Shown here piece by piece: positions 1 through 48,388 of a stretch of 48,388 nt of DNA. The notes under the pieces are model-generated. The model was not told where the DNA came from and did no database searches. It was given only the letters and a program-made list of their open reading frames with translations. Each line of letters starts with the position of its first letter. Positions within the stretch are counted from its first letter, which is position 1. Origin of the DNA: Eubacteriales bacterium (lineage in GTDB: Bacteria > Bacillota > Clostridia > Lachnospirales > Lachnospiraceae); the NCBI GenBank assembly GCA_030524225.1, contig JAUNGV010000015.1, positions 1 through 48,388 of the forward strand. Reading direction: 5' to 3'. A program made the position numbers and the translations under genes.

Positions 1-225
1 GCTCTGATAGATGTCTGAGTGCTAGGTTTTGAGAGAAACGACGGAAGTCAGGTACTATGCGCATCCGAAAACCGCAATCCCCTGATACTCCTCTCCGCGC
101 TGATCACCTGCAGCCATTCCGACCAAAACGGTACTCTCCTGCACAGCGATGCCTATCGGAATATTCCTGTTCCGCTGATCAGCATACTCCCATACAGACC
201 GCCGCGGTTCCCTGTCCGGCAATTT
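1..225. other. window edge, no gene recognised
   Basis: I read this stretch on both strands and see no convincing coding frame, hairpin terminator or promoter. It lies downstream of the antiporter gene (minus strand). The short frames open here have no ribosome-binding site and no recognisable product. Confidence 0.4.
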
Positions 226-1926
226 CTACCTCGCCTCCTCGTGGATCACAAGGCGGTCTCCCGGCAGGAGTTTGGTCGATCCTCTGGGAATAATGACGCG
301 CCGTCCGCGCTCGATCATCACGATCAGTTTGTCCGGATGATCCGCCGACGCCTCCGCCACCGTTCGGCCCGCCCGTCCGTCTCTGGGCGTCAGCACAATC
401 TCCCGTAGCGGAATTCCGTCGACATTTTCCGGCTGCTTGGCGCTCAGGGTCACAATATCCCCCGGCATCAGCACCGTATGCCCCTTCGGCGCTATATTTT
501 CCGTCACCTTCTTTAAATGAGAACCCGCAACAAGAAGATTGGGCGCTTTCACTCCGCTCTCCTGATTGACCGCCGCCTCTGCGCCCGCCCGGGAGAGTGT
601 GCGCTGTACTAGGACGAAAATCGTATCCGGAGGCAGAACGATGTCCCGCACCCTCTTTCCCGCCCATGCGTGCCGTCTGGGAATCGTACACTGAATAAAC
701 TGCACCGGCGTCGTCTCGCTGTAGTCGTTGAAGGTTCGCAGGACATTGTCATGCGCGCCGATCATCTTCAGTTTCCGGGAGACCACCGGCAGGAGAGAGC
801 CCTGCAGCAGAATGGAGAAGAGAACGACGAGAAATACCATATGAAACAGATCACTCTCCAGCGTGGGAACGTTAATGACCGCCAGCACCGCGAACACGAT
901 CGAAGCCGCGCCGCGCAGTCCCGCCCACGAGACGAGAGCCATCTGTCTGACCTTGCTGCGAAACGGCGAAAGCAGGGCAAAGACAGCCGCCGGTCTCGCC
1001 ACAAAAGTCAGGAACAGGGCGATTGCCAACGACATCAGGAAAACTGCCGGCAGACGGGAGGGATACGAAAGCAGTCCCAGCAGGAAGAACAGCATCATCT
1101 GCATGATACCGGTCACCCCGTCAAAAAAATGTACCAGCGATTTCTTGTCCCCGATCTCCTGGTTACCCATGATGATTCCGACCAGATAAACGCTCAGGAA
1201 ACCGTTGCCCCCCAGCGTCGCCGGAAGCGCATAGGCAAACAGGGCGACCGCGACGACAAACACATCATCCATTCCCGGAGAGAGCTTGATTTTCTTCAGG
1301 ACAAAAACCGCCGCCCACGCGATGGCGACACCGAACACGATGCCGAAGAGAATCTGGGAGAAAAGCAGCGTCAGCACAGAAGAAACGCTCACCCCCTCCT
1401 CTCCGGTCATCAGGGAAATCACAATCATCGTCATCATGTAGGCAAAAGGATCGTTGGAACCGCTCTCCACCTCCAGCAGAGACGCCGTATTATATTTCAG
1501 GTTCAATCTCTTGGAACGCAGAATCGAAAAGACGCTGGCCGCATCCGTAGAGCCGAGCACCGAACCGATCAGCATCCCCTCCCACAGCGGCATCCGCAGC
1601 ACATAAAAGCAGAACAGACCCGTGATAAGCGCCGTGAGCACGACGCCGCAGGTCGAGAGCAGCACCGCCTTTGCCGCCGCCGGCTTCGCTTCGCTCCATT
1701 TCGTGCCGAAGCCGCCGTAAAACATAATAAAAATCAGGGCGATCGTACTGACCTGCTCCGCAAACTGATAGTTATCAAAGGGAATTCGCAGAATACCATC
1801 CGAGCCGAACACCATGCCGATTCCGATAAAAGCCAGCAGCGTGGGAATCCCGATGCGGTCCGAGAGTTTCTGGCAGAGCAGGCAGGCGATCAGAACCGCC
1901 GCCGCGAGTAAGAGTGTGAACGTCAA
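226..1926 (-). CDS. potassium/proton antiporter, CPA1 family with TrkA-C domains
   Basis: Predicted 566-residue inner-membrane cation/proton antiporter of the CvrA/NhaP2 type. Residues 1-390 form about twelve hydrophobic segments. Typical CPA1 residues are visible: GSTDAA around 125-130 and ESGSNDP around 154-160, where the Asn-Asp pair is the expected ion-binding site. The remaining 170 residues are soluble and look like two regulatory TrkA-C (RCK-C) type modules, each ending in a PGD turn. The likely start is TTG at 1926, because an AGGAG sits 8 bases upstream and no ATG is nearby. The gene stands alone and diverges from nagB. Family knowledge suggests K+ or Na+ efflux linked to pH or osmotic balance; the actual ion cannot be read from sequence. 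Confidence 0.88.
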   Translation of the reverse strand: MTFTLLLAAAVLIACLLCQKLSDRIGIPTLLAFIGIGMVFGSDGILRIPFDNYQFAEQVSTIALIFIMFYGGFGTKWSEAKPAAAKAVLLSTCGVVLTALITGLFCFYVLRMPLWEGMLIGSVLGSTDAASVFSILRSKRLNLKYNTASLLEVESGSNDPFAYMMTMIVISLMTGEEGVSVSSVLTLLFSQILFGIVFGVAIAWAAVFVLKKIKLSPGMDDVFVVAVALFAYALPATLGGNGFLSVYLVGIIMGNQEIGDKKSLVHFFDGVTGIMQMMLFFLLGLLSYPSRLPAVFLMSLAIALFLTFVARPAAVFALLSPFRSKVRQMALVSWAGLRGAASIVFAVLAVINVPTLESDLFHMVFLVVLFSILLQGSLLPVVSRKLKMIGAHDNVLRTFNDYSETTPVQFIQCTIPRRHAWAGKRVRDIVLPPDTIFVLVQRTLSRAGAEAAVNQESGVKAPNLLVAGSHLKKVTENIAPKGHTVLMPGDIVTLSAKQPENVDGIPLREIVLTPRDGRAGRTVAEASADHPDKLIVMIERGRRVIIPRGSTKLLPGDRLVIHEEAR

Positions 1927-2296
1927 TGAAGTTTCTCCTTATTCTGAAAATTCATGGATACTGTGAACCGTGCAAACTGAGAGATCTCAAGCAAAGGCAA
2001 ATCCGAAATGAAAGAGACGCCGCCAGGCCGCACCTGATGGGACAGTCCGGAACAAAGTCGCCCCGATACGGCGCTGAATACCGTTCATTATATCCTATTT
2101 CCCCTCTCTTTTCCACGGCTGATCCGTCAGGATTTTGTCAAAATCCGGCAAAGCAGACTGAAATACGTCAAAAAACAGGCAAAACAACGGAAAGCAAAAA
2201 GAAGCCAAAGGAAAGACTGGTATTCTTCTCCGAAAAGTGTAAACTATAGGAAACAGGACATTTGTCCGACTTAAGAATAAGGGGGTCTTCCATATT
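1927..2296. other. divergent intergenic region antiporter/nagB
   Basis: This 370-base gap carries the antiporter promoter and the nagB leader. Ahead of nagB, TAAACTATA at about 2240 is a poor -10 candidate. A small inverted repeat with arms GGACA and TGTCC (2256-2267) lies between it and the ribosome-binding site AAGGGGG, where a repressor could bind. No riboswitch or small gene was recognised. Confidence 0.35.
2087..2115 (-). promoter_or_regulatory. candidate sigma-A promoter of the antiporter gene
   Basis: On the minus strand TGGAAA is followed after 17 bases by a perfect TATAAT. The transcript would have a leader of about 150 bases before the TTG start at 1926. The -35 box is weak (4 of 6). 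Confidence 0.45.
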
Positions 2297-3028
2297 ATGA
2301 GAATTTACAGCGCACCTGATTACTATCACGCGAGCCGCATCGCAGCCAACATTATTTCCGCGCAGGTGATTATGAAGCCGGACTGCGTTCTGGGACTGGC
2401 TACCGGTTCCACGCCCATCGGTGCTTACGAGCAGCTCGTCAAATGGTACGAAAAGGGCGATCTTGACTTCAAAGAGGTTCGCACCGTCAACCTCGACGAA
2501 TACTGCGGTCTGGATGAAACCAGTGACCAGAGTTACCGCTATTTTATGAATCACCATCTCTTCGATCACATCAACATCGATAAGGCGAACACCCACGTTC
2601 CGAGCGGTACCGCCGCGGATGCTGAGCAGGCCTGCGCCGATTACAACGAGGTGATCCGCAGCATGCACGGCGTTGATCTCCAGCTCCTCGGCATCGGCCA
2701 CAACGGACATATCGGCTTCAACGAACCCGGGGAGGCCTTTGACAAGGAAACCCACATCGTCACCCTCTCCGACAAGACGAGGCAGGCAAACGCCCGTTTC
2801 TGGGACGGCGATTTAAGCCAGGTTCCGACGCACGCCATCACGATGGGAATCAAGACCGTCATGCAGGCCAGAAAGATCCTGCTCGTCGCCTGCGGCGAGG
2901 ATAAGGCGCAGATCATGAAGGACGCCTTTACCGGTCCGATCACGCCGGAAGTTCCCGCCTCCGTGCTCCAGCTGCACAACGATGTCGTCCTCGTCGGCGA
3001 TGAAGCGGCGCTGCAGTACCTGCTGTAA
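2297..3028 (+). CDS. nagB: glucosamine-6-phosphate deaminase
   Basis: Cytosolic enzyme that converts glucosamine 6-phosphate to fructose 6-phosphate and ammonia, the step that passes amino sugars into glycolysis. The 243 residues match the usual Gram-positive length. Conserved blocks are present in order: LATGSTPIG for phosphate binding, NLDEYCGL with catalytic acids, and GIGHNGHIGFNEPG with the active-site His and Glu. The ribosome-binding site AAGGGGG lies about 10 bases before the ATG. nagA follows 41 bases downstream on the same strand, so the two form an operon. No NagR-type regulator or PTS gene is adjacent. Confidence 0.96.
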   Translation: MRIYSAPDYYHASRIAANIISAQVIMKPDCVLGLATGSTPIGAYEQLVKWYEKGDLDFKEVRTVNLDEYCGLDETSDQSYRYFMNHHLFDHINIDKANTHVPSGTAADAEQACADYNEVIRSMHGVDLQLLGIGHNGHIGFNEPGEAFDKETHIVTLSDKTRQANARFWDGDLSQVPTHAITMGIKTVMQARKILLVACGEDKAQIMKDAFTGPITPEVPASVLQLHNDVVLVGDEAALQYLL

Positions 3029-3069
3029 AACGCCGCCCCGCGGATTTTGCTCAGAAAGGAAGAACTGCC

Positions 3070-4299
3070 ATGAAATTCATAAATGGTACTGTTTTTACAG
3101 AAAAGGACGGATTCGTCGAGGCAGATCTCACCGTCCGGGACGGCCGGATCATCTCGATCGATTATAGAAACGGGGATGCTCCACGAGCCGCTTCCGGCAA
3201 AAACGCCGGCGTCACGGAATCACCGAGTGCCGAGACTGTCGGTGCACCGGATGCCTCCGTTTCTCCAAAAGCTGCTGAAGCAGAGGAAATCGTCGATCTC
3301 TCCGGCTCCTATCTGCTGCCGGGACTCGTCGATCTCCACTTCCACGGCTGCGCGGGATACGACTTCTGCGACGGCACACCGGAGGCGTTTGCCGCAATTG
3401 AGGAATACGAGCTCTCCCACGGCATCACCTCACTGTGCCCCGCCACGATGACGTATCCGGAGGAGAAGCTCACGCAGATCCTGACCGCCGCAGCCGAGTA
3501 CCGCAAACACTCCAGATACGGCGCTGCGCTTCTGCACGGGGCCAATCTGGAAGGCCCTTTCCTCTCGGAAGCCAAAAAGGGCGCGCAGAACGCGGCGTAT
3601 CTGATGAAACCAGATGCCGAAATGGTGCTGCGCCTCCAGCAAAAGAGCGGAAATTTCGCCAGAATGATCGACATTGCCCCCGAGGTGGAGGGAGCGATGG
3701 ACTGTATTCATATGCTCTCCCGCAGCATGGTCGTCTCGATTGCCCACACGACCGCCGACTATGACACGGCGTGCGCGGCGTTTGACGCAGGCGCTTCCCA
3801 TGTCACTCACTTTTACAACGCCATGCCGCCGTTTACGCACCGCGCGCCCGGCGTGATCGGTGCAGCCGCCGACAAAAACGCAGAGGCGGAACTGATCTGC
3901 GACGGCATCCACATCCATCCGAGCGTCATCCGGGCGACCTTCAAGCTCCTTGGCTACGACCGCATGATCCTGATCAGTGACTCCATGATGGCCACCGGCA
4001 TGGAGGACGGACAGTACTCTCTCGGCGGACAGGCCGTCACGGTGCGCGGCAACGAGGCCCGGCTGGCGGACGGCACGATCGCCGGCTCCGCAACGAATCT
4101 CTATGACTGCATGGTCAACGCGATCCGCTTCGGCGTCCCCGCGTGGCAGGCAATCCGCGCCGCATCGTACAATCCGGCGCGCTCCATCGGTATTCTCGAT
4201 TCCTACGGCAGCATCCGCGAGGGCAAGGCGGCTGATCTGCTGGTCACCGACCGCGACTACCGGCTCCTCAGAGTCTATAAGGGCGGGGAAGCCGTCTGA
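3070..4299 (+). CDS. nagA: N-acetylglucosamine-6-phosphate deacetylase
   Basis: Metal-dependent amidohydrolase that removes the acetyl group from GlcNAc-6-phosphate and supplies the substrate of NagB. The TIM-barrel landmarks are all visible: DLHFHG metal site, GANLEGPFLS, IAHTTADYD, SHVTHFYNAMPP, CDGIHIHP and LISDSMMATG. At 409 residues it is slightly longer than usual. The extra length is a hydrophilic Ala/Ser/Pro/Glu-rich stretch at residues 37-74, in the N-terminal beta domain, just before the conserved IVDLSGSYLLPGLVDLHFHG block, which I have split here only by description. The start has a good AAAGGAAG site. It is the last gene before a strong terminator. Confidence 0.95.
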   Translation: MKFINGTVFTEKDGFVEADLTVRDGRIISIDYRNGDAPRAASGKNAGVTESPSAETVGAPDASVSPKAAEAEEIVDLSGSYLLPGLVDLHFHGCAGYDFCDGTPEAFAAIEEYELSHGITSLCPATMTYPEEKLTQILTAAAEYRKHSRYGAALLHGANLEGPFLSEAKKGAQNAAYLMKPDAEMVLRLQQKSGNFARMIDIAPEVEGAMDCIHMLSRSMVVSIAHTTADYDTACAAFDAGASHVTHFYNAMPPFTHRAPGVIGAAADKNAEAELICDGIHIHPSVIRATFKLLGYDRMILISDSMMATGMEDGQYSLGGQAVTVRGNEARLADGTIAGSATNLYDCMVNAIRFGVPAWQAIRAASYNPARSIGILDSYGSIREGKAADLLVTDRDYRLLRVYKGGEAV

Positions 4300-4450
4300 G
4301 TGATCTGGATCCGCCTTTTGCCCACATGTTCTCAACTCACTGACGAAAGCAGATCCATCCCCGCGCGGACGGCCTTCAGCCGCCGTGTGACTGACCGGCT
4401 TCCATGCCGCCCACGCAGAGAATTCTCCGCACAGAATTGTTTGTACAAGC

Positions 4451-4509
4451 AAAGCTCCGTATTTCCCGGCGATACCATGATCCGGGAAATACGGAGCTTT
4501 TCATTTTGT
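4451..4509 (+). terminator. intrinsic terminator of nagBA
   Basis: An almost perfect 18-bp stem (AAGCTCCGTATTTCCCGG paired with its complement) with a 12-base loop is followed by a T-rich run. It lies 150 bases after the nagA stop. The stem is preceded by A residues, so it could also stop transcription arriving from ecfT on the minus strand. Confidence 0.9.
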
Positions 4510-4534
4510 TTTACCTCTATACTGATATTACTAT

Positions 4535-4667
4535 GAGTTCCTTAATTACCGCGAGTTCCCTATTGACGCAAGTTCCTTATTGACGTGAGTTCCTTATTGC
4601 CTCGAGTTAGCCTCGAGTTCCTTATTGACGTGAGTTTCTCTATTGCCTTAAGTTCCCTTATTGCCAT
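4535..4667. repeat. degenerate 17-18 bp tandem repeat tract
   Basis: About eight imperfect copies of a unit close to GAGTTCCTTATTGACGT follow one another, with one shortened copy (GAGTTAGCCTC). The tract fills the gap between the nagBA terminator and the end of the convergent ecfT gene. It is AT-richer than its surroundings and has no coding frame. Confidence 0.8.
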
Positions 4668-4701
4668 GATTGTCTGCTATGGTTTCAGACAGACCCTCTG
4701 C

Positions 4702-5529
4702 TCACACAAACGGATTATAGAACCGGCTCCCGTCCGCATAGGTGATCACCAGCGCCGCCGCGCAGAACAGAACCGTGAACGCGAGCACCAGATAATCGTT
4801 CCGGGAGAGCTTCTTCGCGGAGTACCAGGTCCGCTTTTTCTTCTTGCCGAAGCCCCGCAGCTCCATCGCGTTGCTCACCACGTCGATCCTCTCCATACTG
4901 GAGAACAGGAGGGGGAAAATAATGCTCGAGGTTTTCCTGATCCTGTCAAAAAGCCCCGCCTTGGCGCTCATCTCGATGCCCCTCGCCTCCTGTGCATTCC
5001 GGATCCGCCTGAAATCCCCCTGCACGTCCGGGATGTAGCGCAGCGCGATCGCAACCGCATAGGAGATGTTATAACTGACGCCCACGCCGTTCAGCGACGC
5101 CGCGAACTCGCTCGGATCCGTCGTTACGAGGAAAATAAAAACGGAGGGAATCACCGTAAAATACTTGATCAGGATATTGAACATATAGAAAAGCTGCTCC
5201 CTCGTCACGACGTATCCCGCCGCGAGGGGGAACAGATCAGTGCGGCTGCCGTAGATCTCGCAGCCCTGATACGGCGCAATGATAAAAATCGCGATCAGAT
5301 TGATCACCATGAAGAGAAGGATCACCTTCATCACCGCTCCGACCTGTTTCCACTGCGTTTTGGAAACCGCGAAAATCACCACCGAGATCACGATCATCAC
5401 GAGCAGCACCCGCGTGTCGTACGTCAGTGCGCTCGTCAGTCCCCAGAGCAGGAAAAACACCAACTTTGTAAAGCCGCTCAGTTCATGGATCCATGTATCC
5501 TTTTTCTCGTAAGATAAAATTCTCGACAT
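4702..5529 (-). CDS. ecfT: ECF transporter transmembrane (T) component
   Basis: Integral membrane scaffold of an energy-coupling factor transporter. It joins the ATPase to the substrate-binding S component. The 275 residues contain about five to six hydrophobic segments and then the two Ala/Xaa-Arg-Gly coupling motifs of the family: AQEARGIE and AMELRGFG. These insert into the ATPase subunits. I place the start at 5529 (reading MSRILSYEKKDTW), which has GGTGAT upstream. The open frame continues upstream only because it runs through a repeat element. The gene follows the ATPase gene on the same strand and is the last of the three-gene operon. Confidence 0.88.
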   Translation of the reverse strand: MSRILSYEKKDTWIHELSGFTKLVFFLLWGLTSALTYDTRVLLVMIVISVVIFAVSKTQWKQVGAVMKVILLFMVINLIAIFIIAPYQGCEIYGSRTDLFPLAAGYVVTREQLFYMFNILIKYFTVIPSVFIFLVTTDPSEFAASLNGVGVSYNISYAVAIALRYIPDVQGDFRRIRNAQEARGIEMSAKAGLFDRIRKTSSIIFPLLFSSMERIDVVSNAMELRGFGKKKKRTWYSAKKLSRNDYLVLAFTVLFCAAALVITYADGSRFYNPFV

Positions 5530-5537
5530 AATAATCA

Positions 5538-5670
5538 CCATTCCGGAACGTTTTACGCGACGGGGCGACGCAAATTTCAAATTTGCGTCTGCCATATATA
5601 GCAAAATCTTTGATTTTGCGTTGTGATTTGTGATGCTCCAGTACAAATCTCGGTGTGAAAATTTTCACAC
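5538..5670 (-). repeat. dispersed multi-hairpin intergenic repeat, copy 1
   Basis: First of three related elements (others at 17461-17660 and 42476-42628). On the minus strand it carries stems GTGTGAAAA/TTTTCACAC, GATTTGTAC/GTACAAATC-like, GCAAAATC/GATTTTGC and GACGCAAATTT/AAATTTGCGTC. It ends in TTCCGGAATGG directly before the ecfT ribosome-binding site. Short frames inside it are not believable genes. Confidence 0.75.
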
Positions 5671-5694
5671 TATCCCCGTTTCAGGTTGCTGTAC

Positions 5695-7398
5695 CTATTG
5701 ATTCTCCGCCCGCTCATAAGCGATGAACCGCTCCACGAATTCCGACGGCTCCCCGATTCCGCAGCGCAGCGCCAGATCATAGAGGGACGTCTTTTTCAGA
5801 TAGGCCCTGTCGGCAATGCTCTCATCCGTGAGCACTCTGGCAGGCGTATCATCAGTGATCAGCTGTCCGTCCGCAATCACGACCGCACGGTCGGTGTACT
5901 CCAGCATCAGGTGCATATCATGGGTGATCATCAGGATTGTGATGCCCGTCTCGCGGTTGATCCGGCGCAGGAACTCCATGATCTCTGTGTAGTGGCGGTA
6001 ATCCTGCCCCGCCGTCGGCTCGTCCAGAATCATGATATCCGGCTCCATGACGAGAATCGAAGCGATCGTGACGCGTTTCTTCTGTCCGAAGCTCAGCGCC
6101 GACACCGGCCAGTTCCGCATCGGATACAGGCCGCATATTTTCAGCGTTTTCTCCACCCGCTCCCGCACCTCATCCGCAGGTACGCCGCGCACCGTCAGCC
6201 CCAGTCCCACCTCTTCCATAATCATGGGCTTGCTGATCATCTGGTTCGGGCTCTGCATGACCAGACCGACCCGTTCCCCCCTCTCCTTGATCGAGAGCGG
6301 TGCAATGTCCTGCCCGTTCAGAAGAATTCTGCCCTCCGTCGGCTGATAGAATCCGCAGATCAGCGCGGAGAGCGTTGACTTGCCCGCCCCGTTTTTGCCG
6401 ACGATGCTGAGCATCTCTCCTTTTCTGACCGCAAATGAGATCTCCCGCAGCACCGGCTCGCCCGGCGCATAGGAAAATGAGAGATTCTCCACCTCCAGCA
6501 CCGGAGGATTTGTGTTGCTGCAGACGAGCGGCGGCGTAGCGGTAAACCAGCTGCGCACCAGATCCCGGTACGGCGCAAGATTCATCGTCTCAATGTGCTG
6601 CGGATGATCCTCGGGGCGAAGTGTTCCGCCCGCGTGCCGGATCGCCGCCAGATAGAGCGGTTCCCGCACGCCCTGCTGTCCGAGCACTTCTTCGCAGAGC
6701 AGCTCGTCCGGCTTCCCGTCCGCAATAATCCGCCCGTCGTTCACCACCACGATCCTGTCCACATCGCGGTACAGCACATCCTCGAGACGGTGCTCGATGA
6801 TGATGACCGTCATCTTTCTGAGCTTCATGATCTCATCGATCAGGGCGATCGTTCTCTTGCCGGTCGCCGGATCGAGATTGGCCAGCGGCTCGTCAAACAG
6901 GAGAATGTCAACATCATCCACCATCACGCCGCCCATCGAGACACGCTGCTTCTGCCCGCCCGAGAGCTCTCCCGGCGCATGGTGCAGCAGGTGCTCCAGA
7001 TCCACCACCTGCGCTACCCGCTGCACCTTTTCAAACATCTCCTGCTGCGGAGCGGCGTCGTTTTCCAGCGCGAACGCCAGATCCTCCGCCACCGTGAGCC
7101 CGATGAACTGTCCGTCTGTATCCTGCAGCACCGTTCCGACCTTTTTGGACATACCGAATACGCCGAGACGCGCCGGATCCTCTCCCCCCACCCGGAGGCT
7201 CCCGGTCACTTCGCCGGGAAAGGAGCAAGGAATCAGCGCGTTGATACAGTGGGCCAGCGTGGACTTGCCTGAACCGGACGGTCCCGCAATCAGGATCTTC
7301 TCCCCGGGATAAATCTTCAGGTTGATCCCTGAGAGAGAGGGTTCCTTCTGTGACTTATAGCGAAAAGAGTAATTTGAAAATTCAATAACAGGTTCCAT
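5695..7398 (-). CDS. ECF transporter ATPase, two fused ABC domains
   Basis: Cytoplasmic motor of the ECF transporter with both ATPase halves in one 567-residue chain (YkoD-like, corresponding to fused EcfA1/EcfA2). First domain: Walker [10 protein letters not shown] near residue 40, signature LSGGQKQRV, Walker B DILLFDEPLANLDP. Second domain: Walker A VGKNGAGKST near 340, signature LSFGQKKRV, Walker B DIMILDEPTAGQD. The second signature has F in place of the usual second G, which is common in these proteins. The gene lies between the S-component gene (31 bases upstream) and ecfT. The dedicated operon suggests a single-substrate transporter and not the shared housekeeping ECF module. Confidence 0.92.
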   Translation of the reverse strand: MEPVIEFSNYSFRYKSQKEPSLSGINLKIYPGEKILIAGPSGSGKSTLAHCINALIPCSFPGEVTGSLRVGGEDPARLGVFGMSKKVGTVLQDTDGQFIGLTVAEDLAFALENDAAPQQEMFEKVQRVAQVVDLEHLLHHAPGELSGGQKQRVSMGGVMVDDVDILLFDEPLANLDPATGKRTIALIDEIMKLRKMTVIIIEHRLEDVLYRDVDRIVVVNDGRIIADGKPDELLCEEVLGQQGVREPLYLAAIRHAGGTLRPEDHPQHIETMNLAPYRDLVRSWFTATPPLVCSNTNPPVLEVENLSFSYAPGEPVLREISFAVRKGEMLSIVGKNGAGKSTLSALICGFYQPTEGRILLNGQDIAPLSIKERGERVGLVMQSPNQMISKPMIMEEVGLGLTVRGVPADEVRERVEKTLKICGLYPMRNWPVSALSFGQKKRVTIASILVMEPDIMILDEPTAGQDYRHYTEIMEFLRRINRETGITILMITHDMHLMLEYTDRAVVIADGQLITDDTPARVLTDESIADRAYLKKTSLYDLALRCGIGEPSEFVERFIAYERAENQ

Positions 7399-7429
7399 AT
7401 CCCTCTCTCTCTTCTTTCAGCTTCTCTTA

Positions 7430-7981
7430 CTAATCCTCTTTCGAGAGGTTCGAGGACTTGCTGCCCACCTTGGAGTATGCAGCCAGCAGAATGCTTCCCA
7501 GAACGCCCACAATAATGATATCTCCGACAAAGGACCATGCGCCCTGCAGGAATACCTTGCCCGCCGGCTCCGCGTAGATCAGAATGTCGAGCGCCGGAGC
7601 GACGAGAATCCATGCGAGCGCGTTCGAGATCACCTGCACGACGTTGAACACGACGATCTTTTTCGTATCAAACCCGCCGTCCTTCACTGCGTAATACTTC
7701 GCGAACAGACCGACGCCGATGCCGAATACCGCCTCCGGAATAACCCAGCTCCACCACACCGAACTGTAGAAGATCGCATCGCCCAGCGCGTGTCCGACGA
7801 GTCCGACGATCGCTCCGACCACCGGTCCGAACACCGCTGCCAGAAACGCCAGAACCGCCATACGGGGCTGTAGCGCCGTATTCGGAATTCCGATCGGGAT
7901 CTGAATCTCTGTCAGCGCAACAAAAAACGCCGTGCCGATGCCGATCGCCACTACTTCTTTGATACCGATTTTTTTATTCAT
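7430..7981 (-). CDS. ECF transporter S component, UPF0397 type
   Basis: Membrane protein of 183 residues with five to six hydrophobic segments, expected to bind the substrate for the ECF complex. The pattern of an early VAIGIGTAFFVAL helix, PLALMAALFGP-like AFLAAVFGPVVG, GLVGHALGD and WWSWVIPEA matches what I recall of the UPF0397 family. The substrate of that family is not settled; vitamin or precursor uptake is typical of S components. The start at 7981 follows a GAGGAGG site. It heads the operon with the fused ATPase and T component. No THI, FMN or cobalamin riboswitch is visible in the leader, so the sequence does not reveal the substrate. Confidence 0.82.
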   Translation of the reverse strand: MNKKIGIKEVVAIGIGTAFFVALTEIQIPIGIPNTALQPRMAVLAFLAAVFGPVVGAIVGLVGHALGDAIFYSSVWWSWVIPEAVFGIGVGLFAKYYAVKDGGFDTKKIVVFNVVQVISNALAWILVAPALDILIYAEPAGKVFLQGAWSFVGDIIIVGVLGSILLAAYSKVGSKSSNLSKED

Positions 7982-8008
7982 TTTGCTCCTCCTCAATAAG
8001 AATCTGTA

Positions 8009-8043
8009 CCGCACAGAAGTCCCGCAGGCCGCTCTGTGCGCGG
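8009..8043 (-). other. leader hairpin ahead of the S-component gene
   Basis: CCGCGCACAGA and TCTGTGCGG can form a stem in the 5' leader between the promoter and the ribosome-binding site. No T run follows, so it is not an intrinsic terminator. It may stabilise the message or bind a regulator. It does not match a riboswitch class I know. Confidence 0.45.
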
Positions 8044-8047
8044 GTTA

Positions 8048-8077
8048 AGTATATCACAGTCCCCCCGTTGTTCACAA
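8048..8077 (-). promoter_or_regulatory. candidate sigma-A promoter of the ECF operon
   Basis: On the minus strand TTGTGA, 18 bases, then TATACT. The start point would be about 60 bases before the S-component ATG. Confidence 0.6.
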
Positions 8078-8086
8078 CATGAATAT

Positions 8087-8242
8087 CAGTTCAGCCAGAC
8101 GGAAGCAAGCGGTGCAAATCGTGCTTGCACGAATTTGTGCTGATTGCTTCCGTCTGAGGGAGCGCCAGCTCATGAGCAAAGACAGCTGCGAAGCGGTGGA
8201 AAGCGCGACAGCGCGACTTTGCGAATGGCGCGGGCTGAACTG
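8087..8242. repeat. 148-bp multi-hairpin element, copy A, with terminal inverted repeats
   Basis: Bounded by CAGTTCAGCC and its exact complement GGCTGAACTG. Inside are a 12-bp stem (AGACGGAAGCAA with TTGCTTCCGTCT) capped by a second GC-rich hairpin, the palindrome GCTCATGAGC, the stem GCTGC-GAA-GCGGT and an AAAG-CGCG/CGCG-CTTT hairpin. The core 8091-8238 recurs at 8263-8410. It looks like a miniature inverted-repeat element or a structured RNA and has no credible gene. Confidence 0.85.
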
Positions 8243-8262
8243 GTACGCGTGTTAGTGCAAAC

Positions 8263-8410
8263 TCAGCCAGACGGAAGCAAGCGGTGCAAATCGTGCTTGC
8301 ACGAATTTGTGCTGATTGCTTCCGTCTGAGGGAGCGCCAGCTCATGAGCAAAGACAGCCGCGAAGCGGCGGAAAGCGCGACAGCGCGACTTTGCGAATGA
8401 CGCGGGCTGA
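8263..8410. repeat. 148-bp multi-hairpin element, copy B (direct duplicate)
   Basis: Direct repeat of 8091-8238 with a 172-base offset and only about three differences. Two of these change the stem GCTGC/GCGGT of copy A into GCCGC/GCGGC, so pairing is kept and strengthened. The outer arms beyond TCAGCC/GGCTGA are not kept in this copy. Confidence 0.88.
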
Positions 8411-8456
8411 GCGTCTATGTTTATGCTTTTTTTAGATTATTTTCCTCCGCGTTTCA

Positions 8457-8495
8457 TTGTATTTCCTGAATTTTCCGATAAAATGTTACTATAAT
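8457..8495 (+). promoter_or_regulatory. candidate promoter of the zinc-ribbon/DUF5685/dnaJ cluster
   Basis: Two overlapping options: TTGTAT, 16 bases, TAAAAT (8457-8484), or the perfect TATAAT at 8490-8495 with a poor -35. Either gives a short leader to the ATG at 8534. Confidence 0.45.
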
Positions 8496-8533
8496 TTTCA
8501 GCACGGATGTGCAAGGAAGGGGATCTTATTATT

Positions 8534-8941
8534 ATGTGGAATCGATTCCGTTACAAAATGGCAACGTTTATGCAGGGACGCTACGGCTCCGACAATTTCT
8601 CCCGGTTTCTGCTGGGAGTGGCCGTCTTCTTTCTCATTCTCTCCTGGTTTCCGAGACTGTATCTGTTCGGACCGCTCGCGTTCGCCGTTCTGATTTACAT
8701 CTATTTCCGGATGCTCTCGCGGAACGTTGCCGCGCGCTATCGGGAAAATCAGTGGTATCTGGCCCGCAAGGCCTCGTTTCTGGGATTCTTTAAGAATTAC
8801 CGCTACAACGCTTCCCAGCGCAAAATCTATCACATTTACCGCTGTCCCAAATGCCGCCAGAAGATCCGCATCCCCAGAGGAAAGGGACATATCATGGTCC
8901 GCTGCCCCAAATGCGGAACGGAGTTCAAAAAAAATTCGTAA
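8534..8941 (+). CDS. small membrane protein with C-terminal zinc ribbon
   Basis: A 135-residue protein of unknown function. Residues 24-60 hold one or two membrane segments (LLGVAVFFLILSWF and LFGPLAFAVLIYIYF). The C-terminal 35 residues form a zinc ribbon with two CPKC pairs (RCPKC, 15 residues, RCPKC), which should bind one zinc on the cytoplasmic side. I chose the ATG at 8534 because AAGGAAGGGG lies just before it; an ATG at 8507 in the same frame has no such site. It is the first gene of a same-strand cluster with the DUF5685 protein and a J-domain protein. The pairing suggests a membrane-linked folding or quality-control task, but this is inference. Confidence 0.8.
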   Translation: MWNRFRYKMATFMQGRYGSDNFSRFLLGVAVFFLILSWFPRLYLFGPLAFAVLIYIYFRMLSRNVAARYRENQWYLARKASFLGFFKNYRYNASQRKIYHIYRCPKCRQKIRIPRGKGHIMVRCPKCGTEFKKNS

Positions 8942-8982
8942 AGGAAAACAAGTAAAATACCGGAAGGAAGAAGGGACAGGAT

Positions 8983-9843
8983 ATGTTCGGATATGTGATC
9001 GTCAACCAGCCTGAGCTCAAGTTCAAGGAATATGATATTTACCGCTCCTACTACTGCGGGCTCTGCCGGAAATTAAATGAAAAATACGGGCTGTCCGGTC
9101 AGCTGACGCTCAGCTACGACATGACGTTCCTGATCCTGCTGCTGACCGGCCTCTACGAACCGGACAGCCCGCTCTCCTCCTGCCGCTGCGTCGCGCACCC
9201 TCTCGCCAGACATCCGCTCCGGGACAATGAATTCACCGAATACGCGGCGGATATGAACGTCATTCTCTCCTACTACTCCTGCCTCGACGACTGGTCGGAC
9301 GAGCGCAGAATTTCCAGACTGGCAATGTCCAAAGCGCTCTCCGGCAAAAACAAAAGAGCCTGTGCGCTTCGGGAGAAAAAGGCCCGGGCTGTCCGAGAAA
9401 ATCTCGAGAAGCTCCGGCTCTATGAGAAGACGGGCGAAACCGACCTCGACAAGGCCGCCGGTTGCTTCGGCGAACTGATGGCGGAGCTCTTCGACTGCCG
9501 GGAGGATCTCTGGTCTCCCCAGCTGCGGCGCATGGGATTTTTCCTCGGGAAATTCATTTATCTGATGGACGCCTATGACGATGTTGAGGAGGATCAGAAA
9601 AAGGGAAACTACAATCCGCTTCTGCCTCTGTGGAATAAGCTCTCCGGCGAGGAATTCGCCGCGCACTGCCTTCAGATTCTGACCATGATGATGGCCGAGT
9701 GCTGCAAGGCCTTCGAGACCTTGCCGATCCTGGAGAACATTGCTATACTTCGCAATATACTTTATTCCGGCGTGTGGTCCCGTTACGAGGCGGTCACAGC
9801 CCGCAGGAAAAACGCGCAGGATCAGCAAGGAGGAAAGAAATAA
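8983..9843 (+). CDS. DUF5685 family protein, mostly helical
   Basis: I recognise this 286-residue protein as DUF5685 from its opening and a CGLC pair at residues 25-28. The function is not known. It is predicted to be almost entirely alpha-helical. Two Asp-rich motifs stand out: SCLDDWSDER at 99-108 and DAYDDVEEDQKKGNYNP at 196-212. These resemble in content and order the two Mg-diphosphate-binding motifs of squalene/phytoene synthases (DDxxDE and DVxEDxxxGxxYxP). Whether it has enzyme activity is inference. The downstream J-domain gene begins 3 bases after its stop and its ribosome-binding site lies inside this gene, so translation is probably coupled. Confidence 0.82.
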   Translation: MFGYVIVNQPELKFKEYDIYRSYYCGLCRKLNEKYGLSGQLTLSYDMTFLILLLTGLYEPDSPLSSCRCVAHPLARHPLRDNEFTEYAADMNVILSYYSCLDDWSDERRISRLAMSKALSGKNKRACALREKKARAVRENLEKLRLYEKTGETDLDKAAGCFGELMAELFDCREDLWSPQLRRMGFFLGKFIYLMDAYDDVEEDQKKGNYNPLLPLWNKLSGEEFAAHCLQILTMMMAECCKAFETLPILENIAILRNILYSGVWSRYEAVTARRKNAQDQQGGKK

Positions 9844-9846
9844 CGC

Positions 9847-10656
9847 ATGTCAGACCCGTATAAAGTGCTCGGCGTCTCCCGGGACGCGAGCGATGAGGAA
9901 ATCAAAAAAGCATACCGGCAGCTCTCCCGGAAATATCATCCGGATGCCAATATCAATAACCCGAACAAGGATCAGGCCGAAGAGATGTTCAAACTCGTCC
10001 AGCAGGCCTACCAGCAGATCATGTACGAGCGCGAACACCCCTATGCCAATACCGGCTACGGCAGTTCTTCCGGAAACGGATCTGGCGGTTCCTACCGGGG
10101 CTATGGCTCCGGCACGGGCGGCTATGGCACAGGAGGATACGGTTCCGGCGGATACGGCGATTACGGCGACTTCTGGGGAAACTTCGGTGATTTCTGGGGC
10201 GCTTTCGGAGGCTACGGCCAGACAGGAAACGCCGGAGGAGGCCGCGCACAGGGAAGCGACGATGAGGAAACCCTTCACTTCCGGGCCGCTGCGAACTATA
10301 TCAACAGCGGTCACTATCAGGAAGCACTCAACGTACTGAACGGGATGAGCGCGCGCCCCGCCCAGTGGTATTACTACAGCGCCGTCGCCAACGCGGGGCT
10401 CGGCAATAACGTCATCGCCCTGCAGCACGCGCAGACCGCCGCGCAGATGGAACCCGGCAACCCCAATTACCAGCAGCTCGTTCAGCAGCTGCAGTCCGGC
10501 AACAGCTGGTACCGCACGAGGCAGAATCCCTACGGCAGCGTGATGGACGGAACAGGAGGCTGGTGCATGAAGCTCTGCATCGCCAATCTCGTCTGCAACC
10601 TGTGCTGCTACGGCAACGGACTCTGCTGCGGCGTCCCGTACTACGGACGGTGCTGA
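9847..10656 (+). CDS. J-domain protein with Gly/Tyr-rich linker, TPR-like region and Cys-rich tail
   Basis: Co-chaperone of DnaK type, 269 residues. The J domain covers residues 1-65 with the HPD motif at 31-33 that stimulates Hsp70 ATPase. Residues 70-130 are rich in Gly, Tyr and Phe. Residues 140-215 read as TPR-like helix pairs ([16 protein letters not shown], then [16 protein letters not shown]). The last 35 residues contain nine Cys among hydrophobic residues ([16 protein letters not shown]...GLCCG), which could bind metal, be acylated or dip into the membrane. It lacks the zinc-finger and C-terminal substrate domains of classical DnaJ, so it is a specialised type C J-protein. It is tightly coupled to the DUF5685 gene. 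Confidence 0.88.
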
Positions 10657-10743
10657 CGGCAGCCGCTGTGACGGCACGGTGGGGATCACCCCGGGAAATA
10701 CGGCGTACAACGGCCGTTTGATCAATGACAGGAGGTTTTGCCT

Positions 10744-11289
10744 ATGAGCACTATGGTTGTATATGCAAGCGCAACGGGAAACACCAAGAAGGTGGCAAGC
10801 GCGATTTTCGCCGCCATTCCCGATTCCGAAAAGGATATGCAGGATATTCTGCAGTGGGATCACCGCAGCGCCGCCGACACATTTTTCGTTGGGTTCTGGA
10901 ATAACCGCGGCTCCTGCCCTCTCGAAATCATCAATCTTCTCTCCGAGCTGCACGGCAGGCGCATCGCCCTGTTCGGCACCTGCGGGCTCGGCCGCGACGC
11001 GGCATACTACCGCTCGATCGAGCAGAACGTAAAGGTCTGGATTCCCGACGACAATGAGTATCTCGGCTGTTTTCTCTGCCAGGGCAAGATGCCGATGAGT
11101 GTGCGCAGCCGCTACGAATCGATGCGCACCGACCAGACAGCCTCCCGGATCGACCACATGGTCCACAATTTCGACGAGGCGCTTCTGCATCCGGACGAGA
11201 CGGATCTGGCAAACGCCAGGGCATTTGTGAAGAAGGTTCTGGCAGAACATCCCGCGGAGGAGTTCGCCGCCCGTACAGACAGTCGCTGA
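10744..11289 (+). CDS. flavodoxin-like protein, BilS-like
   Basis: A 181-residue FMN-binding-fold protein. The opening VVYASATGNTKKVA is the phosphate-binding loop of flavodoxins. Later blocks (FVGFWNNRGSCP, IALFGTCGLG, YLGCFLCQGKMP, HPDETDLANARAF) match my memory of the flavodoxin subfamily that includes BilS, the partner of the gut bilirubin reductase BilR. No bilR-like reductase is nearby, so a role in bilirubin reduction is not supported here; general electron transfer is safer. The ATG at 10744 has GGAGG eight bases upstream. It sits 87 bases after the J-protein gene and before ftsH. Confidence 0.78.
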   Translation: MSTMVVYASATGNTKKVASAIFAAIPDSEKDMQDILQWDHRSAADTFFVGFWNNRGSCPLEIINLLSELHGRRIALFGTCGLGRDAAYYRSIEQNVKVWIPDDNEYLGCFLCQGKMPMSVRSRYESMRTDQTASRIDHMVHNFDEALLHPDETDLANARAFVKKVLAEHPAEEFAARTDSR

Positions 11290-11396
11290 GATTCATGGCA
11301 GCGCCTGACCGCGCAGACAGTCGCTGCATTCTACAGACAATTTCCATCCGCACAAATTCTTCTCTGAAAAGAGAACGCGAAAGAAGGAAAATACCT

Positions 11397-13226
11397 ATGC
11401 ATGAAGTGAAAACACCAAAAAAACCTCTTATTTTCTATTACATCATCGTCCTTCTGATTATGATGCTTCTGAATTTCCTGTTCGTCCCGTGGATGTCCAA
11501 ACGACAGATCATCGAGACGGACTACAGCACCTTTATCTCGATGACCGAATCACAGGACGTCGGGCAGGTTGAAATTCAGGCACAGGAGAATCAGATTCTT
11601 TTCACCAACAAAGACGGGACGGTGATCTACAAGACGGGAATGGTAAACGATCCCGATCTGACGCAGCGCCTCTATGACTCCGGCGCGAAATTCTCCGGAG
11701 AGATCATCGAACAGGCCTCCCCTATCGTCTCCTTCCTCGTCACCTGGATTCTGCCGATCGCGATCTTTATCGCACTGGGCCAGTACCTCTCCCGCAAAAT
11801 GATGCAGAACGCAGGTGGTCCGAACTCCATGATGTTCGGAATGGGTAAGAGCAGCGCCAAGGTCTACGTCCAGTCCACCGAGGGCATCCGCTTCGCCGAT
11901 GTGGCGGGCGAGGATGAGGCCAAGGAAAACCTGACTGAAATCGTGGAGTACCTCCACAATCCGGAAAAATACAAGGAAATCGGAGCGTCCATGCCCAAGG
12001 GCATTCTGCTCGTAGGCCCTCCCGGCACCGGCAAAACGATGCTCGCCAAGGCCGTGGCGGGAGAATCGAGCGTTCCTTTCTTCTCGATTTCCGGCTCTGA
12101 ATTCGTGGAAATGTTCGTCGGCATGGGCGCCTCCAAGGTGCGGGACCTCTTCAAACAGGCCAAGGAAAAGGCTCCCTGTATCGTCTTCATCGACGAGATC
12201 GACGCGGTCGGCGAAAAGCGCGGCGGCAAGCTCGGCGGCAATGATGAGCGCGAGCAGACCCTCAATCAGCTTCTGACAGAAATGGACGGCTTCGAGGGCA
12301 ACAACGGCGTCGTAATTCTGGCCGCTACCAACCGCCCCGACTCTCTCGATCCCGCTCTGCTGCGTCCGGGCCGCTTTGACCGGCGCGTTCCGGTGGAACT
12401 GCCCGATTTGAAGGGCCGCGAGGAAATTCTCCGGGTGCACGCCAAGAAGGTCAAAATCGCAGACAACATCGATTTCGGCAAAATCGCCCGCATGGCCTCC
12501 GGCGCATCCGGCGCGGAGCTGGCCAACATCGTCAACGAGGCGGCGCTGCGTGCCGTGCGCGACGGCAGAGCCTTCGTACAGCAGGCTGATCTGGAGGAAA
12601 GCATCGAGGTCGTCATCGCCGGATACCAGAGAAAGAATGCGATCCTCACCGATGAGGAGAAGCACATCGTCTCCTACCACGAAATCGGTCACGCTCTCGT
12701 GGCGGCCAAGCAGTCACACTCCGCCCCGGTGCAGAAAATCACCATCGTTCCCCGCACCTCCGGCGCTCTCGGCTATACCATGCAGGTGGACGACGGCGAC
12801 CACAACCTGATGAACAAAACCGAGTTGGAAAACAAGATCGCCACGCTCACTGGCGGCCGTGCAGCCGAGGAAGTGGTATTCGGCTCCGTGACCACCGGCG
12901 CATCGAACGATATTGAGCAGGCGACGAAGATCGCCCGCGCGATGATCACCCAGTACGGCATGAGCGACGGCTTTGATATGGTCGCCCTCGAGACAATCTC
13001 CAACCAGTATCTCGGAGGCGACGCCTCCCTCGCCTGCTCCCCCGAGACGCAGACCGCGATCGACAAACAGGTCGTCGCTCTCGTCAAACAGCAGCACGCC
13101 AAAGCCGTGCAGATCCTGACCGAGAACCGTGACAAGCTTGACGAGCTGGCGAAATACCTCTATGAAAAGGAGACAATCACCGGCGAGGAGTTTATGAACA
13201 TTCTGGAAGGCGGCGAGGAGAAGTAA
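11397..13226 (+). CDS. ftsH: ATP-dependent membrane zinc protease FtsH
   Basis: Hexameric AAA+ protease that extracts and degrades membrane and short-lived cytosolic proteins. The 609-residue chain is full length. Two membrane helices flank an extracytoplasmic domain (about residues 12-31 and 110-132). The AAA module has Walker A GPPGTGKT at 207-214, Walker B VFIDEID at 263-269 and the arginine-finger region. The zinc site HEIGH is at 428-432, and the third ligand probably lies in [15 protein letters not shown] chose the ATG at 11397 because AAGAAGGAAAA precedes it; an upstream frame extension lacks a ribosome site. It follows the flavodoxin gene by 107 bases and is followed by a repeat tract and a terminator. 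Confidence 0.97.
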
Positions 13227-13440
13227 GGCAATTTGTGAATCGTCATGCAGATTGTGAGGAACAGCGCTGACTGTGGGAAACCATGCAGACTACGAGAAAC
13301 AGTGCAAACTGCGAGAAACCATACAGATTGTGAGGAACAACGCAGACTGTGGGAAAACCATGCAAATTATGGAAAACAGCGCAGACAGTAAGAAACATGG
13401 CAATCTGTAAAAAACAACGTAGCCTGTGAAAATAATATAG
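13227..13440. repeat. tract of about eleven degenerate 19-20 bp tandem repeats
   Basis: Starts directly after the ftsH stop codon and ends just before the terminator. The unit is close to GCAGACTGTGAGAAACCAT, repeated about eleven times with point differences and one-base length changes. Purines dominate on the plus strand. It would be transcribed as the ftsH 3' untranslated region. No protein is encoded. Confidence 0.85.
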
Positions 13441-13450
13441 CGTAAATAAT

Positions 13451-13500
13451 AAAAAAGAAGCGTGCGGAATAAAATTTCAATTCCGACACGCTTCTTTTTT
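13451..13500. terminator. bidirectional terminator between ftsH and the SEC-C gene
   Basis: AAAAAAGAAGCGTG, GGAAT, a short loop, then ATTCC, CACGCTTCTTTTTT. Both strands give a strong stem followed by six T residues, as expected between two convergent genes. Confidence 0.93.
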
Positions 13501-13552
13501 AGATCCAATCACAGCAAAAAAGCAATGCCCTCAGACATTGCTTTTTGATGGT

Positions 13553-14056
13553 TTACGCTCTGCCGCAGCACTTCTTGTACTTCTTGCCGGATCCGCAGGG
13601 GCAGGGATCGTTCGGGTATACCTTCGGTGCCTTGACGATCGTCGTGGACTTCTTCTGCTCCTTGTAGAGCTCCTGCTGCTTCTCCTCGTCGAAGATATTG
13701 TTCCACTGCTCCAGCTTGTACAGCCAGTCAGCGCCGGCCGCCACCATGTTCTTGTAGAGCAGCTCCTTGTCGTAAATCAGATTGACCTCGGTGTCCTCTT
13801 CCATCTCCTCGATCGGATTCGGGTTCACAAGGCTGTCGTTGATACCGTCGAGGAAGCCTACCATCGTCATCACATCGATGCCGTAGCGCTCCGCCAGCTC
13901 CTTGACCGTGCCCTTTACCTCGTCGTCCGGCACTGCCAGCAGCTTTTCATAAATTTCCTTTTCCTTCTGAAAATAATCCGCCCACAGCTGCTGCAGATCG
14001 TTCTTATTCGCTCTCTCGTTGTACGCCTTTGCGCGCCACTGTTCCAATAATGCCAT
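13553..14056 (-). CDS. SEC-C motif protein
   Basis: A 167-residue soluble protein. Residues 1-140 are helical, acidic and of no family I recognise. The last 23 residues are a SEC-C zinc-binding tail ([17 protein letters not shown]), almost identical to the tail of SecA in this window (38486-41368). In SecA this motif binds SecB and the ribosome, so this protein might contact the same partners; that is inference. It has its own promoter at 14141-14169 and a terminator right after it. The ATG follows an AAAGGTGG site. Confidence 0.85.
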
Positions 14057-14087
14057 TGCTGATCAACCACCTTTCTGTTCTTCTTTC

Positions 14088-14107
14088 AAACCGGCACAGC
14101 CGGTAAA
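14088..14107. other. small inverted repeat in the SEC-C leader
   Basis: ACCGGC and GCCGGT flank a three-base loop in the leader of the SEC-C gene and downstream of gatB. With only TTT after it on the minus strand, it would be a weak terminator at best. Confidence 0.35.
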
Positions 14108-14128
14108 TTCCCTGTTTCTGAACTGTTT

Positions 14129-14169
14129 GGGAACTATTTTAGTATACGTTCCCGCCTCTCTTCCGTCAA
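14129..14169 (-). promoter_or_regulatory. sigma-A promoter of the SEC-C gene with overlapping inverted repeat
   Basis: TTGACG, 17 bases, TATACT on the minus strand, each 5 of 6 to consensus. GGGAAC and GTTCCC flank the -10 box (14129-14153), a possible operator. The -35 box overlaps the end of the gatB region. Confidence 0.7.
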
Positions 14170-14181
14170 GCGGCGGCGCGG

Positions 14182-15615
14182 TTACTGCAATGCTTCCCTG
14201 AGCATCGCGTTGATCGCGGCGGGATCCGCCTTGCCTTTGGTCGCCTTCATCACCTGTCCGGTCAAAAAGCCCAGCGCCTTGACCTTGCCGGCCTTATAAT
14301 CCGCCACCGACTGCGGGTTCGCCGCAATCGCAGCCTCCACGGCCTGCGCCAGCGCGCCGTCGTCCTGCACGGTCTTAAGCCCCTTCTCCTCGACATAGCG
14401 CTCCGGATCAACATCCTCTGCGAACATCACCTCGAAGACCTCCTTCGCGACGCTGCTGTTGATCTGGCGGCTCTCCGTCAGTCCGATCAGCGCGGCCAGA
14501 TGCTGCGGGGAGAAGACAAGATCCTCGGGATCCATTCCCTTCTCCTTTAAGAGTCTCTGTGTCTCTCCCATCAGCCAGTTCGAAACCTTCTTCGGCTCTC
14601 CGCAGAGCTTCGTCGTCTCTTCAAAGAGATCGGCCAGCTTGCGGTTATCGGTCAGAATCTCTATATCGTAGTCCGGGATGCCGTACTCCCTGCGGTATCT
14701 CTCCCGGCGCTCCTCGCGAAACTCCGGCTGCGCCGCGCGGATCCGGTCGATCATCTCCTGCGGCACCGTGAGAGGCGGCAGATCCGGATCGGGGAAATAC
14801 CGGTAATCCTGAGCATCCTCCTTGCTGCGCATCGCGTAGGACTCCATTCTGTCGTCGTCCCAGCGTCTCGTCTCCTGCACAACCTTGCCGCCCTGCGCAA
14901 GGAGATCGATCTGCCGCTCGCTCTCGCCCTGAATCGCGTGCTCGATCGCGCGGAAGGAGTTCAGATTCTTCATCTCCGTGCGCGTTCCGAAGGTCTGCGC
15001 GCCCTTCTCCCTCACCGAAAGATTGACGTCGGCCCGCATCGATCCCTCCTGCAGCTTGCAGTCAGAGGCGCCGAGATACTGGATCAGCAGCCGCAGCTTT
15101 TCCAGATACGCGATGACCTCCTTCGCGCTGCGCATATCCGGCTCCGAGACGATCTCGATCAGAGGCACGCCTGAGCGGTTGTAATCGACGAGAGAGGCGT
15201 CCTCCCACTCGTCGTGCACCAGTTTGCCCGCATCCTCCTCCATGTGGATCTCATGGATGCCGACTCTTTTTGTCTCGCCGTCCTCTCCCGGAATCTCCAC
15301 ATAGCCGTTCCGGCAGATCGGCAGATAGAGCTGCGAGATCTGATAGTTCTGCGGATTGTCCGGGTAAAAATAGTTCTTCCTGTCAAACTTCGAATACCGG
15401 GTGATATCACAGTTCGTCGCCAGCCCCACCGCGATCGCGTACTCCAGCACCTGTTTGTTCAGCACCGGAAGCGAACCGGGCATCCCCGTACACACGGGAC
15501 ACGTGTGGGCGTTGGGCTTTGCACCGAACGCCGTGGAACAGCCGCAGAAGATCTTCGTCTTCGTCGCCAGCTCCACATGAACCTCCAGACCGATGACAAG
15601 TTCATATTCTCTCAT
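14182..15615 (-). CDS. gatB: Asp/Glu-tRNA amidotransferase subunit B
   Basis: tRNA-binding and kinase subunit of GatCAB, which turns misacylated Asp-tRNA(Asn) or Glu-tRNA(Gln) into the correct Asn- or Gln-tRNA. It activates the amino acid with ATP, then uses ammonia from GatA. The 477 residues are full length. The N-terminal GLEVHVEL and KIFCGC blocks begin the catalytic cradle, and CPVCTGMPGSLPVLN follows. The last 150 residues are the helical tail/YqeY-like domain that holds the tRNA elbow. It starts 3 bases after gatA ends and is the last gene of aspS-gatC-gatA-gatB. Confidence 0.96.
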   Translation of the reverse strand: MREYELVIGLEVHVELATKTKIFCGCSTAFGAKPNAHTCPVCTGMPGSLPVLNKQVLEYAIAVGLATNCDITRYSKFDRKNYFYPDNPQNYQISQLYLPICRNGYVEIPGEDGETKRVGIHEIHMEEDAGKLVHDEWEDASLVDYNRSGVPLIEIVSEPDMRSAKEVIAYLEKLRLLIQYLGASDCKLQEGSMRADVNLSVREKGAQTFGTRTEMKNLNSFRAIEHAIQGESERQIDLLAQGGKVVQETRRWDDDRMESYAMRSKEDAQDYRYFPDPDLPPLTVPQEMIDRIRAAQPEFREERRERYRREYGIPDYDIEILTDNRKLADLFEETTKLCGEPKKVSNWLMGETQRLLKEKGMDPEDLVFSPQHLAALIGLTESRQINSSVAKEVFEVMFAEDVDPERYVEEKGLKTVQDDGALAQAVEAAIAANPQSVADYKAGKVKALGFLTGQVMKATKGKADPAAINAMLREALQ

Positions 15616-15618
15616 ACT

Positions 15619-17067
15619 CTAACGCTCCATTCCTGCGGCCTGTTCGTAGGTGTACGCCGCGCGGATCATCTTCTTCTCCTGGAAGCAGTCTGCAATCAGC
15701 TGCATCCCGATCGGAAGACCCTTGCTGTCCGTGCCCACCGGAATGCTGATCCCCGGCAGTCCCGCCAGATTCACCGAAATCGTGTAAATATCTCCCAGAT
15801 ACATTTTGATCGGATCGGAGAGACTGCTGCCCAGCTCCGGCGCCGTCGTCGGCGCGACCGGACCCAGAATCAGATCGTAGCGCGCAAACGCCTCGTCGAA
15901 CGCCTTCTTGATCAGCGCCTTGACCCGCAGCGCTTTCAGATAATAGGCGTCGTAGTAGCCGGAGCTCAGAACGAAGGAGCCCAGCATAATGCGGCGCTTG
16001 ACCTCCGGTCCGAAGCCCTCCGACCGCGTCCTCTTGTACATCTGGTGCAGTCCCTCAGCCTCCGGCGCGCGGTAGCCGTATTTGACACCGTCAAACCGCT
16101 CCAGATTGCTCGAAGCCTCCGCGTCCGCAATCGTATAATACGTGGGAATCGCGTACTTCACGAGACTCAGATCAAATTCCTCGACGGTCGCCCCCTGCGC
16201 CTCCAGAACCTTCGCCGCAGCCCGCACTGCGTCCGCGACCTCCGGATCCAGTCCTTCTCCGAAATAGTCCCTCGGAATTCCGATCCGCAGCCCTTTCACA
16301 TCCGCCGTCAGCGCCTGTGTAAAGTCCGTATCCTCCCGCGCAATGGACGTCGCGTCCTTCGGATCGTGGGCGGAAATCGCCTCCAGAACCGTCGCGGCGT
16401 CTCTCACCGTGTGCGCCAGCGGTCCAATCTGATCGAGAGAGGAGCCGTACGCCACGAGTCCGTACCGCGATACCGTTCCGTACGTCGGCTTGATGCCGAC
16501 GACGCCGCAGTAAGAGGCGGGCTGGCGAATCGAGCCGCCCGTATCGCTCCCGAGGGCGAGGAAGCACTCTCCCGCCGCCACCGCGGCCGCAGAACCGCCG
16601 GAGGAGCCCCCCGGCACCCGCGAGGGATCTCTGGGATTCTTCGTCACCCCGAAGGCCGACGTCTCCGTCGTCGATCCCATCGCGAACTCGTCCATATTTG
16701 TCTTGCCGATCACGAGCACCCCCGCCTCCCGCAGCCGCAGCGCTGCCGTGGAAGAAAAGGTCGGCACATAATTGTACAGAATTTTAGAAGCGCATGTCGT
16801 CCGGATGCCCTCTGTGCAGAGATTGTCCTTGATCGCCGCCGGGACGCCCGCCAGCGGCCCGCTCAGTTCACCCGCGTCGATCGCCTGCTGCAGACGGTCC
16901 GCCTCCGCATAGAGCTCCTCCCTGGGCAGGATCGTGATGTAGCAGTGCAGCTCCTGCTCCCGCTCGTCGATCCGCTGCAGCACCGCGTCCAGCGCCTGCC
17001 GCACGCTCACGTCCCCCCGCCTGATCGCGGCGGATAGCTCCGTCGCCGATAATGTGAGAATGTTCAT
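15619..17067 (-). CDS. gatA: Asp/Glu-tRNA amidotransferase subunit A (glutaminase)
   Basis: Amidase subunit of GatCAB that releases ammonia from glutamine and channels it to GatB. The amidase-signature catalytic set is intact: Lys80 in AAIKDNL, Ser155 in GGSSGGS and Ser179 in DTGGS, equivalent to the Lys-cisSer-Ser triad. The 482 residues are full length. It lies between gatC (about 90 bases upstream) and gatB (3 bases downstream). Confidence 0.97.
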   Translation of the reverse strand: MNILTLSATELSAAIRRGDVSVRQALDAVLQRIDEREQELHCYITILPREELYAEADRLQQAIDAGELSGPLAGVPAAIKDNLCTEGIRTTCASKILYNYVPTFSSTAALRLREAGVLVIGKTNMDEFAMGSTTETSAFGVTKNPRDPSRVPGGSSGGSAAAVAAGECFLALGSDTGGSIRQPASYCGVVGIKPTYGTVSRYGLVAYGSSLDQIGPLAHTVRDAATVLEAISAHDPKDATSIAREDTDFTQALTADVKGLRIGIPRDYFGEGLDPEVADAVRAAAKVLEAQGATVEEFDLSLVKYAIPTYYTIADAEASSNLERFDGVKYGYRAPEAEGLHQMYKRTRSEGFGPEVKRRIMLGSFVLSSGYYDAYYLKALRVKALIKKAFDEAFARYDLILGPVAPTTAPELGSSLSDPIKMYLGDIYTISVNLAGLPGISIPVGTDSKGLPIGMQLIADCFQEKKMIRAAYTYEQAAGMER

Positions 17068-17156
17068 GAATCCTCCTTACCAAAACCCGGCGGCCTGAGA
17101 ATCAAACGGCTCCTCTCTCCGGCCCCCGGATCATTTCCCTGTGAAATCGCCGCGCT

Positions 17157-17453
17157 CTACTCGAACGTCTTTGGCACGACAAACATATCATCCTTTTCCT
17201 GCGGCGCATTTGCCAGCGTCCTGCCGTGCTCGTCCGTATTCGTCACCACATCCTCGCGCCAGACGTTGCCTGTCTGAAAGATATGTGACATCGGCTCCAC
17301 GCCGTCGGTATCGAGCTCACCCAGCTGGTCAATATAATCGAGCATGCTCTCCATATCCTTCTTGGCCTGCTCCTTTTCCTCGTCGGAAAGCTCCAGCTTC
17401 GACAGAATGCCCACATACTCAATCGTCTCGTCGCTGATTGCATTTTTTCCCAT
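17157..17453 (-). CDS. gatC: Asp/Glu-tRNA amidotransferase subunit C
   Basis: Small 98-residue subunit that wraps around GatA and GatB and stabilises the complex. Its typical opening (ISDETIEYVGILSKLELSDEE) and C-terminal half with GVEPMSH and REDVV are present. The ATG at 17453 is preceded by GGAATGGAG; the ribosome site is the end of repeat copy 2, which occupies the whole gap to aspS. Being second in the aspS operon fits its role in indirect Asn-tRNA formation. Confidence 0.94.
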   Translation of the reverse strand: MGKNAISDETIEYVGILSKLELSDEEKEQAKKDMESMLDYIDQLGELDTDGVEPMSHIFQTGNVWREDVVTNTDEHGRTLANAPQEKDDMFVVPKTFE

Positions 17454-17460
17454 AGTTACT

Positions 17461-17660
17461 CCATTCCGGAGCGATCTTCGCGACGGGGCAAACATCCCAT
17501 TGCCATCACGCCGAAGGCTCATCTTCTTGAACTGCGTTCAAGAAGCATCCCTCGCTACGCTCGGTCAATCTCCAATTTGCGTCTGCCATTCTCGAGCTTT
17601 GTGACGCTCCAGCACAAAGCTCGGGATTGAAAAATAAGCTATCGAGCTTATTTTTCAATC
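17461..17660 (-). repeat. dispersed multi-hairpin intergenic repeat, copy 2
   Basis: Longest of the three copies. On the minus strand it opens with a 16-bp stem (GATTGAAAAATAAGCT and complement), then GAGCTTTGTG/CACAAAGCTC, CTTCTTGAAC/GTTCAAGAAG and a GC-rich pair near the end. It closes with TCCGGAATGG before the gatC start. It shares several 10-25 base segments with the copies at 5538-5670 and 42476-42628, while stem sequences vary with pairing kept. Confidence 0.8.
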
Positions 17661-17685
17661 TTACTCCTTTCCGCTGCGTTTTTTC

Positions 17686-19434
17686 TCAGTCTCTGACCTT
17701 GATATGCACCTCGCGCAGCTGCTGCTCCGTTACGGTGTTCGGCGCGCCGCACATCAGATCCTGGGCAGTGCCGCTCATCGGGAACGCGATGATCTCACGA
17801 ATGCTGTCCTCATTGCGCAGCAGCATAATCATCCGGTCGATGCCGGGCGCCATGCCTGCGTGCGGCGGCGCGCCGAACTGGAACGCGTGATAGAGGGCGC
17901 CGAACTTATCCTTCAGCGTCTCCTCATCGTAGCCCGCGATCTCGAACGCTTTGACCATGATATCGAGGTCATGGTTTCTGACTGCCCCCGAGGAGAGCTC
18001 CACACCGTTGCAGACGATGTCGTACTGGTACGCCAGCACCTCCAGCGGATCCTTCTCCGTCAGCGCCTGCAGTCCTCCCTGCGGCATCGAGAAGGGATTG
18101 TGCGTAAAGCCGATCTGCTTCGTCTCCGGATCCCGCTCGTACATCGGGAAATCGTTGACATAGCAGAAGCGGTACGCGTTCTTCTCCAGCAGATCAAGAC
18201 GCGCGCCCAGCTCGTTGCGGATCTGGCCCGCATAATAGTTCGCCTTGTCCTCCTTGTCGGCGATAAAGAAGATCGTATCTCCCGCCTCCAGCTGTGCCAG
18301 CTCTCTCAGCTCCGGCTTCTTTTCCGCCGGAATGAACTTGTCGATCGGTCCCTTGTAGGAAAGATCCTCCGCCACCTCCAGATAGCCGAGGCCGCCCATG
18401 CCCAGCGATACCGCGAAGGAGAGGAGCTTCTCATGGAAGCCTTTGGACATATCGGCGTGCACCTTGACCGCGCGCACGGTTCTGCCAACGAAGGGCTTGA
18501 AGGTACAGGTCTGGAAGAACTCCGTCACGTCGATGATCCGCAGCGGATTGCGCAGATCCGGCTTGTCCGTGCCGAATTCCAGCATCGCCTGCCGGTAGCT
18601 GATGATCGGGAAGGGCGCTTTCGTGACCGCCGCTCCCTCGGGCGCGAACTTCTCAAACGCAGCCGTCAGCACCTCCTCGCCCACGCGGAAGACATCCTCC
18701 TGCGTCGCGAAGCTCATCTCGAAGTCGAGCTGATAGAACTCTCCCGGAGAGCGGTCCGCCCGCGCGTCCTCATCGCGGAAGCAGGGCGCGATCTGGAAAT
18801 ATTTGTCGAATCCGGACACCATCAGCAGCTGCTTGTACTGCTGCGGCGCCTGGGGCAGCGCGTAGAACTTGCCCTTGTACCGTCTCGAGGGAACAATATA
18901 GTCCCGCGCTCCCTCCGGGGACGACGCGCACAGAATCGGCGTCTGAATCTCCAGAAAGCCCATCTCCGTCATCTTCTCCCGCAGATAGGAAATGACCTGC
19001 GAGCGGAACACGATCGCATCCTTCACCTTCTCGTTGCGCAGATCAAGATAGCGGTATTTGAGACGGACGTCCTCCCGGATCTCCTTCGAAGTCTGGATCT
19101 CGAAGGGGAGCTGTGTGTACACTTTACCGAGCACGTCGATGGTTTTGGCCTCTACTTCGATGGTCCCGGTGGGGATTTTGGGATTGTACGTCTCCTCGTC
19201 TCTCTTCTCCACCAGACCCTCTACCGAGATGCAGATCTCCTTGACGATCCCCTTGAGCAGTCCGTCGTGGCGCAGCACGATCTGCAGCACGCCGTACATA
19301 TCCCTCAGATCGAGGAAAGAAACGCCGCCGTGGTCGCGGATGTTCTCCACCCAGCCCGCCACACGCACGCTCTGTCCGATGTCCGCCTCTGAAATTGTCT
19401 GCACTGTCCTGTTTCTGTACTGATTTGCTTCCAT
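17686..19434 (-). CDS. aspS: aspartyl-tRNA synthetase, probably non-discriminating
   Basis: Class II synthetase that charges tRNA with aspartate. The 582 residues show the bacterial layout: anticodon-binding OB fold (1-110), catalytic core with motif 2 near FQIAPCFRDEDARADR, an inserted GAD domain around 290-410, and motif 3 with GIDRMIMLL near the C-terminus. The ATG at 19434 has AAAGGAAAG before it; the open frame upstream belongs to the T-box leader. Its operon with gatCAB suggests it also makes Asp-tRNA(Asn), which GatCAB then amidates. Specificity cannot be read with certainty, and no asnS is in the window. Confidence 0.95.
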   Translation of the reverse strand: MEANQYRNRTVQTISEADIGQSVRVAGWVENIRDHGGVSFLDLRDMYGVLQIVLRHDGLLKGIVKEICISVEGLVEKRDEETYNPKIPTGTIEVEAKTIDVLGKVYTQLPFEIQTSKEIREDVRLKYRYLDLRNEKVKDAIVFRSQVISYLREKMTEMGFLEIQTPILCASSPEGARDYIVPSRRYKGKFYALPQAPQQYKQLLMVSGFDKYFQIAPCFRDEDARADRSPGEFYQLDFEMSFATQEDVFRVGEEVLTAAFEKFAPEGAAVTKAPFPIISYRQAMLEFGTDKPDLRNPLRIIDVTEFFQTCTFKPFVGRTVRAVKVHADMSKGFHEKLLSFAVSLGMGGLGYLEVAEDLSYKGPIDKFIPAEKKPELRELAQLEAGDTIFFIADKEDKANYYAGQIRNELGARLDLLEKNAYRFCYVNDFPMYERDPETKQIGFTHNPFSMPQGGLQALTEKDPLEVLAYQYDIVCNGVELSSGAVRNHDLDIMVKAFEIAGYDEETLKDKFGALYHAFQFGAPPHAGMAPGIDRMIMLLRNEDSIREIIAFPMSGTAQDLMCGAPNTVTEQQLREVHIKVRD

Positions 19435-19485
19435 TTCTTTCCTTTCTGCCGCAGCTTTTCCTGTGATACGGGATTCTCCGGGCAT

Positions 19486-19538
19486 ATAAAAAATCCGCCC
19501 TGAAACAGACGTCCTCCGACGCTGTTCCGGGACGGATT
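19486..19538 (-). terminator. T-box-controlled terminator of the aspS operon
   Basis: AATCCG, CC and AACAG pair with CTGTT, GG and CGGATT around a GC-rich loop, then a TTTTTT run on the minus strand. It is the terminator that the T-box antiterminator replaces when uncharged tRNA is bound. Confidence 0.92.
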
Positions 19539-19852
19539 GCAATATCTCTCCGCGGTACCACCCGTTTTGACCGCCCTGCCGTTCCGATCTTCCTCTTTCG
19601 AGTCTCTTCCGGCTGGACTTGTCCACTCCTTCACTTAACGCGTGTCACGTATCACCCTACGGCCTCTCCGCCCACCGCCTGAAAGCGCTGTCTGCAAACG
19701 GATCTGTGTTCAGATGATCTGCTCCGGAGCGTTCCCCTTGTCCATTCCGCGGACGGCGCTTTCAGCCGACGACGCCGTCTCTCTGCCGCTTCCCCGGACA
19801 GGAGTCTCCTTCTTGGCATTTCTGTTATATTCCTTGTTCTGTTGTCCTGTGA
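19486..19852 (-). promoter_or_regulatory. T-box riboswitch controlling aspS-gatCAB, overlapping GAA/AAC specifier
   Basis: The core T-box GGGTGGTACCGCG is at 19563-19551, followed by the terminator at 19538-19486. Stem I has the typical apical AGAGAG and GCTGAAAG signatures near 19780 and 19760. A helix TGTCC/GGACA (19800-19796 with 19743-19739) and a basal GGAG/CTCC (19809-19806 with 19729-19726) bracket the loop AGGGGAACG, so the specifier falls on GAAC at 19734-19731. That holds two overlapping codons, GAA (Glu) and AAC (Asn), as reported for the two-codon T-box of the Clostridium acetobutylicum transamidation operon. GAC (Asp) at 19742-19740 is an alternative but lies in the predicted helix. 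Confidence 0.9.
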
Positions 19853-19857
19853 CAGGC

Positions 19858-19886
19858 ATTGTAGCATAAAGCCGGACGGTTTGCAA
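19858..19886 (-). promoter_or_regulatory. promoter of the aspS-gatCAB operon
   Basis: TTGCAA, 17 bases, TACAAT on the minus strand, with transcription expected to begin near 19851, just ahead of T-box stem I. Confidence 0.65.
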
Positions 19887-19897
19887 GAATCCGCGCT

Positions 19898-20284
19898 TTA
19901 CTCCATCGTCTCCGGTTCCGGAGGCACCGTCTCGGTGAAGCCTGTCGGCGCGCCGCAGGACGCGCAGAACTTCGCTTCCTTTCCGATCACCGCGCCGCAG
20001 GAGGCGCAGCGCGTCTCGCCCTTGATATCGGCGATCTGCGCTTCCAGCGCCCGGATCTGGGCGAAGGCCTCTGCAATTTCCTCCACCTGGGGAAATTCCG
20101 GATTGTCCGAATGCACCTCATAGTACGCTTTTCCCAGTTCCCGGTATTTATTCTCAATCAGATTTTTCCGGGAATTGATCTCCACCGTGAGTTTCGCCGT
20201 TTCGGTGACGTCCTTCGTCTTCTGCGCGACGTCCTTGCCCGTCGCCGTCAATGCGTCGCTCAGCTTATCAAAAAAATTAGCCAT
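19898..20284 (-). CDS. zinc-ribbon protein with helical N-terminus
   Basis: A 128-residue cytosolic protein without an assigned function. Residues 1-85 form long helices, with a likely coiled coil in the LIENKYRELGKAYYEV region and in the heptad-like AFAQIRALEAQIADI stretch. Residues 93-112 form a zinc ribbon with two CxxC pairs (CASC, 13 residues, CASC). The tail is acidic and Pro-rich. The ATG at 20284 follows GGGAGGATGGC. It lies between dapL and the aspS promoter on the same strand. Similar small proteins are common in Firmicutes. Confidence 0.78.
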   Translation of the reverse strand: MANFFDKLSDALTATGKDVAQKTKDVTETAKLTVEINSRKNLIENKYRELGKAYYEVHSDNPEFPQVEEIAEAFAQIRALEAQIADIKGETRCASCGAVIGKEAKFCASCGAPTGFTETVPPEPETME

Positions 20285-20430
20285 GCCATCCTCCCTTCCG
20301 GTTCTCCCGCGTTCCGGCCGCACAGTTCTTCCCTGTTCCGCATTCTGCCGCGCCGTTTTCCAGCAAGCAACCTCGCCTCGCCGATAAAATCCGCGCACGG
20401 CAGCTCTTCTGCGGTTCTTCTGCCGTTTTC

Positions 20431-21654
20431 CTACAGCGCCATCGCCTGGATCCGCTTCATCGCCTCCACCGAATTCTCATAGGTGCCGAAGGCCGTCAGC
20501 CGGAAGTAATGCTCGCCGCTGGGTCCGAAGCCCGATCCCGGCGTTCCGACCACATTCGCGTGCTCCAGAAGATAGTCAAAGAACTCCCAGCTCGTCATGC
20601 CCTTCGGGGCCTTCAGCCAGATATACGGAGAGTTGACGCCCCCGAATGCCTCATAGCCAAACGAGAGAAGGCTCTCCCTGATGTAGCCCGCGTTCTTCAT
20701 GTAGCGGCCCACCATCTGGGCGATCTGCGCGCGTCCCTCTTCGCTGTAGCACGCTTCGCCCGCGCGCTGTACGATGTACGGAGCGCCGTTGTACTTCGTG
20801 CCGTGGCGTCTCGCCCACAGGCCGTGCAGCGCCACGCCGTTTCTGTCCTTCAAGTCCTTCGGCACCACCGTCGCGCCCAGACGCAGCCCGGTAAATCCCG
20901 CGTTCTTGGAGAAGGAGCGCAGCTCGATCGCGCAGGTGCGCGCCCCCTCGCACTCGTAAATCGAGTGCGGCACGTCCTCCTCGGAAATATACGCCTCGTA
21001 CGCGGAATCAAAGATGATCACCGCGCCGACTTTATTCGCGTAATCAACCCATCTCTGCAGCTCGGCCTTCTTCACCGCCGCGCCGGTCGGATTGTTCGGG
21101 AAGCACAGATAGATCAGATCCGGCGTCTGCTCCGGCAGTTCCGGCGCAAATCCCGTCTCCTGCGTGCAGGGCATATAGATGACGTTGCTCCATGTCTCCG
21201 CCTGCGCGTCGTACTCGCCAGTTCTGCCCGCCATCACGTTGCTGTCCACATAGACCGGATAGACCGGATCGCAGACCGCAATCCGGCAGTCCTTCTCGAA
21301 AATCTCCTGAATGTTGGCCGAATCGCTCTTGGCTCCGTCGGAGACGAAGATCTCGTCCGCCTCGATCTGGCAGCCCCTCGCCTGATAATCCGTCTGTGCA
21401 ATTGCCGCGCGCAGGAAATCATAGCCCAGATCCGGCGCATAGCCGCGGAACGTCGCGGAATTCGCCTGCTCATCCACCGCACTGTGCAGCGCGCTGATCA
21501 CAGCCGGCGGAAGCGGCTGCGTCACATCGCCGATACCGAGACGGATGATCTTCGCCTCCGGATGCGCCGCGATAAACGCGTTCGTTTTCTTCGCCACCGT
21601 CGAAAAGAGGTAGCTGCCCGGTAACTTAAGGTAATCCTGATTCGCTGTAAACAT
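20431..21654 (-). CDS. dapL: LL-diaminopimelate aminotransferase
   Basis: PLP enzyme that converts tetrahydrodipicolinate directly to LL-diaminopimelate with glutamate as amino donor, bypassing the succinyl or acetyl branches. The 407 residues match the family length. The opening (LPGSYLFSTVAKK, then IRLGIGDVTQPLP) is typical of DapL. The PLP lysine is in SFSKNAGFTGLRLG, and YLCFPNNPTGA is the cofactor-binding block. dapF follows upstream on the same strand, giving two consecutive steps to meso-diaminopimelate for lysine and cell wall. Confidence 0.96.
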   Translation of the reverse strand: MFTANQDYLKLPGSYLFSTVAKKTNAFIAAHPEAKIIRLGIGDVTQPLPPAVISALHSAVDEQANSATFRGYAPDLGYDFLRAAIAQTDYQARGCQIEADEIFVSDGAKSDSANIQEIFEKDCRIAVCDPVYPVYVDSNVMAGRTGEYDAQAETWSNVIYMPCTQETGFAPELPEQTPDLIYLCFPNNPTGAAVKKAELQRWVDYANKVGAVIIFDSAYEAYISEEDVPHSIYECEGARTCAIELRSFSKNAGFTGLRLGATVVPKDLKDRNGVALHGLWARRHGTKYNGAPYIVQRAGEACYSEEGRAQIAQMVGRYMKNAGYIRESLLSFGYEAFGGVNSPYIWLKAPKGMTSWEFFDYLLEHANVVGTPGSGFGPSGEHYFRLTAFGTYENSVEAMKRIQAMAL

Positions 21655-21753
21655 AATTTTCCTCCTGTCAGAACGTTCTTTCTCTTCTGCTCATTTTATC
21701 TTATCTGCTTATCTGCGCATTTCATCTGCGCGCTCCGCGCAGACAGTAACTCC

Positions 21754-22728
21754 CTATATAACGGGATCAATCACGCCGTCGAACACCGTCTCAGCGGGAC
21801 CGGTCATATAGACCAGATTGGTCTCTCTGTCCCACTCCACCGTGATCTCGCCGCCCAGCACCTTCACACTCACGCGCTCGTCTGTCAGCCCGTTCAAGAC
21901 GCAGGCGACGCAGGTCGCGCAGCATCCCGTCCCGCAGGCCAGCGTCTCTCCGGTTCCCCTCTCCCAGACACGCATCTCGACGTGCGCCCGGTCGATCACC
22001 CGGACAAACTCCACGTTCGTCCTGTTCGGGAAACACGGATGGCATTCCAGCGCCGGACCGATCTGCGTCAGATCCATGCCCGCCACATCGTCTGTGAAGA
22101 AGACCGCGTGGGGATTGCCCATGGAGACGCAGGTCATCCGCAGCTGCCTGCCCAGCGCCTCGATGGGCACATTCACAACCGCCTCCGCGGATTCCGCCGC
22201 ACCGGACTGCCCGCCGCAGCCACTCTGTATTCCGCACGCACCGGATTCCTCCGCGCCAGCGCCGCAGCCGCTCCGTGTCCTGTCCGCACCGGACTCCTCC
22301 CTGTCAGACTGCACGCTCACCGGAATCTGCGCCGCTTCGAGCACCGGAGCGCCCATATTGACCCGTACAGTCACCACTTTATCCTCCCTGACCGTAAGCG
22401 TCAGATACTTGATCTGCCCGCAGCTCTCCACCGTGATCTGCGTCCGGTCCGTCATCCCGTGATCGTAGACATATTTGCCGACACAGCGGATGCCGTTTCC
22501 GCACATCTCGCCGCGGGAGCCGTCCATATTGTACATCTCCATCTCGAAATCCGCAATTTCCGACGGATTGATGAAAATCACGCCGTCCCCGCCGACTCCG
22601 AAATGGCGGTCGCTGAGCCTGTGCACCAGCGCGGGCTTCTCCTCCTGCGGCACCTTCTGCGTAAATCCGTTGATATAAACGTAGTCGTTGCCGCAGCCGT
22701 GCATTTTCGTAAATTCCAGCCGCTTCAT
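21754..22728 (-). CDS. dapF: diaminopimelate epimerase with internal low-complexity insertion
   Basis: PLP-independent epimerase that converts LL- to meso-diaminopimelate. Both catalytic cysteines are present, in GEMCGNGIRC and in LACGTGCCATC. At 324 residues it is about 45 longer than usual. The excess is a Ser/Gly/Ala/Cys-rich stretch at about residues 138-182, between the two domains, built from two imperfect 15-16 residue repeats (EESGADRTRSGCG and EESGACGIQSGCG). Both flanks are normal, so the enzyme is probably active. The ATG at 22728 follows GGAAAGGAGC. dapL lies about 100 bases downstream. Confidence 0.94.
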   Translation of the reverse strand: MKRLEFTKMHGCGNDYVYINGFTQKVPQEEKPALVHRLSDRHFGVGGDGVIFINPSEIADFEMEMYNMDGSRGEMCGNGIRCVGKYVYDHGMTDRTQITVESCGQIKYLTLTVREDKVVTVRVNMGAPVLEAAQIPVSVQSDREESGADRTRSGCGAGAEESGACGIQSGCGGQSGAAESAEAVVNVPIEALGRQLRMTCVSMGNPHAVFFTDDVAGMDLTQIGPALECHPCFPNRTNVEFVRVIDRAHVEMRVWERGTGETLACGTGCCATCVACVLNGLTDERVSVKVLGGEITVEWDRETNLVYMTGPAETVFDGVIDPVI

Positions 22729-22844
22729 CCTGCTCCTTTCCGGCACAGCGTATCTGCGGTGCCATCTGACTGCCGGCCGGACATCTTCGCCTGTCGCCCG
22801 CCGACTGTCGGCTGCCGTCCCTCAGCCCGGTGCCGCGCCTCTCT

Positions 22845-23390
22845 CTACCGGTACACTGTCATCACCATCTTCGCCGTCTCGCAGATGCTGTTTCCGCTGT
22901 CCATGCTGCATTTCTGCAGATAGCGGTGCGCTTCCTCCTCAGACATATGATTTCTCTCCATCAGCAGCGCCTTTGCCTGCTTCAGAATCTTCTCCTCCTC
23001 CTCGGAGCGCTTTTTGGGCTGCTGGCGTCTGCGCCGTCTGCGCATAGCCAGCGTTCTGTCCAGCATCGCCACCGTATTGACGAGATCCTGCGTCTTCAGC
23101 GGCATCGCAAGGGAGAGCACTCCCTCCTCCCGGCAGGAAGGCAGGGACGCCTTGCCCGCCAGCAGCACCATCTCGAACGTCTCCGGCAGACTCTCCCGCA
23201 GTTCGCCGTAAATCATATCCGGCAGCTGACAGCCGCAGACAACGATGCCGTCAGAGAGACCGTCCGCCTGCGCCAGCGCCTGTGCGCCCGCCGTACAGAC
23301 CGCCGCCACCGCGAACCCGTTTCTGACCAGGAGGTTCCGGATATTTCTGGCGTCTTCAGTTTTCCGAAAAACCACAATAATGTTCGTCAA
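22845..23390 (-). CDS. ANTAR-domain RNA-binding regulator, degenerate receiver
   Basis: A 181-residue NitR-like antiterminator. Residues 1-115 have a response-regulator fold, but the acidic pocket is lost: the first strand reads IIVVFRKTED and the phosphoacceptor position in GIVVCGCQLPDM is Cys instead of Asp. A basic linker (RRRRRRQQPKKR) follows. Residues 130-181 form the three-helix ANTAR domain that binds paired RNA hairpins and stops termination. It begins 39 bases after glnA ends. In some clostridia a similar protein behind glnA controls glutamine synthetase by antitermination, so nitrogen control is the likely role. Confidence 0.85.
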   Translation of the reverse strand: MTNIIVVFRKTEDARNIRNLLVRNGFAVAAVCTAGAQALAQADGLSDGIVVCGCQLPDMIYGELRESLPETFEMVLLAGKASLPSCREEGVLSLAMPLKTQDLVNTVAMLDRTLAMRRRRRRQQPKKRSEEEEKILKQAKALLMERNHMSEEEAHRYLQKCSMDSGNSICETAKMVMTVYR

Positions 23391-23429
23391 AAAACGGTTC
23401 CCTCTCTGTCTCAGCCGCGCATGAAACGC

Positions 23430-24764
23430 TTAATACTTATTCAAATACTCCTGCAGCTCCCACTCCGAGACCTGCGTGCGGTACTCGTTCCACTCGCTCC
23501 GTTTGATCGCGATATACTTCTGCGCAAAAGAGCGTCCCAGAATATCACAGATCACTTCGTCCTGTTCCAACGCGTCGATAGCCTCCGCCAGCGTTCCCGG
23601 CAGATCCTCGACCTGGCGCGCCGTCCGCTCCTCCTGCGTCATCTCGTAAATATTGCCGTCAATCCGATCCGGCGGCATGATCCGGTTCCGGATGCCGTCC
23701 AGTCCCGCCCCCAGGCAGGCCGCGATGACCAGATACGGATTCGCCGCGGAATCCGGGCTGCGCAGCTCGATTCTGGTGTGTCCCGCATCCGCGACAGAGG
23801 GAATCCGGATCAGCGGACTGCGGTTCTTGACGCTCCATGCGACGTGAATCGGCGCCTCGTACCCGGCCACCAGACGCTTGTAGGAATTGACAAGCGGATT
23901 CGCAATCGCGGTAATCGCCCGGGCATGCTTCATCAGGCCGCCGATAAAGTAATACGCCTCCTGGCTCAGGCCGTTCGGATCGCTCCCGTCGCCGAAAATA
24001 TTCTTTCCGTCCTTGGTGAGCGAGAGATTCAGGTGCATGCCGGAGCCGTTGACTCCCTGCTTGGGCTTGGGCATAAAGGTCGCGTGCAGCCCGTGCTGCT
24101 TCGCGATCGTCCGGATCGCCAGCTTCATCGTCATGATATTATCCGCAGTTTTAAGCGCCTCGTCGTAGTGTGCGTCGATTTCATGCTGGGCCGGGGCGTT
24201 CTCGTGGTGCGTCCCGTCGATCACGAATCCCATCTCCTCCAGCGTCAGCACCATGTCCCGTCTGGCATTCTCCCCGAAATCGAGGGGCCCCACATCAAAG
24301 TATCCCGCCTGCTCGTTCGTGATCGTCGTCGGCTGGGCGTTGTCGTCGGTCTGGAACAGGAAGAACTCGCACTCCGGTCCCACCTCCAGAGAATACCCCG
24401 CCTCCTCGGCGCGTCCCAGCGCCTTTTTCAGAATATAGCGGGGATCTCCCTCGTACGGCTGCCCGTCCGGGAGATAAATATCGCAGAGCATACGCGCGAC
24501 CTTGCCCTGCTGCGGCCGCCACGGGAAAATCGCCAGCGTGTCGAAATCCGGATGCAGGTACATGTCGGATTCCTCGATCCGCGCAAATCCGTCGATCGAC
24601 GAGCCGTCGAACATACACTTGTTGGACAGCGCCCTCTCCAGCTGGCTCCGCGTCACCGCGATATTCTTCAGCATGCCAAACATATCGGTAAACTGCAGGC
24701 GGATAAATTCAATATCCTCCTCCTCTGCCAGCCTGATAATATCCTCTCTTGTCAGATGCGCCAT
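23430..24764 (-). CDS. glnA: glutamine synthetase, type I
   Basis: Dodecameric enzyme forming glutamine from glutamate, ammonia and ATP. The 444 residues are the usual GSI-alpha length. Family blocks are present: MFDGSSIDGFARIEESDM, AGYFDVGP, NGSGMHLNLSL, NPLVNSYKRLVAGYEAP and NRSPLIRIP. The ATG at 24764 follows AAAGGAGA; the frame upstream is open but has no ribosome site. It lies between nadE and the ANTAR regulator. Glutamine also feeds GatCAB and NadE nearby, though shared regulation is not shown. Confidence 0.97.
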   Translation of the reverse strand: MAHLTREDIIRLAEEEDIEFIRLQFTDMFGMLKNIAVTRSQLERALSNKCMFDGSSIDGFARIEESDMYLHPDFDTLAIFPWRPQQGKVARMLCDIYLPDGQPYEGDPRYILKKALGRAEEAGYSLEVGPECEFFLFQTDDNAQPTTITNEQAGYFDVGPLDFGENARRDMVLTLEEMGFVIDGTHHENAPAQHEIDAHYDEALKTADNIMTMKLAIRTIAKQHGLHATFMPKPKQGVNGSGMHLNLSLTKDGKNIFGDGSDPNGLSQEAYYFIGGLMKHARAITAIANPLVNSYKRLVAGYEAPIHVAWSVKNRSPLIRIPSVADAGHTRIELRSPDSAANPYLVIAACLGAGLDGIRNRIMPPDRIDGNIYEMTQEERTARQVEDLPGTLAEAIDALEQDEVICDILGRSFAQKYIAIKRSEWNEYRTQVSEWELQEYLNKY

Positions 24765-24887
24765 TTCATGCGTCTCCTTTCTTCCTGCCGCTCCGCCGCT
24801 TTCTCCGGACCGGAAGCCTTTTCTCATGCATTTATCAATCCATCCGCCTCCGGCTCTTGGCATCGGCTGTTGCATTCCTCCCTGCCC

Positions 24888-26819
24888 TCACTGCCCGTTC
24901 CCGGATGCGTCCGCCGCCTCCAGCCACAGCACTGCATCCGCGTCCGACGGCATTCTCCAGTCTCCCCGGGGCGAGAGCGCCACGGAACCGACCTTGGGGC
25001 CGTCCGGCAGACAGGATCGCTTGAACTGCTGGGAGAAAAAGCGCCGGCAGAACGTCTTTTCCCATCTGCGGATCGTCTCCGCATCGTACATTCCCTCAAA
25101 AGCAGCGCAGGCCAGCCGGTAAATCTTGTCCGGCGAAAAGCCGCACCGCACCATATAGTACAGGAAGAAATCGTGCAGCTCATACGGTCCGACGAGATCC
25201 TCCGTCTTCTGTGAAATCATGCCGTCCTGCGTGGGGGGCAGCAGCTCCGGGCTGACCGGCGTATCCAGAATATCCCGCAGCACCGCCGCCAGCTCCTGCT
25301 CCTTCGCCCTGTCCGCCGCATACGAGACGAGATGGCGCACCAGCGTCTTGGGCACTCCCACGTTGACGCCGTACATCGACATATGATCCCCGTTGTACGT
25401 CGCCCAGCCCAGCGCCAGTTCCGACATATCCCCCGTTCCGATCACCAGACCGTTCGTCTGGTTCGCCAGATCCATCAGCACCTGCGTCCGTTCCCTCGCC
25501 TGTCCGTTCTCATACGTCACATCGTGAACGGCCGGATCGTGTCCGATATCGGCGAAGTGGCGCGTCACCGACTCTCTGATGTCCACTTCCCGCAGCGTCG
25601 CGCCCAGCGCCCGCGTCAGATCGCAGGCATTCCGGTACGTCCGCCCCGTCGTTCCGAAGCAGGGCATCGTCACTGCCAGAATATTCTCCCGGCCGATTCC
25701 CAGAATATCAAAGGCCCGCGCCGTCACCAGCAGCGCCAGCGTCGAATCCAGACCGCCGGAAATTCCCAGCACCGCCGAGCGCAGCCCCGTGTGCGCATAA
25801 CGCTTCGCGAGTCCATGCGCCTGAATGTTCAGAATCTCCTCGCACCGCCTCTCCCGCAGCCTGCGGTCAGAGGGCACGAAGGGTCTCGGATCGAAGCGAC
25901 GCGTCAGCGCCGTCTCTCTTCTCTCCATATGCACCGGGATCTCCCGGTACCCCGCCTCCTGCGGATCGAGAGCGCGGAAGGTGCTCATCCGCCTTCTCTC
26001 CGTGAGCAGCCTCTGCACATCGATCTCCGCGTACACAATGCCGTTTTCAAACCGGCGGCTCTGGGCGAGAATCGTCCCGTTTTCCAGAATCAGATCGTGT
26101 CCGCCGAACACGAGATCCTGCGTGGATTCCCCCACGCCGCAGCTGGCGTACACATAGCCGCTGATCGTGCGGGCGCTGACGCCCGTAAGGAGGGCGCGCC
26201 GGTAATCGTCCTTGCCGATGGTCTCATTCGAACCGGAGAGATTGACGAGAACCACTGCCCCCGCCATCGCGTGCGCAATGTCCGGCGCATCCGGCACCCA
26301 GACATCCTCACACAGTTCGCAGGCCACGCACAGTCCCTCGATGGCATCGACGGAAAACAGGAGCTTCGTGCCAAACGGAACGCTCTCCCCATCGATCACA
26401 ATCTCCCGCGCCCACTCCGGCCCCGGCGCGAAGTGGCGTCCTTCATAGAATTCCGCATAGGTTGGAAGAAACCGCTTGGGCACCAGTCCCAGCAGACGTC
26501 CGTTCTGGATCGCCGCCGCCGCATTGTAGAGTTTGCCCCCCACGGAGAGCGGAAGTCCCACGAAGACCAGCGCCTGTGTTCCCGCGGTGTGAGCCGTCAC
26601 CTCCCGCAGCGCCTGCCGAGCCCCTGCCAGCAGCGTTTCCTGTAAAAAGAGATCCTGGCACGTATATCCCGTCAGGCACAGTTCCGGAAACACGATCAGC
26701 CCCGCTCCCGCCGCCTGCGCCTCGTCGATCGCCTCGATGATTCTCTGTGTATTGTAGTGCGGATCAGCCACCCTGACATCAGGCGTAACCGCCGCCGCTT
26801 TGAAAAATCCGTGCCGCAT
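24888..26819 (-). CDS. nadE: glutamine-dependent NAD+ synthetase
   Basis: Last step of NAD synthesis: amidation of deaminated NAD+ using ammonia made from glutamine. The 643-residue chain has an N-terminal nitrilase-like glutaminase domain (about 1-290; Glu in IVFPELCLTGY, Cys in CELCEDVW) and a C-terminal synthetase with the ATP P-loop SGGLDSTLALL near 350. The long two-domain form is complete. The ATG at 26819 lies 12 bases after the hslO stop. An ADP/NAD-binding block GTGDMSELALGW is visible. It is in a same-strand run with hslO upstream and glnA downstream. Confidence 0.96.
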   Translation of the reverse strand: MRHGFFKAAAVTPDVRVADPHYNTQRIIEAIDEAQAAGAGLIVFPELCLTGYTCQDLFLQETLLAGARQALREVTAHTAGTQALVFVGLPLSVGGKLYNAAAAIQNGRLLGLVPKRFLPTYAEFYEGRHFAPGPEWAREIVIDGESVPFGTKLLFSVDAIEGLCVACELCEDVWVPDAPDIAHAMAGAVVLVNLSGSNETIGKDDYRRALLTGVSARTISGYVYASCGVGESTQDLVFGGHDLILENGTILAQSRRFENGIVYAEIDVQRLLTERRRMSTFRALDPQEAGYREIPVHMERRETALTRRFDPRPFVPSDRRLRERRCEEILNIQAHGLAKRYAHTGLRSAVLGISGGLDSTLALLVTARAFDILGIGRENILAVTMPCFGTTGRTYRNACDLTRALGATLREVDIRESVTRHFADIGHDPAVHDVTYENGQARERTQVLMDLANQTNGLVIGTGDMSELALGWATYNGDHMSMYGVNVGVPKTLVRHLVSYAADRAKEQELAAVLRDILDTPVSPELLPPTQDGMISQKTEDLVGPYELHDFFLYYMVRCGFSPDKIYRLACAAFEGMYDAETIRRWEKTFCRRFFSQQFKRSCLPDGPKVGSVALSPRGDWRMPSDADAVLWLEAADASGNGQ

Positions 26820-26831
26820 CCGTTCCTCCCG

Positions 26832-27734
26832 CTACTCGGCCTCCCGGAGCAGCGCTCCGATCTGTTCCGGCGTAAACACGTAGGGCTGGTTGCAGAAATG
26901 GCAGCGCAGCTCCACATCCTGGCCTTCGCTCTCCATCTTTTCCAGCTCCTGTCTGCCCATGCTCAGAAGCACCTTCTCCACCCTCTCCCTGCTGCAGTTG
27001 CAGGAGAACTTCACCGGCTTCCTGCGCGAGACATCGACCTTCATTCCCTCCATCGCGAGAATCAGAATCTCCTCCGGCGTCAGTCCGCTTTCCAGCAGAT
27101 TCGTGATCTGCGGAAGCTGCGCGAGATTTCTCTCCAGCTTCGCCGTCGTCTCCTCCTTCGCAAAAGGCATCATCTGAATAATGAAGCCGCCGGCCTGGCG
27201 CACCGTGTTGTCCCTGCTCATCAGAACGCCCAGGCTGACCGCCGAGGGCACCTGCTCCGAGGAGGCAAAATACCATGTCAGATCGTCCGCGATCTCTCCG
27301 GTCTGCAGTGTGACGGTGCCGACATAGGGATCTTTGAGCCCCAGATCGCTGATGACGCTGAGTGTTCCGTGTCCGACAATCCCGCCCACGTCCAGCTTGT
27401 GCTTCTCATTGGGAGGCAGAATCGCCATGGGATTGTTCGCGTATCCCTTCACCTCGCCGCGATTGTTCGCCGTCACGATGAGACCGCCCACCGGACCGTC
27501 GCCGCTGATCTGCAGTGTAATCAGATCATCCGCGTTCTTGAGCATGCTGCCCATCATCACGCCGCCCGTCATCAGCCGTCCCAGCGCCGCCGTCACCACC
27601 GGACTCGTATTGTGCGCCTCCCGGGCCGCCTCCGTCAGCGCCCGTGTCGTCGCCGCAAACGCCCGCACCTGCGGCTCTCCCTTATCATTCGGCGCCGCCG
27701 TCGCCTGTATCATATAATCTTCATATCCGCCCAT
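26832..27734 (-). CDS. hslO: redox-regulated chaperone Hsp33
   Basis: Holdase chaperone that turns on when oxidation releases its zinc. The 300-residue protein has the standard N-terminal core (DYMIQATAA, GDGPVGGL, GYANNP) and the C-terminal switch with CNC followed by CHFC about 30 residues later. ATG 27734 is preferred because GGAGG lies five bases before it; a GTG 12 bases upstream is possible. It lies between the methyltransferase gene and nadE. Confidence 0.95.
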   Translation of the reverse strand: MGGYEDYMIQATAAPNDKGEPQVRAFAATTRALTEAAREAHNTSPVVTAALGRLMTGGVMMGSMLKNADDLITLQISGDGPVGGLIVTANNRGEVKGYANNPMAILPPNEKHKLDVGGIVGHGTLSVISDLGLKDPYVGTVTLQTGEIADDLTWYFASSEQVPSAVSLGVLMSRDNTVRQAGGFIIQMMPFAKEETTAKLERNLAQLPQITNLLESGLTPEEILILAMEGMKVDVSRRKPVKFSCNCSRERVEKVLLSMGRQELEKMESEGQDVELRCHFCNQPYVFTPEQIGALLREAE

Positions 27735-27778
27735 CACTGCCTCCACTCTCCCGGACTGACCTGACGCGCCGGGCAGTC

Positions 27779-28774
27779 CTAGATCATCTTCCCGTTCTCA
27801 CGCACGACCGCCAGAATCCGCCCGCTCTTCTCATTCACGTCCCCGTGGGTGTCGCCGTCCACCGCCATCACCCAGATCAGGCCGGCCTGCTCCGCCGCCG
27901 CCCGCATCTCCTCCAGCGTGTAGCCGCGCTGATAGTGGGTCTCCGTGCTTCTGGAGAAAAGACCGCTCTCCGGCTCCTCTTTGAAAATCGTCACATCGTA
28001 CTCGTTGATGTTATCCTTCTCATAAAACCAGTTTTCCCAGATAAAGCTGCAGTGCTCCCTGTTCTCGGCGATCGTCGCATCCCCGATCATGTCCCGGTAT
28101 TTATAGACCGTATTAAAATCGAAAATAAAAATCCCCTGCGGGTACAGATACAGATTGACCTGACGGAACATCCGCACGAGATCCTCCGGCGTCAGCAGAT
28201 AGTTCACGCAGTCGCAGACGCTCACGAACGTCCCCGCCGTCCCGTACAGTTCAAAATCCCGCATATCCTGTTCCAGATACAGGGTATCCCGGAAAGCGGC
28301 GTCCCGCCGTTTCATCGCCAGTGCCAGCATATCCGCCGACGAATCAATTCCAATCATATCGTACCCGGCAGAGGCCAGAATCTCCGTCATCTTTCCCGTG
28401 CCGCATCCCAGATCCACCACGAGATTTCTCTCCGTCCGGAGAGATTCCTCCAACGGATGCCTTGCCGCGCTCTCTGTCCCCGTCTGTTCCTGTCCTTCCT
28501 GCGCAGCGGCTCTCTTCTCCTGTTCCGCCGCGGAGAACTGCTCCGCATGCGCCGCCAGCGGCATCACCGGAGTGCTCTCATCCGGACGCGGCAGCGATCT
28601 CGCCTTCTCCGGTCTGGAGATCCCGTACCGTCCGATCAGTTCCTCAATATAGGCCGCCCACTCCCGGTACGGAGTGTCCTCCATGAAAATATCGTAGACT
28701 TCGGCAAAGGTGGTATACTCATTCTCTCCGCCGCAGTATTCAATTTCCTGATTTTCCATCTCCGTATCGTTCAT
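27779..28774 (-). CDS. class I SAM-dependent methyltransferase with inserted linker
   Basis: A 331-residue methyltransferase of unknown substrate. An N-terminal lid (AEVYDIFMEDTPYREWA) is followed by the SAM-binding motif VVDLGCGTGKMTE near residue 120 and acidic motif GIDSSADML. Between them, residues about 50-112 are an Ala/Glu/Gln-rich hydrophilic stretch absent from relatives I know, in which the lid normally runs straight into motif I. The later VCDCVNYLL and IFDFNTVYKY blocks are typical of small-molecule methyltransferases. ATG 28774 follows TGGAGG. It is in a same-strand run with a membrane export gene upstream and hslO downstream. Confidence 0.87.
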   Translation of the reverse strand: MNDTEMENQEIEYCGGENEYTTFAEVYDIFMEDTPYREWAAYIEELIGRYGISRPEKARSLPRPDESTPVMPLAAHAEQFSAAEQEKRAAAQEGQEQTGTESAARHPLEESLRTERNLVVDLGCGTGKMTEILASAGYDMIGIDSSADMLALAMKRRDAAFRDTLYLEQDMRDFELYGTAGTFVSVCDCVNYLLTPEDLVRMFRQVNLYLYPQGIFIFDFNTVYKYRDMIGDATIAENREHCSFIWENWFYEKDNINEYDVTIFKEEPESGLFSRSTETHYQRGYTLEEMRAAAEQAGLIWVMAVDGDTHGDVNEKSGRILAVVRENGKMI

Positions 28775-28869
28775 ATCCGCCTCCATGCCATGCCGCGCCC
28801 TGTCCGCGGCTCTGCGGGCAGAAAGCCGCGCAGACGTGCTTCCTTCCCATCACAAGCCGACATCCTGCG

Positions 28870-29370
28870 TCATCCCAGCACGTTTGCCAGCAGTCCGTAG
28901 GAGAAAATCGACATCAGCACCGTCGCCAACAGCACACCGAGCAGACACGCGACCGTCGCCTTCTTGATATCGATCTCCAGCAGGGACGCGACCAGCGACC
29001 CCGTCCACGCTCCGGTTCCGGGAAGCGGAATCCCCACGAAAAGAAGCAGTCCCCAGAACTCTCCGTTCTTCATCCCGTCGCTCTTGTTCATCGCCCGCTT
29101 TTCCAGTTTCTCGATCAGGGGGCGGAAGATCTTAAAGCGCTTCATCCACGCGAAAATCTTCTTGATAAACAGCAGGATAAAAGGAATCGGAAGCACATTC
29201 CCGAGCACACACAGCGGAATCGCCTGCCACATATCCACCTTGAGCAGAGAAGCCACGATCAGCCCTCCCCGGCACTCCAGAATCGGCAGCAGCGAGACGA
29301 TGAACACCACCGCCTGCGCCGAAATATACTGTCCCAGCGTATCCGCAAACCATACCGCCAAACTTTCCAT
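28870..29370 (-). CDS. small multidrug export family membrane protein (COG2426)
   Basis: A 166-residue membrane protein with about four hydrophobic segments. Two Pro/Gly-rich re-entrant-like motifs (GGLIVASL and PLPGTGAWTGSLVASLLEID) resemble each other, as in the DedA-like superfamily. The family is named putative small multi-drug export, but transport has not been shown as far as I know. A perfect 8-bp hairpin (GCCGCAGC-TTA-GCTGCGGC) sits directly before its GGGAGG ribosome site, which might affect translation. It follows hisC by about 80 bases. Confidence 0.82.
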   Translation of the reverse strand: MESLAVWFADTLGQYISAQAVVFIVSLLPILECRGGLIVASLLKVDMWQAIPLCVLGNVLPIPFILLFIKKIFAWMKRFKIFRPLIEKLEKRAMNKSDGMKNGEFWGLLLFVGIPLPGTGAWTGSLVASLLEIDIKKATVACLLGVLLATVLMSIFSYGLLANVLG

Positions 29371-29381
29371 ATATACCTCCC

Positions 29382-29401
29382 GCCGCAGCTAAGCTGCGGC
29401 T
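29382..29401 (-). other. hairpin touching the ribosome-binding site of the COG2426 gene
   Basis: GCCGCAGC, TTA, GCTGCGGC, immediately followed by GGGAGG. No T run, so not a terminator. Confidence 0.6.
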
Positions 29402-29453
29402 CTGTGAGCAGAAATCCGCGCGGGCGGTTTCTGCGATACCATCGCGAAGCGCA

Positions 29454-30533
29454 TCACACGCCCCGCACGATCTCTTCCAGCGCCCTCGTCACCGCTTCCA
29501 TCTGCTCCGGCGTTCCGATGGTGATGCGCAGGTAATCGCCGATACGCGGCCGGTTCCAGTGGCGCACACAGATCCTGCGCTCCCGGAGCGCCGCAAAAAG
29601 CTGCTCTCCTGCGATGTCCGGATGTCTGGCAAACACAAAATTCGCCTTCGACTCCGGGAATTCAAAGCCCATCCGGCGCAGGTTCTCCTGAAACTTCTCC
29701 CGCTCCGACACGATCCGTCCCGTAATCTCCTGAAAATAAGCCTCGTCCCGCACCGCCTCTGTGCCGAGCAGAATCGAGGGCAGATTGATCGTATACGAGT
29801 TAAAGGAGAATTTGACGTCCTTCAAAAACCGGATCAGCGCCGGTGAGCCCATCGCGTAGCCGATCCGCATCCCCGCCATGGCCCGGGACTTGGAGAAGGT
29901 CTGCACGACGAGAAGATTCTCATACTTCCTGATCAGCGGCAGAGCGCTCTGCGCGCCGAAATCCACATAAGCCTCATCGACGATCACAACGCAGTCGGGA
30001 TTGCCCGCCACGATCCGCTCAATCGTCTCCTGAGATTCCTCCACGCCGGTCGGGGCGTTCGGATTCGGGAAAATAATGCCGCCGAAGCGCCTTCCGGCCT
30101 GTTCCGGCAGATAGTCCTCCGGGCGCAGTCTGAAATCCGGCGTCAGCGGCGCCGTCTCATAGGGAATCCTGTAGAGCGATGCCCACACATCGTAAAACGA
30201 ATAGGTGATATCCGGAAACCGGATCGGCTCCTCTCCGTTGAAAAATGTGAGAAAGCACATCGCCAGCACATCATCTGAGCCGTTTCCGACAAAAATCTGA
30301 TCCCGGGAGAGTCCGTAGCGCAGACACAGCGCCTCCTCGAGGGGCGCGGCGTTCATATCCGGATAGAGACGCAGTCTTGCGCTCTCCTCTGCCAGCGTCT
30401 GCGCCGCCCTCGCCACACCGGGCGCCGGCGGATACGGGCATTCGTTCGTATTCAGTTTAATGATCTGCGGATCCGACGGCTGCTCTCCCGCCACATACGG
30501 CTCCACAAGACGCACATTCTTTTTCCATGACAT
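29454..30533 (-). CDS. hisC: histidinol-phosphate aminotransferase
   Basis: PLP enzyme of histidine synthesis that converts imidazole-acetol phosphate to histidinol phosphate. The 359 residues match the family. KLNTNECPYPP opens the fold, NPNAPTG binds cofactor, and the PLP lysine lies in FSKSRAMAGMRIG. No other his gene is adjacent. It begins 42 bases after the ABC ATPase gene, and its ribosome-binding site is poor (AAGAGGA, about 14 bases away). The subfamily also acts on aromatic amino acids, so an alternative aminotransferase role is possible. Confidence 0.9.
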   Translation of the reverse strand: MSWKKNVRLVEPYVAGEQPSDPQIIKLNTNECPYPPAPGVARAAQTLAEESARLRLYPDMNAAPLEEALCLRYGLSRDQIFVGNGSDDVLAMCFLTFFNGEEPIRFPDITYSFYDVWASLYRIPYETAPLTPDFRLRPEDYLPEQAGRRFGGIIFPNPNAPTGVEESQETIERIVAGNPDCVVIVDEAYVDFGAQSALPLIRKYENLLVVQTFSKSRAMAGMRIGYAMGSPALIRFLKDVKFSFNSYTINLPSILLGTEAVRDEAYFQEITGRIVSEREKFQENLRRMGFEFPESKANFVFARHPDIAGEQLFAALRERRICVRHWNRPRIGDYLRITIGTPEQMEAVTRALEEIVRGV

Positions 30534-30575
30534 GATGATTTCTGTGTCCTCTTTGCTTCATTGATTTTACTTCTT

Positions 30576-31298
30576 CTACAGCACCTTGGAGAGGAAATCC
30601 TTCAGCCGGTCGCACTGCGGATTCGCAAAAAACTCCTGCGGCGTGTTCTCCTCCATGATAATCCCTTCATCCATGAAGAGCACCTTCGTCGCCACCTCCC
30701 GGGCAAATCCCATCTCATGGGTCACGACGACCATTGTCATGCCGCTCTCCGCCAACTCCTTCATGACTTCGAGCACTTCTCCGACCATCTCCGGATCGAG
30801 GGCGCTCGTCGGCTCGTCAAAGAGCATGACCTCCGGGTTCATCGCCAGAGAGCGAACGATTGCGATTCGCTGCTTCTGGCCGCCCGAGAGCTGCGCCGGA
30901 TACGCATCCGCCTTATCGGTCAGATTCACGCGGGCGAGGAGCTGCAGCGCTTTCTCCTTCGCCTCGTCTTTCTTCATCAGACCAAGCTTCGTCGGCGCCA
31001 GCGTGATATTCTCCATAATCGTCAGGTTGTTAAAGAGATTGAAATGCTGGAACACCATCCCCATCCGCTGACGGATCTTGTTGATGTCCGTTTTGGGATC
31101 CGTGATACACGTATCCTCCAGCCAGATTTCCCCGCTGGTAGGCTGCTCCAGCAGATTCAGGCAGCGCAGGAATGTGCTCTTTCCCGAGCCGGAGGGACCG
31201 ATGATGACGATCTTTTCCCCTTTTTCAATCTTGTAGTCAATGCCGCGCAGGACATGGTTTTCATTGAACTGCTTGTGCAGGTCTTTAACGGTAATCAC
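30576..31298 (-). CDS. amino acid ABC transporter ATP-binding protein
   Basis: ATPase of a polar or basic amino-acid importer, 240 residues, GlnQ/ArtP-like. Walker [10 protein letters not shown] near 35-43, the Q-loop region with MVFQHFNLF, signature LSGGQKQRI and Walker [12 protein letters not shown] are intact. It overlaps the 3' end of the permease gene by 14 bases, indicating coupled translation. The arginine-type operator upstream of the transporter points to arginine or a related amino acid. Confidence 0.94.
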
Positions 31299-31986
31299 CT
31301 TTGCGCAACCTCCTCTCCAGTTTGCCGAACAGTACGGTCAGGATCTTAATCACCACCAGATAAATCACCGCCGCCCCGATCAGAGGCATGAACGCCTCGT
31401 AGGTGCGGGAGGAGATCTGGTTCGCCACGCGCGTCAGATCAGACAGCCCGACGTAGCCCACGATAGCCGTCTCCTTCAGCAGGGTAATGAACTCGTTGCA
31501 GATCGGCGGCAGCGCGTTCTTAAACGCCTGCGGCAGCACGATATAGCGCATCGTCTGAATCCGGGAGAGCCCGACGCTGCGTCCCGCCTCCGTCTGTCCC
31601 GGATCGACGGCGAGAATCCCCGCGCGGATAATCTCCGCGACGTACGCCCCGCTGTTGATTCCAAATGAAAGACTTGCGACGAGCAGACCGTTCTGCGAGC
31701 TCTTCATAATCACAAACCACATAATCAAAAGCTGCAGCACCGTCGGCGTCCCGCGGATGATGTCGATGTAGATATTCGCGATCACCGACAGAACCGTTCC
31801 CCTGCCGTTTTTCCCCGTCGTCAGCTTCATCAGCGCGATCACCGTTCCGATCACGATACCCAGAACCGCTGCAAACACCGCGATCTCCAGCGTCATTCCG
31901 AGCCCTTCAAAATAGAGTTTCCACCGGTCCCCTGTGATAAAGGCGGCGACAAACTTTTCCTGCACTTCTGCAAACCACTCAGCCAT
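31285..31986 (-). CDS. amino acid ABC transporter permease
   Basis: Membrane channel of the importer, 233 residues, with about five helices and the EAA loop [21 protein letters not shown] that docks the ATPase. The ATG at 31986 follows GGGAGAGGA; the upstream open frame is not coding. It lies between the binding-protein gene (about 300 bases upstream, with a hairpin and an internal promoter in between) and the ATPase gene. Confidence 0.94.
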
Positions 31987-32109
31987 AGAAGTCGTCCTCT
32001 CCCTCAAAATAATGTGCACGGCGGGCCGCGTCAGCGACATTCTTCCATGCCGCCGCAGTGCGATCCCCGCGGCGCGTTTTTGTCTCATAGGACGTACTTC
32101 TCTATGATG

Positions 32110-32152
32110 AAAAAAACAAACCGCAGAGACGCGCTCGCGCCCCCACGGTCTG
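32110..32152 (-). terminator. terminator-like hairpin between binding-protein and permease genes
   Basis: CAGACCG pairs with CGGTTTG around an imperfect GC-rich inner helix, then TTTTTTT on the minus strand. It probably limits read-through so that the binding protein is made in excess over the membrane parts. Confidence 0.7.
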
Positions 32153-32153
32153 T

Positions 32154-32200
32154 ATTATACTTGCTTTGTGATATTCCGACAAGTTAAATTGCATATTTAA
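32154..32200 (-). promoter_or_regulatory. internal promoter ahead of the permease gene
   Basis: TTGTCG (32182-32177), 17 bases, perfect TATAAT (32159-32154). The predicted start point falls inside the 5' arm of the adjacent terminator hairpin, so such transcripts would escape it. TTAAAT and ATTTAA flank TGCAT at 32184-32200, just upstream of the -35 box, a possible operator. Confidence 0.6.
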
Positions 32201-32283
32201 TCGCCTGCCGCCGCTTCTTTAAGCCGGGATCCCGGACCACTCTTTAACAGCAGCTTCTCCGGCAGTTGCCGGAACACGCGGCA

Positions 32284-33267
32284 TTACTCCGCTGCAGAAG
32301 TTGCCTCAGCCGCTGCCTCCTCGGTCGTCTCATCTGCAGCAGCCTCAGTAGCTTCCTCAGAAGCCTCCTCGGTGGAAGCCGCCTCGTCCGAAGCGTCGCC
32401 TTCCTCGATGTACTGCGCTACGAGAGCGTCAAACGTGCCGTCCTCCTGCACCTCCGCGAGCGCCGCATTGATTGCATCCAGAAGCGCCGTATCTCCCTTC
32501 GGAACCGCAATCGCGTACTGCTCCACCGCGAAGCCGAAATCCTCTCCGTTTAATGCCTTCACGTCATCCGGGAACTTCTCCGCGAACACGCTCGCCGGAT
32601 TGCGGTCAACAATCACCGCGTCCAGCTTGCCGTTGATCAGGTCGTTGACTGCGTCTACTGCCTTGTTATAGGTTGCCGCCTCTGCGCCCTCGATGTCGTC
32701 CTCAATGATGAACTCACCGGTCGTGCCGAGCTGCGCACCGATCTTTAAGCCCTGTAAATCCTCGATCGTCGCGATCTCGGAATCCGCCGGAACGATCACG
32801 CTCTGTACCGCGTCATAGTAGGAATCAGAGAAATCAACGGATGCCTGACGTTCCTCGGTCACAGTCATGCCCGCGATCGCCACGTCGATCTTGGAACCGA
32901 TGGAGGTTACCAGAGAATCGAACTCCATGTTCTCCACCTGCACCTCAATGCCCATCTTCTCGCCGATCGCCTTGATCAGAGCGATGTCGAATCCGTCCGG
33001 CTCTCCGTCGTCGCCCACATACTCAAACGGCGGGAACTCCGCATTCGTTCCTACAGTCAGAACGCCCTCGGTCAGCGTCGTGAACGCCGCCGCTTCGTTC
33101 TCCTGCTCCTCGGAAGCCGCCTCTGCGGACGCCTCCGTGGTCTCCTCTGCAGCCGTCTCCGCCGCCGGAGCCTCAGTCGCGCTCTCCGTCGAAGACGCGG
33201 ACGAGCCGCACGCCATCAGCGACAGGCTCATCGCGCCTGCCAGTGCCAGTACCAGTGCTTTTTTCAT
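32284..33267 (-). CDS. amino acid ABC transporter substrate-binding lipoprotein
   Basis: Extracellular receptor of the importer, 327 residues, anchored by lipid. The signal peptide ends in the lipobox LMAC at residues 17-20. Residues 60-285 are the two-lobed family 3 binding domain: GTNAEFPPFEY, GFDIALIKAIGEKMG, DFSDSYY and the hinge region. Both ends are unusual. Residues 23-58 and 289-327 are nearly pure Ala/Glu/Thr/Ser. An N-terminal spacer is common in lipoproteins, but the C-terminal copy is not. ATG has an AGGAG site. The promoter upstream carries an arginine-type operator. Confidence 0.93.
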   Translation of the reverse strand: MKKALVLALAGAMSLSLMACGSSASSTESATEAPAAETAAEETTEASAEAASEEQENEAAAFTTLTEGVLTVGTNAEFPPFEYVGDDGEPDGFDIALIKAIGEKMGIEVQVENMEFDSLVTSIGSKIDVAIAGMTVTEERQASVDFSDSYYDAVQSVIVPADSEIATIEDLQGLKIGAQLGTTGEFIIEDDIEGAEAATYNKAVDAVNDLINGKLDAVIVDRNPASVFAEKFPDDVKALNGEDFGFAVEQYAIAVPKGDTALLDAINAALAEVQEDGTFDALVAQYIEEGDASDEAASTEEASEEATEAAADETTEEAAAEATSAAE

Positions 33268-33354
33268 AATGTTCTCCTCATTTCTGCGGCCTGCCGCCGG
33301 TTTCCCCGGGCGGCTTCTGCACCACTCCGTCCCCCGGAGGGCCGCTCTGTTTGA

Positions 33355-33546
33355 TTAAATATGTGTATTATATGCATTTTTATTCAAAAATGCAAGAGGG
33401 CGCAGAAGCGCCGCGGCGATGGCCGCAAGACAGAGAACCGAAAGTCCGTAGGCGGCTTTCTGCAAAGCAGTGCCTCCGTAAACCACGGTCAGCATCCCGA
33501 TTCCGCTTTCATTCTCCGGCAGAATAACCCGCGCCAGTCCCGGATG
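33355..33546 (-). pseudogene. C-terminal remnant of a third large membrane protein paralogue
   Basis: About 60 residues of frame (GLARVILPENESGIG, LTVVYGGTALQKAAYG, then a membrane helix) align with the end of the intact paralogue just upstream (GLVRVQLPEGGSGVE, ITVVYRKTNVQKAAYV). It starts two bases after the stop of that gene in another frame, and there is no start codon or ribosome site for it. It looks like the tail left by a deletion between tandem copies. Its last codons run into the promoter of the binding-protein gene. Confidence 0.75.
33367..33395 (-). promoter_or_regulatory. promoter of the amino acid ABC transporter with arginine-type operator
   Basis: TTGCAT (33395-33390), 17 bases, perfect TATAAT (33372-33367). 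The spacer contains TGAATAAAAATGCA, an exact match to the core of the Gram-positive ARG box as I recall it (CATGAATAAAAATKCAAK), and forms a palindrome with TGCATTTTT. An ArgR/AhrC-type repressor bound here would block RNA polymerase. Confidence 0.75.
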
Positions 33547-33547
33547 G

Positions 33548-35236
33548 CTATGCGTTTCGTCCCCTCTGTACTCTTTTCCCGCACCTTTTCCACAAAAACA
33601 CCGCTCCCGCCGCCACGATCCACAGTGCAAAAATCACATATGCCGCTTTCTGCACGTTGGTTTTGCGATAGACGACCGTGATCTTCTCCACACCGCTGCC
33701 GCCCTCCGGAAGCTGAACCCGCACAAGACCGTCTCTGTCCCCTTTGACCACAGAGAGCTCCGTGCCGTCCTCCCGGTAAGCGCGGTAGCCGTAATAATAC
33801 ACATAGGGAATATCGTAATACGCCTTCTCCATATTGAGATATACTGTAAAAATAGTATCTCCCTTTTCCTTGGTTCCCTCGGCCCCGCTTCCCGCCTCAT
33901 CATAGGCGATCGTGGGCGTGTCAAAATGGTTGCCGCTCGTTTCCAGCGGAAGCCACTCCTCTCCGCCTCCTACCCCTCGCACCTCCTGTGTAATTTTTCG
34001 TCCCTCATATATTTCCCGTGCCCCGGTAAACATGGACTCCGGGAAATAACCGTAAGACGTGACAGCACTGACCAACGTCACCGCCAGAACAATCCCGGAG
34101 AGAAGTTCCGGACTTTTTATTTTTCGGCATGCAATCTTATCCGTCACCTCGTTCAGTATCAATCCAAAAGCAAAGGCGGTCAGGACAGTAGTAGCAAAAT
34201 AAAACCGATATGGAAACTGTATAAAATTGAGCAGAGGCTGCGTCAGCCTCCAGAATGCCGGCCATATGGTGATCCCTGTAAAGATAAGCGCGATAATGAG
34301 CAGGACGATAAGCTCCCTGCTCACTTTTTCTCTCCGAACGAGAGCAACGATCACATAGAGAATTACAATCGCCAGAGCCACCGTGATCACAATACCCGTT
34401 CCGTAATCTCCAATCACCAGATTACGAAGCGTACAGACATTCTCAGAGACAAACGTCCATGGCTGAGAGACTTTATAGGTCTGAACGCTCATCTGTTCCA
34501 GCATGGGAAGCCACCATGTGATTGTCGAGAGCAGAGACACCGCAGCTGAGAGCGCTATTCTGAGAATAATCCTGTAATCCCCGATGACTTTATCGAAATA
34601 AAACAGCACCAGCAGCGCGCAGACCGCCGCCGTAATCACGGATGAAATCGTGTGGGTGAGAAGCAGTCCGATAAATCCCAGCGCGAGCATCCACGACTTC
34701 TCTCCCTGCAGAAGAAGCAGACAGCCTACAATAGCCAGCGGCATAAACACCATTGCCATGGTGTGTCCCAAGGTTGCCACATAATAAACCGAGCCCATCA
34801 TCCGCGCCGAGAGCAATACCAGAGACGCCGCTGCCGCCGCGGGAAGCGGCCTTTTCATGATCCTGCAGCCGGCATAGAACGTCGTTCCCCAGACGGCTGC
34901 CAGCAGCAACAGCTGAAAAATTTTGTAAGCCCCTACCAGAGAAAGCCCCGCCAGCAAAAGCAGCGCCGGAAAATACAGCGGAATATCCGAATAAAAGAAT
35001 CCTGTTCCATATCCATACCCGAAGCACATTTCAGAATGCACCTTGACCGGAAACACCCCGTTTCGCAGTCCATCCGCAAGGCTCTCCATTCTGGCCAGAT
35101 GAAAATTGGAATCAGCACCCAGGTATATCCCCCTCTCTATGTAAGGCAGATAGCTCAAAAACACAGCGACTGCCGCCAGAATCAGACAGTATACCGCTTC
35201 TTTTTTCCCTGCATTTCCCGCAAACATCTTTTTCAT
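33548..35236 (-). CDS. large polytopic membrane protein, PTPS-related/GT-C-like (intact copy)
   Basis: A 562-residue protein with about twelve membrane segments and a soluble C-terminal part. It matches what I recall of the predicted membrane proteins named 6-pyruvoyl-tetrahydropterin synthase-related (PF10131). An acidic residue in the first outer loop (YLGADSNFHLARMESL) recalls the catalytic Asp of GT-C glycosyltransferases, so an envelope sugar-transfer role is possible but unproven. The ATG at 35236 follows GGAGGGG, 14 bases after the stop of the preceding paralogue. The C-terminal GEEWLPLETSGNHFD and YYYGYRAYREDG blocks are shared with that paralogue. Confidence 0.75.
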   Translation of the reverse strand: MKKMFAGNAGKKEAVYCLILAAVAVFLSYLPYIERGIYLGADSNFHLARMESLADGLRNGVFPVKVHSEMCFGYGYGTGFFYSDIPLYFPALLLLAGLSLVGAYKIFQLLLLAAVWGTTFYAGCRIMKRPLPAAAAASLVLLSARMMGSVYYVATLGHTMAMVFMPLAIVGCLLLLQGEKSWMLALGFIGLLLTHTISSVITAAVCALLVLFYFDKVIGDYRIILRIALSAAVSLLSTITWWLPMLEQMSVQTYKVSQPWTFVSENVCTLRNLVIGDYGTGIVITVALAIVILYVIVALVRREKVSRELIVLLIIALIFTGITIWPAFWRLTQPLLNFIQFPYRFYFATTVLTAFAFGLILNEVTDKIACRKIKSPELLSGIVLAVTLVSAVTSYGYFPESMFTGAREIYEGRKITQEVRGVGGGEEWLPLETSGNHFDTPTIAYDEAGSGAEGTKEKGDTIFTVYLNMEKAYYDIPYVYYYGYRAYREDGTELSVVKGDRDGLVRVQLPEGGSGVEKITVVYRKTNVQKAAYVIFALWIVAAGAVFLWKRCGKRVQRGRNA

Positions 35237-35249
35237 TTTCCCCTCCATG

Positions 35250-36950
35250 TCAGTGCTTTCTCTGACGCACTGCGATCCACAGAAGCGCCAGTCCCGCGGC
35301 AACAGACACTGCATAACTGACTCTCTGCATTGCCGTTGCCTGATAGCGCACTGTAATCCTCCCGACTCCCTCTCCATTCTCCGGCAGCCACACCCGGAGC
35401 TGACTGTCGTAATCGCTCCTGTCCGTCCGCAGCTCCAGCGATTCCCCGTCCTCCCTCTCCAGAACGGCGCGATAGCCATAATAATAGACAAACGGCACTG
35501 TGTAATATTCCTGTGACAGATCTACGTAACCGGAAAAGACGCTGCCTCCCTCCAGTTTCTCCCCCTGCGCTCCGCTTCCGAGAGGATCAATCGCCACATC
35601 CGGCTGATCAAAGTGATTGCCGCTGCAGTCCATCGGCAGCCACTCCTCTCCGGAACTGGTGCCCCGGATTTCCTGCGCGATCACCCGTCCGTCCAGATTC
35701 TCTCTGGGCGCTCTGAGATCTCCCCATACCGCATGATACGACAAAACCGCCGAAACAGCGACGCAACCCGCAGCTCCCAGCAGAATCCACCGCTGTCTTC
35801 CCGGCACATTCTCCTGCAGCAGCGCGCCGACAGCCACCGCAAATATGATAATGGTCAGCGGCGTTGTCACCTGTACGATTCTCCATGGGAACTGAATAAA
35901 ATTGAGATTTTCTCCAAATATCTCCCAGAGTGGCCGAAAAACAATCAACACCGTAAAAATCGTATCCGTAAATAAAAGCGAGAAAAAAATGCCGTTCTTC
36001 TTCCGTCTGCAGACTTGAAAATAACACCAGATTCCCCATGACGCAAGCAGCAGGAGCAGCGTTCCCGCTCCCATTCGCTCCCGGATCGTCTTGCTTATGG
36101 TCTCGGTCTGCTCGCTGATCTGAATCAGCGGAGCCCCGGACACCTTGAATTTCTGACGGGCAAATTGTTCCATAGCGGGAAGCCAGTACCCTGTCGTCAG
36201 AAACAGCGCCGCCAGAGTGGGACACAAAAGAGAGAGAAAAATTCCCTTTTCCGATACAATCCTTCTGCTCTGCAGAATCGCCATCACAAGAAGCGCCGCA
36301 CACAGGAGCAAAAAAGTCGTACTGTGCGATAAAAGCGTGCCTGTCAGTCCTGCCCCCAGAAGCCACGATCCGCTCTTATCCTTTATGCAAAGACAAAATC
36401 CCCCCAATGCGAGCGGCACAAAAATATAGGCCGTCACGATACCGAGAGACAGGATATGCTACACGTTCCAAAACAGGTTAAATGAAAGCGTAAGCGCCAC
36501 GGCTCCGCAGACGGCCGCCTCCGCACGCTGTGTCAGACGACGCAGCACCGTATAGGTGCTTCCAAAAAGAGCGATGAAAATCAGCAGCAGAAAGATTTTG
36601 TACGCCGCGGTCACGGACAGCCCCGCCATCATCAGGAAAGCCGGAAGATACAGAAAAAAGTCAGGATAAAAAAAGCCGACGCCGTATCCGTACGTGAAAT
36701 TGAGCGATGGATGGATTTTCACCGGAAAAATACCATTCTGCAGCGCAGAGGCCAGACTCTCAATCCGCGCCAGATGAAACCAGCCGTCATAGCCAAGAAA
36801 AATCCCCTTGGGAAGCGTCGGCAAAAAGGCTGCCGCCACTGTGACAGCCCCTATCAGAAAAATGATAAGCCCTTCTCTTCTCTGCTCTCCCGTCGCACTG
36901 TGCCATCCATTCCGTCTCCTGCTTCCGCTCTGTCCGCCTCGCCGTTCCAT
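35250..36950 (-). pseudogene. large membrane protein paralogue interrupted by an in-frame TAG
   Basis: Same family as the downstream copy; together the two parts make about 566 codons. The frame reads LFWNV, then TAG at 36461-36459, then HILSLGIV with no frame change, and homology to the intact copy continues on both sides. The stop aligns with a Tyr in that copy (YYVATLG), so one base change from TAC or TAT explains it. The first 163 residues hold the outer loop YLGYDGWFHLARIESL-like block. A GTG at 36437 could restart the second part, but it has no good ribosome site. The start at 36950 follows GGGGGAG; ATG 36962 is an alternative. Confidence 0.8.
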
Positions 36951-37042
36951 CTTCTCCCCCATAATATACGTAATGAAATTATATCTCTATATACATAACC
37001 ATTTTTTTCCGCCCAGTCAAGAATTTCATCCCGTCCTATAAG

Positions 37043-37099
37043 AAAAAGCAGGAATCTTCCGTCAGACATTCTCTTTCTGTCCGGAATCTTCCTGCTTTT
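37043..37099 (-). terminator. terminator after prfB
   Basis: GCAGGAA pairs with TTCCTGC and TCCG with CGGA across a small internal loop, with TTTTT on the minus strand and TTTT on the plus strand. It separates prfB from the membrane-protein array. Confidence 0.8.
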
Positions 37100-37169
37100 G
37101 TTCTCCTGCTGTCTCTTCTGCGAAACGCCGTTCCATCATAATCAGGATGACGTTCTCAGAACCTTCCTG

Positions 37170-38298
37170 CTACATCCCCTCTTCCGCTCTCGCCTGATTC
37201 GCCTGCATTTTCAAATAGGCATTGATAAAGCGGTCGATATCGCCGTCGAGCACTGCTCCGGCGTTCGAGGTTTCCTCATTCGTCCGGGTGTCTTTGACCA
37301 GTGTATAAGGCTGAAGCACATAGGAGCGGATCTGGCTTCCCCACGCGATGTCCTTGACCTCGCCGCGGATCCCGGAGAGCTTCTCCGCCTCTTCCTCCTG
37401 CCGGCGCATATAGAGCTTGGCCTTTAACATCTGCATGGCCTTGTCCTTGTTCTGGAACTGGGAGCGCTCGTTCTGGCATGTCACGACGATTCCTGTCGGA
37501 TAGTGGGTGATGCGGATCGCCGACGACGTCTTGTTGATATGCTGTCCGCCCGCGCCGCTGCTTCGGTAGGTATCGATCCGGATATCGTCCGGATTGATCA
37601 CGATATCGATATCCTTCTCAATATCCGGCATCACGTCGCAGGAGACAAACGACGTCTGACGCTTGCCCTGCGCATTGAACGGGGAGATCCGCACCAGACG
37701 GTGCACCCCGCGCTCCGACTTCAGATAGCCATAGGCGTTCCTGCCGTTGATCTGGAAATCGACGGACTTGATTCCCGCCTCGTCCCCGTCCACGAAATTC
37801 ATGACTTCCACGGTAAATCCCTTCTTCTCCGCCCATTTCGTGTACATCCGGTAGAGCATCGAGCACCAGTCACAGCTCTCAGTGCCGCCCGCACCTGCAT
37901 TCAGGCTGACGATCGCATTGCTGTCGTCATACTCGTTGCTCAGGAGCGTCGATAGCCGGATCGTCTCCAGCTTTTCCTGAAAGGCCTCGAACTCCGCCCG
38001 CACATCGTCAATGATCGCCGGATCGTTGTCCTCGTTGCCCATCTGGATCAGCATCATAATGTCCTCGTACCGTTTGGAGAGATCGTCGGCATCGGCCACC
38101 ACGTTCTGCAGATCCTTCAGCTCCTTCATCTTGCCGTTCGCCTTATCGGCGTCGTTCCAGAAATCCGGCGCCTCCATCTCCCTCTGCAGTTCTTCTATTC
38201 TCTGCTCTTTGCGAGCGAGGTCAAAGTGAATCCCTCGCTTCCGCTAATGGAGTTTCGTACTGCTGTAATTCGATCTTCATCTGATCTAATTCGACCAT
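37170..38298 (-). CDS. prfB: peptide chain release factor 2, programmed +1 frameshift
   Basis: Releases the peptide at TGA and TAA stops. Translation starts at 38298 (MVELDQMKIEL) and reads 25 codons to CTT-TGA (TGA at 38223-38221). A +1 shift on CTT continues as GAC from 38222 to the stop at 37170, giving 375 residues. The shift site CTTTGAC and a Shine-Dalgarno-like GAGGGA just upstream match the conserved RF2 autoregulation: scarce RF2 favours the shift. The tripeptide SPF (RISPFNAQG) reads the stop codon and GGQ (GAGGQHINK) triggers hydrolysis. It follows secA, as in many Firmicutes. Confidence 0.96.
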
Positions 38299-38485
38299 TA
38301 GTGTCACCACCCTTCTTTTATAAAAAACAAACCATTGCTGTTCTGTTGACTGTATCAGTACCGGATTGCTGCGCGCCGTCTGACGTCTCTGCCACAGGCT
38401 CACTGGTTTTATCCGCTGTGCTGTGTGCTGCAGATACGGTGCAAAAATTCCATGTGTGCCGACTTTCGCAGTATCTGCCGCGCGT

Positions 38486-41368
<2,883 letters not shown>

Positions 41369-41392
41369 CTGTTTTGTCCTCTTACTCCTGCT

Positions 41393-42466
41393 TTAATAAG
41401 CCTTTGCCTGCTCCTCGCCGTTCATCACGCGCAGCGCGCCCTGTGTCAGTGCCAGCAGCTCGTCCTCGCCCGGATAAACCGTGACCGGCGCGATAAAGGA
41501 AAGACGCTCCGTCAGGCAGCCCGTCACATACTTGTCATACGCGATGCCGCCCGTCAGGATGATCTGATCCACCTCTCCCTTTAAGACCGCAGCCTCCGCG
41601 CCCGCATTCTTGGCCAGCTGGAAAATAAAGGCATCGTAAATCAGCTTTGCCTTTCTTCCCTGCTCGCTGTCCTCCTGCATCATCTTCTCCACGTCTCTGG
41701 CGTCGTTCGTGCCCAGATACGCGTTAAAACCGCCCTGTCCGACGAATTTCTTATAAATCTCCTTCTCCGACAGCCCGCTGTGGAAGCACATCTTGATCAG
41801 CGCGCCCGACGGTACGCCGCCCGTGCGCTCCGGCGAGAACGCTCCGTCTCCGTCCAGCGCGTTAAAGACGTCGATGACCCGCCCCTTCTCGTGCGCGCCG
41901 ACCGAAACGCCGCCGCCCATGTGAATGACGATGAGATTCAACTCCTCATACTTCTTTCCCTGCTCCTTGGCAAACCGCTTTGCCACCGCCTTCTGGTTCA
42001 GAGCGTGGAACACGCTGACGCGCTCGATTTCCGGAATGCCGGAGAGTCTCGCCAGATCGCAGAGCTCATCCACCACAACAGGATCGACGATATAGCTGGG
42101 CGCACCGATCATGTCGCCGATCTCCCGCGCCAGAATACCGCCCAGATTCGAAGCGTGCTGACCGGAAACGCCCTCCTCGAGATCGTGAAGCAGCTCGTCC
42201 GTCACCGCGTAGGTGCCGCCCGGGATCGGCTTTAACATGCCGCCGCGCCCGACGATCACGTCAAAACTCTGCACGTCGATCTCATGCTCTTTTAACGCTT
42301 CCAGAATAATATTTTTGCGGAAATCCTTCTGCGCGACAATCGTGGGATACGAGGAAATCTCCTCCGTCGAGTGGCGCAGGGTCTTGTCGAATACGAGGGA
42401 CTCATCCTCGAATACGCCAATTTTGGTTGATGTGGAACCGGGATTGATAATTAAACTTCTGATCAT
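41393..42466 (-). CDS. buk: butyrate kinase
   Basis: Converts butyryl phosphate and ADP to butyrate and ATP, the energy-yielding end of butyrate fermentation. The 357 residues and the opening [15 protein letters not shown] fit butyrate kinase of the ASKHA fold better than acetate kinase, which is about 400 residues. Further blocks: [26 protein letters not shown] and [12 protein letters not shown] branched-chain carboxylic acid kinase role is an alternative. The ATG at 42466 follows GGAGAG, which lies at the edge of repeat copy 3. ptb lies upstream, so the pair works in sequence. Confidence 0.94.
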
Positions 42467-42475
42467 GGTTACTCT

Positions 42476-42628
42476 CCATTCCGGAGCGATCCTTGCGGCG
42501 AGGCAATCCTCTCATTGCTGTCACGCCGCAAGGCTCATCTTCCTGCACTATATGCAGGAAGTATCCCTCACTGCGCTCGGTCAATGTCCGATTTGCGTTG
42601 TGATTTGTGACGCTCCAGCACAAATCAC
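42476..42628 (-). repeat. dispersed multi-hairpin intergenic repeat, copy 3
   Basis: Stems on the minus strand: GTGATTTGTG/CACAAATCAC, CTTCCTGCA/TGCAGGAAG and CCTTGCGGCG/CGCCGCAAGG. It ends in TCCGGAATGGAG before the buk start and fills most of the ptb-buk gap. It is related to the copies at 5538-5670 and 17461-17660. Confidence 0.8.
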
Positions 42629-42721
42629 AGTCCGCACTGGCAGTTTACCGTCTCAGACTGTGCGCCGTCTTCCCTGTCATGCGGCGCAGTCCGGACGATT
42701 CTGCTTTATTTTCTGCATTTC

Positions 42722-43651
42722 TTACTGCATTTTCTGCTGCTGCAGGTGCTCCGCCACAACCGCTGCGAGGGCGATTGAGTTGATCTTCGTCTCAAAGGAA
42801 TCGGAGCGGGAGGTCAGAATCACCGGCGCTTTCGTTCCGGTCAGAATGCAGCCGTTCTTAAAGGTCGCAAGACGCACAATCGTCTTGTAAACGAGATTGC
42901 CCGCATGGATGTCGGGGAAGAGCAGAATATCCGCATCGCCGACGATCTTTCTCTTATCCGCGCCCGCCTTGTGCTGCGCCGCCGTCGGGTCGATCGCCAG
43001 ATCCATGGAGAGCGGGCCGTCCACGATACAGTCCTTAATCCGGCCTTCCTCATTCCACTTCGTCAGCTGCGCCGCCTCCACCGTCACCGGCATCTTCTCA
43101 TTGACGACCTCGACAGCCGCCAGAGGAGCCACCTTCGGCATCAGAACGCCGCAGGCCTTCGCCACGTCGACCGTGTAGTTAATGATCGTCTCCTTGTCCG
43201 CCAGAGACGGATAAGGCATGAACGCCACATCCGTCAGGAAGAGGAGCCTCTTGATCCCTTCGATTTCAAATACGCAGACGTGAGAGAGCGCCTTGCCGGT
43301 GCGCAGGCCCACTTCCTTGTTCAGCACGCTGCGCAGGAAAGTCTTGGAATCCAGAATGCCCTTCATGTACATATCAGCCTCTCCGTTGTGAACGAGAGAA
43401 ACCGCCTTTAACGCCGCCTGCTCGTGATCTGTCTCCTTGATGATCGGCATTTTGGAAATGTCAATGCCCAGTCCAAGGGCGATCTCACGGATCTTCGCCT
43501 CGTCTCCGACCAGAATCGGGTCAGCGATGCCGCGTCTCTGGGCTTCCGCCACGGCCTCCAGAACCGGTTCGTCCTCCGCCGCCGCAACCGCCAGCTTTTT
43601 CTTGGAACACTGGTTTACCCGTGCGAGAATGTCGTCAAATGTCGTGCTCAT
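42722..43651 (-). CDS. ptb: phosphate butyryltransferase
   Basis: Transfers butyryl from CoA to phosphate, giving the substrate of Buk. The 309 residues belong to the phosphotransacetylase/phosphotransbutyrylase family: KKLAVAAAEDEPVLEAV at the start, ADMYMKGILDSKTFLRSVL in the middle and DILLFPDIHAGNLVYK near the end. ATG 43651 is chosen because GGAGGAAG precedes it; the frame upstream overlaps the leader hairpins. The leader contains a promoter and a terminator-like hairpin (43716-43755). buk follows about 255 bases downstream. Confidence 0.93.
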   Translation of the reverse strand: MSTTFDDILARVNQCSKKKLAVAAAEDEPVLEAVAEAQRRGIADPILVGDEAKIREIALGLGIDISKMPIIKETDHEQAALKAVSLVHNGEADMYMKGILDSKTFLRSVLNKEVGLRTGKALSHVCVFEIEGIKRLLFLTDVAFMPYPSLADKETIINYTVDVAKACGVLMPKVAPLAAVEVVNEKMPVTVEAAQLTKWNEEGRIKDCIVDGPLSMDLAIDPTAAQHKAGADKRKIVGDADILLFPDIHAGNLVYKTIVRLATFKNGCILTGTKAPVILTSRSDSFETKINSIALAAVVAEHLQQQKMQ

Positions 43652-43715
43652 GAATTTCTTCCTCCTGCTCCTGCTATATTTGTGATGCTTCGGCTGAACG
43701 CCGTCTTGTATAAAC

Positions 43716-43771
43716 AAAAAAGAACCCGGCGCGGTACGGTTCCCCTGCCGGATTCCTCTTGTCGCCAGCAG
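43716..43771 (-). promoter_or_regulatory. candidate attenuator in the ptb-buk leader
   Basis: GAATCCGGC pairs with GCCGGGTTC and is followed by TTTTTT on the minus strand, about 45-85 bases after the expected start point. An alternative stem CTGCTGG/CCGGCAG (43771-43765 with 43751-43745) shares the CCGGC arm and would exclude the terminator. It fits no riboswitch class I know. Confidence 0.55.
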
Positions 43772-43798
43772 AAGCCGCACGCGGCCATACTGACTAAA

Positions 43799-43833
43799 AT
43801 TATAACACAGATCCACTCAAATACAACTGTCAA
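43799..43833 (-). promoter_or_regulatory. promoter of ptb-buk
   Basis: Perfect TATAAT with an upstream TGT (extended -10). TTGTAT lies 16 bases before it; a consensus TTGACA is present but 23 bases away. Confidence 0.6.
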
Positions 43834-43918
43834 AAAGACCGTCACACGCGCTGGCTCGCACGCTGCTCCTCAGCTCCCACGGGCTCCGGCAGGAACGGTG
43901 CTGTCCGAACGCCGACTC

Positions 43919-46237
43919 TTACAGCGTGATCCTCGTCTCCTTCTCCGTGAGAGCGCCTTCCAGCACTCTGCCGTCCGCCAGATGGATCGCATAGGAGGCC
44001 TGCACCGCCGGATCAGAGACCGTGATCAGAACTGCGCCGTCCTGCGCCTGTGCCTGCGCCGTCCAGACGACGGTTCCGCTGATATCCGGCACCTCGCAGC
44101 GCGCCGCCTCACCTTCCTGCGGCAGATAATAATGGAGCGTCACATGATCCGCGTAATCGTAATCCGGAACCTGCTCATTCGCCCCCATCGCCAGCAGCGT
44201 GTTTTCCTTCACAAACACAGGCATATGGAAGTAATCATACTGCTCGCTCAGCCAGCGGCCGCCCTCTCTGACCGCGTTGTCAATCAGGTTCACCCAGCGG
44301 CCCTGCGGCAGATAGAACTCTCCTCTTCCCTCGTCGTTGAAAATCGGTGCAACGAGAAGGGAGTCGCCGAGCATATACTGCATGTCGAGATACCGGCAGG
44401 CCGGATCCTCCGGATAGGAGAATACCATCGGCCGCATCACCGGTGTGCCATGAGCGTGGGCGTCCATCGCCATACGGTACAGATACGGCATCAGGCGGCA
44501 CTTGAGACGCGAGAAAGCGCGCACCACATCATTGGCCTCGTCGTCAAAGATCCACGGCACACGGTAGGTATCAGAGCCGTGCAGTCTGGAATGTGTCGAG
44601 AAGATACCGAACTGCAGCCATCTCTTGTATAGATCCGGCGTCGCCGTCGATTCAAAACCGGAAATATCATGGCTCCAGAAGGAGAAGCCGCTCATTGCGA
44701 AGGAGAGTCCGCCGCGCAGCGTCTCCGCCATGGACGGGTAGCTCGCGAAGCAATCTCCGCCCCAGTGCACCGGGAACTGCTGGGATCCCGCCGTCGCGCT
44801 CCGCGCAAAGAGAACCGCCTCTTTCTCTCCCTTCTCCGCTTTCAGAAGCTCGAACACCGTCCTGTTATAGAGGAAGGTGTAGTAGTTGTGCATCGCCACC
44901 GGATCGTTTCCGTTCGCATAGACGACGTCGGTCGGAATTCTCTCTCCGAAATCCGTCTTAAAGCAGTCCACGCCCGCCTCCAGCACCGTTTTTAACTTGG
45001 AGGCGTACCACGCGCAGGCGTCGGGATTCGTGAAATCAACGACCGCCATGCCGGGCTGCCAGTTGTCCACCTGCTTGACGCCGCAGCCGTCCGCGCGCAT
45101 CAGGAAATAGCCGTGCTCCACGCCCTCCGCAAACGCCTTTGTGTTCTGCGCGATATAGGGATTGATCCACGCGCAGATCTTGAGGCCCTTCTGATGATAC
45201 CGCTCGAGCATTCCCTTCACATCAGAGAATACCGCCTGATCCCATTCAAAATCACACCAGCGCAGCGCCGCCATCCAGTAGCAGTCAAAGTGGAACACGC
45301 GGAACGGAATGTCGCGGTCCTGCATACCCGCGATCAGTTCGCTCGTCGTCTTCTCATCGTACTCCGGCTTGAAGCAGGTCGAGAGCCAGAGACCAAAGCT
45401 CCACGCGGGCGGCAGCGCCGGGCGTCCCGTCATGCCGGTGTACACGTCCAGAATATCCGCCGGCGTCCTGCCGTAGATCAGATGGTAACGCAGCTGCTCC
45501 CCTTCCACCGAGAAGCCCACATACTCCACCTTCTCACTCGCCACCTCGAAGGAAACTGGACCCGAATGATCCACGAACACTCCGTAATGCTCGCTCGTCA
45601 TATAGAAGGGAATGTTCTTGTACGCGATCTCGGAGGCCGTGCCGCCGTCCTCGTTCCACATATCCACGCACTGTCCGTTCTTGACAAAAGCCGTGAACCG
45701 CTCGCCAAGACCGTACACCGTCTCCCCCGCTTTCAGGGAGAGCTCCGTCAGCAGATACGGCGTGTAATCCGCCGTGAAATAATCCGGCGAAGGCCGCATG
45801 GTAGCCGGATACTTGTCCCTGCGCAGATACGCGGTGTTCCGGAACCCGGAGGTCGTCAGCACCCTGCCCTGCGCCTCGAACTGATACGCCCATCTTTTCC
45901 GGTTGACCCGAACGGTCAGATCTCCCGCCGTCATCACCGCCTCGTCGTCCGTCACCTCAACCGAGACCTCATCCGGCTCTCCGCACAGCGCAAATCTCGG
46001 TTCCGGCAGATCATAGGCGGTGAAATGCGTCACCGTGACCGCGATGTCATTGTGCGCCGCGCTGACGAAGTCAACGAGCAGCACCGTCTGATCCAGCGCA
46101 TCCGCCCGGGAGAGAATCGGCCGCTCCGGCGCCGTGATCCGCATGCCGTTCGGAATCCGCTCCACCGTAAACGCCTGCGTCGCATACGAGGGCTGCACCC
46201 TCTCACTCTTTAACCAGTAACCTTCTGTGAATTTCAT
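43919..46237 (-). CDS. yicI: alpha-xylosidase, GH31 family
   Basis: Retaining glycosidase expected to release xylose from the non-reducing end of alpha-xylosides such as xyloglucan oligosaccharides. The 772 residues match YicI in length and order: an N-terminal beta domain (1-240), a TIM barrel and a C-terminal beta domain. The nucleophile Asp is in FKTDFGERIP and the acid/base Asp in FWSHDISGFE, both in the YicI-like form and not the alpha-glucosidase form. There is no signal peptide, so it acts in the cytosol on imported oligosaccharides, although no sugar transporter is adjacent. The ATG at 46237 has GGAGG seven bases upstream. Confidence 0.92.
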   Translation of the reverse strand: MKFTEGYWLKSERVQPSYATQAFTVERIPNGMRITAPERPILSRADALDQTVLLVDFVSAAHNDIAVTVTHFTAYDLPEPRFALCGEPDEVSVEVTDDEAVMTAGDLTVRVNRKRWAYQFEAQGRVLTTSGFRNTAYLRRDKYPATMRPSPDYFTADYTPYLLTELSLKAGETVYGLGERFTAFVKNGQCVDMWNEDGGTASEIAYKNIPFYMTSEHYGVFVDHSGPVSFEVASEKVEYVGFSVEGEQLRYHLIYGRTPADILDVYTGMTGRPALPPAWSFGLWLSTCFKPEYDEKTTSELIAGMQDRDIPFRVFHFDCYWMAALRWCDFEWDQAVFSDVKGMLERYHQKGLKICAWINPYIAQNTKAFAEGVEHGYFLMRADGCGVKQVDNWQPGMAVVDFTNPDACAWYASKLKTVLEAGVDCFKTDFGERIPTDVVYANGNDPVAMHNYYTFLYNRTVFELLKAEKGEKEAVLFARSATAGSQQFPVHWGGDCFASYPSMAETLRGGLSFAMSGFSFWSHDISGFESTATPDLYKRWLQFGIFSTHSRLHGSDTYRVPWIFDDEANDVVRAFSRLKCRLMPYLYRMAMDAHAHGTPVMRPMVFSYPEDPACRYLDMQYMLGDSLLVAPIFNDEGRGEFYLPQGRWVNLIDNAVREGGRWLSEQYDYFHMPVFVKENTLLAMGANEQVPDYDYADHVTLHYYLPQEGEAARCEVPDISGTVVWTAQAQAQDGAVLITVSDPAVQASYAIHLADGRVLEGALTEKETRITL

Positions 46238-46299
46238 ACGCATTCCTCCATGTTGAAATTTAGTAACCGCTCCACTCTTTCACAGACACAAACCTTTTG

Positions 46300-47184
46300 C
46301 TATTCGTACACCGCGCGGTCGATCGTGCCCGCCGCATCATTGATCAGCGTCGCCACCACGAGGAACTGACGGTCCTCATCCTGCGTCATATTCGTCGTGA
46401 GTGTCACAAGGAAATTGTAGGGCGTGATCTCCTCCCAGCCCTCACGCAGATTCTTGCTCATATCCTTCGTGTCATAGAGATCGTCGATGAACTGCTGGCA
46501 GCCCGCCATATAGGTGAAGTCGTATTTGCGGATCAGACTCTGGGAATCCGTCGTGTAGGCCGCGTAAATCTCATACATCAGCACATTGTCCGGCAGATAC
46601 AGATACAGTAGCTGGTTCTCGTCAAAAAACTCCGAATCGGCAAAGCGGTGCAGCTCGGAGAACATCCCTCCGTCCTCCAGCGTTTTCCCATGAATTACCG
46701 TATTAAAATCACAGAGATTTGTCAAGTTCGCGAGTTCCGTATAAAAAGCGCCGTCTGCATTCTCGCTCCCGTCCGCCCCGTGTTCCTCGTACCAGGTATC
46801 CGACTCCACGCTCTGCAGCACAGGGCCGTCGATATCAGTCCCCGGCACATAGAGCCACGCGAAAATATCCGGATTCTCCGCCTGCAGCGCCGCAAAATCC
46901 ACCGTCCCGTCGGCAGCCGTCTCATTGGCCAGTCCCGTGCCGCTTTCCTGTTCCCCGCCGGAAAGGGCCGTCCCCGCCTCTTCTGCGCCGCCGGTTCCCT
47001 GCGCGCCGCATCCCGCCATAAAGAACGCCGCCGTCAGCACCGTCAGCAGCAGAGCCGCCGCCCGGCTCCTGACTCCGTAAACGCCTGCCGCAAAATCCAG
47101 CGCCCGGCTCCCGTTTCCTGCAGCGTCTGCCATACGCTGCATCGCCATCCTGCTCTGTTTCCTATTCTTATTCTGATTCGCCAT
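46300..47184 (-). CDS. sortase B-like lipoprotein lacking the catalytic residues (pseudo-sortase)
   Basis: A 294-residue protein. A basic N-terminal region and a membrane helix (42-58) end in a lipobox-like MAGC, so Cys59 may be lipidated. Residues 100-285 follow class B sortase order: NPDIFAWLYVPGTDID, YEEH...GAFYTE, NTVIHGKTLEDGGMF and TLTTN. Active family members have IYGH with catalytic His, TLSTC with catalytic Cys and an Arg about eight residues on. Here these positions read Lys167, Asn265 and Gln273 (with Arg272 beside it). The fold is kept but transpeptidation is not expected. Its start overlaps the end of the LCP gene by 17 bases, so the two are translationally coupled. Confidence 0.82.
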   Translation of the reverse strand: MANQNKNRKQSRMAMQRMADAAGNGSRALDFAAGVYGVRSRAAALLLTVLTAAFFMAGCGAQGTGGAEEAGTALSGGEQESGTGLANETAADGTVDFAALQAENPDIFAWLYVPGTDIDGPVLQSVESDTWYEEHGADGSENADGAFYTELANLTNLCDFNTVIHGKTLEDGGMFSELHRFADSEFFDENQLLYLYLPDNVLMYEIYAAYTTDSQSLIRKYDFTYMAGCQQFIDDLYDTKDMSKNLREGWEEITPYNFLVTLTTNMTQDEDRQFLVVATLINDAAGTIDRAVYE

Positions 47185-48304
47185 TCTCCACCTTTTCATA
47201 AAACACATTGATAATCAGTTCGTACAGGCCATCCTCGTCTACATGGAACTCCTCATAGCCGTTCTCTCCCATCACCGTCTCGCCGGGCAGCATATAGAAG
47301 GAATCTTCGCCAAACCGGTACCCGGCCGCCGTCCCCGCCAGATACAATACCTCGTCAAGGGTGATATCCGTCACCATCGCCGGCGAAATCGCGTTGTAGA
47401 GGTCGGTGACACTCGTCGGATCCTCTTTCACATGGGCGATGGCCTTCTGCAGAAACGCCTGCAGATACTGCTTCTGCCGCGCCAGCCTGTTGTCCGCGGA
47501 GGCAAACTCTCCCGTATCGCGCCGCTGGATATACGTATACGCCATCTCTCCTTCCAGATGCAGCTGTGCCCCTTCCGTGAACCGGTAATCCCACTGCGTC
47601 ATATCCTCCAGCACCGTGACGTCGACGCCGCCCACCGCGTCGTTGATCGTCGGCACCGCGCTGACATTGATCGCACAATAGCCGTGAATCGGCAGGTCAT
47701 ACATGAGTTTGCGCACCGCCTTTTCCTGCAGCTCGCAGCTCTCCTCCATCCCGTCGCCGAAGCCATGCTGCACCGCGAGCTGGGCCTCCCGTGTCGCCAG
47801 ATAATTGCCGTCTTCATCATAGACCTCAATGTCCGTCATCGTATTCCGGTTCAGCCCGATCACGGATATCGTCTGATCATGGGGATTCAGAACGAGCAGG
47901 AACAGGGCGTCCGCCTGCCCGCCGTTGACTCCCTCCTCCTGACGCTGCACCACGCTGTCCCTTTTATCAATGCCCATGAACAGGAAGGTCATGATATCGC
48001 TGTTGTAGTCGTAAATGTCCCCTTCATAGCGGACATATCCCTCTTTCCACGGGATATTCTCCTCCTCTGCCTGCTCCTGACTGATCGTAGCGCCTTCCAT
48101 GGAGGGCGCCTGCGAATCCGCCCGGCTCTGCAGATGATATCTGCCGTACTGACTGAAGGCCAGCACCACGCCCGCCAGTGCCAGAACAATGAGGATCAGA
48201 AATAAAAGAATTAAAAGAGCGGCCTGCCACGGCCTCCACACCCTTCTGCGTCGTCTGGGCGTTCTCTTTTTGCGCGTGTCAAACCGCCTGAATACTATTT
48301 TCAA
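47168..48304 (-). CDS. LytR-CpsA-Psr (LCP) family protein
   Basis: Predicted 378-residue membrane-anchored enzyme that attaches glycopolymers to peptidoglycan. A basic N-terminus (KKRTPRRRRR) precedes one membrane helix (about 25-50). The extracytoplasmic LCP domain shows FLFMGIDKRD, the Arg of LNRNTMTDIEVYD (usual form PRDT, here Asn for Asp), NDAVGGVDVTV and DNRLARQKQYL. The start is probably TTG at 48304, with GGAGG just before it; GTG 48328 is an alternative. The gene overlaps the pseudo-sortase gene and is preceded by another same-strand gene that enters from outside the window. Confidence 0.86.
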   Translation of the reverse strand: MKIVFRRFDTRKKRTPRRRRRVWRPWQAALLILLFLILIVLALAGVVLAFSQYGRYHLQSRADSQAPSMEGATISQEQAEEENIPWKEGYVRYEGDIYDYNSDIMTFLFMGIDKRDSVVQRQEEGVNGGQADALFLLVLNPHDQTISVIGLNRNTMTDIEVYDEDGNYLATREAQLAVQHGFGDGMEESCELQEKAVRKLMYDLPIHGYCAINVSAVPTINDAVGGVDVTVLEDMTQWDYRFTEGAQLHLEGEMAYTYIQRRDTGEFASADNRLARQKQYLQAFLQKAIAHVKEDPTSVTDLYNAISPAMVTDITLDEVLYLAGTAAGYRFGEDSFYMLPGETVMGENGYEEFHVDEDGLYELIINVFYEKVENGESE

Positions 48305-48352
48305 GATGCCTCCATCTTGCCGGTGCACCGAAGACGGCGCGCCGGCTCTGTC

Positions 48353-48388
48353 TTACGCCTCGTCGCCGTATCCGTCGTCCACATCCTT
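48353..48388 (-). CDS. C-terminal end of an upstream gene (partial)
   Basis: Eleven codons and a TAA stop (KDVDDGYGDEA) lie 49 bases before the LCP start on the same strand. The acidic, Gly/Tyr tail and close spacing suggest the end of a gene in the LCP operon, but the product cannot be identified. Confidence 0.4.
   Translation of the reverse strand, partial: KDVDDGYGDEA

Follow-up and report, generated by a model that had tools for sequence, protein, structure and literature searches.

A class B sortase homologue lacking the catalytic triad and predicted to be a lipoprotein is conserved beside an LCP glycopolymer ligase gene and may act in capsule attachment

What can a sortase-like protein do without the catalytic residues of a sortase, and why is its gene found directly behind that of a glycopolymer ligase? 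This question is raised by the window, the whole 48,388-nucleotide stretch analyzed here, in which a real open reading frame was confirmed at complement(46300..47208), encoding 302 aa when counted from its first ATG. Directly upstream on the same minus strand, and overlapping it, lies a gene for an LCP (LytR-CpsA-Psr) glycopolymer ligase (47168..48328). Since the ribosome-binding-site-like sequence AAAAGGTGGAG stands just ahead of the ATG at 47184, and since a start there would overlap the LCP stop by 17 bp (47168..47184, minus strand), this ATG is the likelier beginning of the pseudosortase, giving a protein of 294 aa. Both this start and the identification of the LCP were already part of a preliminary description of the locus, and the latter agrees with a PF03816 match at E 2.4e-18. 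Upstream of the LCP gene on the window contig, Pfam identifies CpsB (PF19567), Wzz (PF02706) and a BY-kinase-like ATPase (PF13614), and the gene order is the same as in the relatives described below, the pseudosortase adjoining the LCP gene in a CpsB–CpsC–CpsD operon. Behind the pseudosortase comes a gene that looks by eye like a glycoside hydrolase, not the secreted partner found in relatives. The window LCP carries NRNT in place of the PRDT of TagU, and NRNT is common to the nearest congeneric LCPs among those displayed.

The window protein matches the NCBIfam class B sortase model TIGR03064 with an E-value of 1.4e-27 and 96.6 bits, under the curated cut-off of 153.75, a cut-off that the active LCP-linked relative L081 also misses (136.7 bits) and L191 exceeds (157.7 bits). 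The match to Pfam Sortase is only E 0.0011 and 19.2 bits and does not reach the cut-off of 26.6, and a 37-member profile matches 15 PDB sequences, all of them sortase B by name or unnamed homologues. A purely sequence-based alignment with active SrtBs assigns Lys175 (46684..46686) to the catalytic His position, Asn273 (46390..46392) to that of the Cys and Gln281 (46366..46368; Gln in 36 of 38 clade members compared) to that of the Arg, all on the minus strand. These are the replacements first reported for this SrtB homologue. Two other explanations of the missing residues were rejected. An intact triad elsewhere in the chain is contradicted by the conserved H, C and R columns, which fall outside the triad positions, and R280, which immediately precedes Q281 and might have been a shifted catalytic Arg, occupies a position that is mostly K among 80 relatives (K 58, R 15, S 4, T 2, N 1). 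Two clade-specific cysteines, Cys166 (46711..46713, minus strand; 36 of 38 clade members) and Cys237 (46498..46500, minus strand; 38 of 38), could possibly form a disulfide. The hydrophobic segment of the protein begins unusually far from the start codon and ends in MAGC (47008..47019, minus strand), which had been noted as lipobox-like; Cys67 is invariant in 37 aligned clade members and a strict lipobox pattern fits 74 of the 80 relatives. The pseudosortase is thus predicted to be a lipoprotein attached to the membrane by its lipid.

When 392 genomes of the order were searched with a profile, 29 new loci emerged, every one of which was classified: 13 LCP-linked pseudosortases, 13 active sortases and three other dead homologues, one of which (L190) also adjoins an LCP gene. 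An alignment of the window protein with 12 of the 13 LCP-linked pseudosortase loci (L209 was left out) was then used to scan named genomes, giving 109 relatives, of which the best 80 were read and 29 went unseen. The catalytic His and Cys are absent in all 80, and the Arg position holds Gln in 78, Glu in one and Arg in one, although the scan patterns were drawn from dead members and include a clade-specific Cys, such that these counts describe a sample of the dead clade and overstate its uniformity. None of the 38 clade members compared has the catalytic His or Cys. The possibility that triad loss is unique to the window genome is rejected by these 80 dead relatives. LCP linkage, claimed for this one locus in the preliminary description along with the suggestion that Lachnospiraceae genomes be searched for LCP genes accompanied by sortase-like genes, proved to be conserved: in 79 of the 80 relatives read an LCP gene precedes the pseudosortase on the same strand at a distance of −65 to +145 bp, and in 61 it overlaps the pseudosortase or is at most 4 bp away. 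In 69 of the 80 loci CpsB, CpsC and CpsD all lie upstream, as judged with queries named by eye, the names being Pfam-confirmed on the window contig only. Membership of the window protein in this family and the loss of the sorting triad are well supported.

Judged by assembly title, 49 of these 80 relatives are from Butyrivibrio; the other titles are Lachnospiraceae, Parablautia muri, Bacillus, Ruminococcus, Clostridium, Clostridia bacterium and uncultured bacterium. Within the Butyrivibrio group 62 of 79 genomes match at E <= 1e-60, the residues of these matches having been read in part, and the genus of genome G078 is taken as Butyrivibrio because L196, a locus from that genus, encodes a protein with 100% identity to L218 of Butyrivibrio sp. 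MC2021. Viral contigs scanned with the single window protein gave no relative. At four of the relatives' loci (L276, L277, L279 and L286) a single ORF immediately ahead of the pseudosortase is hit by both the CpsD query and the LCP profile and may be a kinase–LCP fusion. The locus of another relative, L297, also carries an ordinary active class B sortase.

In a tree of 90 hand-chosen rows, from which the three catalytic columns were removed, the 38 hand-picked LCP-linked pseudosortases, including that of the window, form one clade with support of 100/100. This clade joins the LCP-linked active SrtBs at 96/86, with the other class B sortases set apart at 100/99, and its placement inside rather than beside the active group has weak support (76/71). 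The nearest row to the window protein is 64% identical. The change presumably ran from active to dead. Nine rows apart in the tree make up a second dead group (L018, L089, L111, L123, L151, L155, L189, L190 and L192), and the test does not reject a tree in which all 47 dead rows group as one clade (AU p 0.27). Six of the nine (L018, L089, L111, L123, L151 and L155) are congeneric with the window organism and have lipobox-like N-termini; the idea that these six and the window protein form one family was dropped after the tree. Most members of the second group have such N-termini, and several lie near LCP or capsule genes, the capsule calls being made by eye.

In 19 of 19 close pairs of relatives, picked by hand and with the window protein in none, dN/dS of the pseudosortase is 0.06–0.45, and that of the LCPs of the same pairs is 0.03–0.18; the pseudosortase value is above that of the neighboring LCP in 18 of 19 pairs. 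The relatives are under purifying selection while the triad is lost, as is characteristic of a pseudoenzyme, and we reject the notion of a pseudogene on the dN/dS of these relatives. In a ranking of 198 positions by variability within the clade, the former His and Cys sites come 158th and 192nd. Another 21 positions are clade-specific at >=85%, and the window protein keeps 19 of them.

The window LCP gives 360–400 bits and 49–61% identity against the best 30 listed LCPs, all of which come from pseudosortase loci in other genomes. In contrast, it gives at most 314 bits and 48% identity against the congeneric LCPs compared. This closeness to pseudosortase-linked LCPs over congeneric ones suggests that the window LCP and pseudosortase travelled together as a pair. 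In the window genus, 60 of 62 congeneric genomes match the window protein at E <= 0.001, only the window's own matches at E <= 1e-60 (1/62), and the other nine of the 10 genomes matching at E <= 1e-35 score at most 163 bits with His and Cys intact. In at least seven of the 62, an LCP gene lies directly upstream of a class B sortase that retains His and Cys; the Arg is intact in six of these seven loci and cut off by the contig end in the seventh, and the LCPs of these loci are 31–34% identical to the window LCP. The preliminary description held that sister species with normal residues and no conserved linkage to LCP genes would speak against it. Half of this is indeed seen, as sister species with normal residues exist (at least 7/62), but the two forms share a conserved linkage to LCP. 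Within the genus, the LCPs nearest to that of the window (nine genes in eight other genomes) are 43–48% identical to it, and phmmer found no sortase gene beside them in the eight short stretches read; in a longer stretch of one of these genomes, G051, the second-group homologue L089 lies 1.2 kb from the LCP gene. In another congeneric genome (L142:14271-16555) a class B sortase frame is apparently broken in two. Homologues without catalytic His and Cys were also seen at L150, from the same genus, and at L032, from another family of the order, and no LCP gene was found near either in the stretch searched.

In an even sample of 397 genomes of the bacterial family, with six candidates scored per genome, 81 match at E <= 1e-35, and only the window's own genome and one other exceed 300 bits. 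In the 28 further loci read from this family, five of which had already been read elsewhere, His, Cys and Arg are all kept (28/28), and 23 have an LCP gene on the same strand within the short flank. Among the family loci read, every homologue above 300 bits is dead, and at 202 bits or less all are active apart from three members of the second group (65–122 bits). Active class B sortases of this clade at L298–L310 and L321–L347 often overlap or abut an LCP gene on either side, a widespread LCP–sortase pair.

Of 24 loci of active members of the LCP-linked clade, 18 encode a secreted protein whose C-terminus consists of [SA]P[KQ]T, then a hydrophobic stretch, then a basic tail, and the same test finds none in 81 LCP–pseudosortase loci (the 80 relatives and the window contig) or in nine second-group loci; the pattern was set after the active loci had been seen. 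An earlier strict pattern gave 15/24, 1/81 (a non-PKT match) and 0/9, respectively, and any xPxTx with a signal peptide gave 18/24, 3/81 and 0/9. The stretches are of similar mean length (15.0 and 14.5 kb). Six of the 24 active-clade loci have no sorting-signal protein detected, several of the 24 are closely related, and an LCP gene was detected in the stretch for 21 and not for the other three.

The pseudosortase loci have instead a secreted partner with a conserved C-terminal domain, whose start lies no more than 250 bp behind the pseudosortase at 79 of the 80 loci and which in none of the 79 ends in a motif followed by a hydrophobic stretch and a basic tail. The preliminary description, which did see the LCP neighbor, missed this second constant member of the operon. 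The single example tested, L272, had no Pfam or NCBIfam match. When the partner domain is compared with the region just before the sorting signal in the active-locus substrates, hhalign gives a probability of 75% and an E-value of 2.6e-5 over 56 columns, and the two are likely homologous, although some of the single-sequence partner–substrate matches are mainly signal peptide. For the secreted neighbors of the second dead group a comparison of the same kind with the partner gives a probability of 10%, which does not establish homology. In the window organism the partner lies upstream of CpsB and not beside the pseudosortase: its C-terminal part, which lacks a sorting signal, is at the contig end (51014-51343 of contig C69), and near one end of contig C96 there is a match to its N-terminal part. 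These seem to be parts of one partner gene split by a contig break. As the triad and the sorting signal are absent jointly, the secreted neighbor is the likely client of the sortase fold.

The nearest precedent in print, in its active form, is SrtB4 of Mediterraneibacter gnavus (PMC13121745). The gene is likewise in a capsule cluster with an LCP gene (RGna_12040), and candidate sorting-signal proteins are reported near the sortase genes of this organism. Disruption or deletion of srtB4 abolishes the capsule halo and lowers cell-wall polysaccharide, complementation restores them, and mutants in the LCP and tyrosine-phosphatase genes of the cluster are also defective in capsule presentation; the authors leave the client of SrtB4 to be identified (PMC13121745). 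SrtB4 is treated there as a sortase, whereas the window protein has neither the His, Cys and Arg nor a partner with a sorting signal. We take its locus tag to be RGna_12035, and the SrtB4 sequence itself is absent from our tree. The SrtB of Clostridioides difficile, also of class B, cleaves SPKTG, which is the motif type of the active LCP-linked loci here, and a Cys209 to Ala change abolishes its activity (PMC4155245). The window protein differs in that it naturally lacks the Cys along with the His and Arg and is a predicted lipoprotein. That an LCP and a sortase can act on one secreted protein is known from Actinomyces oris, in which LcpA glycosylates GspA and SrtA then anchors it; A. oris differs in belonging to the Actinobacteria, in having an active housekeeping SrtA and in the sorting signal of GspA, and the part of the report at hand mentions no dead sortase (PMC6381275).

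The proposal we favor starts from a class B sortase fold akin to the capsule sortases coupled to LCPs, which would have lost its triad and been kept as a non-enzymatic part of capsular or exopolysaccharide (CPS/EPS) attachment. In the active loci, SrtB presumably anchors the small secreted (S/A)P(K/Q)T protein to peptidoglycan beside the LCP, the ligase that attaches the polysaccharide; by analogy with M. gnavus and A. oris, such operons probably serve to anchor a secreted protein involved in attaching the capsule at the LCP. In the dead loci both the sorting signal of the partner and the active site of the sortase are missing. Here the lipid would hold the pseudosortase in the membrane, the partner and/or the LCP would be bound non-covalently, and docking at the LCP site would replace covalent anchoring. 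Such docking is proposed since the pseudosortase operons keep the fold, the LCP and the partner without the triad and the sorting signal. Sequence comparison makes it very probable that sorting catalysis has been lost and a role in the operon conserved. A role of the pseudosortase in the capsule may be supposed from the example of SrtB4, and binding of the partner or LCP would follow from the arrangement just described. That a lipoprotein pseudosortase docks the partner and/or the LCP non-covalently during capsule attachment we consider evenly balanced between right and wrong. Its stronger form, in which the partner is a former sortase client now held non-covalently by a lipid-anchored sortase fold at the LCP, is put forward more tentatively, as a possibility with somewhat more against it than for it.

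The constancy of the LCP neighbor also fits a subunit of the ligase: the pseudosortase may bind, position or activate the LCP, with the secreted protein a mere neighbor. The close spacing described above (overlapping or within 4 bp in 61/80, within 145 bp in 79/80) speaks for this, as does the finding that the window LCP and pseudosortase are both nearest to linked pairs of other genera. However, the partner is equally constant (79/80), it lacks the sorting signal in the loci that lack sorting catalysis, and translational coupling is no demonstration of contact; we regard this alternative as unlikely but the most serious of those considered. The fold could also have retained its groove for the other substrate. 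An active sortase must bind a peptidoglycan nucleophile, and a pseudosortase that keeps a groove for the peptidoglycan stem peptide or lipid II might bring this acceptor to the LCP. The 26 sortase-domain columns conserved across the dead and active groups are in line with such a guide, whereas the freedom of the old His and Cys positions to vary is not, and we think it rather improbable.

It is less probable still that the protein has become a new enzyme with a different active site built from C166, C237, H143, R255 and R298. Each of these residues is shared by between 36 and 38 of the 38 clade members, and C166 and C237 are absent or rare in active relatives, but H143 is also found in 16 of 22 active relatives and R255 in five of 22, a disulfide explains two conserved extracytoplasmic cysteines equally well, and the (S/A)P(K/Q)T substrates are missing from pseudosortase loci. 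Strongly disfavored, and to our minds close to dismissed, is a decaying relic carried along with the operon. The catalytic residues are indeed gone and dN/dS does exceed that of the neighboring LCP in nearly all pairs (18/19), yet it is below 0.5 in every pair of relatives (19/19), the window protein retains an open frame, the lipobox and 19 of 21 clade-specific residues, and matches at E <= 1e-60 recur in most Butyrivibrio-group genomes (62/79).

Non-covalent docking at the LCP by a dead sortase fold, the reading we prefer, would have no direct counterpart in what is known of sortases; we know of no such pseudoenzyme among them. The literature searched, which covered few subscription papers and no bioRxiv, gave no description of a dead, lipid-anchored sortase, and the published wording 'degenerate sortase' was discarded as a precedent, as it refers to a cleavage motif. 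The preliminary description had presented the pairing of a dead sortase with an LCP as not known to be described. For the dead form this search gave nothing to the contrary, but a class B sortase together with an LCP in one capsule cluster is in print as M. gnavus SrtB4 (PMC13121745). M. gnavus needs srtB4 for capsule presentation, and a dead version of the same kind of gene kept by the LCP suggests that the sortase fold may act there beyond transpeptidation. Annotating these proteins as class B sortases would mislead. That active and dead counterparts of the operon occur within a single bacterial family makes a receptor function of the sortase fold testable.
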